This document shows, piece by piece, positions 1-64,000 of a DNA stretch of 64,000 nucleotides. The translations under genes were made by a program, and so were the position numbers. The stretch covers positions 1 through 64,000 of the forward strand of contig CAIXXM010000148.1 in NCBI GenBank assembly GCA_903923395.1, read 5' to 3'. Position 1 is the stretch's first letter; each line of letters begins with the position of its first letter. The notes under the pieces are model-generated. The model worked only from the letters and a program-made list of their open reading frames with translations. It was not told where the DNA came from and made no database searches. This stretch comes from an uncultured Acidobacteriia bacterium (lineage in GTDB: Bacteria > Acidobacteriota > Terriglobia > Bryobacterales > Bryobacteraceae).

Positions 1-234
1 CGCGGCATGGAGCGGGATGGATTGATTTACCGCGAGATCTACAGCGTGCTGCCGCCGAGAGTGGAGTATGGACTGACTGCGATGGGGCTGAGCCTGATTG
101 AGCCGCTGGGCGAGTTATGCCACTGGGCGAAGGCGCACATGGAAGAACGCGACGCAGCGCGGGAACGGTTTGATGCGGCCACTGCCAGGCAGGAGCGGAC
201 TTCCGGCCCAGCTGCCCTCAAGGCGCAAGGCTGA
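1..234 (+). CDS. HxlR-family transcriptional regulator, C-terminal part (5' truncated)
   Basis: Only the last 77 codons are in the window; the frame is open to base 1, so the true start lies upstream. The visible part carries the wing of a winged-helix domain: residues reading LIYREIYSVLPPRVEYGLT match the HxlR signature, in which a conserved PPRVEY segment follows the recognition helix. A C-terminal amphipathic helix (around WAKAHMEER) would form the dimer interface. HxlR proteins are small cytoplasmic DNA-binding regulators that respond to redox, aldehydes or aromatics. The target is unknown because the divergent upstream neighbour is outside the window. The 3' end overlaps the next, convergent gene by 17 bases. 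Confidence 0.9.
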   Translation, partial: RGMERDGLIYREIYSVLPPRVEYGLTAMGLSLIEPLGELCHWAKAHMEERDAARERFDAATARQERTSGPAALKAQG

Positions 235-1198
235 AAAACATCGCTTTATCCCTACCCGATAACACAAGCTGGTCACCGGTGGGGCCGCTTTCCATGCCCA
301 GCACATGAGCGAACTGCGCCGGGCTGCTCAGCCATGGTTCATGCTCCTGCCTGGTCCGCTGCAGGACAGGGTTCCATGCATTCGTCGTGCGATTGAGACT
401 GCTGATTTCCCAGGTATAGACAGGCGATTGGCCGCTGGCAGTGACCGTGCGCCGCTCCGAGCTGATGAAAAGCGTGCCAGTCCTGGTTAGGGTCATCCCA
501 TAGCCGCCGGAATCATCTGCAGGGGGCGCGAGTGCGATGTCAGTCAGGATACGGCCATCCGCGGCCAACTCAATGTAACTGCTGCCCCGCGGTGAATACC
601 AGCCAATCCGATCACTTGCCGCCATCAGCCGGCTCATCATGTCAGTGGGTACAAGCGGATCAGCGAAACGCCCTTGCGGCACGAAGGCCCCCAACTGCTT
701 TCCCGTGCGGTCAAAGTGCCGGAAGATACCGGCATTTGCCGCTGTCCGTGGTTCCGAGCCCGCGGTCCAGAGAGTGCCATCGGCAGCGAAGACAATCCGC
801 CGTGGACGGTATGCCGGATCCCGGATAATTAGCGGCTCACCGCCATTTACCGGAATTTGCGCGATAAAGTAAGCACCCCTGCCGTCCTTGTCCATGGCCG
901 AACCGGTAAGAGCAACGGCAGTTCCGTCGGCAGAGCGATCCCAGTCATACACATAAGTCGCCGTGGCACCCGGGATGGAAAAGGGAATGCTGTAAGTGCG
1001 CTTGGGTTCCGCGATCCAGACCAGTGGCGAAGTTGAGTCGTGAAACTGCACGACCATGAGAGCGCCGTGCGTCCATTTCGGAATCCGGGATGCGGCCCAA
1101 GATGAGGGTAGGTCGAGGTCGCCGGACCATGTCAGCGTAGAGGCACCCAAAACGGCACCGCATAGTGCCAGAGGGACGAAGACAGACCAGTTCCTCAT
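218..1198 (-). CDS. Secreted protein of unknown function, possibly a beta-propeller
   Basis: A 326-residue protein starting at ATG, with GAGG about 8 bases upstream on the minus strand. Residues 1-20 form a hydrophobic signal peptide (FVPLALCGAVLGAS). The rest has repeated short beta-strand stretches with S/A-x-D-G-T turns (for example RSADGTAVAL, FAADGTLWTAG, LAADGRILTD), spaced as in YncE- or TolB-like propeller blades. I recognise no catalytic motif and no family. It is likely periplasmic or exported. It is transcribed alone, convergent with the HxlR gene and divergent from the GNAT gene. The propeller assignment is inference from strand and turn spacing only. Confidence 0.7.
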   Translation of the reverse strand: MRNWSVFVPLALCGAVLGASTLTWSGDLDLPSSWAASRIPKWTHGALMVVQFHDSTSPLVWIAEPKRTYSIPFSIPGATATYVYDWDRSADGTAVALTGSAMDKDGRGAYFIAQIPVNGGEPLIIRDPAYRPRRIVFAADGTLWTAGSEPRTAANAGIFRHFDRTGKQLGAFVPQGRFADPLVPTDMMSRLMAASDRIGWYSPRGSSYIELAADGRILTDIALAPPADDSGGYGMTLTRTGTLFISSERRTVTASGQSPVYTWEISSLNRTTNAWNPVLQRTRQEHEPWLSSPAQFAHVLGMESGPTGDQLVLSGRDKAMFFSLAP

Positions 1199-1303
1199 TC
1201 TTTCCGGCCTCCTTACAAGCCGTCACAGCTGCCAGCCCGAGGATAACCAATGCATTTCCACCCGTCAATCGGCGGGTTGCTTTGACTGTGTTACTTCTTA
1301 CCC

Positions 1304-2167
1304 TTGATCAGTTGCCGCAGTAATAGACTAAGTACGGAATTCACCAGCTTGTTCCGCTTTGAAGAAGCAGACGCACCACCATCACATTTGCGCAGGGATT
1401 ACCTGGATGGTCTGGTAGAGCCGCAGGAATTCTTCCTGGAGCAACTCGTGGCGGGCGGCAGAACATGGCACTGCGATGACCTTGCCTATGTGGTCACGAA
1501 TGAGCATCAGGTGGTGGAGCTTTTCGCCGCGCCAAGCTGCCTCGGACACCTCGAAACCCTCTTCGCGGCTGCCTTGGAAGCTTCAGGTGCAACCTCGGTA
1601 CTCTGCAAGTCATTCGATACCCAGCTCTTGTTCGCAGCCCTTTCCCGGCCAGCGGAAGTGACGTCGCCGGGCCTGCTTTTCCGTCGCATTGCAGACCCTG
1701 CATTTCGTCCGCTGCCCAACTTCGAAATGCAGAATTGCGCCGCTGGCGACATGGCGGAAATCTTGCACCTGGATGACGGCTTCTTCGATGGCATCGAGGA
1801 ACTCGAGAGTTACGCAGATGCTGCCGGGCTGTCCGTGTTGCGTGTGGCAGGAGAGATCGCAGGCTGCGGAATTGCTAAAGCCGTCATTCCATCGCGGAAT
1901 GCGATCGACATCGGCATGTGGGTCGCGCCCGCGTTCCGGCGGCAGGGCTTCGGCAGCTATCTCGCGGCTTACATGAAAAATCAGTGCCTGCAGCGGGGAC
2001 TCCGGCCAATCTGCGGATGCGGCTCGGAAAACGCCGGTTCCTACCGTGCATTGAACGCAGCGGGGTTTGTCTCAGAACACAGACTGCTTCGTATCGAGCC
2101 CCGCACCAGTGAAGCTACCGTGGACGATCAAGCCAGCCACCCCTCACATTCCTCCACCCCGGCCTGA
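1304..2167 (+). CDS. GNAT-family N-acetyltransferase
   Basis: The C-terminal half (about residues 150-270) is a GNAT fold. The strand ending IDIGMWVAP leads into the acetyl-CoA pyrophosphate loop RRQGFGSYL (R/Q-x-x-G-x-G/A), followed by ENAGSYRALNAAGF, the usual end of the domain. The first 140 residues look like a degenerate second domain, as in two-domain GNATs. The acceptor substrate is unknown. The annotated start is TTG; there is no in-frame ATG nearby, so the N-terminus is uncertain. The last 40 bases overlap the antisense TPR gene. Confidence 0.8.
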   Translation: MISCRSNRLSTEFTSLFRFEEADAPPSHLRRDYLDGLVEPQEFFLEQLVAGGRTWHCDDLAYVVTNEHQVVELFAAPSCLGHLETLFAAALEASGATSVLCKSFDTQLLFAALSRPAEVTSPGLLFRRIADPAFRPLPNFEMQNCAAGDMAEILHLDDGFFDGIEELESYADAAGLSVLRVAGEIAGCGIAKAVIPSRNAIDIGMWVAPAFRRQGFGSYLAAYMKNQCLQRGLRPICGCGSENAGSYRALNAAGFVSEHRLLRIEPRTSEATVDDQASHPSHSSTPA

Positions 2168-2544
2168 ATTGCCTCCAGCCGGTACAATTCTCCCGCTTCG
2201 GCCCACAGCAAACGGGCTGCGGACTGATCGCCCACTTGCCCCTGGTACAAAGCCATGCTGCGGATCGCATTCGCCAACTGCAGCCGTGGCGTTGCCGGGT
2301 CAGCGTGGTAGAGTTGCAGCGCTTCCGAAAAGCAGGGTCCAGCAAGAGGCGTGTCTCCGTTCTCGAAATACACATCGCCCAGATGCCGGAGCGTGTGCGC
2401 GAGAAGTTGGGGCTCGCCGCAATCCCGCAGTATCGCCACAGCCTCCTCATAGCAGCGGCGGGCAGCGTCCCGATCCCTGCGGCGCGCGGACTCCCCCAAC
2501 TGCCGCAGTTCCTTCGCACGTTCCAACATGGCGGGTTCCAACAT
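2128..2544 (-). CDS. Small tetratricopeptide-repeat protein
   Basis: A 138-residue protein made almost entirely of paired helices. At least three TPR-like units are visible, with the typical small/aromatic pattern: AARRCYEEAVAILRD, LRHLGDVYFENGD followed by CFSEALQLY, and ANAIRSMALYQGQVGDQ followed by LWAEAGELY. TPRs are protein-protein interaction scaffolds; the partner is unknown. No signal peptide is seen, so it is probably cytoplasmic. It is divergent from the epimerase gene, with a 38-bp gap, and its 3' end lies antisense over the end of the GNAT gene. Internal ATGs at codons 1 and 6 are both possible starts. Confidence 0.8.
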   Translation of the reverse strand: MLEPAMLERAKELRQLGESARRRDRDAARRCYEEAVAILRDCGEPQLLAHTLRHLGDVYFENGDTPLAGPCFSEALQLYHADPATPRLQLANAIRSMALYQGQVGDQSAARLLWAEAGELYRLEAIQAGVEECEGWLA

Positions 2545-2582
2545 GCTGCCAGCGTACCAGTCCTGATAAACTCCGGCGAGAT

Positions 2583-3425
2583 ATGAAAATCGGCGTCAAC
2601 GCATTCATCTGGACCGCGCAATTCGGCCCCGCGGACTTCCACATACTGCCCGCCATCAAGGCTGCCGGCTTTGACGGTATTGAGCTGCCCGTCTTCCACG
2701 CGAAAGATCTTGCGGCGGCAGCCATCCGGCGGGAGTTGGAAAGCCAGGGTCTGGAGTGCACGGTTTGCACGGTGATGGTGGATGGGCTTTCCTTCACCTC
2801 AGACGACGCGGCAATCCGGGAACGGGCCGTCACGCTTGTCCGGGAGAACATTGAAGCCGTAGCCGAGACAGGATCGAAGCTGCTGGTGGGTCCGTTGTAT
2901 TCGCCGGTCGGCTATCTGCCGGGGCGGCGGAGAACGCCGGAGGAATGGGCGCGCGCGGTGGATTGCCTGTCTCAACTGGGAGACACACTGTCTGCCACCG
3001 GTGTACACTTGGCCATCGAGCCGCTGAACCGCTTCGAAACCTACTTCCTCAATACCGCCGCCGATGCCGTCAAACTCTGTGACGAGGTGAATCACCCCAA
3101 CGTCGGCATCTTGTTTGACACCTTCCACGCCAACATTGAGGAGAAGAATATCGCGGATGGCTACCGGCTCTGCGGCAAGTACCTCAAGCACGTGCACACC
3201 TGCGAGAATGACCGCGGCACACCGGGCACGGGCCATGTGGAATGGCACGAGGTCTTCCAGGCCTTGCGCGACGTACACTACGACGGCTGGCTTACGATTG
3301 AGAGCTTCGGCTTTGCGCTGGGCAACATCTCCGCCGCAGCTTCGATCTGGCGTGACATTGAGAAGACGCCGGAAGCCATTGCCTTCGACGGCATCCAGTT
3401 CTTACAGCAGTTCGCGAAGGTCTGA
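2583..3425 (+). CDS. Ketohexose 3-epimerase-like sugar isomerase (D-tagatose/D-psicose 3-epimerase family)
   Basis: A 280-residue TIM-barrel enzyme of the xylose-isomerase-like/AP-endonuclease-2 fold. The four metal ligands are placed as in D-tagatose 3-epimerase: Glu146 (in AIEPLNRFE), Asp179 (in ILFDTFHAN), His205 (in HVHTCEND) and Glu240 (in LTIESFG). The spacings are 33, 26 and 35 residues, identical to those I recall for the Pseudomonas cichorii enzyme. It should epimerise a ketose at C3 with Mn2+. Sugar specificity cannot be read from sequence. I chose ATG 2583 because the barrel begins at once (MKIGVNAFIW); the frame is open further upstream but codes nothing family-like. The 3' end overlaps the HAD gene by 24 bases. 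Confidence 0.88.
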   Translation: MKIGVNAFIWTAQFGPADFHILPAIKAAGFDGIELPVFHAKDLAAAAIRRELESQGLECTVCTVMVDGLSFTSDDAAIRERAVTLVRENIEAVAETGSKLLVGPLYSPVGYLPGRRRTPEEWARAVDCLSQLGDTLSATGVHLAIEPLNRFETYFLNTAADAVKLCDEVNHPNVGILFDTFHANIEEKNIADGYRLCGKYLKHVHTCENDRGTPGTGHVEWHEVFQALRDVHYDGWLTIESFGFALGNISAAASIWRDIEKTPEAIAFDGIQFLQQFAKV

Positions 3426-4034
3426 GACCCAGTAATCCGGTTCCAGGCGCGCCAGTGCATCCAAATCGCCGTAGCCATAACGCACCGCGCAGACCTTCAC
3501 ACCGGCGCGCCGGGCGGCTTCGATATCGGCGGTGGAATCCCCAATCATGAGGCAATCTTCCGGCTTCGCACCCAGTCCGGCGAGGCTGCGGAGAATCACG
3601 TCCGGTTCCGGCTTGGCGGGGAAACCGTCAGTGCCCTGCACGTGATCAAAGTAGGGCAGCAGACCGAACTTTTCCAGCACGATGCGGGTGGTCGGGGTGC
3701 CCTTGGTGGTGGCCGTGGATTTTAGGCCACCGAGAGCCGATACAGCTTCCAGTGCGCCAGGGTAACGGACGGTGGATTCATGCTCGCGGGCCCAGTAAGT
3801 GGTGCGGTAATCGGCAATCATTTCGTCGTACTGCGCGCGTGTGTAGTGCGGCAGTTGTTCCATGAAGATGGCGTCGAGATGGAAACCGATGAACTTGCGA
3901 ACGTACTCAAAGGAGAGAGGTTCGGGCAGGTGTTTGGACATCACCTGCTGGACTGCCGCGCAAATATCAGGCGCGGAGTCCAGCAAGGTGCCGTCAACGT
4001 CAAAAACGTAGACAGGAAAACGGGGGATACTCAC
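3402..4034 (-). CDS. HAD-superfamily hydrolase, phosphoglycolate phosphatase-like
   Basis: A 210-residue HAD phosphatase with all four motifs: motif [11 protein letters not shown] (Asp12 nucleophile, Asp14), motif II Thr in TATTKG, motif III Lys in AKPEPD, and motif [16 protein letters not shown]. The helical cap inserted after motif I is of the subfamily I/Gph type. Likely substrates are small phosphate esters such as 2-phosphoglycolate or pyrophosphate, but this is family-level inference. The GTG start shares a 4-base GTGA overlap with the end of ftsH, so it is translationally coupled and the last gene of a tilS-ftsH-HAD operon. Confidence 0.88.
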
Positions 4035-5953
4035 GCAGGCTGGGGTTGTTCGCCTTCGTTGAGACCGGGGAGCCGGCGCGGATTGTTGCCATCAGGACGC
4101 AGAACCGTTTGGCTCTGTTCCACCTGATCGCGGCGGACCGAATTGCCCTGGCGGGGAGGAAGATCGCCGCCGTCAACGAGCGTTTTGCACTCGTTTCCGT
4201 CGAGGATTTCCCGCTCCAGAAGAGCTTCCGCCATGCGGATCATCGCGGCGTTGTGCTGCTCGATGATGTTGCGGGCCCGTGTGTAGGCGTTCGAAACGAT
4301 GCGCTTCACTTCGGCATCAATCCGGATCGCAGTCTCTTCGGAGTAATCGCGGTGCTGCGAAATTTCGCGGCCCAGGAAGATCTGCTCTTCCTTCTTGCCG
4401 AAGCTCAAAGGACCGAGTTCACTCATGCCCCACTCGCAGACCATTTTGCGCGCCATTTCCGTGGCACGTTCAATGTCATTGCCTGCGCCGGTGGTCATCT
4501 GGTTGAGATAGATCTCTTCCGCGATGCGTCCGCCCATCAGGATCGCGAGTTGGTCTTCACAGTAGACCTTGCTGTAGTTGTGCTTGTCGTCGGTCGGCAA
4601 CTGCATCGTGACGCCGAGCGCCATGCCGCGGGGAATGATGGACACCTTGTGCAGCGGGTCGGCGTTGGGGACCACGAGTGCCACCATCGCGTGACCGGCT
4701 TCGTGATAAGCCGTAGTGCGCTTTTCGTCATTGCTAAGAATCATCGACTTGCGTTCCGCACCCATCAGGATTTTGTCCTTGGCGAGTTCGAAATCGATCA
4801 TCATCACGACTTTGCGGTTCTGACGTGCCGCATTGAGCGCCGCTTCATTCACCAGATTGGCGAGTTCCGCACCGGCCAGACCCGGCGTACCACGGCCAAG
4901 AACCTGCAGGTCGACGTCATCACCCAGCGGCACCTTCTTGGTATGAACCTTGAGGATTGCCTCGCGGCCATTCACATCCGGGCGCCCAACAACCACCCGG
5001 CGGTCAAAACGTCCGGGACGGAGAAGAGCGGGATCGAGTACGTCCGGACGGTTGGTCGCCGCGACGAGGATCACGCCTTCGTTCGATTCAAAACCATCCA
5101 TTTCCACGAGCAACTGGTTGAGAGTCTGCTCGCGTTCATCATGTCCGCCGCCGAGGCCTGCACCACGGTGACGGCCAACGGCGTCAATTTCGTCGATGAA
5201 GATGATGCAAGGGGCGTTCTTCTTGCCCTGTTCGAACAGGTCACGGACGCGACTGGCGCCCACACCGACGAACATTTCCACGAAGTCTGAACCGGAGATC
5301 GAGAAGAAGGGAACGTTGGCTTCGCCGGCAATCGCACGGGCCAGCAATGTCTTGCCGGTTCCGGGGGAACCAATCAACAAAACGCCTTTGGGAATGCGGC
5401 CACCGAGCTTCTGGAACTTCTGCGGTTCACGCAGGAACTCAATGATTTCCTGCAGTTCTTCCTTGGCTTCTTCCACACCGGCAACGTCTTTGAACGTGAC
5501 CTTGCGCTGCTGTGTGGAATGGAGGCGGGCACGGCTCTTGCCGAAGCTAAGTGCCTTGTTTCCGCCGGACTGCATCTGGCGCATCATGAAGAGCCAGAAG
5601 CCGACGAGCAGCAGGAACGGGGATGCCTGCACGATGTAGCCCACCCAGCCGCCGGAGTTGGCGTCTTCCAGCTTGGTGGCCACTTTCTTATCGTTCAGAA
5701 TGTCGAACAGCTTGGGGTAGTTCGCGGGCACAACGGTGTGGTAAGCTTCGCGGCCATTGGCAAATTCGCCCTTGGCCTCATTGCCGTTGATGGTGACCGA
5801 GCGGATGGTACCCGCTTCCACTTCCGTCAGGAATTCGCTGAAGCTGAGCGGTTTGTCCAGCTTGTGCTGGCCATTCTTCACCACCGCCCAGAGCAGCACG
5901 GCGACACAAATCAGCACTGCCCAGAATATGAATGTTTTTACGTTTGAGTTCAC
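4031..5953 (-). CDS. ftsH: ATP-dependent zinc metalloprotease FtsH
   Basis: A 640-residue inner-membrane AAA+ protease that degrades misassembled membrane proteins and short-lived regulators as a hexamer. Two transmembrane helices (about 6-26 and 108-125) flank a periplasmic segment. The AAA domain has Walker A GSPGTGKT (195-202), Walker B IIFIDEID (250-257) and the second region of homology [19 protein letters not shown]. The zinc site is HEAGH (417-421), with the distal Asp in [11 protein letters not shown]. The start is GTG with a strong GGAGG 5 bases upstream. It overlaps the tilS stop and the HAD start by GTGA on each side. The tilS-ftsH order is widely conserved in bacteria. Confidence 0.98.
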
Positions 5954-7383
5954 AATACCTCCGCGTCCGGTTCCGTGATGTCCCTCTGCAGGGCCGACAC
6001 GCCGGATGCGCGCTTCAGTTCGATAGACGCCGCGAATCCGCGTTTTGATTCTGTAACTTGAAAATGCTCAGTGACAAGAGCAGTACGGGTGGAAGCTTCG
6101 GTGGCCGCGAAATCTGCCGAGACACCGAACTGTCGGGCCCAAACCAGATGATCACCCATGGCGATCACAGGCCAGTCCCGGCGTTCCCAGAGCGGGATGC
6201 GCTGCTGCTGGAACAAGGTCTTGACCTTTTCGGGCGAGGCTGTGCCGGGCAAACGAAGCTGGTCGCCGGGGCGCCAGTTCCGCAGGGTCAGCGGGCCGTT
6301 ACAGAGGTCTAAGTCCAACGCACTCACTCGTTTATTATATACGCCCGGAGAAGGGAAGAGTTCCAGTTCAATGACGATGCCCCGGTCTTCGATGGTTGTG
6401 CGTCCGCCAACGGCGAGCGGTGTTTGAAAATTCCTCGGTTCGGCGGCGTTTGTGGTTCGTTTTGCAAAACGAACCCATTCGAAGGAGCGGATCGCATCCA
6501 ACCCCGGCACCTGCACCCTGGCCGAGCCATCACCCGGAGCAAACAGAGCGCGCAGTGCTTCGATGTGCGGGAAATCGAGCCCTCTAAGATCTCCCCGGAC
6601 CACCGATGCCGCCAACCGCAGGAGCCGCCGCTGTACCGCGAGAGGTTCGCGGTGGAAAGCAGGAACGTGCAGCACCAGGGCGTCCCCGCCGGGCTGAAAA
6701 ATCTCTCCCGCGCGGTGCCGGATCTCCTGCTCCCAGAAATCCTCTTCTGCTTGTGCGCGCTCTGCGGTCGCGGCAAGGATCGGTGCGAGCGAATCTCCGC
6801 CCAATGCCGGGATAACGTCCAGCCGGAGCCGGTTCCGGGCGAACGATAGATCCAGATTGGAGGAATCCTCCCGCCAGGGCAGGCCCCGGGAATGCAACCA
6901 GGCGCGGATTTCTTCGCGGCGGAGATCGAGCAGCGGGCGGATAATCCTCCCGGAAGTCCAGGGACGGATGCCGCTCAATCCAGCCGTACCTGAACCGCGC
7001 AGAAAGCGGTATAAGACCGTCTCCGCCTGGTCATCCAGCGTGTGGCCGGTTGCCGTGGCATCGATGCCGCTCACACTGGCGAAGAAGACGTACCGTGCGC
7101 GCCGGGCTTCCTGCTCCAGATTGCCGGGATCCACGGGCGCTGACTCCAGATAGAAGGGCAGACCAAGGTCCCGTGCGAGTTGTTCCACGAACGCGGTATC
7201 CTCATCGGATTCCCGTCCACGGAGGCGGTGATTGACATGCAGAACGGCGGCGGCAAGCCCGGATTCATGCAGTGCGTGAAGGAGAAAGACAGAATCCGCG
7301 CCACCGGAAACAGCCACACCAATGCGTCTCCCGAAGCGGAGAAGATCATGCCGTTCCATGCACGCGTTGACCTTGTCAATCAC
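5950..7383 (-). CDS. tilS: tRNA(Ile)-lysidine synthase TilS
   Basis: A 477-residue N-type ATP-pyrophosphatase that converts C34 of the CAU-anticodon tRNA-Ile to lysidine, so that it reads AUA. The PP-loop SGGADS lies at residues 26-31 and is followed by [17 protein letters not shown] and the [21 protein letters not shown] block, both diagnostic. The C-terminal tRNA-binding TilS_C domain is recognisable around [12 protein letters not shown] with [12 protein letters not shown]. The start is GTG with GGA upstream; an alternative is Met9. It is the first gene of the operon with ftsH and the HAD gene, divergent from uma2. Confidence 0.95.
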
Positions 7384-7435
7384 AGTTTCCAGTGTAGGTG
7401 GCTCTGTTTTCCGGTGTTAAACTCAGGGGAGAGCT

Positions 7436-8104
7436 ATGGCTGTCGCCGCCTTTCCGTTCCCGACTCTGCTCCGCGAGGGCGACCAACTTTCCGCGGATGA
7501 GTTCCTGCGCCGCTGGGATGCCATGCCGGCACTGAAGCGTGCGGAGTTAATCGACGGGATTGTTTTCATGGCATCACCAGTAAGCTACCCACACGGCAAA
7601 CATCAACTTTCCTTCGGCAATTGGCTGTGGTGCTTCGCCGAAGCAACACCCTGCACGGACGCCGCGGCCGAAAGCACCTGGGTCATGGCACCGAGGAATG
7701 TCCCTCAGCCTGATCTCACGCTCCGGATTTTGCCGGAACGCGGGGGGCAATCCGGCATGTACGGACCATACGGTGCTGGCGCGCCCGAACTGATCGTTGA
7801 AATCAGCGGCTCCAGCACCTCACGCGACCTCGGTGTAAAACTCGAACTCTACCGCCGCACCGGGGTCAAAGAATATATCTCCGTGCTGCTTGAATTCGAA
7901 CGGATCATCTGGCGCCAATTGATCGATGGAAGCTACGAAGAGATTACTCCCGACGCCGACGGCCTGCTGCGCTCGAGAACTTTCCCCGGTCTCTGGCTGG
8001 ACCCGGCAGCAGCCCTTGACCCGGCGCAATCTCTGCGCACAGCACTGGAGCAGGGCCTGCGTTCTCCAGAACACGCGGCGTTCGTCCATTACTTGAGCAA
8101 GTAA
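7436..8104 (+). CDS. Uma2-family (DUF820) PD-(D/E)XK nuclease-like protein
   Basis: A 222-residue protein with the Uma2 pattern: an N-terminal helix followed by AELIDGIVFMAS (catalytic-type Glu), NVPQPDLTLR (catalytic Asp), PELIVEISGSST and RDLGVKLELYRRTGVKEY (the E-x-K part and the conserved GVxEYW-like end). Uma2 proteins have a restriction-endonuclease fold and are expanded in cyanobacteria and Acidobacteria, but their physiological role is poorly known. The start has AGGGGAGAG 5-12 bases upstream. The C-terminus is about 30 residues longer than usual. The end overlaps the convergent GyrI-like gene by 16 bases. Confidence 0.87.
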   Translation: MAVAAFPFPTLLREGDQLSADEFLRRWDAMPALKRAELIDGIVFMASPVSYPHGKHQLSFGNWLWCFAEATPCTDAAAESTWVMAPRNVPQPDLTLRILPERGGQSGMYGPYGAGAPELIVEISGSSTSRDLGVKLELYRRTGVKEYISVLLEFERIIWRQLIDGSYEEITPDADGLLRSRTFPGLWLDPAAALDPAQSLRTALEQGLRSPEHAAFVHYLSK

Positions 8105-8517
8105 TAGATATCCGTCCGCAACTTATTCTCATCCTCATCCCAGTGGCTGTAGATCTCCCAATTGGGTCCAGCGAGCGTGTGACCATGGTCTTTGGCCAAT
8201 TTATGGATGGCACGATGCACGGGCGGGATACCGCGGTAAGGACCCGTATAAGATGTGACCGCCGCCAGGCCTTCCGGCGTGGCGGAGCAAAACACCGAAT
8301 CATGGTCCTCAAAAGGCTTGGGAACCAGAACACCGGCCTCAATCATGGGGCCATCAGGCATCGGGTAATAGATAGCCACCTGCAAGCCTTCCCCATGATG
8401 CCCGGCCAGATTCATGAGGCCGATGAGTACGGGTGGAATGTTATCCCACTTTGCCTGCCCTCTGGCCACAGCAGCGGACTGTGCCCGCACTTCCATGACT
8501 GCGATCTCAGTAGTCAT
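8089..8517 (-). CDS. GyrI-like small-molecule-binding domain protein
   Basis: A 142-residue stand-alone effector-binding domain (SHS2-type GyrI-like/AraC effector-binding). Typical features are paired beta-alpha-beta repeats, GEGLQVAIYYPMPDG, a glycine-rich YTGPYRGIPPVHRAIHKLAKDHG, and the terminal EIYSHWDEDENKLRTDIYYLL containing the conserved ligand-pocket acidic residue. It has no DNA-binding domain, so it may bind or hydrolyse a small cyclic molecule or act as a sensor. Its ATG overlaps the last base of the upstream S41 protease gene, so the two are likely co-transcribed. Confidence 0.8.
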   Translation of the reverse strand: MTTEIAVMEVRAQSAAVARGQAKWDNIPPVLIGLMNLAGHHGEGLQVAIYYPMPDGPMIEAGVLVPKPFEDHDSVFCSATPEGLAAVTSYTGPYRGIPPVHRAIHKLAKDHGHTLAGPNWEIYSHWDEDENKLRTDIYYLLK

Positions 8518-11500
8518 CAGCGCTTCTTCCTCAACAGGTGATCCACGGCGGTTTCCAGTTGGACATCTTTGCCGGTATAGCTTTCACCCGCCGGGCGCAG
8601 CACAAAGGTATCCACCTGACGGGGATAACCTTCCATATCCTGACCATCAGCCGTGGTGATGCGGCTGCCAGGCATGCGCAGGTTGGAGCCATCGATCATC
8701 TGCGCCGCGCCGGTGAAGATAATCCAACCAGCGGTTGGCTCGCCCACCACCTCACCGAGCTTCAAGGAGCGGTAGCCCTCGGTGAAGTCTTCCGCATCAG
8801 AGAGCGAGTGCTGATTGGTGACCAGGATGGTCGGCAATTCGAGCGAACGCTGGCCGAGCATCGTCCGGGCCGGTGCATTATTCATGCCCCGCTGCCGCAT
8901 ATTGAGATAGCCGCGGCGCGAAAGAATATCGATGGCATAGACATTCACAAAGCCGCCGTTATTGTTGCGGACGTCCACCACCACACCTTCTTTACTGCGG
9001 TTCTCCGCATCCAGGTCAAGAGCGAGCTGGGTCAGGGCTTCGGCTGACATATCCGCCATATGGACATAACCCAACTTACCCCCGCTGATCTTATTCACAT
9101 AGGCGCGGCGGTCTTCCACCCATTGTTTGTAGCGAAGATTCTTGATGGTATTCAGCGCAGCGGGGCGGACAGAAGCTTCTTTTCCGCTTACTGTGAGCAT
9201 CACCTTGCGGTTGACCTTATAGCGGAGCAGGTCATCGAAGTTATCGGAAGAGCTGATGGCCTTGCCATCCACAGCAGTAATCACATCCCCCACCTTGAGC
9301 CCTGCGATCGCCGCCGGACTGAGACCGAGCACCTCAGCAATCTGCAGCTTGCCCGAAGCATCATAGACCGGGCGGTCAAACTCAATGCCCAACCTGCCGG
9401 TAACAGGCTGCTCCCGTTCCCCCTGCCCAGCGGAGATACCGGAGTGGGACGCATTCAATTCACCGATCATCAGACTGATGACACGGCGCATCTCATCCGG
9501 CGTTCTGGTGCCTTGAATCACCGGCTCATAGGCAGCGCGCATCGCCTTCCAATCCACACCGTGGAAGTTGGGGTCAAAGAAGCCTTCATTCAGTGCTTCC
9601 CAGGCCTGATGAAACACCTGCACTTTCTCCTGCGCGAAATCAACTTCCAGTTCCGCCGTGACCGCAATGGGCCGCCCGACGCGGGTCTCCAGCGGCAGCG
9701 CGGTAGGTTTGCCGCCATCCAGGAAGTACACCTCTTTCCCATCAGCGGACCACTGCGCTCTGGTCTTGGGCCCCGGCGTGGAGGTCAACTGGCGGGCCAC
9801 AGCCGCTTCCGACGCCATATCATCGAGCGAATAAGTATAGAGATTCGTCTGGTTCGCCACCGTGGCACTCATCAGCAGTAACTTGCCATCCGGACTTACA
9901 GCCAGATCATTGACATCCAGCCCGGTATTCAACAAGCTCAACCGGCGGCGAATCCCATCGAAAACGATCTTGACTTCCTTTGGCGGCTCAGGCTTCGCGG
10001 CCTCTCTCGGACCACCTTCCCGCACCGGAGTATCTTTGAACAGATTCGTGAAGTTATCTTCCCGGAAGCGCGGCGTCTTCGGCAGAAGATCAATACGCGC
10101 CACATTGGAAGTTTCCGTCCGCTGGCCCGTGATGAAGAGCAGGAAGGTTCCATCTCCACCCCAGGCGATATTGCCGGAATTGGTATTGGAAAGGAAGCTG
10201 ATCTGTTGCGGCGCGCCACCATCGCGTTTCACCACATAGACATTGCTGAGCGACTGCTTATCCGGCATCACGAATGCCAGCCACTGGCTGTCCGGCGACC
10301 ACGCATAGGGTGCACGGAAGCCACCCCGGAACATACCGCCAACCAGAACCTTGTCTGCATTCGTGACCGGGTCCAGCAGATGGATTTCTTTGTTCGCATG
10401 GATATACACCAGCTTCTTTCCGTCTGGCGACCAGAGCGGACGGGTATCCGGCTCAGTGCCTTTCGTCAACTGGCGTTCTTTGTTGGTCTTGAAATCGTAC
10501 TCATAGACGTGATCGAAACCTTCACGGTCGGAAACATAGACCAGCTTGTTGTTATCTGGAGACCACTGGGCTTCCCGTTCATTGGCTGGGGTCTGGGAGA
10601 CGCGGAACGCATTGCCGCCCTCCCGCGCGCCGGCGGCGAAAACCTCACCATGTGCCGTGACAGCGATCTTTTTGTTGTCTTTTGAAAGGTTCAAATCCGT
10701 GAAGCCTGAGGTCAATGTCAGACGTGAGGATGACGGTCCAGCCGGTGTGCCGCGCAGTTCAATCGCTATCTTCCTGGTAACACCGGTTGCCAGATCCAAC
10801 TGCCAGATATCGAAGTCACGTTCGAAGAGAATCGTCTTGCCGTCATACGAGATACTGGGCCAGAGCAAACGGCCCGCGGTGAACTTGGTCACTTGTTTCT
10901 TGCCGGCCTTCGTATATTCCCAGATATTCTCCGCGCCGCTCTTATCGGACATGTAATAGAGCTTCGATCCGTCAGCGCTCCACATCGGCCACATCTCTTT
11001 TGCGCCACCTTCGCTGATGCGTTCATACTTGCCGCCGCGCAGTATGTAGATCTCGCTCTCATCCAGGTGGCTGTGGCCTTTGCGCCACCACTGGGCATAA
11101 GCGATGCCGCGGCAGGTCAGGGCGAGGTCCGTCCCGTTCGGCGCCGGTGCGGAAAAGTATTCGCTGAAGTAGCGGTCCGCACTGACGGGCATGGGCGTTC
11201 CTCCGGTTGCGGAGATCCGGAACACATCATTCATGGACGAGATATCATGCGCGCCAGTGGTGAAGTAAAGGTACTTGCCGTCGCGTGACCAGCCATCGAG
11301 CTGATCCATCGAGTCATCTGAAGTGATCTGCTGCAGATCGCCGGTGGCCAGCGTGAGGACATAGATATCGCCGTTGCCCGTCCGAGTGGACGTAAACGCC
11401 AGCTTCTTGCCATCCGGGGACCACTGCGGTCTCGATTCCGTCGCCGGGTTCGTGACCAGCAGGCGCGCTTCCCCACCGGCAGCCGGTACCGTCCAGATGT

Positions 11501-11624
11501 CACCACCGGAGACGAATGCAATCTCCTTGCGGTCCGGGGAGAGAGCGGGATCAGTGAAGTAAGGCCGCGCGGCAAAGGCGGAAAGTGACGCTACCAGAAG
11601 TGTGAGGGCGACGCGAACGTGCAT
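8517..11624 (-). CDS. Secreted tricorn-like protease: WD40-like propeller, PDZ and S41 peptidase
   Basis: A 1035-residue exported protein. The signal peptide is residues 1-18 (LTLLVASLSAFA). Residues about 20-640 are TolB/DPP-type propeller repeats with many WSPDGKKLAF- or WSADGKEVYF-like blades. Then follow the tricorn core region (FHQAWEALNEGFFDPNFHG), a PDZ domain (about 745-815, VLGLSPAAIAGLKVGDVI) and an S41 catalytic domain with GVVVDVRNNNGG and the nucleophile loop TNQHSLSDAED. The order matches tricorn protease homologues that degrade oligopeptides, here in the periplasm. It precedes the GyrI-like gene with a one-base overlap. Confidence 0.92.
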   Translation of the reverse strand: MHVRVALTLLVASLSAFAARPYFTDPALSPDRKEIAFVSGGDIWTVPAAGGEARLLVTNPATESRPQWSPDGKKLAFTSTRTGNGDIYVLTLATGDLQQITSDDSMDQLDGWSRDGKYLYFTTGAHDISSMNDVFRISATGGTPMPVSADRYFSEYFSAPAPNGTDLALTCRGIAYAQWWRKGHSHLDESEIYILRGGKYERISEGGAKEMWPMWSADGSKLYYMSDKSGAENIWEYTKAGKKQVTKFTAGRLLWPSISYDGKTILFERDFDIWQLDLATGVTRKIAIELRGTPAGPSSSRLTLTSGFTDLNLSKDNKKIAVTAHGEVFAAGAREGGNAFRVSQTPANEREAQWSPDNNKLVYVSDREGFDHVYEYDFKTNKERQLTKGTEPDTRPLWSPDGKKLVYIHANKEIHLLDPVTNADKVLVGGMFRGGFRAPYAWSPDSQWLAFVMPDKQSLSNVYVVKRDGGAPQQISFLSNTNSGNIAWGGDGTFLLFITGQRTETSNVARIDLLPKTPRFREDNFTNLFKDTPVREGGPREAAKPEPPKEVKIVFDGIRRRLSLLNTGLDVNDLAVSPDGKLLLMSATVANQTNLYTYSLDDMASEAAVARQLTSTPGPKTRAQWSADGKEVYFLDGGKPTALPLETRVGRPIAVTAELEVDFAQEKVQVFHQAWEALNEGFFDPNFHGVDWKAMRAAYEPVIQGTRTPDEMRRVISLMIGELNASHSGISAGQGEREQPVTGRLGIEFDRPVYDASGKLQIAEVLGLSPAAIAGLKVGDVITAVDGKAISSSDNFDDLLRYKVNRKVMLTVSGKEASVRPAALNTIKNLRYKQWVEDRRAYVNKISGGKLGYVHMADMSAEALTQLALDLDAENRSKEGVVVDVRNNNGGFVNVYAIDILSRRGYLNMRQRGMNNAPARTMLGQRSLELPTILVTNQHSLSDAEDFTEGYRSLKLGEVVGEPTAGWIIFTGAAQMIDGSNLRMPGSRITTADGQDMEGYPRQVDTFVLRPAGESYTGKDVQLETAVDHLLRKKR

Positions 11625-11647
11625 ATAGCGTTCGATTATCGCGCATG

Positions 11648-13135
11648 CTATTTGGGTTTGCTGAACTTCAGCCAGTTGTCATAGGAATGCTTGTCCGGCC
11701 CCGTGTAGAGGATCGTGTCAAAAAAATCGGCCCGGCCCAGCATGCGCGGATCGCCCTCGCCCCGCAGCAGTTCCTCCATTTTTTCGCGCATCTGGCGTTT
11801 GATGGCCGCGTACTCCAGGTTGTCGGCCAGATTCTCCATGCAGTCAGGGTCTTTCTCCACCAGATAGAGTTCCTCGGGCGGACGCTTTCCAAATGACAAC
11901 TGATAGAGCCGGTCGAAGCGGGTGAGCATATCCGTCTTCGTGGGGCCGTCATCCACATTCGTGTAGCCGGTCTCAGGATTTCCCGCCGGCCAGCGGTCCG
12001 GCTCATAGTTCCGCACGTAGAGAAACTTCCGGTCCCGCATGGCCCGCACAGGGTATCCGGCGTTATTCGGCCGGCCGATATCGTGACGTTCTTTTCCAAT
12101 CAGGGCAGTGTTCCGGGACTCATCAATCGTGCCGTTTCTGCCGGACCGCAACACATCGAGAAAACTCTTGCCTGTCATGCTGCCGGCGGGCGGCAACCCT
12201 GCGGCCTCCAGGAAAGTGGGCGCGATGTCGCGTGTACTGATGAAGTCATCCACCGGCCGGCCGGACCCGAAATTCCTGCCCCAGCGAACAGCCAGGGGAA
12301 TGTGGAACCCGGCTTCATAGATCTGGCCTTTTACGCGCGGGAAAGGCATGCCATGGTCAGAAGTCATGACGACGATGGTGTTATCCAATTCGCCCAATTC
12401 TTCGAGCTTCCGCAGCGCCTTCCCGACCTGGGTATCGAACCACTCCACTTCGAGACCGTAATCTGCCATGTCGCTGCGGGTGACGCGGTTATCGGGCAGG
12501 TATTTGGGCACGTCGATCTCAGCCAGTTTCTTTCCCGCCCGCACACCGGAACCGGGCTCGTAGGGACGGTGCGGTTCATGGCCGCCCATCCAGAAACAGA
12601 AGGGCTTGTCAGCGGGCTTCGCGGCGAGGAACGTCTCAAAATTCTTCGCGTAATCGATGGGTGAGATGCTATCGGTGGGCGGCTTGAGCTTGGCCTGCTG
12701 GTATTCCCTGCCCGCCGGATTGTGGGCGAAACCGGTGGATTTGAAATCACCGGGACCCCAGCCCTTGCCGGTGAGTCCCACGTGATACCCAGCCTGTTCG
12801 AGCAAGGCCGGATACACCGCGAATTCACTGGGGAAAATGCTGTAGTGATTGACGGCCTCCTTCAACTGCCAGGAGTTGCGGCCCGTGAGAATGGTGGCGC
12901 GGCAGGGGCTGCATTTGGGGTTGGAGGTGAAGGCTCTGGTGAAGAGAACGCCCTCGCGCGCCACCCGGTCAAACGTCGGGGTCTGGATCCACTTGCACCC
13001 ATAAGCGCCGGCATGACCATGGCTCCAGTCATCGTGAATGGTGAAGAGGATATTGGGGCGTTTGGGCTTCTGCGCAAGAGCGGCGGCCGAAGCCGTGGCA
13101 GCCGCAAGAAACGTCCGTCGCGTGGTGGCAGACAT
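11648..13135 (-). CDS. Sulfatase (formylglycine-dependent, exported)
   Basis: A 495-residue type I sulfatase. The N-terminus TTRRTFLAAATASAAA resembles a Tat signal, so it is probably exported folded. The metal-binding Asp pair is in FTIHDDWSHGH. The modification motif is CSPCRATILTGR, with Cys75 the residue to be oxidised to formylglycine (C-x-P-x-R). Further alkaline-phosphatase-fold residues lie in TIVVMTSDHGMPF. The subfamily resembles those acting on sulfated glycans or N-sulfoglucosamine; the substrate is not determined. No maturase (FGE or anSME) is encoded in this window, so activation depends on a gene elsewhere. Confidence 0.93.
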   Translation of the reverse strand: MSATTRRTFLAAATASAAALAQKPKRPNILFTIHDDWSHGHAGAYGCKWIQTPTFDRVAREGVLFTRAFTSNPKCSPCRATILTGRNSWQLKEAVNHYSIFPSEFAVYPALLEQAGYHVGLTGKGWGPGDFKSTGFAHNPAGREYQQAKLKPPTDSISPIDYAKNFETFLAAKPADKPFCFWMGGHEPHRPYEPGSGVRAGKKLAEIDVPKYLPDNRVTRSDMADYGLEVEWFDTQVGKALRKLEELGELDNTIVVMTSDHGMPFPRVKGQIYEAGFHIPLAVRWGRNFGSGRPVDDFISTRDIAPTFLEAAGLPPAGSMTGKSFLDVLRSGRNGTIDESRNTALIGKERHDIGRPNNAGYPVRAMRDRKFLYVRNYEPDRWPAGNPETGYTNVDDGPTKTDMLTRFDRLYQLSFGKRPPEELYLVEKDPDCMENLADNLEYAAIKRQMREKMEELLRGEGDPRMLGRADFFDTILYTGPDKHSYDNWLKFSKPK

Positions 13136-13159
13136 GCCGGATACTATATCCCGCAGCGC

Positions 13160-13603
13160 TTACTTTGTCGCGGGGAGTTCGTAATCGAAGTCATAAAAGT
13201 GCTTGCCGTCATTTTCGATACGGATCTTCATGGCGCCCTTGATACCAGTCAGTTCGCCCGTGCCGGAATCGGGAACCACGGAGATTGTGAGAGCTTGCGC
13301 GCCACGGTCCATGGTGCCGAAGTGCTGCAGGGCAAAGGTGCCTGTGCGGCCCTGCAGTTTCCCTCTGACCATCTCCATGGCAACGTAACCGGCCGAGCCC
13401 TGGGTTGCTGTCATGATGGTGAGCATTTGCCCCTTGGCGGCAGCTTCCAGATCACCGTGGAATTGCTTGTCGAGGAACCTTCGTTCAGGATCTTTGGAAG
13501 CGGTATCCTGGCTCAGTTTCACATCGAAGGTTCCGCTGGCGTGATGGCTTGTCGGAGCTTGCAGGAAGAAGAGTGCGGCAGTAACAAACCAGAGTGCGGT
13601 CAT
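13160..13603 (-). CDS. DUF3224 family secreted protein
   Basis: A 147-residue protein with an N-terminal hydrophobic leader (ALWFVTAALFFLQA) not usual for the family core. The body is a DUF3224 beta-barrel: ASGTFDVKLSQD, LDKQFHGDLEAAAKGQM, GSAGYVAMEMV, GRTGTFALQHFGTMDRG and GTGELTGIKGAMKI, ending in HFYDFDYELP. The fold is allene-oxide-cyclase-like; the function is not known. It lies 24 bases downstream of the sulfatase start on the same strand, so it could head that transcript. Confidence 0.82.
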   Translation of the reverse strand: MTALWFVTAALFFLQAPTSHHASGTFDVKLSQDTASKDPERRFLDKQFHGDLEAAAKGQMLTIMTATQGSAGYVAMEMVRGKLQGRTGTFALQHFGTMDRGAQALTISVVPDSGTGELTGIKGAMKIRIENDGKHFYDFDYELPATK

Positions 13604-13671
13604 GCCAGATTATCTTACGGCCGGGTTGAGGGCGCTACGACATTTCGTATTCGCAGCGGTATTCTGTCCCT

Positions 13672-14049
13672 ATGCCCAGCCTGATCACCTGCCTGAAGTA
13701 CCAGAATGCACCCGCCGCCATCGATTTCCTCAAGGCAGCGTTTGGCTTCACCGCCAAGGCCGTCTATCCGGATCCGGAAAATCCCAAAATGATTCATCAT
13801 GCCGAACTGGTGCTGGGTTCTTCGATGATCATGATTGGTTCTCTGCACACGCCCGCGGAAAGAGGGAACACGATAACTCTTTACGCCGTGATTGACGACG
13901 CGGACGCACATTGCGCGCAGGCGAAGTTACACGGCACACACGTGTTGCGGGAACCGCATGACAACGAAGGTTACCCTGGCCGGTCCTATGAAGCCGAGGA
14001 TACGGAGGGTCACACTTGGATGTTCGGCACTTATGATCCCTGGGCGTGA
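13672..14049 (+). CDS. VOC/glyoxalase-like protein (PhnB-type)
   Basis: A 125-residue vicinal-oxygen-chelate fold protein with two beta-alpha-beta-beta-beta modules: ITCLKYQNAPAAIDFLKAAFGF, a metal-side HHAELVLGSSMIMIG strand, and a second half ending AEDTEGHTWMFGTY. The arrangement matches PhnB/YkcA-type VOC proteins, whose substrates are mostly unknown. The ATG follows GGTATTCTGTCCCT, so there is no clear Shine-Dalgarno site. Its stop is one base before the next start, so it is co-transcribed with the YdeI-like gene. Confidence 0.87.
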   Translation: MPSLITCLKYQNAPAAIDFLKAAFGFTAKAVYPDPENPKMIHHAELVLGSSMIMIGSLHTPAERGNTITLYAVIDDADAHCAQAKLHGTHVLREPHDNEGYPGRSYEAEDTEGHTWMFGTYDPWA

Positions 14050-14050
14050 G

Positions 14051-14611
14051 ATGGAGCCCATTTACTTTCCCAATGCGGCAGCTTTCCGCGACTGGCTGAC
14101 TCTGCATGGCACGACAGAGAAAGAACTCTCCGTTGGCTTCCACAAACGCGACACCGGTGTCCCGAGCATGACGTGGCCTGAGTCCGTGGATGAAGCACTG
14201 TGCTTTGGCTGGATCGACGGCGTGCGGCACAAGGTGGATCAAGAGCGGTATAAGATCCGCTTCACGCCCCGGCGCCCCACGTCGAACTGGAGTGCAGTGA
14301 ACATCGAACGGATGCGCGTGTTGACAGAAGAGGGCCGCATGACCGAGGCCGGATTGCGTGCCTTCGGACATCGCAAGGAGCACCGTTCGCGGATTTACAC
14401 TTATGAACAAGCTGAGCGGCCTGCTTACACAGAAGCAGAGATGAGCCGGTTCCGTTCAAACTCTGCAGCCTATGCTTTCTTTGAAAAGCAGCCGAAGAGT
14501 TACCGGACGAACGGAGCAAAGTGGCTGGCGGGCGCGAAGCTTCCTGCCACCAGGGAAAAGCGGCTTCTCAAGCTGATAGAAGCCTGCGCGGCGGGGAAAA
14601 GGTTGTGGTAG
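14051..14611 (+). CDS. YdeI/OmpD-associated family protein
   Basis: A 186-residue protein of the YdeI/Bacteriocin_protect family. Recognisable segments are the start PIYFPNAAAFRDWLTLHG, the core SVDEALCFGWIDGVRHKVD, the RFTPRRPTSNWSAVNIERM block and the C-terminal KRLLKLIEACAAGKRL. The family is linked to stress or peptide resistance in a few bacteria but has no established biochemical activity. The frame stays open upstream through the VOC gene; I placed the start at ATG 14051 because homology begins there and it follows the VOC stop directly. Confidence 0.88.
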   Translation: MEPIYFPNAAAFRDWLTLHGTTEKELSVGFHKRDTGVPSMTWPESVDEALCFGWIDGVRHKVDQERYKIRFTPRRPTSNWSAVNIERMRVLTEEGRMTEAGLRAFGHRKEHRSRIYTYEQAERPAYTEAEMSRFRSNSAAYAFFEKQPKSYRTNGAKWLAGAKLPATREKRLLKLIEACAAGKRLW

Positions 14612-14618
14612 CGACCTT

Positions 14619-15002
14619 CTAATCATGCGGCGGAAGCCAGACGCCCACAGCCCACTTCGTCTCCGCCAGCGCACCTTTCGGCCAGACCCGGTGCAGTGAC
14701 CGGCGGCCAGTGCCGAGGTTGGAAATACTGCCAACGGCATCTCTTCTGCATTGCTCAGCTTCCGCCGGAGTCACAGGAATCAGGACCGTCTCCTGCGGGT
14801 CTTCACCATCGGCCCAATCGATGATTTCACCGAAGACAGAGAGGAACTGCTGGGCGCAATGGGGGCACTCCCGCAGTCCGATGATTAAGTGCGACTCATC
14901 GACCAGTTGTTCGGCTGGCCGCAGTGAAGCGCGGTATCCCCACGCCGCGGCAGCGTCCGCTGGCCAGCATTGCGGGCAACCGAAGGATTCCAAGTCAGCC
15001 AT
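14619..15002 (-). CDS. Small protein with two CxxC pairs, function unknown
   Basis: A 127-residue protein whose N-terminal 50 residues carry CPQC (9-12) and CPHC (46-49), spaced like a treble-clef or zinc-ribbon-type metal site. The C-terminal half has no recognisable motif and ends LPPHD. No signal peptide or membrane segment is visible. It sits 5 bases downstream of the M49-like peptidase on the same strand and is probably in the same transcript. I do not recognise a named family. Metal binding is inferred from the cysteine spacing only. Confidence 0.7.
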   Translation of the reverse strand: MADLESFGCPQCWPADAAAAWGYRASLRPAEQLVDESHLIIGLRECPHCAQQFLSVFGEIIDWADGEDPQETVLIPVTPAEAEQCRRDAVGSISNLGTGRRSLHRVWPKGALAETKWAVGVWLPPHD

Positions 15003-15007
15003 GGTGG

Positions 15008-16612
15008 TTATACCGTGAAGCGCACCTCAATATCCACCGGAATGGCAGTCAGTTTCGCAAGGGAAGCCGCTACTTCCGGCCGCAACACCGCCATGGTGTC
15101 CAGTAATTCCCGCGCGCGGCCGGCGTCACCCGTGGCTTCGGTAACAAGAACTTCACGGGCCAGGCTGCTCACAGCATCACGGAATTTACCGGCCTCAATA
15201 TCCCAGCCCTGCGGCGTCAGAACAATGGCGCCCCGGTCCCAAAGCCAGTTGAACTGCAGCGCCATCCCCTGGCCATGGGCTTCATTGAGTCCAAAGCGCA
15301 GGGTGCGGAATGACGACGCCAGATAAGTGCAATACAGTTCCTCTTCGTTCTGCGCAAGATAGCCACGGTCATTAAAGAGTTGGATCATGAAGAGACCCAG
15401 AATATCTGCCTTGGCCTCTTCCACCGCACTGTAGAGATCCTTTAACTCCTGGCGGGGCGTGGTCGCGCGGCCTTCGACAGAGATCTGGTGAGGACCAATC
15501 CCGTGGCTCATCTCATGCGCCAGAATATGCGTGAAGAAGGAATCAAACCGGATCTTCCGGGCTGCGCGTTCGGTCAACAACACTGAAGCGATGGGAGCCA
15601 GCACGGACGCAAACTTCGCCTCCTGCACGTTCTTCATCATGACCCTCTTACTGCCCTTTTCCGTAATCACGCGTTCATCGTTCGGCAGATTGAACGCCGC
15701 CGCCATGACGCCCTGGTGCCCGTCTCCGGCAGAGAAGACGAGATTCATCACGGAAATAGGAGACTGTGCCGCCACCTTCGGATTGCGGTACGGCGCATCG
15801 AGCGGGAGGTTGTCTTCCACCTCCTGCATGTGATCACCGAAGAAGCGGACCTTCGCGGATTCCCCCTCATCACGAATGCCGATGTAAGCCTCAAATGCCG
15901 CCTTGTAACCGAAGAGTTCATCGAGGTACGTTTCGTACGGGCCGAACGTGATGTCGAGTGTGGCATCCACATCCATCCAGGCCACGTCACTGGCGTAGTA
16001 ATCATTGCTTTCGAAGGCATCTGCCCGGGCGGTCAGGAACTTCCACAGCGATTCGTTCTCAGTGAGTGCGGCGGCTTCGCGGAGCAGCAGCGCGCAGCGG
16101 GCCAAGGGTTCGGCATAAGCGTCGGAATAGGGCACACATTGCAACCCGGATGCGGTGCGGCGGATCACCGTGAAGAAACCCTCCGCGGCGGTGCGCTCCT
16201 GTGGTGCCAGAGTTTCCACCCAGGTCTGGAACTCCTCCTGCGTCAGATCTTCTGGATAATACGCAGCCCCGGCAGGCTTGCGGGCAGGGACACCATCCAG
16301 AAACGCGGCATGGTTATCGAGCGTCGACCATGGACCTTGATTGAGCCGGAAGTAACGCAACTGTTCCGGCGTACCTTCCCGCTCCAGCCGGTCACGCAGC
16401 GCTGCGTTGCCCGCCCAAACCTGGTGGAGGAAGATCTCATCGAGCACGCGCGCCGCTTCCACCAGCTTGTGCAGAGCGTGCACCTCAAGGGCGGGAAGGC
16501 TCGAAGTATCCACATGCAGTTCCACGGGCGCATAGCGGTTTTGCAGGTCTTGCAATTGTTCAGTCACGTTGATTTTTCTCAATCCCATCAACAAGTTAGC
16601 ACTTTCACTCAC
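15008..16612 (-). CDS. M49-like metallopeptidase (dipeptidyl-peptidase III family, HExxH variant)
   Basis: A 534-residue cytoplasmic zinc peptidase. The zinc motif HEMSH is at 366-370, followed by GIGPH, and the third ligand is in EEAKAD (398-403), which corresponds to EECRAE/D of dipeptidyl-peptidase III. Classical M49 enzymes have a hexapeptide HExxGH; this protein has the shorter pentapeptide seen in plant Nudix-DPP III proteins and some bacterial homologues. The family removes N-terminal dipeptides. The start is GTG without a convincing ribosome site; Met9 is an alternative. It is divergent from the histidine kinase gene. Confidence 0.85.
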   Translation of the reverse strand: MSESANLLMGLRKINVTEQLQDLQNRYAPVELHVDTSSLPALEVHALHKLVEAARVLDEIFLHQVWAGNAALRDRLEREGTPEQLRYFRLNQGPWSTLDNHAAFLDGVPARKPAGAAYYPEDLTQEEFQTWVETLAPQERTAAEGFFTVIRRTASGLQCVPYSDAYAEPLARCALLLREAAALTENESLWKFLTARADAFESNDYYASDVAWMDVDATLDITFGPYETYLDELFGYKAAFEAYIGIRDEGESAKVRFFGDHMQEVEDNLPLDAPYRNPKVAAQSPISVMNLVFSAGDGHQGVMAAAFNLPNDERVITEKGSKRVMMKNVQEAKFASVLAPIASVLLTERAARKIRFDSFFTHILAHEMSHGIGPHQISVEGRATTPRQELKDLYSAVEEAKADILGLFMIQLFNDRGYLAQNEEELYCTYLASSFRTLRFGLNEAHGQGMALQFNWLWDRGAIVLTPQGWDIEAGKFRDAVSSLAREVLVTEATGDAGRARELLDTMAVLRPEVAASLAKLTAIPVDIEVRFTV

Positions 16613-16650
16613 AACGGAGGTGATTTACTGCAAACCAGAAAGGCTCTGCC

Positions 16651-17283
16651 ATGCCCGCTACGAAACAATACTCGCAACTGAATCATCTGGAAGCCCTGGG
16701 GCTTGCCAACGCCGGCATTGTCCACGACGTCAACAACCAACTCATGATGGTGATCAACCATCTGGAGGACGGGAACATGACCGCGGCCCGCTATTCCGCG
16801 CGGAACTGTGCCAGCTTCACGGAAAGTCTGCTCGATTTTGCCAAAGGACGCCAGACGCCGCCGCTCCGCGCTTTGGACCTGACCGCCGTTGTCGCGGTCA
16901 ACGCTGTCAGCCTCAACGTTCCTGCTGACGTCACTCTCTGTCTTGAAATGGGCTCGACGCCAGCCGCAATCCTGGGGGATTTCACAGGCATCACGCGCAT
17001 CCTGCACAACCTGGTCTCGAATGCAGTGAAAGCCGTGCGCAACAACGGTCGCAAAAGCCGCCTGGTCACCGTGTCCGCCGTGGGCTGCGAACTGCTGGTC
17101 ACGGACAACGGGCGGGGAATGTCAGACGAAGAGGTGGAGCACTTTCAAGCGGGTCAACCGGTTGGGGACGGCATCGGCTTGCGGATCGTGATGGACCAGG
17201 TCGACAAGCACGGCGCGGAAATGTTTGTGAAATCCCATCCAAGGCTGGGCACGGCGTTCCGAATCAAGTTTCAAGAGGCCTGA
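16651..17283 (+). CDS. Sensor-less histidine kinase
   Basis: A 210-residue soluble kinase consisting only of a dimerisation and phosphoacceptor segment and the ATPase domain. The H-box is AGIVHDVNNQ with candidate phospho-His25, the N-box LVSNAVKAVRNNG, the G1 box DNGRGM and the G2 box GDGIGLRIV. It lacks any sensor, HAMP or receiver domain and no response regulator is adjacent, so its input and output are unknown. It could be a cytosolic accessory kinase in a multi-component system. An in-frame stop at 16621 fixes the start downstream of it; AAGG lies 8 bases before the ATG. Confidence 0.87.
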   Translation: MPATKQYSQLNHLEALGLANAGIVHDVNNQLMMVINHLEDGNMTAARYSARNCASFTESLLDFAKGRQTPPLRALDLTAVVAVNAVSLNVPADVTLCLEMGSTPAAILGDFTGITRILHNLVSNAVKAVRNNGRKSRLVTVSAVGCELLVTDNGRGMSDEEVEHFQAGQPVGDGIGLRIVMDQVDKHGAEMFVKSHPRLGTAFRIKFQEA

Positions 17284-17357
17284 GAAGCGCACAGGCCGCC
17301 GCAGGCGAGTCCGTTGTGCGCATTTCGTTCAGAAGTGCGCTATCCTCATGGGGCGAG

Positions 17358-18608
17358 ATGGACACCGCTTCCCTGCCCGCCCCCCCTCCTGAACAGAAAT
17401 CCGCCGTGCGGAAATCAGCCGTTGCCTTCATCTTTGTGACGGTGGCGCTGGACATGCTGGCCGTCGGCATGATTGCGCCGGTGCTGCCCGGACTGGTGAA
17501 TCAGTTCCTGGGCGGCAACACCTCACAGGCCGCGGAAATGTATGGGCTCTTCGGCACAGCCTGGGGCATCATGCAGTTCTTCGTTTCTCCGATTCTGGGG
17601 TCACTCTCCGACCGCTTCGGACGCCGCCCGGTCATCCTGCTCTCCAATCTTGGCCTCGGCCTGGACTATTTTGTGATGGCACTGGCACCCACACTGCCCT
17701 GGCTGTTTGTGGGCCGTGTGATCTCAGGGGCCACATCGGCTTCCATTCCCACCGCTTTCGCTTACATCGCAGACGTTACACCGCCGGAAAAGCGCGCCGG
17801 TTCGTTCGGCTTGATCTCTGCCGCCTTCGGACTTGGCTTCATCGTGGGTCCGGCATTCGGCGGCCTGCTGGGGCATTACAACCCCCGGCTGCCTTTCTGG
17901 ATCGCGGGTGCGCTGAGTTTGCTCAACGCCTGCTACGGGCTCTTTGTCCTCCCGGAATCTCTGCCGCTCGACCGCCGGGCACCGTTTTCTTGGAAGCGGG
18001 CGAACCCGGTGGGCTCTTTGAAGCTGCTCAGCACCTCAAAAGAACTGCTGATTCTCGCGGTCACACTGTTCCTCGGCTATCTCGCGCAGCAGGTGTTGCC
18101 CAGCATCTGGGTGCTCTACAGTCAGTACCGTTTCCAGTGGGATGACCGCATGGTCGGCATTTCGCTGGCAGCTGTGGGACTGGGTTCCGCTATCGTTGGC
18201 GCAGCACTCACCAAGCCAATCACGAAAAGGCTGGGCGACCGTATCTCTCTGTATGTCGGGCTGGTCTTCGGGACTCTCGGGTTCCTCTGTTACGGCCTGG
18301 CTGAAGTACCCTGGCTCTTCTGGGCCGGCATCCCGGTCATGGGGCTTTGGAGTCTGGCGGGACCAGTCGCACAGGGCCTGATGACGCGCCGAGTCGCGCC
18401 GAACGCGCAAGGGCAGTTGCAGGGTGCCATCACAGGACTGCGGAGCATTACCGGACTGGTGGGGCCCGCGCTGTTTACCTTCAGTTTCTCCGCAGCCATC
18501 AAGCCGGAGAACACCGTGCATATCCCCGGAATGCCGTTCTTCCTTTCCGCTGGGCTGCTGTTCATCTCCCTGCTGTTGGCGACGCGCGTTCAATACGAAC
18601 AGAAATAG
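17358..18608 (+). CDS. MFS transporter, TetA/drug-efflux type
   Basis: A 416-residue, 12-helix major facilitator protein. The loop 2-3 motif is GSLSDRFGRRPV, and motif C is found in helix 5 (FGLGFIVGPAFGGLLG), which marks drug:H+ antiporters. The closest look is to the TetA/TCR1.2-type subfamily, but the substrate cannot be inferred. I chose ATG 17358, which has GGGGCGAG directly upstream, over an upstream in-frame GTG at 17316. The following amidohydrolase starts 26 bases after the stop on the same strand. Confidence 0.88.
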   Translation: MDTASLPAPPPEQKSAVRKSAVAFIFVTVALDMLAVGMIAPVLPGLVNQFLGGNTSQAAEMYGLFGTAWGIMQFFVSPILGSLSDRFGRRPVILLSNLGLGLDYFVMALAPTLPWLFVGRVISGATSASIPTAFAYIADVTPPEKRAGSFGLISAAFGLGFIVGPAFGGLLGHYNPRLPFWIAGALSLLNACYGLFVLPESLPLDRRAPFSWKRANPVGSLKLLSTSKELLILAVTLFLGYLAQQVLPSIWVLYSQYRFQWDDRMVGISLAAVGLGSAIVGAALTKPITKRLGDRISLYVGLVFGTLGFLCYGLAEVPWLFWAGIPVMGLWSLAGPVAQGLMTRRVAPNAQGQLQGAITGLRSITGLVGPALFTFSFSAAIKPENTVHIPGMPFFLSAGLLFISLLLATRVQYEQK

Positions 18609-18634
18609 CCCGGGCGCTACAATGGGCGCTAATC

Positions 18635-20470
18635 ATGCGCCTTCTTTGCTTCCTTCTCTTTGCCGCTATCGCCTGCGCGCAGGACTTTGCGATTGTCAAC
18701 GCCACCATCGTGGATGGCACGGGTACTCCCGCGCGCGCCGGTGTTGTGGTTGTGCACAATGACCGCATCGCAGCTGTGTTGCCCGCCGGGTCCAAAGCGC
18801 CTGCCAGTGCAAGAGTCATCGATGCAACCGGCAAGACGTTGATCCCGGGAATCTTTGATCTCCACACGCACCTGCCCTATTCCGCCGCCACCGCGGAATC
18901 CGTGGACTGGCCCAAGAACCTCAAGGCCTACCTTTACTGCGGCGTCACCACCGTGAATGACTTCGGCGTTTACCCGGAAATGATCACTTCCATGCGGCAA
19001 TTGATTGCTTCCGGTGAGGTGATTGCCCCCCGCATCAATTACGCCATCCGCCTTTCCACACCCGGTGGACACGGCACGGAAGCAGGCCGCGGTGATTTCT
19101 TTACCCTGGAAGCCCTGACACCGCGCCAGGGCCGCGCGGCGATTCAGCGCGCACTGCCTTATCATCCCGACGTCATCAAAGTTTTCACCGATGGCTGGCG
19201 CTACGGCACTGCGCCGGATATGACATCCATGGATGAGGCCACGCTTGCGGCAATCGTGGATGAAGCACACAAGAACAAGCTCAAAGTCCTGACGCACACC
19301 GTGACCCTGCAGGGCAGTAAGATCGCAGCCCGCGCCGGTGTGGATATCCAGGCACACGGAGTTGGCGACAAGCCTGCCGATGATGAATTGATCGCGCTGA
19401 TGAAGAAGAGCGGCATGCGCTATGCCCCCACCATGGCGGTCTACGAACCGCGGGGGCGTGATCTGCTGGACGGCGTGCTCGAAGCAGTGCTTGGCGCACC
19501 GGCGATGTCTCTGGTCCGGCCGCCGTTCACGCCGGCAGGCAGCGCACCAACGAATATTCCAGAGGCACGGCGGAAGCGCTGGGAAGTCCTGAAAGCGAAT
19601 ACCCTCAAACTCTACAAGGCAGGTATTCCCGTTGGTCTTGGCACCGACGCTGGAGTTACAGGAACTTACCACGGCTGGGGAACGTTGCGCGAATTGAAGC
19701 TGATGGTGGAAGCCGGACTTACTCCACTCGAAGCACTTACTGTAGGCACCGGCGGCAGCGCGGCAGCACTCGGACTTACAGACCGCGGCACCATCGCCCC
19801 CGGCAAGCTCGCGGATCTCGTGCTGGTCAGCGGCGCTCCGCACCAGAACATTCAGGACATCGATAAGATCTCATCGGTTTTCCTCGGCGGCAAGGAACTG
19901 GACCGGGCCCGCTTCGTGAAGGAGATTGCCACGCCTGGAGTCACACCGCTGAAGTCAGTGAAAGTTCCTGCGTTGATTAGTGATTTTGAGCGGGAAGACG
20001 GCCGGACGAACATCGATACCCTTGTGATCAATGGTTCTGATACGGGCCTGGACCATGCAGAACTGGTTCTCGCACGCGTGCTGCGCGAGGCCGGCAACCA
20101 CGCCATGAGCCTGCTGGCCCGCATGAGTGAGAAAGATAACCCCTCCGCACGCATGGATCTTCCTTTGACCAAGGGCGGCGTGATCCCTGTGGATGCCAGA
20201 GGCTACCAGGGCGTGGAGTTTGAAGCACGCGGTGAGGGACAATACCGCTTTGCGATTCCCACGCGTAACATCCGCACGCTGGATGTTTTCGCCGCACCGT
20301 TTACAGCGGGGCCAAGCTGGACGAAGGTCCGGATTCCGTTCCGTGACCTGCACCAGCGCACGGGAAAAGTGGCCTGGACCGGAGATGACCTGTTGATATT
20401 GCGCTGGGAAGCAGCAAGGCCGGCGGGACAGACGGCTTTCCTCGAAATCGACAACGTGAAATTCTACTAA
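18635..20470 (+). CDS. Secreted amidohydrolase with C-terminal CIA30-like domain
   Basis: A 611-residue protein with a signal peptide (residues 1-15, CFLLFAAIACA). The amidohydrolase domain has the metal-binding DLHTHL (75-80), KVLTHTV, DIQAHGVG and the Asp loop GLGTDAGVTG, ending in the typical SAAALGLTDRGTIAPGKLADLVL. Residues after about 450 form a separate beta-rich domain starting ALISDFERED and ending ARPAGQTAFLEIDNVKFY, which resembles CIA30/carbohydrate-binding-like jelly rolls. It probably hydrolyses an amide or cyclic imide in the periplasm. The frame is open far upstream inside the MFS gene; ATG 18635 is chosen by the signal peptide. Confidence 0.9.
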   Translation: MRLLCFLLFAAIACAQDFAIVNATIVDGTGTPARAGVVVVHNDRIAAVLPAGSKAPASARVIDATGKTLIPGIFDLHTHLPYSAATAESVDWPKNLKAYLYCGVTTVNDFGVYPEMITSMRQLIASGEVIAPRINYAIRLSTPGGHGTEAGRGDFFTLEALTPRQGRAAIQRALPYHPDVIKVFTDGWRYGTAPDMTSMDEATLAAIVDEAHKNKLKVLTHTVTLQGSKIAARAGVDIQAHGVGDKPADDELIALMKKSGMRYAPTMAVYEPRGRDLLDGVLEAVLGAPAMSLVRPPFTPAGSAPTNIPEARRKRWEVLKANTLKLYKAGIPVGLGTDAGVTGTYHGWGTLRELKLMVEAGLTPLEALTVGTGGSAAALGLTDRGTIAPGKLADLVLVSGAPHQNIQDIDKISSVFLGGKELDRARFVKEIATPGVTPLKSVKVPALISDFEREDGRTNIDTLVINGSDTGLDHAELVLARVLREAGNHAMSLLARMSEKDNPSARMDLPLTKGGVIPVDARGYQGVEFEARGEGQYRFAIPTRNIRTLDVFAAPFTAGPSWTKVRIPFRDLHQRTGKVAWTGDDLLILRWEAARPAGQTAFLEIDNVKFY

Positions 20471-20473
20471 GTT

Positions 20474-21001
20474 ATGCTGCTGCGATTGGCCACCGGGGCG
20501 GAGATACCCGCGCTCGAAGCATTGATCAGAGAGTCAGTCCGGGCATTACAGACGGGCGATTACACACACCGCCAGATCGAAGGCGCGCTGGGAACGGTCT
20601 TCGGGATTGACCGGCAGATGGTTTCCGACGGCACTTACTTTGTGGTGGAGTGCGAAGGAGAGATTGCAGCGTGCGGTGGCTGGAGCGCGCGGCGGACACC
20701 TTTTGGCGGTGACCATTCGCCGGAGAAGGATGATTCCTTCCTTGATCCCGCCGTGGATAATGCGAGAGTCCGGGCCTTTTTCGTCCGCCCCGGCTTCGCG
20801 CGCAGAGGAATCGGAACGAAGTTATTCGAAGCCTGCCGCGATGCCGCCAAAGTAAGAGGCTTCAAGAAACTGCAGCTAACTGCAACTCTGACCGGAGTGC
20901 CTTTGTATGAGGTGTTGGGATTTACCGCGGAATCGAGATTTTCACTGCCACTGCCAAACGGGGACGAACTGCCTGTGGTCTTGATGACGAAAGAAGTGTA
21001 G
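20474..21001 (+). CDS. GNAT-family N-acetyltransferase
   Basis: A 175-residue single-domain GNAT: N-terminal strand and helices (LATGAEIPALEALI), then VRAFFVRPGFARRGIGTKLFEAC carrying the acetyl-CoA loop RRGIGT, and the closing LTATLTGVPLYEVLGFTAE. The acceptor substrate is unknown. It begins 3 bases after the amidohydrolase stop, so it is probably co-transcribed. A strong hairpin begins at the stop codon itself. Confidence 0.9.
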   Translation: MLLRLATGAEIPALEALIRESVRALQTGDYTHRQIEGALGTVFGIDRQMVSDGTYFVVECEGEIAACGGWSARRTPFGGDHSPEKDDSFLDPAVDNARVRAFFVRPGFARRGIGTKLFEACRDAAKVRGFKKLQLTATLTGVPLYEVLGFTAESRFSLPLPNGDELPVVLMTKEV

Positions 21002-21024
21002 GGGCAGACCCGAAAGTCTGCCCC
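21001..21024. terminator. Hairpin between convergent genes, probable terminator
   Basis: A perfect 9-bp stem (GGGGCAGAC / GTCTGCCCC) with a 6-base loop CCGAAA. It starts on the last base of the GNAT stop codon and lies 11 bases from the stop of the convergent TonB receptor gene. The T-tract is poor on both strands, so it may act by stalling or RNA stabilisation rather than as a classic intrinsic terminator. Confidence 0.65.
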
Positions 21025-21034
21025 CGGTTTCTAC

Positions 21035-24000
21035 TTAGTAAATCAGCTTCAGTCCAAACTGCACCTGACGCGACGGGAAGGTGGTCCGGATGGTGCCGAA
21101 CGCAGCGCTCGTCGAAGTCGCCGTGGGCGGCCCAAAGTTGGTGTGATTAGTGAGGTTGAAGATTTCACTGCGGAACTGGAGCTTCACCTTTTCCATGATG
21201 GAGAAGGTCTTATTCGCAGCGAAATCCGATTGCGCCAGACCGGGAGTGCGGAAGGCGTTGCGGCTCAGGCTGCCGAAGGGTGCATTCGCCGGCGGTGTGC
21301 TGAAGGTATAACCCGCGAAGTAAGTGTTGATCATCTGAGCCTTCGACTGGTCCACCGGCGCACCCGTCACATTGGGACGCAGCACCGCAAGACCACGGTA
21401 ATCCGCGATGGAACCGGTAACATCATTCGCGGCACCGGGGCCGTAGTTGACGTTGACCGGGTTACCGGTCTTCGCCGTCGTGATGGAGTTGACTTCCCAG
21501 CCTCCAATAACTGCTTCCAGTGCCGGGCTCAAGTTGTTCGCGAACTTGCGCCCCTTGCCGAACGGCAGTTGATACACCACGCTCGTGACGTTATTGAACT
21601 TGACGTCAAAGCTGGAGGGCCCGCGTTCCGCCGCCAGATTGTGGATGTTCTGCACATTGGCAACGGTATAACCGGGATACACTTCCAGAGCCTGCTCGGA
21701 ATCACCGAGCGCTTTCGACCAGGTGAAGGCATTCACGAAGTAGAGCCCGTTCGAGATCCGGTGTTCCAAACGTGCGGAGAAGCCGTTGTAGTTATTCGAA
21801 CCGGCGGGGTCCACCCAGGTGATGGGTCCATAAGCCTGGTCAGGACGGCGGGCCTGCACGCCGAGCGTACCGCCGACGGCGTTGGGGTTGGCCTGGTTAT
21901 AGTCACCAATGATCGGCAGGTGGGTACTGTGGTTGCCGTTATAAGCCAGTTCCACCATCCAGTTCTTGGTGATCTCACGCTGCAGAGAAAAGAGCCAGCT
22001 TTGCACCATGGGCCACTTGGTGTTGGGGTCCACGTAATCGATGTTGGAGGTGATCGGGTTGAAGTTAGCGGGGTTTGCAATGCCGGTGGTGAAGGCATTC
22101 TGCGTGGTGAGGAAGCCCGCGGGAACCGGACCACCTGGAGTGAAGGACTGATTGATCACGCCGAAGATCGCCTGGGGGGCATTGATATTTTCCAGCGCCG
22201 AGCCCACGCGGTTGAAGAAGGAGTAACTGATGCCATAACCGGCACGGATTACCGTCTTCGAATCAATGCTGTAGGCGGCGCCGATCCGGGGTCCGAAGTC
22301 CTTGTAATCGGGATGAACCAGAGCACGGTCATAGAGGCTGCCGCCCTTGGCCTTGATCAAGGTGTTGGTTGCTGGATCGAAGTTCGTCCAGTTATTGTTC
22401 GCTTCCCAGATCGGAGTGGCGAATTCATAGCGCAAACCGATATTGACGGTCAGCTTGGAGTTCACGCGGTAATCATCCTGCGCATAGAGCGAGTGCACAT
22501 ATTGGCGCTGCTTCGTCACGAAGTAATTCCCGAGCCCGATGCTGCTGGGGAGGCCGAACATGAAGTCAGCCAGGTTGTAAGTGGTGGAATCGCTGGCCAC
22601 CGTGCAACCCGCTGCCTGTCCAAGCTGGGCGCAGGTCGGTTTGCTGAAGCCGCCGGCATAAGTATTGGAGCCGTAGAGAGGGTTGATATCCAACACTTCA
22701 GTCCAGATATCAGTGAATTCATAGCCGAACTTCAGTGAGTGACGTCCGCGGATCAGCGCGTAGTTGAACTTCGGGTTGATCGTGGTGGGGTCCTGATACT
22801 GCGGATTCGTGGACTGACGTCCAAATGCATTGAAGCCGCTTATGGACTGGGTGTTCAAGCCGCCAGTGATGTTGGAAGCCGTGGGCAGGCCGGTGATGCC
22901 ATAGAGATCTTGCAGGCTGGGTCCACCAAGATACGGCGGGTTCTTGCCGGCTTGAATCAGGTTGATACCAAGACGTGCTTCAAAGAAAGAGGTAGGGGTG
23001 ACCGTCCAGGTATAACCGGCAGCGCCCTGCTGCTGGAGAGCGTGGATATAGCCGTTGTTCGCACCACCGGAGGGACCGGAGATATCGGGCGCCTGATAAG
23101 TGACGTCCTTATGCTGGCTGAAGCGGATGAAACTGGTCATCTTGCTGTTGATCAGGTAATCGACCTTTGCATCATACTTATCGGCGTAGTCTTTGATCAG
23201 CAGGAAGGCGGCAAGGTCATTCGAGCGGCCGGAACCGGTTGGAACCGGCAATTGGCTCAGGACCTTGGCAGCAAACGGATTCAGCTGCGAAACAGGAATC
23301 TGCGTCCCCGCGGGATACACAATGCCGGTCAGCGGATTGACGACGGTGGTGGGCAGCACACCGCTGCGGTCCGTCAATGTGGGAATCGAGTCAAAGTTCA
23401 AAAAGTGCTGTAACTGGCGGTAACCTTCATAATCGCCAAAGAAGAAGAGCTTGTTCTTGACGATGGGACCGCCGATGGTGCCGCCGAACTGGTTGCGCTG
23501 CAGCGTGGGCTTCTGGAAAGGCACGCTGGAGGGGAAAACCCAACCGGCCGCGTTGAGACTGGTGTTGCGCAGAAACTCATATGCAGTGCCGTGGATCTGA
23601 TTGCCGCCGCTCTTGAGCGCAGCGTTGATAACACCGCCGCCAACGCGTCCATATTCCGCGCTGAAGTTACTGGTAATTACCTTGAACTCCGCAATCGCAT
23701 CCGGCGATGGCTGCGCCACCTGATTCGAGAAGCCCTGGTTCGAAGGCGAGTAGGCATTGTTATCAATGCCGTCCATCAGAAAGTTATTATAAGTGCTGCG
23801 CATGCCGTTCACATTGAACGCACCTTCACGCGGTGTCGCATTGGCAGCGAAGGCAGCGGCGATCGGCGACTTCACAATATTGGTTGTCAACAGCGCGAGA
23901 TCAGAGTAATTCCGTCCATTCAAGGGCAGTTCGGCCACTTGCTGGGAGTTGATCACCTGCCCGTGTTCGCTCGAATCGGTCTCCAGCGCGGCTGCAGCGT

Positions 24001-24352
24001 CGGTCACGTTCACGGTTTCAGAAACCTGGCCAACCTTCATGGCAAAATCGACACGCTGGCGGGCGTTGACGTCCACGCGGATATCAGCAGCGCTGGCTTT
24101 CGCGAAGCCAGTGGCTTCTGCAGTGACGGTGTATTTGCCGACCTTCACGTTGGGAAACGTATAGTTACCCGAGGAATCCGCGGTCGTCTTAACGGTAATG
24201 CCTGTATCCTGGCTGGTCAGCGTCATGGCCGCCTTGGCAACACCGCCGCCGGATGCATCGCGCACGGTGCCGAGAACGTCACCACTTTCAAATTGCGCGA
24301 AGGCTGGAAGTGCGGAAAGGCACAAAAATGCGAATAATACTAGTCTTCTCAA
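21035..24352 (-). CDS. TonB-dependent receptor with carboxypeptidase-regulatory-like domain (Oar-like)
   Basis: A 1105-residue outer-membrane protein. The signal peptide is residues 1-19 (LVLFAFLCLSALPAFA). The N-terminal CarboxypepD_reg-like domain (about 22-105) shows GTVRDASGGGVAKAAMTLT and GNYTFPNVKVGKYTVTAEA. A plug domain follows (QQVAELPLNGRNYSDLALL, FNVNGMRSTYNNFLMDG), then a long beta-barrel ending in aromatic-rich RQVQFGLKLIY. Such proteins are expanded in Acidobacteria and are thought to import glycans, peptides or siderophores. The start is TTG, with GAGGGG 6-11 bases upstream. No hydrolase or SusD-like partner adjoins it, so the ligand is unknown. Confidence 0.93.
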   Translation of the reverse strand: MRRLVLFAFLCLSALPAFAQFESGDVLGTVRDASGGGVAKAAMTLTSQDTGITVKTTADSSGNYTFPNVKVGKYTVTAEATGFAKASAADIRVDVNARQRVDFAMKVGQVSETVNVTDAAAALETDSSEHGQVINSQQVAELPLNGRNYSDLALLTTNIVKSPIAAAFAANATPREGAFNVNGMRSTYNNFLMDGIDNNAYSPSNQGFSNQVAQPSPDAIAEFKVITSNFSAEYGRVGGGVINAALKSGGNQIHGTAYEFLRNTSLNAAGWVFPSSVPFQKPTLQRNQFGGTIGGPIVKNKLFFFGDYEGYRQLQHFLNFDSIPTLTDRSGVLPTTVVNPLTGIVYPAGTQIPVSQLNPFAAKVLSQLPVPTGSGRSNDLAAFLLIKDYADKYDAKVDYLINSKMTSFIRFSQHKDVTYQAPDISGPSGGANNGYIHALQQQGAAGYTWTVTPTSFFEARLGINLIQAGKNPPYLGGPSLQDLYGITGLPTASNITGGLNTQSISGFNAFGRQSTNPQYQDPTTINPKFNYALIRGRHSLKFGYEFTDIWTEVLDINPLYGSNTYAGGFSKPTCAQLGQAAGCTVASDSTTYNLADFMFGLPSSIGLGNYFVTKQRQYVHSLYAQDDYRVNSKLTVNIGLRYEFATPIWEANNNWTNFDPATNTLIKAKGGSLYDRALVHPDYKDFGPRIGAAYSIDSKTVIRAGYGISYSFFNRVGSALENINAPQAIFGVINQSFTPGGPVPAGFLTTQNAFTTGIANPANFNPITSNIDYVDPNTKWPMVQSWLFSLQREITKNWMVELAYNGNHSTHLPIIGDYNQANPNAVGGTLGVQARRPDQAYGPITWVDPAGSNNYNGFSARLEHRISNGLYFVNAFTWSKALGDSEQALEVYPGYTVANVQNIHNLAAERGPSSFDVKFNNVTSVVYQLPFGKGRKFANNLSPALEAVIGGWEVNSITTAKTGNPVNVNYGPGAANDVTGSIADYRGLAVLRPNVTGAPVDQSKAQMINTYFAGYTFSTPPANAPFGSLSRNAFRTPGLAQSDFAANKTFSIMEKVKLQFRSEIFNLTNHTNFGPPTATSTSAAFGTIRTTFPSRQVQFGLKLIY

Positions 24353-24423
24353 TGTTTACCCCTCATCGAAGGCTAACAGCGGGAAAATACCTCTTGATTT
24401 CATTTCTGTGAGAATTGAGTTAC

Positions 24424-25143
24424 ATGCTTTTTTTAGGGATCGATTTGGGCTGGGTGAACGGTGCCAGTGGAGTAGCATCACTGCGTTTCGCGGGGGAAAG
24501 ACTGGTGCTTGAAGATCTTCGCCTCGCGCCCACACATGATGATGTAGCGGCGTGGGTCGAAGCGCAGGCCGGGGAAGGCCCCGCAATTCTGGGCATCGAT
24601 GCGCCGACGGTCATCCCGAACGCAACAGGCCAGCGGCAGGGCGAGCGAGAATTGAATGCGGTTTTCCGCAAACATCTGCTGAACTGCCATCCCGCGAACC
24701 TTGGCCGCCCGTTCGCCGCCCTCACCACAGGGCTGGCAAAGCGCTTCGAAGCACGCGGCTTCCAGCATGCCGACAACATTGCACCGCGCAAACCAGGGCG
24801 CTACCAGATTGAAGTCTTCCCGCATGCCGCTATCGTCCGGCTCTTTGGACTGAAACACCGGATTCCGTATAAGAAGGGTTCGGTGGTCGAAAGGGTCAGC
24901 GAACTGAAGCGGTTGCGGGAGTTGATGTTCACATTGCGGGATGCGAATCCGCCACTCGATCTGCCCTCTCTGCCGGAAGTACCCCCGGGCGGCCAGGCGC
25001 GCAAGGATGTGGAGGACCAGTTGGACGCGATCCTCTGCGCCTACACAAGTGCCCACTACTGGTCTTGGGGGAAGGAAAAGAATCAGGTGTTTGGGACGGC
25101 GAAAACTGGATTTCTGGTAGTCCCCGGGACAGGGAAACCGTAA
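24424..25143 (+). CDS. DUF429 domain protein, predicted RNase H-like fold
   Basis: A 239-residue DUF429 protein: an N-terminal GIDLGWVNGASG strand-loop (RNase H-like acidic residue), AILGIDAPTVIPN with a second Asp, the family-typical YQIEVFPHAAIVRLFGL, KRIPYKKG-like segment LKHRIPYKKGSVVER, and DQLDAILCAYTSAHYW near the end. The predicted nuclease activity is untested in the family. ATG 24424 is preferred over an in-frame TTG nine bases upstream. It is divergent from the TonB receptor gene with a 71-bp gap. Confidence 0.85.
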   Translation: MLFLGIDLGWVNGASGVASLRFAGERLVLEDLRLAPTHDDVAAWVEAQAGEGPAILGIDAPTVIPNATGQRQGERELNAVFRKHLLNCHPANLGRPFAALTTGLAKRFEARGFQHADNIAPRKPGRYQIEVFPHAAIVRLFGLKHRIPYKKGSVVERVSELKRLRELMFTLRDANPPLDLPSLPEVPPGGQARKDVEDQLDAILCAYTSAHYWSWGKEKNQVFGTAKTGFLVVPGTGKP

Positions 25144-25178
25144 AGCTATACTAGCGGATTACCGGGGGAGGACGAACC

Positions 25179-25463
25179 GTGGCCGAGTGGCAATACGCGC
25201 AACAACATCCGAATGATCAGCTGTGTCAGCTGCACCATTTTTCCATGAAGAAGAAGACCGCGTCAGGTGATGTAGAGTTCGTCATCACGGTGAAGGAATA
25301 TATTCATCCGCCGGACCCCGCGATGCGCTTCTATGCCACCGCCGACAAGCAGACGAACCAGACGGTTGCCCCGTATACTCCATGTGGCTGGGGCTCCACG
25401 CTGCTCGTCGCATTGTCGGAATGTGTCAAGGCTGTGCACAAGTTTCCGTACCAGCCCGTCTAA
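25179..25463 (+). CDS. Small conserved-looking protein, function unknown
   Basis: A 94-residue protein with a GTG start and an excellent GGGGGAGGA ribosome site 6-14 bases upstream, which argues that it is real. The sequence is polar with a two-strand section (VEFVITVKEYIHPP, MRFYATADKQT) and a C-terminal helix around STLLVALSECVKAVHKF. No signal peptide, membrane helix or known motif. It lies 35 bases after the DUF429 gene on the same strand. I do not recognise the family. Confidence 0.65.
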   Translation: MAEWQYAQQHPNDQLCQLHHFSMKKKTASGDVEFVITVKEYIHPPDPAMRFYATADKQTNQTVAPYTPCGWGSTLLVALSECVKAVHKFPYQPV

Positions 25464-25469
25464 ATCCAC

Positions 25470-26402
25470 TTACTTCTTCGGCACCGAAATGGTGATGTTC
25501 CGGTAGCGGATCACACCATGATGATCTCCCTGCAGGAAGAACGGGCCGGGCTCGGCTTCATTGCTGTCGAGCGCACCACCGGTGGGTCCGGGGATTTCCA
25601 CGTTGTTGTGGTACATCTTGCCGTCACGGATCACGGTCACATGGCGACCGACAAAGGTGATGTCGAAGGACGTCCACTTACCCAAGCCGAGTTCCGCACC
25701 AGCGGGCGGCGGGTAGTGGCTGTAGATCGCACCCATTTCGTGGTCCGGCTGTGAACCGCCTTCGGTGCCGATCTGCACTTCATAACGGCCACGAAGATAG
25801 ACGCCGCTGTTGCCGCCTTCCGGGCAATTCACTTCGATGTGCAGCTTGAAATCCTGGAACTTCTCCGTGGTCTTGATGTTGGCCGCGCCGGGATTCTTGA
25901 CACCGGGCACTTCCGGGTTGTCATTGACCAGTTCGCCATCTTTGGCGATCCACTTGTTGTTGTTCACGTTACCGATGGGTTCCCAGCCGGTCAGGTCTTT
26001 GCCGTTGAAGAGGGCACGCGGCGCAGTCCATTGCTTGGGCATGGGCCGGTCGAGCTTCGGGGCTCGCACGGCAACAATGGAGGGTCCCGCGGCATCGCCA
26101 CGCTTTTCGAGGCCGGTCAGCTTGCCGGCGGCTGCACTGGAGAATTCCCAGGTCGTCGTCGGGTTCAGCTTGGCAACCAGTTTGCCGGACTCCACAGCGA
26201 CACTCACAATGGGCTTCCATGCGCCGCCGCGGGGCTGGAAGCGGCCCTCCAGCTTGCCGTCTTTCTGGATCAGTTCCATCCACTGCGGATAAGGGTTGCC
26301 TGTCGCGGGAGTCACGGTGAGATCCCAGCGGCCAAGGAAAGTCTTGGGGTCCTGCGCGCATGCCAGACCGGCAAACAGCAGGGCGAGAGATAGTTTTTTC
26401 AT
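25470..26402 (-). CDS. DUF1080 secreted protein (3-keto-disaccharide hydrolase-like)
   Basis: A 310-residue exported protein with signal peptide LSLALLFAGLACAQ. The C-terminal two thirds are a DUF1080 concanavalin-like lectin/glucanase fold: RALFNGKDLTGWEPIG, NNKWIAKDGELVN, KTTEKFQDFKLHIEV, CPEGGNSGVYLRGRYEVQI and the end FFLQGDHHGVIRYRNITI. The family includes 3-keto-beta-glucopyranoside hydrolases and binding modules. Residues about 20-120 are an additional beta-rich domain (GRWDLTVTPATGNPYPQW) that many Acidobacterial homologues share. It is probably involved in periplasmic carbohydrate turnover. Confidence 0.88.
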   Translation of the reverse strand: MKKLSLALLFAGLACAQDPKTFLGRWDLTVTPATGNPYPQWMELIQKDGKLEGRFQPRGGAWKPIVSVAVESGKLVAKLNPTTTWEFSSAAAGKLTGLEKRGDAAGPSIVAVRAPKLDRPMPKQWTAPRALFNGKDLTGWEPIGNVNNNKWIAKDGELVNDNPEVPGVKNPGAANIKTTEKFQDFKLHIEVNCPEGGNSGVYLRGRYEVQIGTEGGSQPDHEMGAIYSHYPPPAGAELGLGKWTSFDITFVGRHVTVIRDGKMYHNNVEIPGPTGGALDSNEAEPGPFFLQGDHHGVIRYRNITISVPKK

Positions 26403-26423
26403 CGCTACTACTGTATTACGCGT

Positions 26424-27101
26424 TCAGTGCAGACTCTTGATGAGAGTGCTGGCCCCGTTCCAGAGGATCTGCACGCCGATACAAAGCAGGATGAACGACG
26501 ACAGGCGCATGATGACGCTCATCGCCGTCACACCGGCGGCGCGGGCAATGCTCTCGGCATAACGGTAGCAAAGGTAGATCGAAAGACCAATCAGAAAGGG
26601 CCCGGCAAGTTCCGCCACGAGAAACGGCCAGCCGACATGTGGGTCGGCCGGACGGTTGGCACCCACCGTGATCGCAACGGAGATGGAGCCGGGGCCGACC
26701 GTCAGCGGCAGAGTCAGCGGGTAGAATGCGCGCTTGGAAAGATGTTCGTCGGATTCCGTGGCCGTAGCCGGCTCCGCCTCATCGTCATCTTCCTGTTTGA
26801 GCAAAGTCCAGCCGGTGGAGATGACGACCAACCCGCCGCCCACCTGCACGACCGGCAGGGAGATGCCGAAGAAACCCAGAATATAGGTACCAATGAAAGC
26901 CGAAGCGACGAGCAGCACGAAGCCATTGATGGCAATGGAACGCGACAGGCGGGCACGGGCGGCGCTGCCGGAGCCGCGTGTGAGCGAAAGGAAAATGGGC
27001 GCATTCCCCAGCGGATTGACGATGGGCAACAGCGCACCGAGGATCAGAAGGGTATTCGTGATGACTTCGACCAGTTCGTCATGCATGGACGTATTCAGCA
27101 T
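26424..27101 (-). CDS. MarC-family integral membrane protein
   Basis: A 225-residue protein with six predicted transmembrane helices and the MarC signature ALLPIVNPLGNAPIFLSLT in the first helix and FYPLTLPLTVGPGSISVAI in the fourth. A charged cytoplasmic loop (KQEDDDEAEPATATESDEH) separates the halves. The family was once linked to multiple antibiotic resistance, but its function is not established. The frame is open to 27248, but the extra sequence is not membrane-protein-like. Starts at 27101 (chosen) and 27086 are both possible. Confidence 0.88.
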   Translation of the reverse strand: MLNTSMHDELVEVITNTLLILGALLPIVNPLGNAPIFLSLTRGSGSAARARLSRSIAINGFVLLVASAFIGTYILGFFGISLPVVQVGGGLVVISTGWTLLKQEDDDEAEPATATESDEHLSKRAFYPLTLPLTVGPGSISVAITVGANRPADPHVGWPFLVAELAGPFLIGLSIYLCYRYAESIARAAGVTAMSVIMRLSSFILLCIGVQILWNGASTLIKSLH

Positions 27102-27147
27102 AGCGGGATCACAGGTAAGAGGTACACTCCTCCCACGCATAAAACTC

Positions 27148-27184
27148 CCATAAAGAATTGGTGCCAGGCACCGATTCTTTATGG
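27148..27184. repeat. 37-bp near-perfect palindrome
   Basis: The arms 27148-27165 and 27167-27184 are complementary over 18 positions with a single G-T wobble (27059-type mismatch at 27159/27173) around one central A. The core reads GGTGCCAGGCACC. It lies 46 bases upstream of the marC start and 134 bases upstream of rpmB. As RNA it would fold to an extended hairpin; as DNA it looks like a REP/MITE-like or protein-binding palindrome. There is no T-tract for termination. Confidence 0.8.
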
Positions 27185-27318
27185 TTTGCTGACGCGAAAA
27201 GGGGATGACCGGGCTTGGCAACTGTGGTACTCTATGAATTGCGTGCATTGCGGTTTACCGCCTGCACCACCCCCGGCGCGAGCCGATGGTTCCATCTGGA
27301 CGAAAGGTTCTCCTAGAA

Positions 27319-27510
27319 ATGGCAAGAGTTTGTGAAGTTTGCGGCAAGGGTCCGCAGTTTGGGCATAAGGTCAGCCACGCCCACAATGTGACGAATCGTC
27401 GCTGGAACGTGAATCTCCAGAGCGTTCGCGCGCTGGTCAATGGTGCGGCGAAGCGTGTTCGTGCGTGCACGTCCTGCATCCGCAGCAACAAGATCGCCAA
27501 AGCGGTCTAG
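27319..27510 (+). CDS. rpmB: 50S ribosomal protein bL28
   Basis: A 63-residue ribosomal protein with the bL28 pattern [31 protein letters not shown] and the C-terminal [13 protein letters not shown]. The two cysteine pairs (CEVC and CTSC) make this the zinc-binding C+ form. It binds 23S rRNA in the large subunit near the E site. I chose ATG 27319 over an upstream in-frame start because bL28 begins MA(R/K). GAAAGG lies about 12 bases upstream. It is monocistronic and ends in a strong terminator. Confidence 0.97.
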
Positions 27511-27534
27511 CCCCAGAAGTTTTCCCATCATCCT

Positions 27535-27564
27535 AAAAGCCCTGCTTCTGGCAGGGCTTTTTCT
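27535..27564. terminator. Intrinsic terminator (bidirectional) after rpmB
   Basis: An 11-bp stem (AAAAGCCCTGC / GCAGGGCTTTT) with a 5-base loop TTCTG, followed by T5 on the plus strand and TTTTAGG on the minus strand. It lies 25 bases after the rpmB stop and 4 bases beyond the stop of the convergent PHP phosphatase gene, so it can serve both. Confidence 0.93.
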
Positions 27565-27567
27565 ATT

Positions 27568-28326
27568 TCACCAAAGCTTCCAGCCGGATTTCTTTTTCGC
27601 CGCCGCGGGTTCCTCATACTCAATCTCAGCCCCGGTCAGCGTGGCTCTTGGATTCTCCACAAATAACTTCTCAGCCACAGGCTTGCCCCACTCCTTCGCG
27701 ACGAAGGCATAGGGGCCGCGCAGATCCGGCGGGCGGTGTTCCGTGTCATGCGCATCACTCGCCACAAAATGGACCATGTTCTTGTCCAGCAAGTCACGCG
27801 CTCCGGCTTCCGCAGTCCTGCCGAAACGGCCCAGAAAGCTTTGCCCCGTCACTTGCATCAGGCAACCCATGCGAATCCATTCCACAAGGGAATCCATCAT
27901 CCCCAGCAGCAGTTTGTTGCGCTCGGGATGCGTGACCACAGGTGTCATGCCGTAAGCCAACAGTTCCTGCAGCAATTGCGTTGCTGTCTTGGGAATCTGC
28001 TGATCAGCAAATTCCACCATTAAATAGCGAAGTCCATTGATCGTGTAGCGCGACGGGTCCTGGTAGCTGGAACGCAGATTATCGATGTGAAGATGAAAAT
28101 CGCAACCCCGGTGGATCTTGATGCGGTCACCCACCTGCTCCTGCAATTCGACGATCCGGGCGGCAATCACTTCCGGCTGGAAGCGGTATTTCAGATCTGA
28201 ATGCGGCGTGGCCACAATGTCTGTTGTGCCGCAATCGGCAGCCATGCGCACCATGGCCAGGCTCTGCTCCAGCGACTTCGCGCCGTCATCGATGCCGTAC
28301 AGAATGTGGCTGTGGATGTCTACCAT
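27568..28326 (-). CDS. CpsB/CapC-like PHP-domain tyrosine phosphatase
   Basis: A 252-residue PHP metallophosphatase. Metal ligands sit in MVDIHSHILYGIDDG (His5, His7), VATPHSD, RGCDFHL, TPVVTHPERN and HFVASDAHD, the order found in CpsB/YwqE phosphatases that dephosphorylate the tyrosine kinases controlling capsule and exopolysaccharide export. No BY-kinase or Wzz gene is in the window. The C-terminal KKKSGWKLW tail is poorly conserved. GAGGG of its ribosome site overlaps the TGA of the upstream 67-codon gene, which suggests translational coupling. Confidence 0.9.
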   Translation of the reverse strand: MVDIHSHILYGIDDGAKSLEQSLAMVRMAADCGTTDIVATPHSDLKYRFQPEVIAARIVELQEQVGDRIKIHRGCDFHLHIDNLRSSYQDPSRYTINGLRYLMVEFADQQIPKTATQLLQELLAYGMTPVVTHPERNKLLLGMMDSLVEWIRMGCLMQVTGQSFLGRFGRTAEAGARDLLDKNMVHFVASDAHDTEHRPPDLRGPYAFVAKEWGKPVAEKLFVENPRATLTGAEIEYEEPAAAKKKSGWKLW

Positions 28327-28336
28327 CCGGGTGCCC

Positions 28337-28540
28337 TCAAAGCTCCGGGTAGAAATCGAAGAAGGCATCGAGCGAGCGGTTCAACTGCCCCTTCAACTCT
28401 TCTTCGTTTTCGCCCTCGATCACGTGCATGGTGACACGGGCGGTCTTGCCGCTCTTCAGTGTCACGGTTGCATCCTCGAAGGCTTCGAGATCGTCCACGG
28501 GGAGCATGCGAACCCCATACACCAGTGCAAGTTTCGCCAT
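28337..28540 (-). CDS. Small acidic protein, function unknown
   Basis: A 67-residue protein with a mixed beta-alpha pattern (LALVYGVRMLPVDDL, ATVTLKSGKTARVTMHVIE) and an acidic C-terminal helix (ENEEELKGQLNRSLDAFFDF). No signal peptide or known motif. Its ATG overlaps the stop of the upstream gene by one base (TGATG) and its stop overlaps the ribosome site of the PHP phosphatase gene, so it is embedded in a coupled operon. This gene arrangement is the main evidence that it is real. Confidence 0.7.
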   Translation of the reverse strand: MAKLALVYGVRMLPVDDLEAFEDATVTLKSGKTARVTMHVIEGENEEELKGQLNRSLDAFFDFYPEL

Positions 28541-29109
28541 CAGATGAACATCTCTTCGTCTGAAGTGACACGGTCAGCATTGGCAACTCTGGCGCGGGTC
28601 AACGTCGAGATCGCGGCCTTGACGCCGGCAAACATCGCCGTGGCTTCCTTCAACGGACGTATGGCGGCAAGTCTTACGGTCTCGCCGGCGTGCTGCACTT
28701 TATCGAGCGTCGAATCAACGGCATCATCCACTTGCGCGACGCGATCCCGTGCCCGTTCCGCAACATCGCGGCCGACATCCGCGTAGACGTAAGCCTGGTC
28801 TTTCGCCACAGCCGCAATTTCGCGGGCTTGGAGCGTGATGTCCTGCGCGTTCTCCGCAATGAGTTTGGCACTGGCAGCGATTTCCACACCGCGGTCCGCG
28901 ATGAGCGAAACCTTTTGCTCATTGGCCTCGGTGATCCGTTGCACGGACGCCAGGATGGGCTCGACACGGTCCATCGCGCTATCGACCCGTTGCTTCATTT
29001 TCGATGTGGTCCGGGCCAGCCCAACGGCTGCCACGGTCATCACGGCAATACACAGTACCGCGACGCCGACCCCTGCAGTGATTACAACTCGAAATAGCTC
29101 TTCGGACAT
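28540..29109 (-). CDS. Membrane-anchored coiled-coil protein
   Basis: A 189-residue protein with one N-terminal membrane helix (ITAGVGVAVLCIAVMTVAAVGLA, about residues 10-32) followed by a long heptad-like helical region (about 35-150) rich in Ala, Val, Glu and Arg (VEIAASAKLIAENAQDITL, DVAERARDRVAQVDDAVD). It resembles DUF948-type general stress proteins in layout. A YtxH protein is encoded 54 bases upstream on the same strand, a pairing seen in other bacteria. Function unknown; cell-envelope stress is a guess from neighbours. Confidence 0.75.
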   Translation of the reverse strand: MSEELFRVVITAGVGVAVLCIAVMTVAAVGLARTTSKMKQRVDSAMDRVEPILASVQRITEANEQKVSLIADRGVEIAASAKLIAENAQDITLQAREIAAVAKDQAYVYADVGRDVAERARDRVAQVDDAVDSTLDKVQHAGETVRLAAIRPLKEATAMFAGVKAAISTLTRARVANADRVTSDEEMFI

Positions 29110-29163
29110 TCGGACTCCGGGGTTTCCCCGTTTGGACTCAACTCAAAAACGAAACGACAAAAA

Positions 29164-29478
29164 CTAAACGGCTTGTGTAGGATCCACTGGGGCAGCCTTC
29201 TCGCCCATATACGCCTGGCGCCCGGCTTCCACAGCTTCGGCAAGGTTTTCACGGATCACTTCGGCCTGGCGCGAGACAACGTCACGGCCCTTCTCCACCA
29301 GTTCACTGGCGGAATCGCGCAAACCAGCTGTCTGCTTGCGCAGATAATCGGCACCCTCATCGGCCTTGGACTTCAACAGTTCGCGAGTCTCTTCCCCAGA
29401 CTTCGGCGCGAAGATCATGCCCAGCCCAACCCCAATGCCAAGGCCCAGAACAAAACTTGCCCATCCGTCACGATTCAT
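29164..29478 (-). CDS. YtxH domain protein
   Basis: A 104-residue protein with the YtxH signature: a glycine-rich membrane helix SFVLGLGIGVGLGMIFAPKSG, directly followed by EETRELLKSKADEG and a long amphipathic helix (LVEKGRDVVSRQAEVIREN). YtxH proteins are small membrane proteins associated with general stress; their biochemical role is not known. The ATG has GGGAGC 10-15 bases upstream. It is divergent from recX with a 57-bp gap, and likely first gene of the run YtxH, coiled-coil, 67-aa protein, PHP phosphatase. Confidence 0.88.
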   Translation of the reverse strand: MNRDGWASFVLGLGIGVGLGMIFAPKSGEETRELLKSKADEGADYLRKQTAGLRDSASELVEKGRDVVSRQAEVIRENLAEAVEAGRQAYMGEKAAPVDPTQAV

Positions 29479-29535
29479 CCGATTGCTCCCTCTTTATTAC
29501 AGCGTAGATGTCACTCACAGTATACTTCTCGCAGA

Positions 29536-30096
29536 GTGCAGACGAAACGGAAACCGAAGAAACTGGCCGAAGAAGAGTTGTTTTCGTACGCTGTGAAACT
29601 ACTGGGCGTGCGCGGGTATTCGAGCGGCGAAATGCGCTCGAAGCTGCGGGCCAAGGCCGCTGACCCTGCTGATCCAGAGAAGATTATCGACCGGCTCAAA
29701 GACATCAAGTACCTTGACGATGAACAATTCGCCCAGAGCTACGCCACCGCTCGGCGGGACAACGAAGGCTTCGGCAAGTTCCGCGTGTTGATGGATCTCA
29801 AGAAACGCCGGGTTGGCGGCGAACTCGCGAACGAAGCGGTGGGGCAAGCCTACGCGGAAGTGAACGAAGCCGAACTCGTGGACCAGTACATTGAGCGCCG
29901 CATGCCGGTCATCGCCGCGGGAGGCGTCACCGACCAGAGCAAACTGGCGATGGCCTACCGCCGACTGCGCCGCGCCGGTTTTTCGCCCCGCCATATCTTC
30001 CCCGCCCTGAAAAAGTACGCCGCACACCCCGAAGAATTGGAAGAACCCTTGGTGGATGACTCCGCGGATGAAAGCTCCGAAGAGGGTCTGGGCTGA
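29536..30096 (+). CDS. recX: Regulatory protein RecX
   Basis: A 186-residue RecX homologue, an inhibitor of RecA filament extension. The three helical repeats are visible: LFSYAVKLLGVRGYSSGEMRSKL, IIDRLKDIKYLDDEQFAQSY followed by FGKFRVLMDLKKRRVGGELAN, and AMAYRRLRRAGFSPRHI. The C-terminus has an acidic tail (EELEEPLVDDSADESSEE). The best start is GTG 29536; the open frame extends upstream antisense to the YtxH gene but does not look like RecX. No recA gene is adjacent. Confidence 0.9.
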   Translation: MQTKRKPKKLAEEELFSYAVKLLGVRGYSSGEMRSKLRAKAADPADPEKIIDRLKDIKYLDDEQFAQSYATARRDNEGFGKFRVLMDLKKRRVGGELANEAVGQAYAEVNEAELVDQYIERRMPVIAAGGVTDQSKLAMAYRRLRRAGFSPRHIFPALKKYAAHPEELEEPLVDDSADESSEEGLG

Positions 30097-30137
30097 AGCT
30101 GGTCTACAGAATCTACACACGAAGGAGGTGGCTACAC

Positions 30138-30417
30138 GTGTCTCTACCGTTGCTTGAACAAATCCGACCCGCCGAAACCGGGGTTCTCTCGCTGCCGGGA
30201 AGCGGGGAATGACGTGGTCCTTGGAAGCTGACGGGCAGTGCCGCTTCCATTTCGACATGACCAAGTGCATCGGCTGCAAGTGCCGCCAGGTGGCCTGTGC
30301 TGAATAAAATCGCAACCCGGTGGAGATTAGTTAGCTGGCGGCGTGTGGGTGAGATTGAAGCCGGGTAGTACCTCTACACTGAACGCTTCCACCTCTCCAT
30401 GGGCTGCAACCACAGTG
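30138..30417 (+). pseudogene. Remnant of a 4Fe-4S dicluster electron-transfer subunit
   Basis: A preserved ribosome site (AAGGAGGTG, 30122-30130) precedes GTG 30138 and VSLPLLEQIRPAETG, which ends in TGA at 30210. Further on, a shifted frame reads FHFDMTKCIGCKCRQVACAE, the cysteine motif of the first iron-sulfur cluster, then TAA; after it NRNPVEIS, a stop and a frameshift, WRRVGEIEAG, a stop, and YLYTERFHLSMGCNHS. The pieces are in the order of the large Fe-S subunits that accompany nitrate reductases and related molybdoenzymes. At least four stops and one frameshift make it non-functional. It is cut off at about 30417 where NarK-like sequence begins. Confidence 0.85.
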
Positions 30418-30699
30418 GTCATATTCGGCAGCTTCCTGCGGCCTGTAGGGGGCACAATTGCCGACCGGATTGGAGGTTACCGGCTGCTGCTCGTGTTACC
30501 TGGAGGAGCCGCGATCTGGCTGGGCGGGATCACCACCATGCCGACGGCTTATGTGGCCCTGGCACTCTTCGCCCTGACATTGGCTATGGATCAAACAGGC
30601 GGCCTCTATGCAGGTTTCGCGATTCTGACCGGCGTAGTCGCGGTTGGCCTGGCGGCCTTGTTCTATCTGGGCAGAGTCTGGCGCGAACAGTGGGATTGA
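30418..30699 (+). pseudogene. Remnant of a NarK-type nitrate/nitrite MFS transporter (C-terminal part)
   Basis: From 30418 the reading frame gives FGSFLRPVGGTIADRIGGYR, the NarK-type conserved loop in the second half of nitrate/nitrite porters, then hydrophobic sequence and TGGLYAGFAILTGVVAVGL near the end. The family's N-terminal half is absent and an internal deletion of roughly 100 residues appears between ALFALTLA and MDQTGG. The frame is open upstream only by chance across the Fe-S remnant. The 72 bases after it to the FAH stop contain only a short hairpin without a T-tract (30730-30747). Confidence 0.8.
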
Positions 30700-30771
30700 A
30701 GATACCGCTGCACGCGCCGGACTGAGCACGAGGCTGGAACCGGCCTCACAGGAAAGCTGAGGCGAAGAGAG

Positions 30772-31614
30772 TTAGACGATTACCGCGGTGTTGGAAAGTT
30801 CACCGATCTGATCCACGGTAATCGTCACCACGTCTCCGGCACGCAAAGCTGCCTCTTCCGTAACAATAATGCCCGTACCTGTCAGCATAACCGTCCCGGA
30901 AGGAACCGGGTTGGAGTGCGTAAGATAGCTGATCAGTTCTTCGAACTTACGGTGTAACTTGCCCGTCGAAACGGAGCCGGAAAAGGTGGTTTCTTCCCCC
31001 CGCTTGATGGTGCAGGTCATGTTCAGCGCATAGGGGTCTTCCACCGAATCTGCCGTGACAATCACTGGTCCCAGCGAACAGCATGCTGTGTAGACCTTTG
31101 ACTGCGGAAGATACAACGCGTTCTCGCGTTCGATATCCCAGGCAGAGACGTCATTGGCGATGGTGTAGCCAACGATCTTGCCCTTCGGCCCCAGGACCAG
31201 AGCCAACTCCGGTTCCGGCGCAGTGAACTTCGAATCGGACCGGATGCCAATATTCTGGCCCGGCCCAACACAGACGCGCGCGGTGCCCTTGAAGAAGATC
31301 TCCGGCCGCGGCTCCTTGTACACGTAGGCATACATGCCTTCGCGGGTGCCATGTTCCGCGTCGCGGAAAGCGGCGCTCATCTCATAAGAGCAGCCGCAGG
31401 CCCAGACTTCCGCCGGGGAAATCGGGATCAGCGGCTGCGCGGGCGCCTTCATCTTGATGGCGAGGTTCGCGGCAAGCTTCGACAGCGGCACGTTTTCCGT
31501 ACCTGCGCGGTTGATCAGATCGCACATCGTATGCGTCGGGATGGGCCGCGCGGCGCCGTCCTCAAAAATGGCGGCAACAGTGGCGCCGTCGAAACGGATT
31601 TGTCCTAAGAGCAT
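30772..31614 (-). CDS. Fumarylacetoacetate hydrolase-family enzyme, possible 2-keto-3-deoxy-pentonate dehydratase
   Basis: A 280-residue FAH-fold enzyme. The metal triad is represented by the E-x-E of FTAPEPELALVLG and the Asp of TIANDVSAWDIE; the active-site region VWACGCSYEMSAA replaces the usual VCVGLNY. Closest in layout are the short FAH proteins of oxidative sugar-acid pathways (2-keto-3-deoxy-D-arabinonate/xylonate dehydratases). That role is supported by the aldehyde dehydrogenase gene 9 bases upstream, which would take the product 2,5-dioxovalerate. Substrate assignment is inference from context. Confidence 0.85.
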   Translation of the reverse strand: MLLGQIRFDGATVAAIFEDGAARPIPTHTMCDLINRAGTENVPLSKLAANLAIKMKAPAQPLIPISPAEVWACGCSYEMSAAFRDAEHGTREGMYAYVYKEPRPEIFFKGTARVCVGPGQNIGIRSDSKFTAPEPELALVLGPKGKIVGYTIANDVSAWDIERENALYLPQSKVYTACCSLGPVIVTADSVEDPYALNMTCTIKRGEETTFSGSVSTGKLHRKFEELISYLTHSNPVPSGTVMLTGTGIIVTEEAALRAGDVVTITVDQIGELSNTAVIV

Positions 31615-31623
31615 GTCAGTTGG

Positions 31624-33072
31624 TTAGTATTTCACGTAAACGGTCTTGAAGTCGCTATAGAAATCGAAGGCGGCAGGTCCCTGCTCCTTCGGACCGAAGC
31701 TGGAATCCTTGGTGCCGCCGAACGGCAACTGGTATTCCACGCCCGCGCTGGGCAGATTCACCGTCAGAAGACCGGCTTCCGAACGGTAGATGTACTCAAA
31801 CATGCGCGAGATGTTGGAGGTCTGCACGGAGGAGGACAAGCCGAAGGGCGTGTCATTGGCGATCTTCATTGCGTCATCGAAATCCTTGGCGCGCATGATG
31901 GCCAGCACGGGTCCGAAGATTTCTTCCTTTGCGATGGTGTGTTCCGGGGTCACATCCGCGAACACGGTGGGCTCCACGAAGTAGCCGTTGTCGTAGCCCT
32001 CACCGGTGAGGCGGTTGCCGCCGCAGAGCGGTTCTCCACATTCCTTGCGGCCGATCTCAATGTACTTGAGCACGGTTTCCATCTGGCCCTTATCCACACA
32101 GGGGCCGATGTCGATGCCGGGCTGCATGCCGTCGCCAACCTTCAGCTTCTTCGTGCGGGCCACCACGGCCTCCACGAACTTGTCATAGATCGCATCTTCC
32201 ACGATGGCGCGGCTGGTGGCCGTGCACTTCTGGCCGGTGGAGAACATGGACGCATTCACCACGTTTTCGACGGCGGAATTGAAGTCGGCATCGGCCAGAA
32301 CGATGGTGGGGTTCTTGCCGCCCATTTCGAGCTGGATGCGCAGGCGGCGCTTGCTGGCTTCGGTGTGAATCCAGTTGCCAACATCATTGGAACCAGTGAA
32401 CGAAATTGCCTTCACAGGGGCCGCTTCCACCATGGCCTTGCCGAGTTCCGCACCGGAACCCGCCACGAAGTTAATCACTCCCTTGGGGATGCCGGCCTGA
32501 TGCAGAGCTTCCACAATGCGCCAGGCGCAGAGCGGCGAGACCGAGGCAGGCTTCACCAGAACGGTGTTGCCGCAAATCAGAGCCGGTGCGATCTTCCACG
32601 CAGGAATCGCAATCGGGAAATTCCACGGGGTGATCAGACCCACTACACCAATCGGCTTGCGGAAGGCGAAAACATGCACGCGGTCCCGTTCAGAAGGCAC
32701 CATCACGCCATCCATCCGGGAACCTTCACCCGCGAAGTAGCGGAAAATATTGATCGCGCGGCGGACTTCCCCCTTCGCTTCCGGCAGTGTCTTGCCTTCT
32801 TCGCGGGTCATCTCTGCGCCAAGCTGATCGAAGTTCTTTTCGAGAATGTCCGCGGCTTTGAACAGAATCGCGCCACGTGCGGGTGCGGGCATCCCGGCCC
32901 AGCCCGGCAGAGCAGCGGCAGCAGCGTCAGCGGCAGCAGCCATATCCGCGGCAGTGCCTTTTGCGAAGAGACCAACCACTTCTGCGGTGTTCGCCGGATT
33001 GCGGTCTTCAAACGTGCCTGTACCGGCGACCCATTCGCCGTTGATGTAGTTATTGAACTGTGGAATGCTCAT
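31624..33072 (-). CDS. Aldehyde dehydrogenase, 2,5-dioxovalerate (alpha-ketoglutarate semialdehyde) dehydrogenase-like
   Basis: A 482-residue NAD(P)-dependent aldehyde dehydrogenase. Cofactor-binding TPWNFPIAIPAWKIAPAL, KPASVSP and FTGSNDVG are present; the general base Glu249 is in QLEMGGKN and the catalytic Cys283 in STGQKCTATSR, at the usual 34-residue distance. The C-terminal EIFGPV and PFGGTKDSSFGPKEQG segments are typical of the KGSADH/SSADH branch. With the FAH enzyme it could complete non-phosphorylative pentose oxidation to 2-oxoglutarate. It follows lemA by 15 bases. Confidence 0.93.
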   Translation of the reverse strand: MSIPQFNNYINGEWVAGTGTFEDRNPANTAEVVGLFAKGTAADMAAAADAAAAALPGWAGMPAPARGAILFKAADILEKNFDQLGAEMTREEGKTLPEAKGEVRRAINIFRYFAGEGSRMDGVMVPSERDRVHVFAFRKPIGVVGLITPWNFPIAIPAWKIAPALICGNTVLVKPASVSPLCAWRIVEALHQAGIPKGVINFVAGSGAELGKAMVEAAPVKAISFTGSNDVGNWIHTEASKRRLRIQLEMGGKNPTIVLADADFNSAVENVVNASMFSTGQKCTATSRAIVEDAIYDKFVEAVVARTKKLKVGDGMQPGIDIGPCVDKGQMETVLKYIEIGRKECGEPLCGGNRLTGEGYDNGYFVEPTVFADVTPEHTIAKEEIFGPVLAIMRAKDFDDAMKIANDTPFGLSSSVQTSNISRMFEYIYRSEAGLLTVNLPSAGVEYQLPFGGTKDSSFGPKEQGPAAFDFYSDFKTVYVKY

Positions 33073-33087
33073 GTGTTCGAAAAATCC

Positions 33088-33678
33088 TTATTTCGCGGCT
33101 GGCGCGGGGTCCTGAAAACTGATCTTGGGAGCCTTCTCAGCCCCCGCTTCGGTCTTGAAATACGCATCTTCCCGGACGAAGCCGGACATAGACGCAACGA
33201 TGTTGGCAGGGAACTGCGAGATATCGACGTTGTATTCCTGCACCGCCTTGTTATAGCGGCGCCGGGACTGCAGGATGCGGTTTTCCGTGCCGGAGAGTTC
33301 GAACTGCAACTGGCGGAAGTTCGCGTCGGCTTTCAGATTCGGGTAGCTTTCCACCACCACGAGGAGGCGGCCCAGGGCACCGGTCAAACCGTTATTGGCC
33401 TCAATCTTTTCCTGCGGCGTCTTCGCACCAGCCATGCCGGCGCGCGCATTGGCGATGTCTTTGAAGACGGTGGTCTCTTCTTTCGCGTAGCCCTTTACCG
33501 TCTCCACCAGATTCGGAATCAAATCGGAACGGCGTTGCAGATCAGTCTCGACCTGGCTCCACTCCGCCTTGATATTTTCGCGTTCCGCCGCCAGTTTGTT
33601 CCGCTGGCCCACGAACTGGCACCCGCACAACAGCAGGGCAAGTACGACCACGAGAGCGATAATCATTCCCGGTTTCAT
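33088..33678 (-). CDS. lemA: LemA family membrane protein
   Basis: A 196-residue protein with an N-terminal membrane helix (IIALVVVLALLLCGC) and the LemA helical bundle: WSQVETDLQRRSDLIPNLVE, VKGYAKEETTVFKDIANAR, LVVVESYPNLKADANFRQLQ and ELSGTENRILQSRRRYNKAV, the last two being the family hallmark. The cysteines at the end of the helix could form an unusual lipobox (LCGC). Function in bacteria is unclear; genes are often paired with TPM-domain proteins, as here one gene away. Confidence 0.93.
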   Translation of the reverse strand: MKPGMIIALVVVLALLLCGCQFVGQRNKLAAERENIKAEWSQVETDLQRRSDLIPNLVETVKGYAKEETTVFKDIANARAGMAGAKTPQEKIEANNGLTGALGRLLVVVESYPNLKADANFRQLQFELSGTENRILQSRRRYNKAVQEYNVDISQFPANIVASMSGFVREDAYFKTEAGAEKAPKISFQDPAPAAK

Positions 33679-33708
33679 AAAATCGGTTTCTCCTCAATAC
33701 TGAATCTT

Positions 33709-34434
33709 CTAGCTTATTCGGTCGATGCCGTCGACCGCGTCGATGACCGTTCCGATCGCCTGCAACACAACTGGCAGCAGCACGATTGGATCAGCCTTCC
33801 TGGTATCGTCTTTGGAACTTTGGCCTTCCCGCAGGGTGAGCAGGAGTTCGAAGGGTTTCGGATCAATGCCGAACCTCTCCGCCGCTTTCTGGATGACTTC
33901 GCGCTTCCTCGGCCCGATCTCCACACCATGCAGGATGAGGGCATGGCGGAACAGGACACAGAAGGTGGAAATGGAATCCGCCAGCAAACGGCGCAGCAGC
34001 GTGGCATCCGCCAGCACACCGGAGGCCTTCTGCCGCAAACGCAGGAGTTTCGAGCGGAGTTCCCGCTCCACCTGTGCACGGTAGAAAGTACGGTCCACCT
34101 CAAGCGAAGACACCACATCGCGGCCGTGCAGAAGTTTGTGGTGTTCGCGGATATCGTGGAACTCAATGGCGAAACAATCCGTGGAGGTTTGCACCTCATG
34201 TTCGGTCAGCAGCAACGGCGAAGGGTTGCCCTTCTGCTGCCACCAATGGAACACAGGGCTGGTTGCGGCCAGGTGCGCGGGGGTGATCTCCGCAAGAACA
34301 CAGAGGATGTTGAGATCGGAATAGTTGCCGTGGTGATCCCCCGTGGCACCGGAGCCATACAGCACGGCGGAAACCAGGTTGGAACCCAGAGCTTTGGTCA
34401 GTTTCGCGACCAGTTCGTCGAGTACGGACTGCAT
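33709..34434 (-). CDS. Nucleotidyltransferase-fold protein with altered active site
   Basis: A 241-residue protein whose first 60 residues form a Pol-beta-like nucleotidyltransferase core: AVLYGSGATGDHHG followed by NYSDLNILCV. The standard catalytic pair is S-D-x-D; here the second acidic residue is Asn (SDLN), so catalysis is doubtful. The remainder is helical (RELRSKLLRLRQKASG, LLRRLLADSISTFCVLFRHALILHG) and resembles substrate-binding helices of similar proteins. I chose ATG 34434 over an upstream open frame because the fold begins there. It lies between the TPM and lemA genes. Confidence 0.8.
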   Translation of the reverse strand: MQSVLDELVAKLTKALGSNLVSAVLYGSGATGDHHGNYSDLNILCVLAEITPAHLAATSPVFHWWQQKGNPSPLLLTEHEVQTSTDCFAIEFHDIREHHKLLHGRDVVSSLEVDRTFYRAQVERELRSKLLRLRQKASGVLADATLLRRLLADSISTFCVLFRHALILHGVEIGPRKREVIQKAAERFGIDPKPFELLLTLREGQSSKDDTRKADPIVLLPVVLQAIGTVIDAVDGIDRIS

Positions 34435-34554
34435 TAGAGCGCCCTCATTCTTCCGGGTATCTCCCGATGAAACCGTGCACAACGGACTCGCCGTCCGGGT
34501 TGAAGCCAGCGGGTTCCTTGAGCCGATTCGTGCCACGGACGGCTGCCTGTGCGC

Positions 34555-35376
34555 TTACCAGTCACTGGATGCGCCGCCACCGCCGGAATCACCACCGCCG
34601 AAGCCACCGAAACCACCCGAATCCCCGCCGCCGGAGTCATAGCCGCCGAAGCCGCCGCCGCCGCCCCCATATCCTCCATAACGTCGTCCGCCGCCTAAAA
34701 GTTCACCCAGCAGGAGTCCGGTCCAGAAGCCGCCGCCGCCGCCACCGCCATATCCGCCGCCGCGTGAGCCCCGGCTGATGAGAGCGATGAGAATAAAAAC
34801 CAGCAAGAGGATGAAGCCCCAGGGAATGCGTTTGCCCTGCGAGCGGCGCGTTTCCTGCACCCAATGCGGCTTCACCTGCCCCAGGCTGACGTTGTTGGCT
34901 TTGGCGATGGCAGAACCCAGTTGTTCGGCGGCAGCCAGAAAGGCCTGTCCATATTGGTTCGCGCGAAGGGCGGGGCGCATTTCTTCGAGCATCAAGCCCG
35001 CCATGCTGTCCGGCACGGCTTCACCAAGCCCGAAACCGACTTCGAGACGCGTCTTGCGGTCCTGTATGGCGAGGAGGAAGAGTGCGCCGTTGTCCTGTTT
35101 CTTTTTGCCGACGCCCCAGCCGCGGAATAAATCATTCGCGACGTCTTCAATGGGCTCGCCCTCGAGCGAAGTCATTGTGACGAGGGCGATCTGCGCTCCC
35201 GTCTTCTCTTCGACCAGCGTGCAGTAGGCTTCGAGCGAGGCTTTGCTCTGCGGGTCAATGACGTGCGCGAGGTCGCTCACGTAGCCGGTGGGCTTGGGCA
35301 GAGACTTCCAGTCGTAAGCCTGCGCGGTGACGGCGACGAGTGCAGCGAGAATCAGGCAGCGTGCTGTTTGAGCCAT
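34555..35376 (-). CDS. TPM-domain protein (YgcG-like) with glycine-rich tail
   Basis: A 273-residue exported protein. Signal peptide residues 1-19 (CLILAALVAVTAQA); TPM domain about 27-150 (VSDLAHVIDPQSKASLEAY, QIALVTMTSLEGEPIEDVAND, DNGALFLLAIQDRKTRLEVGFG, MRPALRANQYGQAF); one membrane helix (GFILLLVFILIALI); then about 70 residues almost entirely Gly, Tyr, Phe, Ser and Asp (GGYGGGGGG repeats). TPM proteins are thought to act in envelope or photosystem maintenance. ATG 35376 lies inside the end of the upstream gene, which suggests coupling. Pairing with lemA is common. Confidence 0.92.
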   Translation of the reverse strand: MAQTARCLILAALVAVTAQAYDWKSLPKPTGYVSDLAHVIDPQSKASLEAYCTLVEEKTGAQIALVTMTSLEGEPIEDVANDLFRGWGVGKKKQDNGALFLLAIQDRKTRLEVGFGLGEAVPDSMAGLMLEEMRPALRANQYGQAFLAAAEQLGSAIAKANNVSLGQVKPHWVQETRRSQGKRIPWGFILLLVFILIALISRGSRGGGYGGGGGGGFWTGLLLGELLGGGRRYGGYGGGGGGFGGYDSGGGDSGGFGGFGGGDSGGGGASSDW

Positions 35377-35771
35377 TCTTTTTCCCACTCTTGAATGACT
35401 GCATCGTACTCGGCAATTTCTGCATTCGCGACGGGCAGGTACTGACTCTCCGGATCTTCGCCGTTGCTGATGACCTGTTGCAGTTTCATCACGGCGAGGC
35501 GGGAGCACCACGGGTCAGTGATCTTGCGTCCGGTACGGGAGGCGTAGTCGCGCAGTTCCGGGTGGCTCAACACGACGGTCTTGCGCACGGTTTCGCCTTC
35601 GCTGGAGAGCAGGTAACAAACGTCCACGGAATCGCTGTGGCGGATCGAGATGCCGGTCTGCAGATATTTGAACTGCGCCGTCCAGGTTTTGCCAAAGGGA
35701 TCGGTGACCTGGAACTCACGGAAGTTTTCCATCAGCTTCAGTTTAACTGGAAAGGAGACGCGGCGCTCCAT
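35352..35771 (-). CDS. Protein of unknown function upstream of the TPM gene
   Basis: The reading frame gives about 126-139 residues, depending on whether ATG 35771 or 35732 is used. The sequence is mixed beta then helical (FREFQVTDPFGKTWTAQFKY, GISIRHSDSVDVCYLLSSE, EIAEYDAVIQEWEKEWLKQ). No signal peptide or motif I recognise. The 25-base overlap with the TPM start indicates co-translation. The upstream ATG lies inside the -35 region of the divergent brnT promoter, and neither start has a clear ribosome site. Confidence 0.65.
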   Translation of the reverse strand: MERRVSFPVKLKLMENFREFQVTDPFGKTWTAQFKYLQTGISIRHSDSVDVCYLLSSEGETVRKTVVLSHPELRDYASRTGRKITDPWCSRLAVMKLQQVISNGEDPESQYLPVANAEIAEYDAVIQEWEKEWLKQHAA

Positions 35772-35774
35772 GTC

Positions 35775-35806
35775 TTGACAGGGCACGATTATTGCTGTAG
35801 CAATAA
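35775..35806 (+). promoter_or_regulatory. brnTA promoter with palindromic operator
   Basis: TTGACA (35775-35780) is a consensus -35 box. At the -10 distance lies the palindrome TTATTGCTGTAGCAATAA (35789-35806): 8-bp arms with a 2-base centre. It ends 5 bases before the brnT ATG. BrnA antitoxins are ribbon-helix-helix proteins known to repress their own promoter, so this is the likely operator. The -10 itself (TAGCAA within the right arm) is weak. Confidence 0.75.
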
Positions 35807-35811
35807 AGCAT

Positions 35812-36102
35812 ATGCGGTTCAGTTTTGACCCCGCAAAAAACGAGAAGAACATTGCAGTACGCGGCCTGTCGTTCGAACTAGCCGCGGAGTTGGAATGGAC
35901 AAATGCGCTGGTTACGGAGGATACCCGCCGCGATTACGGGGAACTTCGCTTGCGTGTTCTGGCTCTTTTGAATGGCCGCCTTTACGCCGTTGTTGTAACT
36001 CCGCGCCATGGTGAACTCAGAGTGATCAGCTTCAGGAAAGCGAACCGGAAAGAGGAAAGACTGTATGAGCAATACTCCGAAGATCAGGCCAACACTCCTT
36101 GA
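35812..36102 (+). CDS. brnT: BrnT-family toxin
   Basis: A 96-residue RelE-fold ribonuclease toxin. Family marks are FSFDPAKNEKNIAVRGLSFE at the start, the central LRVLALLNGRLYAVVVTPR strands, and the end RVISFRKANRKEERLYEQY, which holds the Arg/Lys-rich active-site strand (I-S-x-R-x-A-x-x-x-E). BrnT cleaves RNA and inhibits translation under stress. It is transcribed just before and overlaps its antitoxin gene by 38 bases, toxin first, the order usual for brnTA. Confidence 0.92.
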   Translation: MRFSFDPAKNEKNIAVRGLSFELAAELEWTNALVTEDTRRDYGELRLRVLALLNGRLYAVVVTPRHGELRVISFRKANRKEERLYEQYSEDQANTP

Positions 36103-36361
36103 CGCAGAAAACCCGGAGTGGACGCAAGAGGACATGAGGAAAGCCCGCCCAGCAGCCGAAGTGCTGCCGGGGTTGATCGGTGCGACGGCAACTGAAGCGC
36201 TGTTGCGTCGTGGAAGAGGACGGCCGCCAAAGGCGATCCGAAAGGTGAATCAAACGATTCGGCTCGACCCGGATGTGCTTGCTGCATACCAGAACGAGGG
36301 TCGTGGCTGGCAGACGTTGATCAATTCGGTGCTGCGGGAACATATGCCCCGCCGCCAGTAG
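36065..36361 (+). CDS. brnA: BrnA-family antitoxin
   Basis: A 98-residue antitoxin. The N-terminal part (NPEWTQEDMRKARPA) is the toxin-binding region and the C-terminal half is a ribbon-helix-helix DNA-binding domain: GRGRPPKAIRKVNQTIRLDP, then VLAAYQNEGRGWQTLINSVL. It neutralises BrnT and probably represses the shared promoter through the palindrome at 35789-35806. The 38-base overlap with brnT couples translation of the two. Confidence 0.92.
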   Translation: MSNTPKIRPTLLDAENPEWTQEDMRKARPAAEVLPGLIGATATEALLRRGRGRPPKAIRKVNQTIRLDPDVLAAYQNEGRGWQTLINSVLREHMPRRQ

Positions 36362-36392
36362 AGGGCACCAGCCTGCCGCGCGGCGCTCCGCC

Positions 36393-37874
36393 TTACATCA
36401 CCGGGTAGATCCCTTTCAGCGCCGGGTACAGCGATTGGAACACCTGATGCCCCTTCGCATAAACATCCACATTACCCAGCTCCGGTTCTCTCCTGGCTGC
36501 TTCGTGAACCAATGCGCCGCAGGCTTCGGGAACACTTGAGAACACTCCCGTGCCGACCATTGCCAAAATCGCGGCACCGAGCGCGGAACCTTCCTGCGAT
36601 GCCAGCGTCACGATGGGCTTGTTGAAGGCATCGGCGAGAATCTGTCCCCAGAACGGGCTCTTCGCACCTCCGCCAGATGCCCGGACGGAAGCGACTTCGC
36701 AGCCGAGAGACGCCACGATATCGAGACAATCCTTCTGGCTGTAGGTCACGCCTTCAATGAGGGAACGGATCAAATCGGCACGCTTGTGCTTTGCCGTGAG
36801 ACCAATCCAGCCGCCGCGCGCGAGAGCGTCGAGGTGAGGCGTGCGTTCGCCCATCAAATACGGCAACCAGTAAAGACCCTGCGAACCAGCGGGCGCTTGC
36901 GCGGCCTCGGCCATCAGGACGTCGTAGTCCACGCCCGGCGCGAATTGATTGCGGAACCATTGCAGGCTGAGTCCGGCACCCTGCGTGACGCCCATCACAT
37001 GCCACTTGCCGGTGACCGCGTGACAAAACGTGTGCACGCGCCCGGCGGGGTCATAGGCCACCTGTTCCATGTGCGCGAAGACCACACCGGAAGTGCCGAG
37101 CGTGCAGGAGACGATTCCCGGAGCGACAATGCCGTTGCCGACGGCGCTCGCGGCTTGGTCCCCGCCGCCGCCAACCACGGGAATGCCGGCGGTTAGACCG
37201 GTTGCCGCGGCAGCTTGCGCGCTGACACGCCCTGAAATTTCGCTCGATTCAAAACAGGCTGGCAGGAAGCTGCGGTCCACGCCGACGGCATCGGCGAACT
37301 CATACGACCAGCGGCGGTTCACCACATCGAAAAGTGCGGTGCCGGAAGCATCCGAGACTTCCGTTGCGAATTCGCCGGTGAGTGCGAAGCGAACGTAGTC
37401 TTTGGGGAGCAGAACCTTGCGGATACGTTCATAGATCCGGGGCTCGTGGTCGCGAACCCAGAGCAGTTTGGGCAGGGTGAAGCCGGTGAGAACGGGGTTG
37501 GCAATGTAATCAAGCACCTGCGCCTTGCCGACCTTCGAATTGATCCAATCAACCTGCGGCTGGCTGCGCTGGTCACACCAAATCAACGAAGGGCGCAGTA
37601 CTTGATTGGCCTCATCCAGAACCACCAGGCCATGCATTTGGCCGGAGAGTCCGATGCCTTGGATCTGCGCGCCGTCAACGCCGGATTTCGCAAGCACGCC
37701 GCGCACGGCTTCGAACGAGGCATCGCGCCAGTTTTCCGGCCGTTGCTCCGCCCAGAGCGGCTGCAGCATGGTGATCTCTTCATGCGCCACGGTGCAGGCG
37801 TGCAGAACCTCACCCTTTTCATTGACCAGCAGCGCGCGGCTGCCTCCCGTACCGATATCGAGACCGATCCACAT
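36393..37874 (-). CDS. xylB: Xylulokinase (FGGY family)
   Basis: A 493-residue FGGY sugar kinase that phosphorylates D-xylulose to xylulose-5-phosphate. N-terminal ATPase strand GLDIGTGGSRALLVN; the substrate-site SGQMHGLVVLD and SLIWCDQRS (catalytic Asp further on in GGGGDQAASAVGNG) match XylB; adenine-binding ASGGGAKSPFWGQILAD lies near the C-terminus. ATG 37874 gives the normal family length; an upstream in-frame ATG at 37892 would add six residues. It is divergent from a ROK kinase, 26 bases away, so promoters must overlap coding sequence. Confidence 0.93.
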   Translation of the reverse strand: MWIGLDIGTGGSRALLVNEKGEVLHACTVAHEEITMLQPLWAEQRPENWRDASFEAVRGVLAKSGVDGAQIQGIGLSGQMHGLVVLDEANQVLRPSLIWCDQRSQPQVDWINSKVGKAQVLDYIANPVLTGFTLPKLLWVRDHEPRIYERIRKVLLPKDYVRFALTGEFATEVSDASGTALFDVVNRRWSYEFADAVGVDRSFLPACFESSEISGRVSAQAAAATGLTAGIPVVGGGGDQAASAVGNGIVAPGIVSCTLGTSGVVFAHMEQVAYDPAGRVHTFCHAVTGKWHVMGVTQGAGLSLQWFRNQFAPGVDYDVLMAEAAQAPAGSQGLYWLPYLMGERTPHLDALARGGWIGLTAKHKRADLIRSLIEGVTYSQKDCLDIVASLGCEVASVRASGGGAKSPFWGQILADAFNKPIVTLASQEGSALGAAILAMVGTGVFSSVPEACGALVHEAARREPELGNVDVYAKGHQVFQSLYPALKGIYPVM

Positions 37875-37900
37875 ACAGTTAGACGTTATCATCAGGGTGC

Positions 37901-38809
37901 ATGGCAGAGTACAGCATTGGACTTGACCTGGGTGGCACAAACCTCCGCGCGGCGGCGATTACGCGAAGCGGAGAAATGCTTGGCATACGGAAGGGCAAGA
38001 CAGCCTTTGCCGAAGGGCGCGACGCCATTGTGGGCGACATGGTGGAAGCGATCCGGGAATTGCGGGATGAGCACGGCGCGGCAGACCTTTCCGGCATCGG
38101 CGTTGTGGTGCCGGGCTTCATCGAGCTGAAGAATGGCGTGATCCGCAGTTCGAATAACCTGACTTCCCTGGAGAACTTTCCGCTGCGGGACGCCCTCAGC
38201 CAGCAACTGGGCGCGCCAGTGATTCTCGAAAATGATGCCAATGCGGCTGCGCTGGGGGAAAAGTGGATTGGCGCCGGGCGCACGGTGGATGACCTGATCC
38301 TGATCACTCTCGGCACAGGGATTGGCGGCGGCATTATTGCGGGCGGCAAGATTCTCACCGGGTATATGGGGATGGCCGGCGAAGTGGGCCACATCTCCAT
38401 CGATCCCATGGGCAACCCATGTGGCTGCGGCAACCGCGGCTGTGTGGAGAAGCATGCCTCGGCAACCGCGGTTTCCGCCATGGCGAGGTTGATGCTGGGC
38501 CAGGCGTATACATCGAAAGAAGTCTATGACATGGCGATGGGCGGCAATGAACGGGCCAAGGTGATCTTCGAGGTGATGGGAGAATCCCTGGGCCGCTTGC
38601 TCGCGATGCTGATCAATGCCTTCAACTTCCCGCTGTACCTGCTCAGTGGCGGGCCGCTCGACGCGTGGGATTTGTTCGCGCCGGCGATGCTGGCGGAAGT
38701 CCACAAGCGCAGTGTGACGGCGCGGTTGACCGATACAAAGATCGCGAAGGCGGAACTGGGAAATCAGGCCGGCTTGTTTGGCGCGGCCTATTTGCCCTGG
38801 GTGAAGTAA
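37901..38809 (+). CDS. ROK-family sugar kinase (glucokinase-like)
   Basis: A 302-residue ROK kinase. ATP-binding GLDLGGTNLRAAAITRSG, the catalytic Asp in ILENDANAAALGE, the GTGIGGGIIAGGKIL loop, the zinc-binding CGCGNRGCVEKHAS after GEVGHISIDP, and the terminal LGNQAGLFGAA. It lacks the helix-turn-helix of ROK repressors, so it is an enzyme, most likely phosphorylating glucose or a related hexose. The ribosome site is CAGGG 3-7 bases before the ATG. It shares a very short divergent region with xylB. Confidence 0.93.
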   Translation: MAEYSIGLDLGGTNLRAAAITRSGEMLGIRKGKTAFAEGRDAIVGDMVEAIRELRDEHGAADLSGIGVVVPGFIELKNGVIRSSNNLTSLENFPLRDALSQQLGAPVILENDANAAALGEKWIGAGRTVDDLILITLGTGIGGGIIAGGKILTGYMGMAGEVGHISIDPMGNPCGCGNRGCVEKHASATAVSAMARLMLGQAYTSKEVYDMAMGGNERAKVIFEVMGESLGRLLAMLINAFNFPLYLLSGGPLDAWDLFAPAMLAEVHKRSVTARLTDTKIAKAELGNQAGLFGAAYLPWVK

Positions 38810-38843
38810 GGCAGCGCCCTGAGTAGCAGCCTGCCCCGCGGGC

Positions 38844-39377
38844 TTACTCGTGTCCCGCGGCGGCTTCGGCTTCTTTCAGGTCCAGATAGCGCTGGCGGCA
38901 ATCGGCGATTGCTTTGCGGGCTTCGCGTGGTCCGCCCCAGCCTTCCATGGTGGTGACTTTGTTCTCAAGTTCCTTGTAGATCGAGAAGAAGTGCTCGATT
39001 TCGCGCCGCACGTGCGGGAAGATCTGGTCCATGGTGTGGATCTGGTCGTAGCGCGGATTCCGGGTGGGAACCGCCAGCACCTTTTGATCCTTTTCAATAC
39101 CGTCCACCATGTTCAGCACGCCCACTGGCCGGACTTCAATGAGGACGCCGGGAAAGCTGGGCTGTTGCACCAGAACGAGCACATCGAGAGGGTCATTGTC
39201 CTCCGCAAGTGTGCCGGGAATAAAGCCGTAGTCGCCGGGGTAATGGAGCGGGGAATAGAGCGCGCGATCCAGGCGAAACACTCCGAGCTTGCCATCGTAT
39301 TCGTACTTATTGGCGGAATGCTGGGGGATCTCGACGATCATCCGAACGATTTCGGGCGAGTCTGGACCGGGGTCCAT
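38844..39377 (-). CDS. ppa: Inorganic pyrophosphatase
   Basis: A 177-residue family I soluble pyrophosphatase. Active-site segments: MIVEIPQHSANKYEYDGK, the signature YPGDYGFIPGTLAEDNDPLDVLVL (Asp triad within EDNDPLD), and KVLAVPTRNPRYDQI. It hydrolyses PPi to drive biosynthesis. The frame is open to 39452, overlapping truA; I chose ATG 39377 because PPases begin near this point. A GTG at 39398 is another option. It is probably co-transcribed with truA. Confidence 0.95.
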   Translation of the reverse strand: MDPGPDSPEIVRMIVEIPQHSANKYEYDGKLGVFRLDRALYSPLHYPGDYGFIPGTLAEDNDPLDVLVLVQQPSFPGVLIEVRPVGVLNMVDGIEKDQKVLAVPTRNPRYDQIHTMDQIFPHVRREIEHFFSIYKELENKVTTMEGWGGPREARKAIADCRQRYLDLKEAEAAAGHE

Positions 39378-39402
39378 GTCATACAGGCGCGTAGTCACGA
39401 CT

Positions 39403-40191
39403 TCAACGTAACACGATGGGCGTTTCGGAATCAGTACTTTGCCCGTACTCAACGCTCCACAGGGTCAAGCCCTTCGCTGGGGCTGTCGGACCCGCCTTGC
39501 GGTTGCAATTCGGCCGCAAAAGTGCTTTCAGATCGGCCTCATCAAAATTCCCTTTTCCGACGTGAAGCAGGGTGCCAACCAGGTTGCGGACCATGTGCTT
39601 CAGGAAGCCACTGCCGCGGACGCGGTAGATGAGGCGGCCATCGGGATTGATCTCCAAATTCGAAGAGAAGATGCGCCGGACTTTGGATTTGCCTTCGTGA
39701 TCCTTCACGTCCTTGGCCGCGAAAGCGGTGAAGTCATGCTCCCCCTCAAAGATGCGGGCGGCTGCCACCATGGCCTGGCGGTCAATGGGATAGGGATGCC
39801 AATGCACGTAACGCCAATCCGCCGGAGGGCAGATCTCATCGGTATGAATGGTGTACTGGTAGGTCTTCGCGGTGGCGTCGAAGCGGGGGTGGAAATCCGG
39901 GTGCGTTTCCACCACATCATAGACGCGGATAGCGGGGGGCAGCAGTCGGTTAATCGCCCGGCGGAGATTATCGACCGGAATGCGGTTCTCCAAAGTGAAG
40001 GCCGCGACCTGGGCACGGGCATGCACGCCGGCGTCCGTGCGACCGGAGCCGGCGACATGGGTCGGCTTCTTATCGATGCCGAAAACAATCTCTTCGAGAA
40101 CGCCTTGGATGGTGGTCAGTCCGGGTTGTAACTGCCAGCCATGAAAGTCCGTGCCGTCGTAAGCGACGGTGATCCTGATTCTGCGCGCCAA
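39403..40191 (-). CDS. truA: tRNA pseudouridine(38-40) synthase TruA
   Basis: A 262-residue pseudouridine synthase acting on positions 38-40 of the tRNA anticodon stem. The catalytic Asp53 lies in GSGRTDAGVHARAQVA; other family marks are AYDGTDFHGWQLQPG at the start, RHFHPRFDAT-like FHPRFDATAKTYQYTI, and FLKHMVRNLVGTLLHVGKG near the end. The start is TTG (LARRIRIT...), with no ATG upstream in frame that fits. It follows the sugar-isomerase-like gene by 7 bases and precedes ppa. Confidence 0.96.
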   Translation of the reverse strand: MARRIRITVAYDGTDFHGWQLQPGLTTIQGVLEEIVFGIDKKPTHVAGSGRTDAGVHARAQVAAFTLENRIPVDNLRRAINRLLPPAIRVYDVVETHPDFHPRFDATAKTYQYTIHTDEICPPADWRYVHWHPYPIDRQAMVAAARIFEGEHDFTAFAAKDVKDHEGKSKVRRIFSSNLEINPDGRLIYRVRGSGFLKHMVRNLVGTLLHVGKGNFDEADLKALLRPNCNRKAGPTAPAKGLTLWSVEYGQSTDSETPIVLR

Positions 40192-40198
40192 TATCGGA

Positions 40199-41068
40199 TT
40201 ATAGTGTCCGCAGGTATTCGTAGCTCTTCTTCAAACTGGCCAGGGCATCACCGGGAGTCTGGTCCTGTTCGACGAAGTAGTGTTTGACGCCGGCTGCTTT
40301 GGCTGCGGCGAGGATCGCCTTGAAATCGAGGGTTCCGCTGCCGACTTCCTGGAACGCCGTGCGTTTCACACCTTCGTTGTACTGGACCGGGGTGTCTTTG
40401 GCTTTGTCCTTGAGGTGGAGCAGCGGCACCCGGCCTTTCCACTCGCCGAGGAGCTTGACGGGATCATTGCCGGCGACGCTGACCCAGAAGACATCCATTT
40501 CAAACATCACGAGTTTCTTATCGAGCCGTTCGAGGAAGATGTCGATGGGGCGTTCACCCGGTTTGCCGCCAAATTCGAAGGCGTGGTTGTGGTATGCGAA
40601 GCCGAGACCGGCCTTTTTGGCGACTTCGGCGGCATGGTTCATCTTGTCGCAAAGGGCTTTATAGCTGTCCGCACTGCCGCGCTGGTCCGGCGGCAGGTAG
40701 GGCATGATGTACCACTGGACGCCCGCTTCTTTGAGTCCGGCCATGGAGGATTCCAGGGTGAGACCTTCCGGGGCTTTCTGGTTGCCCCAGTTGCCGGTGA
40801 TGAGACCCTGCTCGGCGTGGCAGGCGACTGGTTTGAGTCCGTATTGCTTGAACTGGGCAGAGAACTTGAGGGTATCGGCGCGGCCGCCTTCGACCTCTTT
40901 GTAGCCCATGCCGGCGATTTCTTTGAGAACGCGGTCCGGGTCTTTGGGGAGGTCGCCGCGGACGGTGTAAAGTTCAGCGCCGACGGGCTGGGTAAACTTC
41001 GCCTGGGCGAGTGCGGTAAAACCAGCGGCACCTGCCGCCAACATCCATTCTCTGCGTGAAAGGGCCAT
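40199..41068 (-). CDS. Exported sugar phosphate isomerase/epimerase-like TIM-barrel protein
   Basis: A 289-residue xylose-isomerase-like barrel with an N-terminal Tat-like leader ([20 protein letters not shown]), so probably periplasmic. Metal-ligand-like residues occur in [38 protein letters not shown] and [11 protein letters not shown], a pattern common in the many Acidobacterial and Planctomycete members. No specific reaction can be assigned. ATG 41068 chosen by the leader; the upstream open frame is not leader-like. It is the first gene of the run with truA and ppa, divergent from secA. Confidence 0.88.
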
Positions 41069-41081
41069 AGCGCTTAACAGT

Positions 41082-41107
41082 CTATTACGGTGGGCTATTA
41101 CGGTGGG
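41082..41107. repeat. 13-bp tandem duplication upstream of secA
   Basis: CTATTACGGTGGG occurs twice with no spacer (41082-41094 and 41095-41107), in the 97-bp region between the divergent sugar-isomerase-like gene and secA. It may be a simple slippage duplication or a pair of binding sites. Confidence 0.9.
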
Positions 41108-41165
41108 CGATGCCTGGCGGCGGTGCACTGACCCCAAACGCGTTAAACTGGTATTTACCCCTCTT

Positions 41166-44006
<2,841 letters not shown>

Positions 44007-44015
44007 ACTTCCATG

Positions 44016-44061
44016 TCCGGCGTGCTCCGCAGGTACGCCGGAAAATATTTTGATTTTTTTT
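44016..44061 (+). terminator. Probable intrinsic terminator after secA
   Basis: The stem TCCGGCGT / ACGCCGGA (44016-44023 and 44035-44042), extendable by two pairs to 10 bp with a 7-base loop, is followed by AAAATATTT and then T8 (44054-44061). The stem begins 9 bases after the secA stop codon. The remaining 100 bases to the next start include a GC-rich block (44118-44148) with two AGCGCCG direct repeats and a CCGGGCCCCGGG palindrome of unknown use. Confidence 0.8.
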
Positions 44062-44165
44062 GATTCTCCGTGAGTGGTTTGCCCTCCCGTTCCCGTTGTA
44101 GTCGTTAACAGGGGGGAGCGCCGCTAGAGCGCCGGGCCCCGGGGGCCATGTGCCCGGAGGAACAG

Positions 44166-45149
44166 ATGAACCATTTTCGTTGGCTGGCAGCAGTAGTTAT
44201 TACCGGTTTGCCCGGCGTCCTGGAGGCTGCGGCAATCGGCCAAGCCACTACGCCGGCAGGTGCCGTGTTTGTGAGCGCCTGCAGTGGCAATCAGGCGTTT
44301 GGATCAGGAAATTCAGCGGGTAACGCCTACAACGGCGGCAACTCAGACCAGTACGTCACCTGCAACACCTCCACCTCTTCGGTGGGTGGCTCGACTTCCA
44401 CCAGTTCCGCCAGCAGCGGAAATGTGAGCGGCTACAACTTCATCAACTCTGCGTCTGCTTCCGCGTCGCCGGCCTTGCTGCACTTACAGGCGGACAACAG
44501 CGCATCAGCAGCAACACAATTTGCGGGAGCCGAAGCCAGCGTTGGCTTCAATGACTCCAACACAATTACTGGCGGCACCGGAGACGCGCTCTGGGTCCTG
44601 CCGTTTTGGGTGGACGGAGTTCTTTCCACAAGTGGGGTGGGTACCCTCTCCCAACTGCAATTGGCAGCTTACCTTAACTACAACGCGATCAACGCCTATG
44701 GTGCAGATACCAATGCGTTTAACACATTCAATTCCCTGAACACCACGCATAACGGCGATATCCTGTCGAGCTGGGACTCGGAGGCAATCGAATGGGGGAC
44801 GTCGGGATATGGTACACCAACGATGAACGTGGCGCAGTGGGTTTACGTGGTGATTCCCTTCACCTTCAACACATCGTTTGAATATGGGATTTACGCTTCC
44901 GTTTGGAATACGCAATCGTCGGGCGGTTATGCCGGACCTGCGGTGGAGTCGGCTGAATTCCAGCACACGATCGCGTACGGCGGCGGTTCGTACATCCTGC
45001 AGGGCAGCAATGTCATCACCAACTTCACGGTGACCTCCGCGGCGGGAATCGATTATTCACAGTCGCTGGTGGAATCGCCGGAACCGGCAGGGCTGGCCCT
45101 GACCGCCGCTGGCCTGCTGGTGATTGGCGCATTGCGTCGCAAGCGATAG
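44166..45149 (+). CDS. PEP-CTERM sorting-domain protein
   Basis: A 327-residue secreted protein with signal peptide (WLAAVVITGLPGVLEAA). The C-terminus is a PEP-CTERM tripartite tag: SPEPAGLALTAAGLLVIGAL followed by RRKR. The body is low in charge and very rich in Ser, Asn, Gly, Thr and Ala, with no catalytic motif, as for matrix-associated proteins. The tag is cleaved and processed by exosortase, and no exosortase gene is in this window. CGGAGGAA lies 4-11 bases before ATG 44166. Confidence 0.93.
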   Translation: MNHFRWLAAVVITGLPGVLEAAAIGQATTPAGAVFVSACSGNQAFGSGNSAGNAYNGGNSDQYVTCNTSTSSVGGSTSTSSASSGNVSGYNFINSASASASPALLHLQADNSASAATQFAGAEASVGFNDSNTITGGTGDALWVLPFWVDGVLSTSGVGTLSQLQLAAYLNYNAINAYGADTNAFNTFNSLNTTHNGDILSSWDSEAIEWGTSGYGTPTMNVAQWVYVVIPFTFNTSFEYGIYASVWNTQSSGGYAGPAVESAEFQHTIAYGGGSYILQGSNVITNFTVTSAAGIDYSQSLVESPEPAGLALTAAGLLVIGALRRKR

Positions 45150-45162
45150 CAATCCCCGGCGC

Positions 45163-45193
45163 ATGAGTTTGTTGTACACTCAAACAAACTCAT
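45163..45193. promoter_or_regulatory. 11-bp inverted repeat over promoter and start codon of the uronate operon
   Basis: ATGAGTTTGTT (45163-45173) and AACAAACTCAT (45183-45193) are perfectly complementary, separated by 9 bases that contain TACACT (45175-45180), a fair -10 box. The right arm reaches into the ATG at 45192. There is no ribosome site before that ATG. Together this suggests a repressor operator over a nearly leaderless promoter. It could alternatively form an RNA hairpin that hides the start. Confidence 0.7.
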
Positions 45194-46436
45194 GAAGATT
45201 CGGGATATCCGGGCTACCACCGTCACGGTTCCACTGCAGGCCCCACTGCGCCATGCCAATGGCTGCCACTGGGGCCGTTTTGTCCGCACCATTGTGGAGG
45301 TGGAGGCCGATAATGGCCTCATCGGTTTGGGTGAAATGGGCGGCGGCGGCGAATCCGCGGAAGCTGCCTTTCGTGCTATGAAGGCCTACCTGGTGGGCCA
45401 TGATCCGGCGCGTGTGGAAGAAATGCGCTTCCTGATTGCGAACCCGACGGCCTCGCTCTACAACAACCGGACGCAGATCCTGGCCACGCTGGAGTTTGCT
45501 TGTCTGGATCTCATTGGGCAGGAGTGGGGAGTCCCTGTCTCTGAGATTCTGGGCGGGCGGGTGCGCGATGAGGTGACGTTTGCGTCGTATTGCTTCTTCC
45601 GGTATCCGAATCCGAAGGATGGGACGGGCGAAGTGCGCACGGTGGAGCAGGTTGTGGAGTATGCGAGGGCAACCAAGGCACAGCACGGTTTCACCACGCA
45701 CAAAATGAAGGCCGGCGTGTTTCATCCGAAGCATGAGTTGGAACTCTACCGGGCGCTGGCGGCTTCCCTGCCCGGCGATTCTTTCCGGTTCGATTGCAAC
45801 GGTGTCTGGTCGACCGAGCAGGCGATTGCGTTCTCACACGGCATCGAAGATTTGAACAATGACTACCTGGAAGATCCCGTCTACGGCATGAACGGGATGC
45901 GGCGCACCCGCCAGATGACGAGGGTTCCGCTGGCGACCAACACGGTGGTGGTGAATTTCGAACAACTTGCCGCGAATGTGCTGGACCCCGCGGTGGATGT
46001 GATTCTGCTCGACACAACATTCTGGGGCGGCATTCGGCCCTGCGTGAAGGCCGCCGGCGTATGTGAAACGTTCCAACTCGGCGTTGCGGTGCATTCCTCC
46101 GGTGAGTTGGGCATCCAACTCGCCAGCATGCTGCACATGGGGGCGGTGGTGCCGAACCTCAGCTTCGCCGCGGATGCGCACTATCATCACCTGACGGACG
46201 ACATTATTGAGGGCGGTCTGATGCCGTATCGGAACGGGGCTATTCCGGTGCCGACAGGTCCGGGGCTGGGTGTCCGGCTCAACCGGGATAAGCTCGCGGA
46301 ATACTCGGAATTGTATAAGCGTTTGGGCGGGTATCCCTATGACCGCGATCCCGCGCGGCCGGAGTGGACGCCATTGCTGCCGAACGACCGCTGGGCGGAC
46401 CCGAACTCGCAGGACTGCGGCGTCATTCCGTACTAA
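45192..46436 (+). CDS. Enolase-superfamily sugar-acid dehydratase (glucarate dehydratase-like)
   Basis: A 414-residue mandelate racemase/glucarate dehydratase-type enzyme. The catalytic K-x-K is Lys171/Lys173 (HKMKAG), metal ligands are Asp201 (RFDCNG), Glu227 (YLEDP) and Asn250 (LATNTVV), and Asp274 with His301 (AVHSSGELG) would form the His-Asp dyad. This is the glucarate-dehydratase arrangement, with Asn as third ligand. Likely substrates are glucarate or another aldarate/aldonate from uronic acids. It opens the operon with the SDR and GH67 genes and has a palindrome but no ribosome site at its start. Confidence 0.9.
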
Positions 46437-46439
46437 CTT

Positions 46440-47162
46440 ATGGCCTCTCCTCTGGATTTGCGCGGACGCATCGCGGTAGTGATGGGCGGAACTTCGGGCC
46501 TCGGCAAGTCGATCGCGGAGGGACTCTCGGCGCATGGGGCAAAGGTGGTAGCTGCCGGGCGAAGGTCAGTGCAGTACAGCGCCGATGTCACGAAGCGGGA
46601 ATCGCTGGCGGCACTGCGGGACTTGGTGCTGCAGGAGTACGGCTGCGTGGATATTCTCGTCAACGCGGCCGGTGTGACCTTCCGGCAACCAACGGCGACC
46701 GTCGGAGAGGGTGACTGGGAACGTTTGTTCGATGTTAGTTTGACCGGCGCGCTCCGTGCGTGCCAAGCTTTTCATGAGCCATTGCGATCCAACGGAAGAG
46801 GGCGTATCGTCAACATCGTGTCGTTGAGTTCCTTTGTTGCCTTCTATGAAGTCGCGGCTTACTCCGCTGCGAAGACCGCGCTCTTATCTCTGACCAGAAG
46901 TCTGGCCGTCGAGTGGGCGCAGGATAACATCTCCGTCAATGCGATTGCGCCGGGCGTCTTTCCCACGGAGTTGAACCGCAAACTGATCGAAGGAACGGCA
47001 CGGGGCGCGGAACTGCTGCAACGAACACCCATGCGGCGTTTCGGGAAGCCGGAAGAACTTACTGGAGCAGCCGTATTGCTTTGTTCTGATGCTGCCAGCT
47101 TTCTTACCGGTCAATGCATCACCGTGGATGGAGGCTTCCTGGCCTCAGGAGTGAACTCATAA
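46440..47162 (+). CDS. Short-chain dehydrogenase/reductase (uronate or gluconate metabolism)
   Basis: A 240-residue classical SDR. Cofactor motif VMGGTSGLGKSIAEG (about 14-28), NAG-type NAAGV, catalytic Ser in NIVSLSSF and YSAAK with the Tyr and Lys, and the PGV-FPTEL loop. The segment after strand 2 is short (VVAAGRRSVQYSADVTKRES): the usual helix of about 12 residues that follows the cofactor-determining strand is missing. It begins 3 bases after the dehydratase stop, and its role in oxidising a sugar acid (gluconate-5-dehydrogenase-like) is inferred from context. Confidence 0.9.
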   Translation: MASPLDLRGRIAVVMGGTSGLGKSIAEGLSAHGAKVVAAGRRSVQYSADVTKRESLAALRDLVLQEYGCVDILVNAAGVTFRQPTATVGEGDWERLFDVSLTGALRACQAFHEPLRSNGRGRIVNIVSLSSFVAFYEVAAYSAAKTALLSLTRSLAVEWAQDNISVNAIAPGVFPTELNRKLIEGTARGAELLQRTPMRRFGKPEELTGAAVLLCSDAASFLTGQCITVDGGFLASGVNS

Positions 47163-47163
47163 T

Positions 47164-49530
47164 ATGCGGCAATGGCTTGCTTTGCTCTTTTGGATCCTGC
47201 CTGTCCAGCAGGTAGCCGGGGAAACAGGGAGAGATGCCTGGCTGCGATATGCCAAGGCCGCCTCGCCGCAGCAGTTACCGGACACAGTGCATGTCCGTGG
47301 CACTTCACCGTTGCTGCAAACCGCGGGAAGTGAATTGATCCGCGGACTTCGGGGTATTACCGGACGTATCCTGCGGCTTGGCGCGGAAAGCCCGGCCATC
47401 GAAATTGCGGTGGATGCCGCCTTTCCGCCGGAATCTTACCGTTTGACGGATCATTCCATTACTGGACACGATGACAAGTCCGCGCTGTATGGCACTTTCG
47501 CCTATCTTCGAAAACTCGCCCAGGGGGAACCCGTCACGGGAGAAATACAGTCACCACATTTCACAACCCGGTGGGTAAATCACTGGGATAATCTGGACGG
47601 CTCCATTGAGCGTGGGTACGGCGGGCGGTCTATCTTCTGGGACAATCTGAAATCGAGAGAGGATTTGACCAGGGTGGCCGAGTATGGCCGGCTGCTGGCG
47701 TCACTTGGGATTCAGGCAACCACGATTAATAACGTCAATGCCAACCCGAAGATATTGACCGCGGAGTATCTGCCGCATATTCAAAGGATCGCAGCGGCAC
47801 TGCGGCAGTGGGGTGTGCGCGCGGCTATCTCCGTGGACTTTGGCAGTCCCAAGGAAAATGGTGGTCTCGATACTTTTGACCCCCTGGATCCGAAGGTCAT
47901 CCAATACTGGAAAGATGCGATTGATGCTGTTTATCAGGCAGTGCCGGACTTAGCGGGCGTGGTTCTCAAGGCGGACTCCGAAGGGCGGGTCGGGCCATCG
48001 TTCTACAACCGGTCTCATGCGGATGCTGCGAATGTGGTGGCTCGTGCGCTGGCCCCTCACCATGGCATTCTTTTTTACCGGGGCTTCGTCTATGACCATC
48101 ACATGGACTGGCGCAACCCGAAGAATGACCGGGCCCGCGCGGCTGCCGATAACTTCGTTCCACTCAATGGCAAGTTCGATGACAATGTGATCGTACAGAT
48201 CAAGAACGGTCCCATTGACTTCCAGGTTCGTGAACCTGTCTCGCCGCTGTTCGGATCACTGGCCCATACCAGAGAAGCGCTGGAACTGCAGATTACCCAG
48301 GAGTATATGGGCCAGGCCAGACACACGGTGTTCCTGGTGCCGCAGTGGAAGGAAGTTCTGGATTTCCGCATGCCAGTGCAAGTGAAGAAACTCACGCACG
48401 CGATCGCTGGCGTCTCCAATGTGGGCATGGATGAGAACTGGTTTGGCAACCAGATGTCCCAGGCAAACTTATACGGTTTCGGACGACTGGCCTGGAATCC
48501 GGATTTAACTTCCGAACAGATCGCAAAGGAGTGGTCACAACTTACTTTTGGGCTGAATCCAACAGTCACGAAGGCTGTAGCAGGGATTCAGTTACAATCC
48601 TGGCGGACTTATGAACAATACACTGGCCCGCTTGGACTGCAGACCTTAACGAACATTGTGGGGGACCACTTTGGTGTGGATGTGGAAGCCTCCGAACGCA
48701 ATGGCTGGGGCCAGTGGCACAACGCGGACAAGCAAGGCGCTGGCATGGACCGCACCGTGGCAACAGGCACAGGTTTTGCGGGTCAATACAAGCCATTTGT
48801 TGCAGACATGTACGAATCCCTGTCGCGCTGTCCGGATGAACTGCTGCTCTTCTTCCATCATGTGCCTTACACGCACGTGCTGCATTCCGGGAAAACGGTC
48901 ATTCAGTCCCTTTATGATTCGCATTACGAAGGGGCCGCAACAGCAGCAGCATTCGTGGAGCAGTTCAAGACTTTGCGCGGCCTCATCGATGATGCCCGTT
49001 ACTCTGAAATTCTCACCCAGCTGGACTATCAGGCGGGCAGTGCGGAAGTGTGGCGTGATGCTGTAAACAACTGGTTTTTCAGGGCTTCCGGCATTCCAGA
49101 CACAAGTGGCCGCGTAGGCCGGCATGATGGACGTATCGAAGCAGAATCGTTGACACTGAAGGGCTACAAGGCGGTGCAGATCAACCCCTGGGAAGCAGCG
49201 TCCGGAGGCACGGCAATCACCTGCCAGGAGAAGCTGTGCAGCGCGGCATTGCGCCATGCGGGTCCGGCAGGCTGGTATCAACTTCGCATCCAATACTTCG
49301 ACATGCCTGCCGGGGCTGCGCGGTTCCGGGTCACCGTAGCGGGAAAACTTGTTGAAGAATGGACCGCGGACGATCATCTGCCCGCGCGCCGTCTCGATGC
49401 CTCGGCGGGCAAGCGGCATATTATCGAAACCCTTGCCCTGCGGCCCGGCGACGAGATTCTCATTGAAGGGATTCCCGATGGAAAGGACCCTGCCGCGCTT
49501 GACTTCGTTGAGTTTCGCTTGACTCAGTAG
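47164..49530 (+). CDS. aguA: GH67 alpha-glucuronidase with C-terminal beta domain
   Basis: A 788-residue exported glycoside hydrolase family 67 enzyme that removes (4-O-methyl)glucuronic acid from xylo-oligosaccharides. Signal peptide: LALLFWILPVQQVAGE. Family marks: RWVNHWDNLDGSIERGYGG, the acid/base region VVLKADSEGRVGPSFYNR, VIVQIKNGPIDFQVREP, and FFHHVPYTHVLHSGKTVIQ. After about residue 660 an extra beta-rich domain (EAESLTLKGYKAVQ, GWYQLRIQYFDMP) resembles a carbohydrate-binding module. It begins 1 base after the SDR stop and its last bases contain the -35 of the TonB receptor gene. Confidence 0.95.
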   Translation: MRQWLALLFWILPVQQVAGETGRDAWLRYAKAASPQQLPDTVHVRGTSPLLQTAGSELIRGLRGITGRILRLGAESPAIEIAVDAAFPPESYRLTDHSITGHDDKSALYGTFAYLRKLAQGEPVTGEIQSPHFTTRWVNHWDNLDGSIERGYGGRSIFWDNLKSREDLTRVAEYGRLLASLGIQATTINNVNANPKILTAEYLPHIQRIAAALRQWGVRAAISVDFGSPKENGGLDTFDPLDPKVIQYWKDAIDAVYQAVPDLAGVVLKADSEGRVGPSFYNRSHADAANVVARALAPHHGILFYRGFVYDHHMDWRNPKNDRARAAADNFVPLNGKFDDNVIVQIKNGPIDFQVREPVSPLFGSLAHTREALELQITQEYMGQARHTVFLVPQWKEVLDFRMPVQVKKLTHAIAGVSNVGMDENWFGNQMSQANLYGFGRLAWNPDLTSEQIAKEWSQLTFGLNPTVTKAVAGIQLQSWRTYEQYTGPLGLQTLTNIVGDHFGVDVEASERNGWGQWHNADKQGAGMDRTVATGTGFAGQYKPFVADMYESLSRCPDELLLFFHHVPYTHVLHSGKTVIQSLYDSHYEGAATAAAFVEQFKTLRGLIDDARYSEILTQLDYQAGSAEVWRDAVNNWFFRASGIPDTSGRVGRHDGRIEAESLTLKGYKAVQINPWEAASGGTAITCQEKLCSAALRHAGPAGWYQLRIQYFDMPAGAARFRVTVAGKLVEEWTADDHLPARRLDASAGKRHIIETLALRPGDEILIEGIPDGKDPAALDFVEFRLTQ

Positions 49531-49547
49531 AGCCACTCTTATATAGT
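49519..49547 (+). promoter_or_regulatory. Sigma-70-type promoter for the TonB receptor
   Basis: TTGACT (49519-49524) and TATAGT (49542-49547) with a 17-bp spacer, predicting a start near 49554 and a 54-base leader. The -35 lies in the last codons of the GH67 gene. A 7-bp inverted repeat, GTTTCGA (49546-49552) and TCGAAAC (49584-49590), spans the start region and could be an operator or a leader stem. Confidence 0.75.
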
Positions 49548-49607
49548 TTCGAGAACAAACAAATCCCGGCCCGCGCTGGTGATTCGAAACGAAAGAGGTT
49601 GGCATCT

Positions 49608-52600
49608 ATGTCGATGAGCCGTTTGGCTTGCATTCTTGCGTTGATCATTGCATTCGCTTTGCCCGGAGCAATGGAAGCGCAAATCCTTTATGGATCCCTG
49701 ACGGGCAATATCATTGATCCGTCGAAAGCATCTGTTCCCGGTGTCAAGGTGGAAGCTTTGAACCAAAACACCAATGTGAAAAGTGAAACTGCCGCTGATA
49801 CCAGAGGTGTGTTCCGCATCCCCAACCTGCTGCCGGGCGTATACAAAGTTACGGTCACGGCACCTTCCTTCAAGCAGTTCATCCAAACCAATGTGCAGGT
49901 GCAGCCCGGCGAAATCCGGCGCGTCGACGTCCAATTACAACTCTCACAAGTGAATGAGAGTGTAGAGGTCTCCGCGGGCTCCGTTGTCCTGCAAACGGAC
50001 AAGGCTGATATCCATTCCGAAGTTACCGAACAGGAAGTGCAGGATCTGCCCTACATGGGCGGTGAGGGCAAGAACTTTCAAAGCTTGTTGTATCTTCTGC
50101 CGGGTGCAGGTATTCCCGCAACGCCCGAAGCCAATTCCGAGGCAGGCAATCCACAGCGCGCTATTACTGTTTACATGAATGGTGTCTCGTCGCAGGCGAA
50201 TAATACGCGACTGGATGGCACGAGTATCTCTTACCCGTGGCTGCCCGTGAACGTAGCGTATGTGCCGCCGGGGGAAGCGATTCAAACAGTGAGCGTCAGC
50301 ACCAATGCCTTCGACGCGGAGCAGGGTTCCGCCGGAGGCGCGGCAGTAAACGTGTCCATCAAGACGGGCACAAACCAGTTGCATGGCGTGATGTTTGAGC
50401 GGAACACCAACAACCGTCTCGCAGCGGTGAATAACTACTTCTCGCATCCCGGCCGGCTGCCGAAGAATATCTTCAACCAGTACGGCTTCGCGCTGGGCGG
50501 ACCGGTCTGGCTGCCCAAGATTTTCAATGGCCGGGACAAGCTCTTCTTCTTCGTCGATTACCAGGGCACCAAGCGCCGTCAATATGCCTCCGCCACCAAC
50601 CTCACTCTGCCGACGGCAGGGATGCGGAGTGGCGATTTCAGCAGTGTTTCGACGGTGATTTATGACCCGCTTACGGGCAATGCGGACAGCACCGGACGCA
50701 CGGCTTTTGCAGGCAACGTCATCCCGTCGAGCAGGATTGCCTACGCATCAGCGAAGATGGCCTCGCTGCTGCCGGATCTCACGCGTCCGGGATCATACTT
50801 CAGTAACTATGATGCTTACGGCGGAACACAGTACAACCGGGATAACTGGGACACTAAAATCAATTACACGAGCAGCAAATCCATGATCTGGGGGCGTTAC
50901 AGCATCTCGCCCATGGATATCGTAGCTCCGCTTGTGCTGGGTGCGGCGGGTGGTGATGCCTTCAACGGCGGCAACCCCGGCCATGCCGGCGGGCGCGTGC
51001 AGGTGGTTGCCACTGGCTTCACTTACAGTGCTTCACCTACGCTTCTTATTGACGGCAACGCGGGTTATACGCGTCAGAACATCGGTGCCAACGGCGACGT
51101 GCAGGATGGCCAGTTCGGCTTGAATGTCTTGAAGATCCCGGGCACCAATGGAACGGGCGATAACTACGCGGGCATTCCGGCCTTCCAGATTTCCGGCATT
51201 GCGAATCTTGGAAATGCCTCCACCGGCAGCCCCTTCCAGTTCCGGGACAATCAGTATGTCGCGGCCATCAACGTCAGCAAGATCAAGGGAGCGCATAACA
51301 TCCGCTTCGGTTTCGAAATTGACAAATATGGCTTGAACCACTTCCAGCCGCAGGGCGGTACCTTCGGTACACCGCGCGGTTCCTTCGGCTTTGACGGCAC
51401 ACTCACAGCGCTGAAGGGCGGCGCTGCGGTGAACAGCGGCAGCCCCTCGAATTCCTGGGCACAATTCCTGCTGGGCTTCCCCTCACGCGTTGGCAAAGTG
51501 ACGCAGTTCAGCAATCCGAACTCATTGCGCTTCTCAAGCGACCAGCTTTATATTCGCGATTCGTGGCAGGTGACGAGAAACCTCACAGTGAACTATGGCG
51601 TGCGGTGGGAATACTATCCCATTTACTCGCATGATCATTACGGCGTGGTCCGGTTCGATCCCACTACGATGAATATCCTGATTGGCGGTGTGAACGGCGT
51701 TCCCAGCGACACCGGGGTCAGCAACAACAAGAAGAATTTTGCCCCGCGCTTCGGTGCAGCTTACCGCCTGGACCAGAAGACTGTGATCCGTGCGGGTTAT
51801 GGCATCAGCGTGGACCCCGATAACTTCCGCAACCAGCGCAACCAGTATCCCTCCATCATCAACCAGGACTTCCAGCCGGCGAACACTTATCAGTTTGTCA
51901 GCTACGCGGGCGTCCCGAATTCGACCGGGTCGACACGGGTGAATCTCACAGACGGTATTCCGACCGCGATCGCCCCGGATATCTCCTCAGGTATCATCAA
52001 ACCTTCCACAACGGGTGCCCCGGGCACTTACCTGCCTACCATCGGCACAGTCACGATTCCCAGCACGTTCAACCGCGGCTATTACGAGAGCTGGAATATC
52101 TTCATCCAGCGCGAGTTTACTTCCACGCTGGCTGGAGAAGTCGGCTATGCAGGCACGCATGGTGTTCACATCGATCAGATTGTGAACCTGAATGCCGCAC
52201 TGCCGGGGACGGGAACGGCGGGCCGTCAGCTTTATCCTTACCTGCAGACGGATCTGAACGCCTATGAACCCTTCGGTGACATGACTTACAACGGACTGCA
52301 GAGCCGCTTGCGGAAGCGCATCGGCGGCGGCTTCGTACAAGTCAGCTACACCTTCGCCAAAGCGATCAACACGGGCAGCGATAACAATGACGGCGGCTTG
52401 TTCCGTAACTATCCGCTCTCTTACACACTCAACAAATCTGTGGCAGGTTTTGACCGCACACATACCTTCCAGGCGTCTTATGTTTATCAACTGCCATTCG
52501 GCAAAGGACAGAAGATGCTGAATCATGGCGCAATGGCCTGGATTGTGGGTGGCTGGCAGCTTTCTGGAACCATCAGCCGGTTCAGCGGGCTGCCCTTCAC

Positions 52601-53024
52601 GGTCGGCACGAGTTCCAACCTCAACGCGCCTGGCCAGAACAACTCGGCAACACAGGTCAATCCCACCGTCGCTATCTTAGGCGGGCACGATGCCAACACG
52701 CCTTACTTCGATGGCTCAGCATTTGTCAATCCAGCAAACGGGGTGTTGGGCACAACCGGGCGGGATCTGCTGCGCGGACCGGGGCTCTTCTCCATGAACC
52801 AAAGCATCAACCGCACCTTTGCTTTCAAGGACGGCAAGTTGAAGTTCCAACTCGTGGGTGAAGCGTTCAATCTAACCAACACAGTGGTGTTTTCGAACCC
52901 CAACAGCACCTGCTGCTGGGTGACGAATTCCAATGGTTCCACCAACTATAACGGCTTCGGAGTGATTACCGGAACATCGTCGTCACCGCGTTATATGCAG
53001 GTTGGCGGCTATCTCCGGTTCTAG
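49608..53024 (+). CDS. TonB-dependent receptor of the glucuronoxylan locus
   Basis: A 1138-residue outer-membrane receptor. Signal peptide residues 1-25 (CILALIIAFALPGAMEA); CarboxypepD_reg-like domain about 28-120 (GSLTGNIIDPSKASVPGVKV, RGVFRIPNLLPGVYKVTV); plug (EQEVQDLPYMGGEGKNFQSL, NGVSSQANNTRLDGTSI); then a long barrel ending YMQVGGYLRF. ATG 49608 has AAAGAGG 10-16 bases upstream. Because it directly follows the alpha-glucuronidase and precedes a ROK repressor, it probably imports xylan-derived oligosaccharides. Its end overlaps that repressor's end by CTAG. Confidence 0.93.
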   Translation: MSMSRLACILALIIAFALPGAMEAQILYGSLTGNIIDPSKASVPGVKVEALNQNTNVKSETAADTRGVFRIPNLLPGVYKVTVTAPSFKQFIQTNVQVQPGEIRRVDVQLQLSQVNESVEVSAGSVVLQTDKADIHSEVTEQEVQDLPYMGGEGKNFQSLLYLLPGAGIPATPEANSEAGNPQRAITVYMNGVSSQANNTRLDGTSISYPWLPVNVAYVPPGEAIQTVSVSTNAFDAEQGSAGGAAVNVSIKTGTNQLHGVMFERNTNNRLAAVNNYFSHPGRLPKNIFNQYGFALGGPVWLPKIFNGRDKLFFFVDYQGTKRRQYASATNLTLPTAGMRSGDFSSVSTVIYDPLTGNADSTGRTAFAGNVIPSSRIAYASAKMASLLPDLTRPGSYFSNYDAYGGTQYNRDNWDTKINYTSSKSMIWGRYSISPMDIVAPLVLGAAGGDAFNGGNPGHAGGRVQVVATGFTYSASPTLLIDGNAGYTRQNIGANGDVQDGQFGLNVLKIPGTNGTGDNYAGIPAFQISGIANLGNASTGSPFQFRDNQYVAAINVSKIKGAHNIRFGFEIDKYGLNHFQPQGGTFGTPRGSFGFDGTLTALKGGAAVNSGSPSNSWAQFLLGFPSRVGKVTQFSNPNSLRFSSDQLYIRDSWQVTRNLTVNYGVRWEYYPIYSHDHYGVVRFDPTTMNILIGGVNGVPSDTGVSNNKKNFAPRFGAAYRLDQKTVIRAGYGISVDPDNFRNQRNQYPSIINQDFQPANTYQFVSYAGVPNSTGSTRVNLTDGIPTAIAPDISSGIIKPSTTGAPGTYLPTIGTVTIPSTFNRGYYESWNIFIQREFTSTLAGEVGYAGTHGVHIDQIVNLNAALPGTGTAGRQLYPYLQTDLNAYEPFGDMTYNGLQSRLRKRIGGGFVQVSYTFAKAINTGSDNNDGGLFRNYPLSYTLNKSVAGFDRTHTFQASYVYQLPFGKGQKMLNHGAMAWIVGGWQLSGTISRFSGLPFTVGTSSNLNAPGQNNSATQVNPTVAILGGHDANTPYFDGSAFVNPANGVLGTTGRDLLRGPGLFSMNQSINRTFAFKDGKLKFQLVGEAFNLTNTVVFSNPNSTCCWVTNSNGSTNYNGFGVITGTSSSPRYMQVGGYLRF

Positions 53025-54184
53025 CTGAAGTGCTTTTGTAACTGCAGTGCGACGGTGCCACGGAGGCGGGCCAAACCGCCTTCGTGGACCGGCATAAGTT
53101 CCGGCACCGAACCGCCAGGCAAGACCTGGGCTTTGACTTCCGCTTCAATTGTGGGACCAAAGCGGTGCCAGGAGCGGGTAAGTTCCCCCACAATCAAGAT
53201 ACGTTCCGGTGCCAGCCCGGCAACGATCATCCGCATTCCCCGCCCTAAGTGCCCCGCCATGGTCTGCAATGCCTTGAGAGCTTTTGCATCTCCGTTATCA
53301 GCCAGACTGAGCAGATCCTGAAAGCCAAAATCCCTGGGCGGCGCGGCGGTTTCCAGGTAATACCGCAAGGCCGCTCTATTTGAGCCGAAGACCTCCCAGC
53401 AGCCCCGGTTGCCGCAACTGCAGAGAGGGCCGGCGGGGTCCAGCGTGACATGGCCGAACTCACCCGCCATACCGCTCAGGCCACTGGCGAGTTTGCCATT
53501 CATCAGAACACCTGCACCAATCCCTTCGGAAACAGTGATAACAACCAGATTCCGGTAAGATTCCATGCCGTCAAACCAGATGGCAGCAAGCACGCAGGCG
53601 TTGGCCGCATTCTCCACTTCCACACTCAAACCAGTCGCTTTCGCCACCGGACCCTTGATATCCACATCCCGCCATTTCAGGTTGGGGGCGAAGACCAAAC
53701 GCTCCGTGCCAGGGTCAAAGCGGCCGGGAATACTGATACCAATGCCTTCGATTTGCTGCTTGGAACTCCGCAGGGTTTGCTGGATGCGCTTGACGCGGGC
53801 GATGATCTCTGCCAGTGCGGCAGCCGGATCTTTTGGTGTGGCGACGAGTTCCTGGGAAGTAAACACGCCGTTGATATCAGAGAGTGCGACGGTAATATTG
53901 GTCGGCCTGATATCCACGCCGATAATCACGCGCTCTTCGTTCAGACGGAGGAAGGTGGGACGGCGCCCGCGGGGCAAGCGGCCGGTGGCACCTTCGATGA
54001 TCCAGTTCTCTTCGATCAGTTCTTCCACAATCAGCGATATGGTGCTTCGCTGCATGCCGGAGACCCGTGCAAGATCCGCCCGCGAGATAGGCTGGCGGGT
54101 GCGGACGAGGTTCAACACAATACGCTTGTTGATGCCCCGTATAATTTCGTTCGATGCCGATTGGATGCGGTTGAGATCAATCAC
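53021..54184 (-). CDS. ROK-family transcriptional repressor (NagC/XylR-type)
   Basis: A 387-residue repressor: N-terminal winged helix (about 18-75, NKRIVLNLVRTRQPISRADL, SGMQRSTISLIVEELIEENW), and a ROK domain with IIGVDIRPTNITVALSDI, the inducer-site GHVTLDP and zinc-binding CSCGNRGCWEVFGS. ROK repressors release DNA when a sugar binds. Convergent to the receptor gene, it is the only regulator in the locus and may act on the palindromes at 45163-45193 or 49546-49590. The start is GTG with a weak ribosome site. Confidence 0.93.
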   Translation of the reverse strand: MIDLNRIQSASNEIIRGINKRIVLNLVRTRQPISRADLARVSGMQRSTISLIVEELIEENWIIEGATGRLPRGRRPTFLRLNEERVIIGVDIRPTNITVALSDINGVFTSQELVATPKDPAAALAEIIARVKRIQQTLRSSKQQIEGIGISIPGRFDPGTERLVFAPNLKWRDVDIKGPVAKATGLSVEVENAANACVLAAIWFDGMESYRNLVVITVSEGIGAGVLMNGKLASGLSGMAGEFGHVTLDPAGPLCSCGNRGCWEVFGSNRAALRYYLETAAPPRDFGFQDLLSLADNGDAKALKALQTMAGHLGRGMRMIVAGLAPERILIVGELTRSWHRFGPTIEAEVKAQVLPGGSVPELMPVHEGGLARLRGTVALQLQKHFS

Positions 54185-54220
54185 TCGTCATGCCTATTCT
54201 GGCACGTTTCGCAGTGATTG

Positions 54221-57200
54221 TTACTCTTTCGCCGCATCCTTTCCGGTGAGATAGTAATGGACCGCCGGAGTTACGATCAGCGACAGCACCATGGAGGCGA
54301 GCACGCCGCCGATCACGGCAATCGCCAGCGGCTGCAGCATCTGCGAACCGGCACCAATGGCGAGCGAGAGCGGGATCATGCCCGCGATGGTCGCAAGGGC
54401 CGTCATCAGAATAGGACGCAACCGGCGTTCCCCGGCTTCGATCATGGCATCCCTGGCGGAAGAGCCTTCCGCACGGAAGCGCTCATCTGCATCCAGCAGC
54501 AGAATGCCATTCTTCGCCACGATGCCGATCACCATGATCAGCCCCATGAAAGAAGAAATATTGAAGGTCTTGTGTGTGAGCAGCAGCGCCCCAAAGACGC
54601 CCGAAGTGGAGAGCAGTGCCGAGGCAAGAATGGCGATCGGTGCGGCGAAAGTGCGGAATTCAATCAGCAGCACAATAAACACCAACACTACGGCAAGCAC
54701 AAGAACGGCACCAAGATCCTTGAAGGACTTCTGCTGTTCCTCATAAGTGCCCCCGTAGACGACGCGGATGGCAGAAGGGATGTTCAACTTCTTCACCGCT
54801 TCTTGCACTTTGGCAATGCCTTCGCCGAGGCTCATGCCTTCAATGCGTCCCGTAACCGCAATATCCCGCTGCAGGTTCTCACGGCGGATTTCTGTCTGCC
54901 CGGCAAGCGTGGTCATGCTCGCCACGGAAGCCAGTGTCGCCGTCTTGCCAGTAGCACTTACCAGCAAAGTGTTCTGGATTTGTTCGAGCGAAGAGCGTGT
55001 GTTTTCCGGGAAGCGGACGCGCACGGTAAAGGCGCGGTCATTCACCACCACCGGCACGGTAGCCGGTTCGCCCTGCAGGATGGCACTGGCGTCGAGTTCC
55101 ACTTCCTGCGGCGTGAAACCGGCGCGGGCTGCAACAATGGGGTCCACTTGCATCACAATGGCAGAGCCGCTGATGGTGTTTTCGATGCCGTTCTTCACGT
55201 CTTTGACACCCTGGATCTTCTTGATGGTGTCCGCAACGCGCGGGCCCCAATCCTTCAGTACGGCGGGGTCGGGATGGAAGAGTTTGATTTCGATCGGTTC
55301 AGGGGAATCCGTCAAGTCGCCGATCATGTCCTGCAGGACCTGGGGGAACTCGATATCCAATTGCGGATACTTGGCGTTGATCTTCTTGCGGAGTTCGGGG
55401 ATAATCTCATCCACGCCCTTCTCTCGGTCCCGCTTCAGCTTCACCGTGAAGTCGCCACGGTTCGCTTCCGTCACGGCGGCCAGGCCTAACTGCAAACCGG
55501 TGCGGCGCGAAGTCATCTCCACTTCCGGCGTTGCCGCAAGAATCTTCTCGACGCCCATCAGCACATCGTTCGTATCCTTCAGCGACGAACCTGCTGGCAT
55601 CAGGTAATCGAGAATAAAGCCGCCTTCATCCATTTCCGGCAGGAGATCCGTACCCAGCGCCTTAAAGCTGAAGAAAGACAATACGACGAGGCCAACCGTA
55701 GCAAGGCCCATCGCGAGGGGAAAGTTAAGAGCGAAGTTGAGGGTCCGCTCATAGAGCCGCGTGACCGCACCCATAAACCCAGTGGTGGACTTATGCCCGT
55801 GCAGGTCAGTCGTGGCCGTGGAGTGCTGGTTCGGGCTGCGCTTCAACAGGAAGTGGCTAAGTGTAGGGGTCCAGGTAAGTGCAAGTCCAAGCGAAGTTAG
55901 CAGCGCGGTGCCAACAGTAACTGCCAGAGCCTGGAAGAAGGTGCCCGTAACACCGGTGATGGCGACCAGGGGCAGGAACACCACAATAGGTGTGATGGTT
56001 GACCCCACAAGCGGCGTGCGGATTTCCTTCAACGCAAGGCGGATGGCTTCCGAACGGGACTGGCCGGCGTCGCGGTGCAAGACGATGTTTTCCACCACGA
56101 CAATGGCATCATCAATCACCAGACCGACAGCAGCGGCAAGGCCGCCGAGCGTCATCAGGTTGAAGCTCTGCCCGAACATGCGCATGGCGATGAGAGTAAT
56201 CGCTACAGTGGCGGGGATGACGAGGCCTGCGACGAGGGAACTGCCCCAGTCACGCAGGAAGAGAACAAGGATGATAGCGGCAAGAACCAGGCCGATCAGG
56301 ATGGCATCACGCACGCTGGCGATGGAGTCCCGCACGAGTTCGCTCTGGTCATAGAAGGGCTTGACGTCCACACCAGCGGGCAGTGTCTTGCGCATCTGCT
56401 CCAGTTCATTGTGGATAACATCAGCGACGGCGGCTGTATTGCTGTCCGGCTGGCGGAAGATGTTCAGCAACACGGCAGGTTTCCCATTGGACGTCACCAT
56501 GGTGTAAATCGGCTTGACGGAGGGGTGTACTGTGGCAAGGTCCCCCACGCGGACGGGAAGTCCAGAAGGGGTAAGTTTCACCACAATGTTCGCGATTTCC
56601 TCTGGTGTCTTGGTTTGTCCGCTCACCAGAGCGAGGGTAAGTTCGTGATTGTTTTCGAGCAGACCGGGGGAATCCACCATGTTGGTCTTCGAGACGGCAT
56701 CGAGCAACATAGGGACGGTAACTTGAGCTTCGATGAGCTTCGCGGGATCCGGTTCAATCTGAAATTCTGGTTCCAGTCCACCCTGGATCACTACCATGGA
56801 CACACCGTTGACACGGTTAAGGCGCGGCTTCATCCGATAAGTGGCGAGTTCCCATAACTTCGAGGAAGGCAACTTATCGGAAGTCACGGCATACCCAAGG
56901 ATAGGAAAGGCAGCGAAGGTGAGACGGTTAGCCGTCAATTTTGCGGTAGGCGGCAGGTTCGGCTGCAACCGGGCCAGAGCCGCATTGACATACTGCAGCG
57001 TCTGGAACATATCTACTTTCCAGTTGAAGAACAAGTTCACTTCAGCTGACCCGCGGCTGGTGATGGAACGGACGCGTTCCAGGCCGGGGACGGAGTTCAC
57101 CGTTTCCTCAATGGGCCGGGTCACAATGACCTGCATCTGGTCGATGGGCGCCACGCCATTATCCACGCCGACAACAATGCGGGGGAAATCAGTCGACGGG

Positions 57201-57307
57201 AAGACGCTTACCGGAATGTTGAAGGCAAGATAGATGCCCATCCCGATGAGCGTGAGAATGATGAAAATGACGGGGCGGCTATACCGCGCAGTCCAATGCT
57301 GGTCCAT
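54221..57307 (-). CDS. RND efflux pump, inner-membrane permease (HAE1/AcrB type)
   Basis: A 1028-residue RND transporter with about 12 membrane helices in two repeats and two large periplasmic loops. Family marks: MGIYLAFNIPVSVFPSTDFP in helix 1, FDQSELVRDSI-like FYDQSELVRDSIASVRDAI before helix 2, the helix-4 segment GGLAAAVGLVIDDAIVVVEN with the paired acidic residues of proton relay, and GLIMVIGIVAKNGILLLDAD in helix 10. It resembles HAE1-type and unspecific multidrug or hydrophobic-compound pumps; substrate unknown. ATG 57307 overlaps the adaptor stop (TGATG), preferred over GTG 57310. Confidence 0.94.
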   Translation of the reverse strand: MDQHWTARYSRPVIFIILTLIGMGIYLAFNIPVSVFPSTDFPRIVVGVDNGVAPIDQMQVIVTRPIEETVNSVPGLERVRSITSRGSAEVNLFFNWKVDMFQTLQYVNAALARLQPNLPPTAKLTANRLTFAAFPILGYAVTSDKLPSSKLWELATYRMKPRLNRVNGVSMVVIQGGLEPEFQIEPDPAKLIEAQVTVPMLLDAVSKTNMVDSPGLLENNHELTLALVSGQTKTPEEIANIVVKLTPSGLPVRVGDLATVHPSVKPIYTMVTSNGKPAVLLNIFRQPDSNTAAVADVIHNELEQMRKTLPAGVDVKPFYDQSELVRDSIASVRDAILIGLVLAAIILVLFLRDWGSSLVAGLVIPATVAITLIAMRMFGQSFNLMTLGGLAAAVGLVIDDAIVVVENIVLHRDAGQSRSEAIRLALKEIRTPLVGSTITPIVVFLPLVAITGVTGTFFQALAVTVGTALLTSLGLALTWTPTLSHFLLKRSPNQHSTATTDLHGHKSTTGFMGAVTRLYERTLNFALNFPLAMGLATVGLVVLSFFSFKALGTDLLPEMDEGGFILDYLMPAGSSLKDTNDVLMGVEKILAATPEVEMTSRRTGLQLGLAAVTEANRGDFTVKLKRDREKGVDEIIPELRKKINAKYPQLDIEFPQVLQDMIGDLTDSPEPIEIKLFHPDPAVLKDWGPRVADTIKKIQGVKDVKNGIENTISGSAIVMQVDPIVAARAGFTPQEVELDASAILQGEPATVPVVVNDRAFTVRVRFPENTRSSLEQIQNTLLVSATGKTATLASVASMTTLAGQTEIRRENLQRDIAVTGRIEGMSLGEGIAKVQEAVKKLNIPSAIRVVYGGTYEEQQKSFKDLGAVLVLAVVLVFIVLLIEFRTFAAPIAILASALLSTSGVFGALLLTHKTFNISSFMGLIMVIGIVAKNGILLLDADERFRAEGSSARDAMIEAGERRLRPILMTALATIAGMIPLSLAIGAGSQMLQPLAIAVIGGVLASMVLSLIVTPAVHYYLTGKDAAKE

Positions 57308-58665
57308 CACTTCTTCTCGTCCTTGTCTTCTTTTTTGTCGTCCTTCTTGTTGTCATCACCCTTCTTGACTTCGACTTTGGCTTTGTCTTCCAGACCAAGT
57401 CCTCCGGAAACGACGACTTGTTCGCCCGGTTTGACACCCTTGAGGATTTGAACTTTTTCCGGCTCACGGATACCGACTTCGACTTTGCGTTCCTGCACCG
57501 CACCATTGGCAACGACGAGGACCTTCTCGCCGCCCTCATCATGATTCAACAGAGCAGCCTTCGGGACCACAGTGGCCTTCTTGACAGTCTGCGAAGTAAT
57601 CTCCACACGCACCGTGGCACCGGGCTTCATCATTTCGCCTTTGTTCGCGGCCTGTACCCAAACCTGCACTGTGGTGGAATTGGCATCCACCGAGGGGCTG
57701 ACAACCACCACGCGGCCTTCGAGTTCGCCGCCGGGCCCTTCAATGGTGGCCGGGCTGCCGAGGTGGATGGCAGCGGCATCCTTCACCGGGACATTGGCGC
57801 GGGCGACCACAGACGAGATATCGACAATAGAAACAATCGGCATGCCGGACGGGGGCATTTCACCGGGATAGACAGGGCGGTCGGCGACGACACCGGAGAT
57901 AGGGCTCGTGATCTTCGCGTAAGAAAGATTGGCAACCGCGGTGTCGTAGTGCGCTTTGGCCGCATTGGCTGCGGCTTTGGAGGCGGCAAGGGTTTGCTTT
58001 TCACTCACCTGCTGCACGCTTTGCAGATGACGCTGCGCCGTATCGTACTGGCTCTGCGCCTGCACCATCGTGACCTTCGCATCATCCACCAGCTTCTGCG
58101 CCAGGGCACCTTCTTTGGCGAGAGTGACGCGGTTCTCGTAAACCTTCTTCGCGGCATCCAGAGCCTGCTTCGCGGAGTTGACGTCCGCCTGTGCGCGGGT
58201 GCGGTCTTCAAAGACCGTGGCACCGCTGACGTTCTGGTAGCCGGCCTGCGCCTGTTCATTCTGACCGCGGGCTTCGGCGACGGCAGCTTGCAGGTCCGCG
58301 GCTTCCAATTCGGCAATGACCTGGCCCGCCTTCACATGATCACCGCGGTTGACCATCACCTTTTTCACCGGCGAACTGATCTTCGGGGTGACGTTGGCCT
58401 GGTTGAGGGGAAACAGGACCGCGTCCGCGATCACCAGCTTGTGAATGGCAGCTTCTTCGACCGGTGCCACTTCCACCTGGGGTGTCGCTTCCGCAGCTTC
58501 GCCTTCTTTCTTCGGCTCTTCGCCCTTCTTGGCGTCGTCCTTCTTATCGTCCTTGTCCTTCGCTTCGGTCTTGGCAGCGTCAGGCTTGGAGGCCTCTTTG
58601 CCACAGCCCGTGAGCAGACAACCGGCGAGGCAGGCGGCGAGCAGTTGATATCTGGCAGTCAACAT
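57307..58665 (-). CDS. RND periplasmic adaptor lipoprotein with charged linkers
   Basis: A 452-residue membrane-fusion protein. The N-terminus is a lipoprotein signal with lipobox LLTGC (Cys21). It is followed by about 45 residues dominated by Lys, Asp, Glu and Ala (KDKDDKKDDAKKGEEPKKEG) before the core: the lipoyl-type hairpin around KVMVNRGDHVKAGQVIAELE, a long alpha-hairpin (about 125-240), and barrel domain AKITSPISGVVADRPVYPGE. The C-terminus again ends in a Lys/Asp tail (KKDDKKEDKDEKK). It bridges pump and TolC. It starts 2 bases after the TolC stop. Confidence 0.93.
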   Translation of the reverse strand: MLTARYQLLAACLAGCLLTGCGKEASKPDAAKTEAKDKDDKKDDAKKGEEPKKEGEAAEATPQVEVAPVEEAAIHKLVIADAVLFPLNQANVTPKISSPVKKVMVNRGDHVKAGQVIAELEAADLQAAVAEARGQNEQAQAGYQNVSGATVFEDRTRAQADVNSAKQALDAAKKVYENRVTLAKEGALAQKLVDDAKVTMVQAQSQYDTAQRHLQSVQQVSEKQTLAASKAAANAAKAHYDTAVANLSYAKITSPISGVVADRPVYPGEMPPSGMPIVSIVDISSVVARANVPVKDAAAIHLGSPATIEGPGGELEGRVVVVSPSVDANSTTVQVWVQAANKGEMMKPGATVRVEITSQTVKKATVVPKAALLNHDEGGEKVLVVANGAVQERKVEVGIREPEKVQILKGVKPGEQVVVSGGLGLEDKAKVEVKKGDDNKKDDKKEDKDEKK

Positions 58666-58667
58666 GT

Positions 58668-59966
58668 TTATAGGTTCCCAGTGAGTGTCTGAAGTGTGGC
58701 GGAGGCAACGCGGTAACGGACAAGGCCGTCATCATAGGCATTGCGCGCCTGGGTGAGTGTGGATTGCGCGTCGGAAACTTCGAGCGCCGAAGCTTCGCCG
58801 GCCTGGTAGCGGAGTACGGTCAGCCGCAGGCTTTCCTGCGAGAGAGTGGCGGATTCCTGCAGGCTTTTCAACTGGTCCTGCGCCACGCGGAGTTCCTGAT
58901 AAGCGGCCAGAACATTGGCCTTCACGTTCCGCTGGGCCAGGGTCAGATCAATCTTCGCCTGCTCCTCTTTGAGCGAAGCCTGTTTCACACGGCTGCGGAT
59001 GGAACCCCACGTCCAAAGAGGAATATTCAAAGTTGCCTGCGCTTGATAACCAGGGTTGCGGAACTTCTCTTTGTCGATGGTTGTGTACCAGGTGAGCTGG
59101 TTGGAATTGAATCCGTACCAGAAGTCCAGCCCGAAAGAAGGCAGGTAACCATACTTCGCGATGGTGATCCCATGCGTGGCTTCATTCACCACGGAGGCAG
59201 CGGTCTTGATTTCCGGACTGGTGGAAACGGCCTGGGCACTAACGTCCGCGGGCACCGGCAGGTCTTTGGGCGCAGCGGCCAGATCATCGGCCAAATCGAA
59301 ATCTTCGCGCACTTCCGGGAACATGAGCACCGCAATGGCGATCTTCGCTTTCACGATTGCCAGTTGCGCATCCTGCACGTCGCGCTGGCGTTGTTGCAGG
59401 AGGAGTTGCGCTTTGATCACGTCGGAATGGGCCACTTCCCCGCCCTTTTCCTGCTTGCTCGAAATATCGTAGAAGCGCTCTGCTTCAGTCACGCTCTTCT
59501 GCGCATTCAGAAGGTGCCTCTGCGCCGCGAGCACCGAGTAGTAGTCCTGGATGACCACAGTCGTCAGACCGCGGGAAGCCACTTCCACGCGGGCCTTGGC
59601 CGTCATCTCAGCTGCCAGCGCGCGGCGGATCTCGCCTTTGCGGACGGCATTCAGCAGTTCCTCATGCGCCTGCACCTGTTCGGTGTAGACATGGACGCCA
59701 TTCGCGGTCACATAGCTGCCAGTGGGGCTGCCATTGCCCTGCGTGATCAGGAAGCCATTATTCGCCGTCACCTGCGGCAAGGTGTTGGCCTTCGCCTGCT
59801 TACGGTCCTCCGTGGCCTGGCGGACCGCAAGAGTGGCGGAATCCAATTGCAGACCGTACTTCCTGGCACGTGCCAACGCGTCTGGAAGATCAATTGTCAG
59901 CGGCGCGGTCTGTGCCGCAGCAAGCGCCGACCCCAACAAAGTAATACAGGCAACCCGTCGAATCAT
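58668..59966 (-). CDS. TolC-family outer-membrane efflux protein
   Basis: A 432-residue outer-membrane factor. Signal peptide: CITLLGSALAAAQ. The two long helical repeats of OEP domains are visible, for example DALARARKYGLQLDSATLAV and LLLQQRQRDVQDAQLAIVKA in the first and VKQASLKEEQAKIDLTLAQR with RLTVLRYQAGEASALEVSDA in the second. First gene of the efflux operon with the adaptor and pump. ATG 59966 has GGAAA 6-10 bases upstream; a TTG 12 bases upstream is less likely. It is divergent from the gene at 60099. Confidence 0.93.
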   Translation of the reverse strand: MIRRVACITLLGSALAAAQTAPLTIDLPDALARARKYGLQLDSATLAVRQATEDRKQAKANTLPQVTANNGFLITQGNGSPTGSYVTANGVHVYTEQVQAHEELLNAVRKGEIRRALAAEMTAKARVEVASRGLTTVVIQDYYSVLAAQRHLLNAQKSVTEAERFYDISSKQEKGGEVAHSDVIKAQLLLQQRQRDVQDAQLAIVKAKIAIAVLMFPEVREDFDLADDLAAAPKDLPVPADVSAQAVSTSPEIKTAASVVNEATHGITIAKYGYLPSFGLDFWYGFNSNQLTWYTTIDKEKFRNPGYQAQATLNIPLWTWGSIRSRVKQASLKEEQAKIDLTLAQRNVKANVLAAYQELRVAQDQLKSLQESATLSQESLRLTVLRYQAGEASALEVSDAQSTLTQARNAYDDGLVRYRVASATLQTLTGNL

Positions 59967-60098
59967 GGAGTTTTCCAAAGACTTTCATTTGACCACTAGA
60001 ATCTGAATGACGGGTGAAGGCTGACAAATCTTTGCGTTCTCAGACAGCCACAAGCTGGATCAACTACCCTGAAAGCAGCGTCCAACCCGACAGAACCC

Positions 60099-61085
60099 AT
60101 GCGAATCCCCGCCACTTTCCGCCTTGCCGCACTGCTCGCGGCCACTCTTGGTCTGCAGGCCGCCGTTTTGCCGGAGGGTATGGGTGCCTGGAAGAAGACA
60201 GGCGCGGAAGCCGCACCCGCAGCCGATGCCAAGCTCTGGCCTGAGTTTGGTTTTCAGACGGGAGAAAAGACGGCTTTCGCGGACGCAGACCGGAATATGT
60301 CCATCACCGCGTGGCGGTTTTCTGACTCCACCGGATCGCTGGCCGCATTCTTCACCCTCCGACCCGTGGATTCGACGCCCACAGAACGGACGAAGTACTC
60401 CATTGAGACCAAGACCGGAGCTCTCATCGCGGCTGGCAACTACCTGCTCCAGTTTGAAGGCCTGAAACCCAGCGATGCGGAGCTGAACTACCTGGCGGGA
60501 GTACTGCCGAAGTATTCCTCAGCCGCTCTCCCCACACTGCTGAGCCACGTCCCTGCGGCTGGCCGGATCGCCGGTTCGGACCGCTACATTCTGGGTCCGG
60601 AGAGCCTGGCCAAGTTCACGCCCGGGATTCCGCCCTCTGCCGCAGCCTTTCACTTTGGAGCAGAGGCTGCCGTCGCCAAGTACGGCAAACCGGGCAAGGA
60701 GTCCACCCTCGTCCTCTTCAACTACCCTTTGATGGCGCAGGCGCGGGAACAACTCGGCCAGTTCCAGCAGGTCCCGGGTGCGGTGGTGAAACGGGCGGGG
60801 CCGATTGTGGCACTGGTGCTGCATGCCCCAACGCCGGACGACGCCGAACGACTGCTCTCCCAGGTCACCTACAACGCGCAGGTCACGGTGACCGAGAAAG
60901 TTCCCACGCTGAAAGACAACCCCGTGAACCTGTTCTGGAACATTGCCATCCTGATTCTGGTGATCTTCGGGTTCTGTATTTTGTCGGGGCTGGTGTTCGG
61001 CGGAATCCGGCTGCTGCTCCGCCGGAAGGGGATTACCGGAGAGGAAGAACAGATGATCCGGCTGGACCTCGACGCGAAACGGTGA
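60099..61085 (+). CDS. Secreted protein with C-terminal membrane anchor, function unknown
   Basis: A 328-residue protein with a signal peptide (RLAALLAATLGLQAA), a periplasmic region containing two similar alpha/beta parts (AWRFSDSTGSLAAFFTLRPV and a later FNYPLMAQAREQLGQFQQVP), and one membrane helix near the C-terminus (LFWNIAILILVIFGFCILSGLVF) followed by a basic cytoplasmic tail. Similar proteins occur in Acidobacteria, but I know of no assigned function. It is monocistronic, divergent from the efflux operon. Confidence 0.75.
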   Translation: MRIPATFRLAALLAATLGLQAAVLPEGMGAWKKTGAEAAPAADAKLWPEFGFQTGEKTAFADADRNMSITAWRFSDSTGSLAAFFTLRPVDSTPTERTKYSIETKTGALIAAGNYLLQFEGLKPSDAELNYLAGVLPKYSSAALPTLLSHVPAAGRIAGSDRYILGPESLAKFTPGIPPSAAAFHFGAEAAVAKYGKPGKESTLVLFNYPLMAQAREQLGQFQQVPGAVVKRAGPIVALVLHAPTPDDAERLLSQVTYNAQVTVTEKVPTLKDNPVNLFWNIAILILVIFGFCILSGLVFGGIRLLLRRKGITGEEEQMIRLDLDAKR

Positions 61086-61234
61086 GGCGGGTGGCGCTCT
61101 CTCCGGGACGGCATTTCCGGCATATTCCCGGCGGAACGTCCACTTTTCTTATCGGGCCAGACAATATCCACAGCCCAGAAAAGTATCCTAAAATCAATAT
61201 TTTACCCTGTGGAAAAATAAGATTTCGATTTCGC

Positions 61235-61264
61235 TTGACGCGGACACCCCGGAAACTTTACTAT
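61235..61264 (+). promoter_or_regulatory. Sigma-70-type promoter in the intergenic region
   Basis: TTGACG (61235-61240) and TACTAT (61259-61264) with an 18-bp spacer, preceded by an A/T-rich stretch (61183-61232) that could act as an UP element. The predicted start is near 61271. No gene follows on this strand for more than 1.4 kb; the next feature is a folded region and a terminator. Confidence 0.7.
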
Positions 61265-61270
61265 CCAATC

Positions 61271-61394
61271 ACTAAGAAAAGTTTCTGTGCGGTTCTGTAG
61301 CCGTCGAAACTGATTCTCCCTAAACCAGCCGCCGGGCGTGATTCCCGGTGGTGATCCCCAAGGCCCGCCTTCACCGGCGGGCCTTGAAGTTTTT
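61271..61394 (+). ncRNA. Candidate small RNA (about 124 nt)
   Basis: The predicted transcript from the promoter at 61235-61264 to the T5 tract at 61390-61394 contains three stems: an irregular hairpin with outer stem AGTTTC/GAAACT (61280-61285 and 61306-61311) and an inner CGGTT/AGCCG stem; an 8-bp hairpin CCGCCGGG/CCCGGTGG (61329-61336 and 61344-61351) with a 7-base loop; and a terminator hairpin. It lacks the SRP, 6S or tmRNA consensus motifs I know. It occupies most of a 338-bp gene-free region whose first 150 bases hold only A/T-rich sequence. Identity as an sRNA is inference. Confidence 0.55.
61360..61394 (+). terminator. Intrinsic terminator of the candidate sRNA
   Basis: A perfect 10-bp stem AAGGCCCGCC / GGCGGGCCTT (61360-61369 and 61376-61385) with loop TTCACC, followed by GAAG and T5. 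On the minus strand there is no T-tract, so it mainly serves plus-strand transcripts, although it lies 30 bases past the stop of the convergent MFS gene. Confidence 0.9.
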
Positions 61395-61423
61395 GCACGT
61401 TTCTGCCACCGCCAACCGGTATG

Positions 61424-62653
61424 CTACGCGGCCACTTTGCTCTGGTTCCGAAACAGGCCGGCAATCAGAAGCAGAATGACAAAAGCCCCCGCACCGGAAC
61501 TCAGCCAGAACAGTTGCCAGTCCACATGACCGGGGGACGACGTGAACACGTCGAGGGCGCGGCCGCTGAGAAGGGAGCCCGCGAACATACCGACGCCATA
61601 GGTCAGGAAGGTAATCAGGCCCTGTGCGGAACTTCGCAGGCTGGCGGGTGCCTGCTGATCTGTGTAGAGCTGCCCTGTCATGAAGAAAAAGTCGTAGCAG
61701 ACGCCGTGCAACGCGATGGCGAGGTAGAACATCCAGATGCCCGTATCCGCGTTGCCGTAAGCGAGCAGCGCATAACGGACGGCCCACGCACCCAACCCCA
61801 TCAGCAGCACCCACTTCACGGAGATCCGCCGGAAGATGAACGGCATCAGCAGCATCATGCCGACTTCGGAAGCCTGCCCCAGCGTCATCTTCGCCGCAGC
61901 ATCCTGCACATGGACATCATTCAGATAGGCGTTCGTGAAGGAGAAATAGAAGGTGAGCGGGATGCAAGCAAGCACCGAACCGATGGCGAACACCAGGAAC
62001 GACGGGTCTTTCATCATCACCAGCGCGTCAAGCCCCAGAATGTCGCGCATGGTCACGACCTTTCCTTTGCCGGTGGGCGGCGTATGCGGCAGGATCAGGC
62101 TGAACCCCGCCATGATCACGGATGCGCCGGCGGCAAGCAGGAACGGAGTCGCGTTCTCTTCGATCTTCAGGGCACTGAGTGCCACACCGATGGCAATCCA
62201 ACCGAGGGTGCCAAAGACGCGGAGCAGCGGGAAGTCACGGCCTGGTTCCTTAATATGCTGCAGTGCCAGAGAGTTGGTCAGCGCAATCGTGGGGAAGTAG
62301 CAGAGACAGTAAATCAGCATCAGCGCGTAGACGGACCCGAAATCCGTCACCTTGGTGACGGCAAAGAGCAATCCTGCACCGAGAAGGTGCAGCACCGCCA
62401 GCATCTTTTCTGTGGCAAAGAAGCGGTCTGCGATCAGGCCGACGAAAAACGGCGAGATCATCGCGGCCACGGCGGTGGTGCCAAAGACTAGTCCGGCTTC
62501 CGTGCCGGAGAACTTCAGGGTCTTCGTCAGATAGGTCCCCAGGGTCACGTACCAGCATCCCCAGATCACATAATTCAGGAACATCATCGCGCTCAGGCGC
62601 GCCCGGTCAGCAAAAGGCATAAACAGGGAGTTTACCGAAAACTGAGCGTACAT
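61424..62653 (-). CDS. MFS transporter, nucleoside:H+ symporter-like (NupG/XapB family)
   Basis: A 409-residue, 12-helix transporter. The N-terminus ARLSAMMFLNYVIWGCWYVT with LGTYL is the hallmark of nucleoside-H+ symporters, and helix 4-5 has SLALQHIKEPGRDFPLLRVFGTLGW, the NHS motif. Later GVCYDFFFMTGQLYTDQQAP also matches. It would import nucleosides or related ribosides. ATG 62653 is annotated; ATG 62620, giving 398 residues, fits the usual family start better, and neither has a strong ribosome site. Divergent from the next gene. Confidence 0.88.
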   Translation of the reverse strand: MYAQFSVNSLFMPFADRARLSAMMFLNYVIWGCWYVTLGTYLTKTLKFSGTEAGLVFGTTAVAAMISPFFVGLIADRFFATEKMLAVLHLLGAGLLFAVTKVTDFGSVYALMLIYCLCYFPTIALTNSLALQHIKEPGRDFPLLRVFGTLGWIAIGVALSALKIEENATPFLLAAGASVIMAGFSLILPHTPPTGKGKVVTMRDILGLDALVMMKDPSFLVFAIGSVLACIPLTFYFSFTNAYLNDVHVQDAAAKMTLGQASEVGMMLLMPFIFRRISVKWVLLMGLGAWAVRYALLAYGNADTGIWMFYLAIALHGVCYDFFFMTGQLYTDQQAPASLRSSAQGLITFLTYGVGMFAGSLLSGRALDVFTSSPGHVDWQLFWLSSGAGAFVILLLIAGLFRNQSKVAA

Positions 62654-62682
62654 GCGAAGCTTAAATAATTCGATCGTCTTTC

Positions 62683-63504
62683 ATGAAGCTATACTCAGCC
62701 GTTGTTGCCTCACTCCTCCTCCTGCCAACCAGCCTCAGCGCCGTGGAATTGAAGCCTGAAACAGTTGCGGCCTGGGATCAGTACATCGCCAAGCTGGAAG
62801 CGAGTTGGGTGCCGCGGTTCAACGGGTCCCGCTTTATTGCAGTGAACGACAGTGCCGAGCGGATGCAAAAGATGAAGGCAGGCGAAGTCGTGGTGCGTCC
62901 CTCCGTCGGCAAAGATGGTGAGACATCACTGCCTTCAGGCATGATCAGCGACTGGACCGGTGGCTTCTTCGTATACGGTGCAACGCTGCCGCAGGTGTTG
63001 GCATTTCTCCAGGACTACAGTCACCACAAGGTCACCTTCTATCCAGACATCGTCGATTCCGCCATCCGCAAATCGAATCCGCCGGATGAATTCGATGTCT
63101 ATTTGAAGATCGTGAAATCAAAGTACATGGTCACCGACTACCTGAACAGTGACCACAAAGTCACCTGGACGCATCCTTCCAAAACGCGTGCCTACTGCAG
63201 AAGTGCCAGTACGCGGGTGGCGGAGATCGTCAACTACGGTACGCCGAAAGAGCATGAACTGCCCGTGGGCAATGACCGCGGCTATGTGTGGCGCATGAAT
63301 GGTTACTGGTTCGTGGAAGAACGTGACGGCGGAGTCTACGTGGAGTATGAGACGATCACGCTCTCACGCGATATTCCTTCGTTGCTGGGGAAGGTGCTGG
63401 GGCCAATCCTCCACAGCGTGCCGCCTGAAGCCTTGCATCTGAGCCTGGAAAAGTGCAAAAAGGGCATCCTTGCGACACTGCCGCAGACGATCCGGGCCAA
63501 TTAG
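62683..63504 (+). CDS. Secreted protein, START/SRPBCC-like, function unknown
   Basis: A 273-residue protein with signal peptide YSAVVASLLLLPTSLSA. The mature part has the strand-helix layout of SRPBCC-fold proteins: FFVYGATLPQVLAFLQDYSH, FDVYLKIVKSKYMVTDYLN, HKVTWTHPSKTRAYCRS, WRMNGYWFVEERDGGVYVEY and a terminal helix around SLLGKVLGPILHSVPPEALH. Similar proteins are frequent in Acidobacteria. No ligand or partner can be named. The last four bases (TTAG) are shared with the stop of the convergent metW. Confidence 0.78.
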   Translation: MKLYSAVVASLLLLPTSLSAVELKPETVAAWDQYIAKLEASWVPRFNGSRFIAVNDSAERMQKMKAGEVVVRPSVGKDGETSLPSGMISDWTGGFFVYGATLPQVLAFLQDYSHHKVTFYPDIVDSAIRKSNPPDEFDVYLKIVKSKYMVTDYLNSDHKVTWTHPSKTRAYCRSASTRVAEIVNYGTPKEHELPVGNDRGYVWRMNGYWFVEERDGGVYVEYETITLSRDIPSLLGKVLGPILHSVPPEALHLSLEKCKKGILATLPQTIRAN

Positions 63505-64000
63505 CCCAACACGAAAACAGCCATCCGCGCGAACAGATTGGGAAAGCTTTTCACACGGCTCTCACCGCTCAGGAAGTACCTGCGCTCAATCGGGAACTTC
63601 TGCACGGCGCAAAAATCTTCGAAATCATTGATCGTCAGGAAGTGGATGTTCGGCGAGTTGTACCAGTCATGCGGGAACAACTCCGTCTTCGGGGCCTGGC
63701 CGCTGAAGAGCATGGACATCCGTACCGTCCAGTGGCCGAAGTTGGGGAACGACACCACCGCCTTGCGGCCCACACGGAGGATCTCCCGCAGTGACTTTTC
63801 GGGAGACCGCGTCTCCTGCAGAGTCTGGCTGAGAATCACGTAATCAAAGGCGCCGGTGGGGTAATCCTGCAAGCCCTCATCGATATCCCCCTGATACGCC
63901 GAAACACCACGTGCAATCGCTTTGCGGACCTGTGCGGCGGAGATCTCCACACCGCGCGCCAGCACATGCTTGTGTTCGATCAGCCAGGCGAGGAGTTCGC
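63501..64000 (-). CDS. metW: Methionine biosynthesis protein MetW (5' truncated by window end)
   Basis: The C-terminal 165 residues of a MetW-type SAM-dependent methyltransferase-fold protein; the frame runs off the window end (visible N-terminal part ELLAWLIEHKHVLARGVEIS). Family marks are QGDIDEGLQDYPTGAFDYVI, LSQTLQETRSPEKSLREILR, VSFPNFGHWTVRMSMLFSGQ and NIHFLTINDFEDFC. MetW works with MetX (homoserine acetyl/succinyltransferase), whose gene is normally upstream and would lie just outside the window. Confidence 0.95.
   Translation of the reverse strand, partial: ELLAWLIEHKHVLARGVEISAAQVRKAIARGVSAYQGDIDEGLQDYPTGAFDYVILSQTLQETRSPEKSLREILRVGRKAVVSFPNFGHWTVRMSMLFSGQAPKTELFPHDWYNSPNIHFLTINDFEDFCAVQKFPIERRYFLSGESRVKSFPNLFARMAVFVLG

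Follow-up and report, generated by a model that had tools for sequence, protein, structure and literature searches.

The window examined here, the whole stretch of 64,000 nucleotides, carries at 61235-61394 on the forward strand what sequence comparison supports as a real small RNA gene, previously uncatalogued and present in relatives throughout a single large class of soil Acidobacteria. Comparison of homologous loci has shown that the predicted unit has its own sigma-70 promoter, a 5′ hairpin (SL1), the stretch UGAUUCUCCC, often a second hairpin, and a terminator, and that it occupies an orthologous site after a gene encoding DUF6599. We think it likely that this is a trans-acting sRNA gene of about 110-125 nt, which would control the mRNA of a Lys/Ala-rich micro-protein through two pairing blocks (blocks 1 and 2). 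A broader reading, in which an Hfq-assisted sRNA beside DUF6599 controls a histone-tail-like micro-protein of about 20 residues throughout the class, and an HU-type protein in some lineages, is put forward tentatively.

The window copy and its locus

All parts of the unit lie on the + strand. The sigma-70-type promoter (61235-61264) is located as the original prediction described it, with a −35 box TTGACG at 61235-61240, an 18-nt spacer and a −10 box TACTAT at 61259-61264. It is followed by CCAATCAC (61265-61272), a discriminator/start region that alignments show to be conserved within the window's family only and that was not seen by eye in RNA copies of other families. With the start taken from promoter spacing, the predicted sRNA extends to the terminator over about 124 nt (61271-61394), with no gene inside. 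It begins with SL1, a conserved 5′ hairpin with an outer 4-bp stem (61280-61311; fold and covariation), which is followed by pairing block 1, UGAUUCUCCC (61311-61320, UUCUCCC being 61314-61320). The linker at 61321-61327 has the sequence AUCGAACAUCA or similar (block 2) in many relatives; in the window copy it has diverged to UAAACCA and lacks AUCGAACAUCA. SL2, a variable hairpin given by the fold at 61328-61352, is missing in some relatives (by eye in L100, L101, L103, L104 and the f8/f11 copies). The intrinsic terminator hairpin and U tract (61359-61394) had been described as a perfect 10-bp stem with T5; the stem (61359-61386) and the TTTTT (61390-61394, starting three bases past it) are borne out, and the stem has 11 pairs and a 6-nt loop instead.

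The fold computed from 61271 onward has an energy of −55.7 kcal/mol, whereas shuffled sequences average −38.2 (z −4.9) and none of 200 shuffles reached the native value; the fold of 61265-61400 gave z −5.5. A consensus scan of 59000-64000 found 4 promoter-like stretches where 1.4 were expected and 8 terminator-like stretches where 5.2 were expected, neither significant alone. Because such scans are near chance, the case for an RNA gene rests on conservation and comparison.

The unit sits between a DUF6599 gene (PF20244; 60099-61085, +; Pfam 41.2 bits), its conserved upstream neighbour, and a convergent nucleoside-H+-symporter-type gene (61424-62653, −) that runs towards the sRNA. As in the earlier statement that the neighbours end before the unit or point the other way, DUF6599 ends at 61085 and the transporter is convergent. 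Of 97 RNA-bearing loci, 95 have DUF6599 upstream of the RNA and in the same orientation; only L024 and L022, whose contig stops a short way upstream, depart from this arrangement. From the DUF6599 stop to SL1 the distance is 83-320 nt across RNA-bearing loci, and in two f10 loci about 800 nt separate the stop from the promoter. The genes downstream of the RNA vary among relatives (ORFs of 11 loci, by eye). With no constant same-strand gene seen downstream in these 11 loci and the next gene in the window convergent, the unit has little resemblance to a cis-acting leader or riboswitch, in agreement with the earlier view that it does not look like the leader of any gene. The DUF6599 linkage, the C-rich pairing motif and the likely target go beyond what the original prediction contained. 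An independent promoter and an intrinsic terminator with no conserved downstream gene are features of a trans-acting sRNA. Among the f11 copies scanned, 16 of 24 have a tRNA-Thr(CGU) within the 3 kb fetched around them. Elsewhere in the window, an ORF of 273 aa (62683-63504) matched neither Pfam nor NCBIfam.

Distribution and conservation

A DNA search gave matches in 28 of 101 genomes, the window's own included; the best matches span the promoter, SL1 and the C-rich strand, and a few weak ones only the 3′ part. A covariance model built from 25 copies (R1) matched the window copy, one of its own building sequences, at 61265-61393 with 77.2 bits, and within the window's family it matched 181 of the 200 genomes searched, some of which had supplied R1 sequences. 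Among good-quality family genomes 130 of 141 were matched, as were 70 of 76 genera, and a genome of the family usually has one match. The R1 matches in distant genomes (L088, L091, L092, L097 and L098) were rejected, as by eye they look false and driven by the terminator. For this reason a second model (R2) was built without promoter and terminator, from SL1 and UUCUCCC only in 54 sequences. R2 matched 121 of 299 class genomes. In a phylum sample of 247 it matched 20 genomes, all of the same class as the window, to which 27 of the sample belong at that rank or nearer. There was no R2 match in the roughly 220 genomes from other classes of the phylum (13 listed, and 207 unlisted that were taken as other-class since the list is ordered by kinship).

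A pattern scan of named genomes found at least 118 stretches, and among the matches listed all 80 loci are from Acidobacteria; the carriers among these listed matches are Bryobacterales, Acidobacteriaceae, Candidatus Sulfotelmatobacter, Granulicella, Edaphobacter, Acidicapsa and similar, with Granulicella and Edaphobacter being culturable. Two near-identical RNA copies occur on separate contigs of G021 (L022 and L029); both are near contig ends, so the duplication is possibly an effect of assembly.

We also used DUF6599 as an anchor. Of 23 genomes searched, 20 had a DUF6599 match, including 2 of 3 from other classes, and 3 had none. The 20 loci read in this way come from genomes with no R2 match or, for G014, which is outside the R2 samples, no R1 match. 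A promoter, a hairpin, a pyrimidine-rich stretch and a terminator were found in this order by eye at 11 of the 20 loci (L138, L139, L140, L141, L144, L145, L146, L150, L152, L155 and L156), which include families f5, f6, f7 and f10 with diverged motifs. No such order was seen by eye at the other nine (L137, L142, L143, L147, L148, L149, L151, L153 and L154).

Lack of conservation in relatives had been named as an outcome that would count against the original prediction; instead, both stems and promoter are kept in the family and the class. Of the 97 homologous loci, 96 have a promoter of the same layout (0.5% in shuffles), a count that is partly circular for the 72 loci located partly through the upstream TTGAC/T, and 95 have a terminator (4.8% in shuffles). 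A promoter was likewise found at all 20 further loci fetched after the R2 search, in which neither promoter nor terminator was part of the model. As for the stems, 10 pairs have changed on both sides, where shuffles average 5.4. The terminator supplies 8 of these 10, with 8 of its 10 modelled pairs changed on both sides. In SL1 there are 22 double-change cells, where shuffles give 7.1, and 4 double-changed pairs, where they give 2.9; 127 of 500 shuffles equalled this number of pairs. Taken alone, covariation in SL1 is moderate.

UUCUCCC is invariant in the 25-sequence alignment, and L003, which was left out of the alignment, has UUCUCCU. Its mean unpaired probability is 0.83 in the window copy; for 93 copies the mean is 0.59, while the RNA as a whole averages 0.39, and UUCUCCC is more open than the RNA average in only 76 of the 93. 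The 13 nt that follow, at 0.42 against 0.39, are barely above the whole RNA. Two other candidates in the alignments were rejected: a conserved short peptide within the RNA, for which indels and the want of a constant start were seen by eye, and a DnaA-box-like TGTGGA upstream of the promoter in the first alignment, which is present at only 9 of 60 family loci.

Hfq probably assists the pairing of the RNA with mRNA. The window's genome has a strong Hfq gene (95.9 bits). Of 121 class genomes that bear the RNA, 119 have Hfq, compared with 95 of the remaining 178, in a cross-table which assumes that the R2 and Hfq searches (299 class genomes each) drew the same genomes. This co-occurrence, seen in sequence searches, is confounded by relatedness. 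Among the genomes listed, 7 of f3 genus g45 and 10 of f7 have no Hfq match, a further 65 unmatched genomes being outside those listed; G383 (f7) has Hfq. The RNA models also gave no match in the g45 genomes listed.

A candidate target and the second pairing block

In the mechanism that we favor, UGAUUCUCCC would pair with GGGAGAAUCA near the ribosome-binding site of the micro-protein mRNA, and block 2 (usually AACAUCA) would pair with UGAUGUU around the same ribosome-binding site, as suggested by sequence matching and co-variation. Pairing would block translation of a Lys/Ala-rich protein of 18-26 aa that resembles a histone H1 tail. Because the pairing stretch of the RNA matches the start region of this lysine-rich gene in relatives, the RNA probably switches the protein off. 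In a few genomes, genes for HU-type DNA-binding proteins may be targeted as well.

Target sites were picked on block 1 alone. In the window's genome and three others of its genus, GGGAGAAT-N3-10-ATG occurs at 52 sites against 4 for the reversed pattern. Five of the 52 precede Lys/Ala-rich ORFs (L162, L163, L166, L178 and L192), whereas none of the 12 in the window's own genome does. Across 61 family genomes, GGGAGAATCA-N3-10-ATG occurs at 91 sites (49 genomes with a site) against 5 reversed, and the window's own genome has 0. Since no target of its own emerged from the search and its linker lacks AUCGAACAUCA, the target is inferred from relatives. In these, judged by sequence, the conserved single-stranded stretch is complementary to unlinked mRNAs, and the target side, for which genomes of the window's family were searched, is seen there. 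Part of the target match is expected, since block 1 spans the purines of the ribosome-binding site.

Fifty of the 91 sites were examined, of which 30 were chosen by the search tool and 20 (one of them HU) were hand-picked for likeness to the common form; thus only the 30 are an unbiased sample. Among these 30, 18 precede Lys/Ala-rich ORFs, 2 precede HU-type genes (PF00216) and 10 precede neither, and for the 50 combined the counts are 37 Lys/Ala-rich ORFs and 3 HU-type genes. The base rate of a Lys/Ala-rich ORF after GGAG..ATG is 0 of 231. An HU-type gene as the main target was rejected since the match is weak against shuffles; in the two cases tested, out of three, 40 and 4 of 300 shuffles were as good.

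The candidate ORFs are 18-26 aa long, mostly 20-26 residues, and start with MKNATKKA or similar. In ten ORFs of twenty residues, pairwise differences at the three codon positions number 81/32/235, and third positions are the most variable, which makes translation of the small ORF probable. Neither of two longer Lys/Ala-rich proteins matched a Pfam or NCBIfam family. The Lys/Ala-rich ORFs at L210-L258 have a conserved leader and a promoter-like TATATAT box and may also have a 5′ hairpin (e.g. L210 near 1500). Five genomes (G056, G058, G060, G105 and G117) have a Lys/Ala-rich target site and no R1 match, and one of the 91 sites (G022:C4:219487) is antisense inside that genome's own RNA match (G022:C4:219416-219539).

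In the target leader, TGATGTT is usually followed after 0-2 bases by AGGGAGAATCA or GGGAGAATCA; on the RNA side, the usual sequence a few nucleotides past UCUCCC is AACAUCA. Block 2 played no role in the choice of sites. In 29 genomes, its pairing energy averaged −7.1 kcal/mol with the cognate target against −6.0 with non-cognate targets (p = 5e-5, the lowest value that 20,000 permutations can give, in a test that ignores the relatedness of genomes). Two blind cases bring the total to 31 pairs, of which the 26 distinct ones average −6.9 with cognate and −5.6 with non-cognate targets (p = 5e-5); the distinct-pair p stays 5e-5 without the clearest case, G107. Control means were −4.0 against 13 other sites with block 1 and −3.2 against shuffles. 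G010, which has a longer and different ORF, was excluded from the pair test. Matching changes are found in G107 (AACGTAA with TTACGTT), G059 (ATGTCA with TGACGT, one G-U) and G035 (ACATCG with CGATGT). In G113, G002 and G109 the own target is not the better partner. The blind predictions failed as written in both genomes: G031 keeps only ACAU, with a shorter match, and G109 lacks both the predicted block and a canonical block 1, although its RNA could form an 11-pair duplex (one G-U) with its target. The cognate advantage of block 2, as computed from the sequences, is confounded by relatedness.

Alternative explanations and comparison with known RNAs

The C-rich strand of a conserved sRNA could pair with many ribosome-binding sites, the Lys/Ala-rich gene being just one match. 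This is unlikely in our view, although UUCUCCC looks like an anti-Shine-Dalgarno sequence of a generic kind, the position of the pairing strand is taken in other families by different pyrimidine motifs (CCCUCCUU in f10 and UUUUUCUCUUU in f5), and 10 of the 50 fetched sites precede neither Lys/Ala-rich nor HU-type ORFs; block 2 follows its own target from genome to genome, and a Lys/Ala-rich ORF comes after the site in 37 of the 61 genomes. The co-variation of the linker with an mRNA, together with the mostly unpaired state of UUCUCCC, among the most constrained stretches, also makes it very unlikely that the RNA acts mainly by binding protein (an Hfq sponge or other) with pairing secondary, a role that an RNA usually in single copy in nearly all family genomes, with promoter and structure conserved, would fit. 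The same-strand linkage to DUF6599 (95 of 97 loci, 83-320 nt from stop to SL1) is what one would expect of a 3′ UTR element or attenuator of that gene; a promoter of its own at 96 of 97 loci, lying some 800 nt past the stop in the two f10 loci, leaves this idea with very little probability.

A divergent member of a known family (6S, Acido-1 or MmgR/alphaR8) is equally hard to credit. The original prediction saw no match to SRP, 6S, tmRNA or RNase P motifs, and a search against Rfam agrees: nothing credible was found at the gathering cut-off over the whole window, or at E values up to 10 over 351 bases. What speaks for a known family is RF00519 (suhB/MmgR), which gave 24.7 bits (E 0.47; cut-off 41) on the f11 copy L094, one of 13 loci scanned; membership was rejected because the window copy has no match, L094 is below the cut-off of 41 bits and UUUCCUCCCU is missing. 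Acido-1 (RF01686), described as a predicted non-coding RNA of Acidobacteria in the accessible part of its report (PMC2864571), does not match the window RNA; of 81 class genomes, 2 contain it, on contigs other than those that carry the window RNA. For 6S RNA (RF00013) there is neither a family match nor a long stem with a central bubble, and a better candidate lies elsewhere in the genome. That candidate, G000:C159:4966-5159 (L112; 32.4 bits, cut-off 46.4), is probably the 6S RNA of the window's genome, and sub-threshold 6S matches in 8 of 21 genomes, the window's own included, suggest a divergent 6S in the family. A match to adenovirus VA RNA at L085 1090-1250 (−; 48.3 bits, cut-off 62) is presumably due to chance.

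Acidobacteria are among the most abundant bacteria of soil. A literature search, thin on subscription journals, found no description of this RNA or of DUF6599 and no trans-acting sRNA with a target for Acidobacteria. With a defined gene, a pairing strand, a conserved locus and a co-varying candidate target, sRNA regulation in the phylum, for which the accessible text of a review counts 4 annotated sRNAs (PMC9029176), becomes directly testable. The analysis also exposes a family of lysine-rich genes of 18-26 aa that gene callers have probably overlooked. If the proposed control is true, it would be an RNA switch on nucleoid composition in Acidobacteria, acting via a histone-tail-like micro-protein.

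The RNA can also be compared with other known systems. In E. coli, DsrA acts on the hns mRNA, which encodes a DNA-binding chromosomal protein; the two RNAs are unrelated as far as Rfam shows, and the parallel lies in the target, here suggested to be a histone-tail-like micro-protein. RsaE/RoxS and other sRNAs of Firmicutes pair with ribosome-binding sites through a C-rich strand, which the RNA shares with them, whereas they belong to another phylum and the window copy matches no Rfam family. Similar in layout is the group alphaR8/MmgR/SisA-D (RF00519), which shares a hairpin, a C-rich strand and a terminator in the same order, an order confirmed in 11 folded copies of the present RNA. MmgR, in the accessible part of its description, is an Hfq-associated RNA with a hairpin, a single-stranded C-rich anti-Shine-Dalgarno stretch and a Rho-independent terminator (PMC12559287). 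The motif differs, being AUUCUCCC in the Acidobacteria RNA and a single-stranded UUUCCUCCCU in alphaR8/MmgR, as do the hosts (Acidobacteria and Alphaproteobacteria) and the putative target. Although it falls outside that family by the comparisons above, the RNA may work as alphaR8 does.
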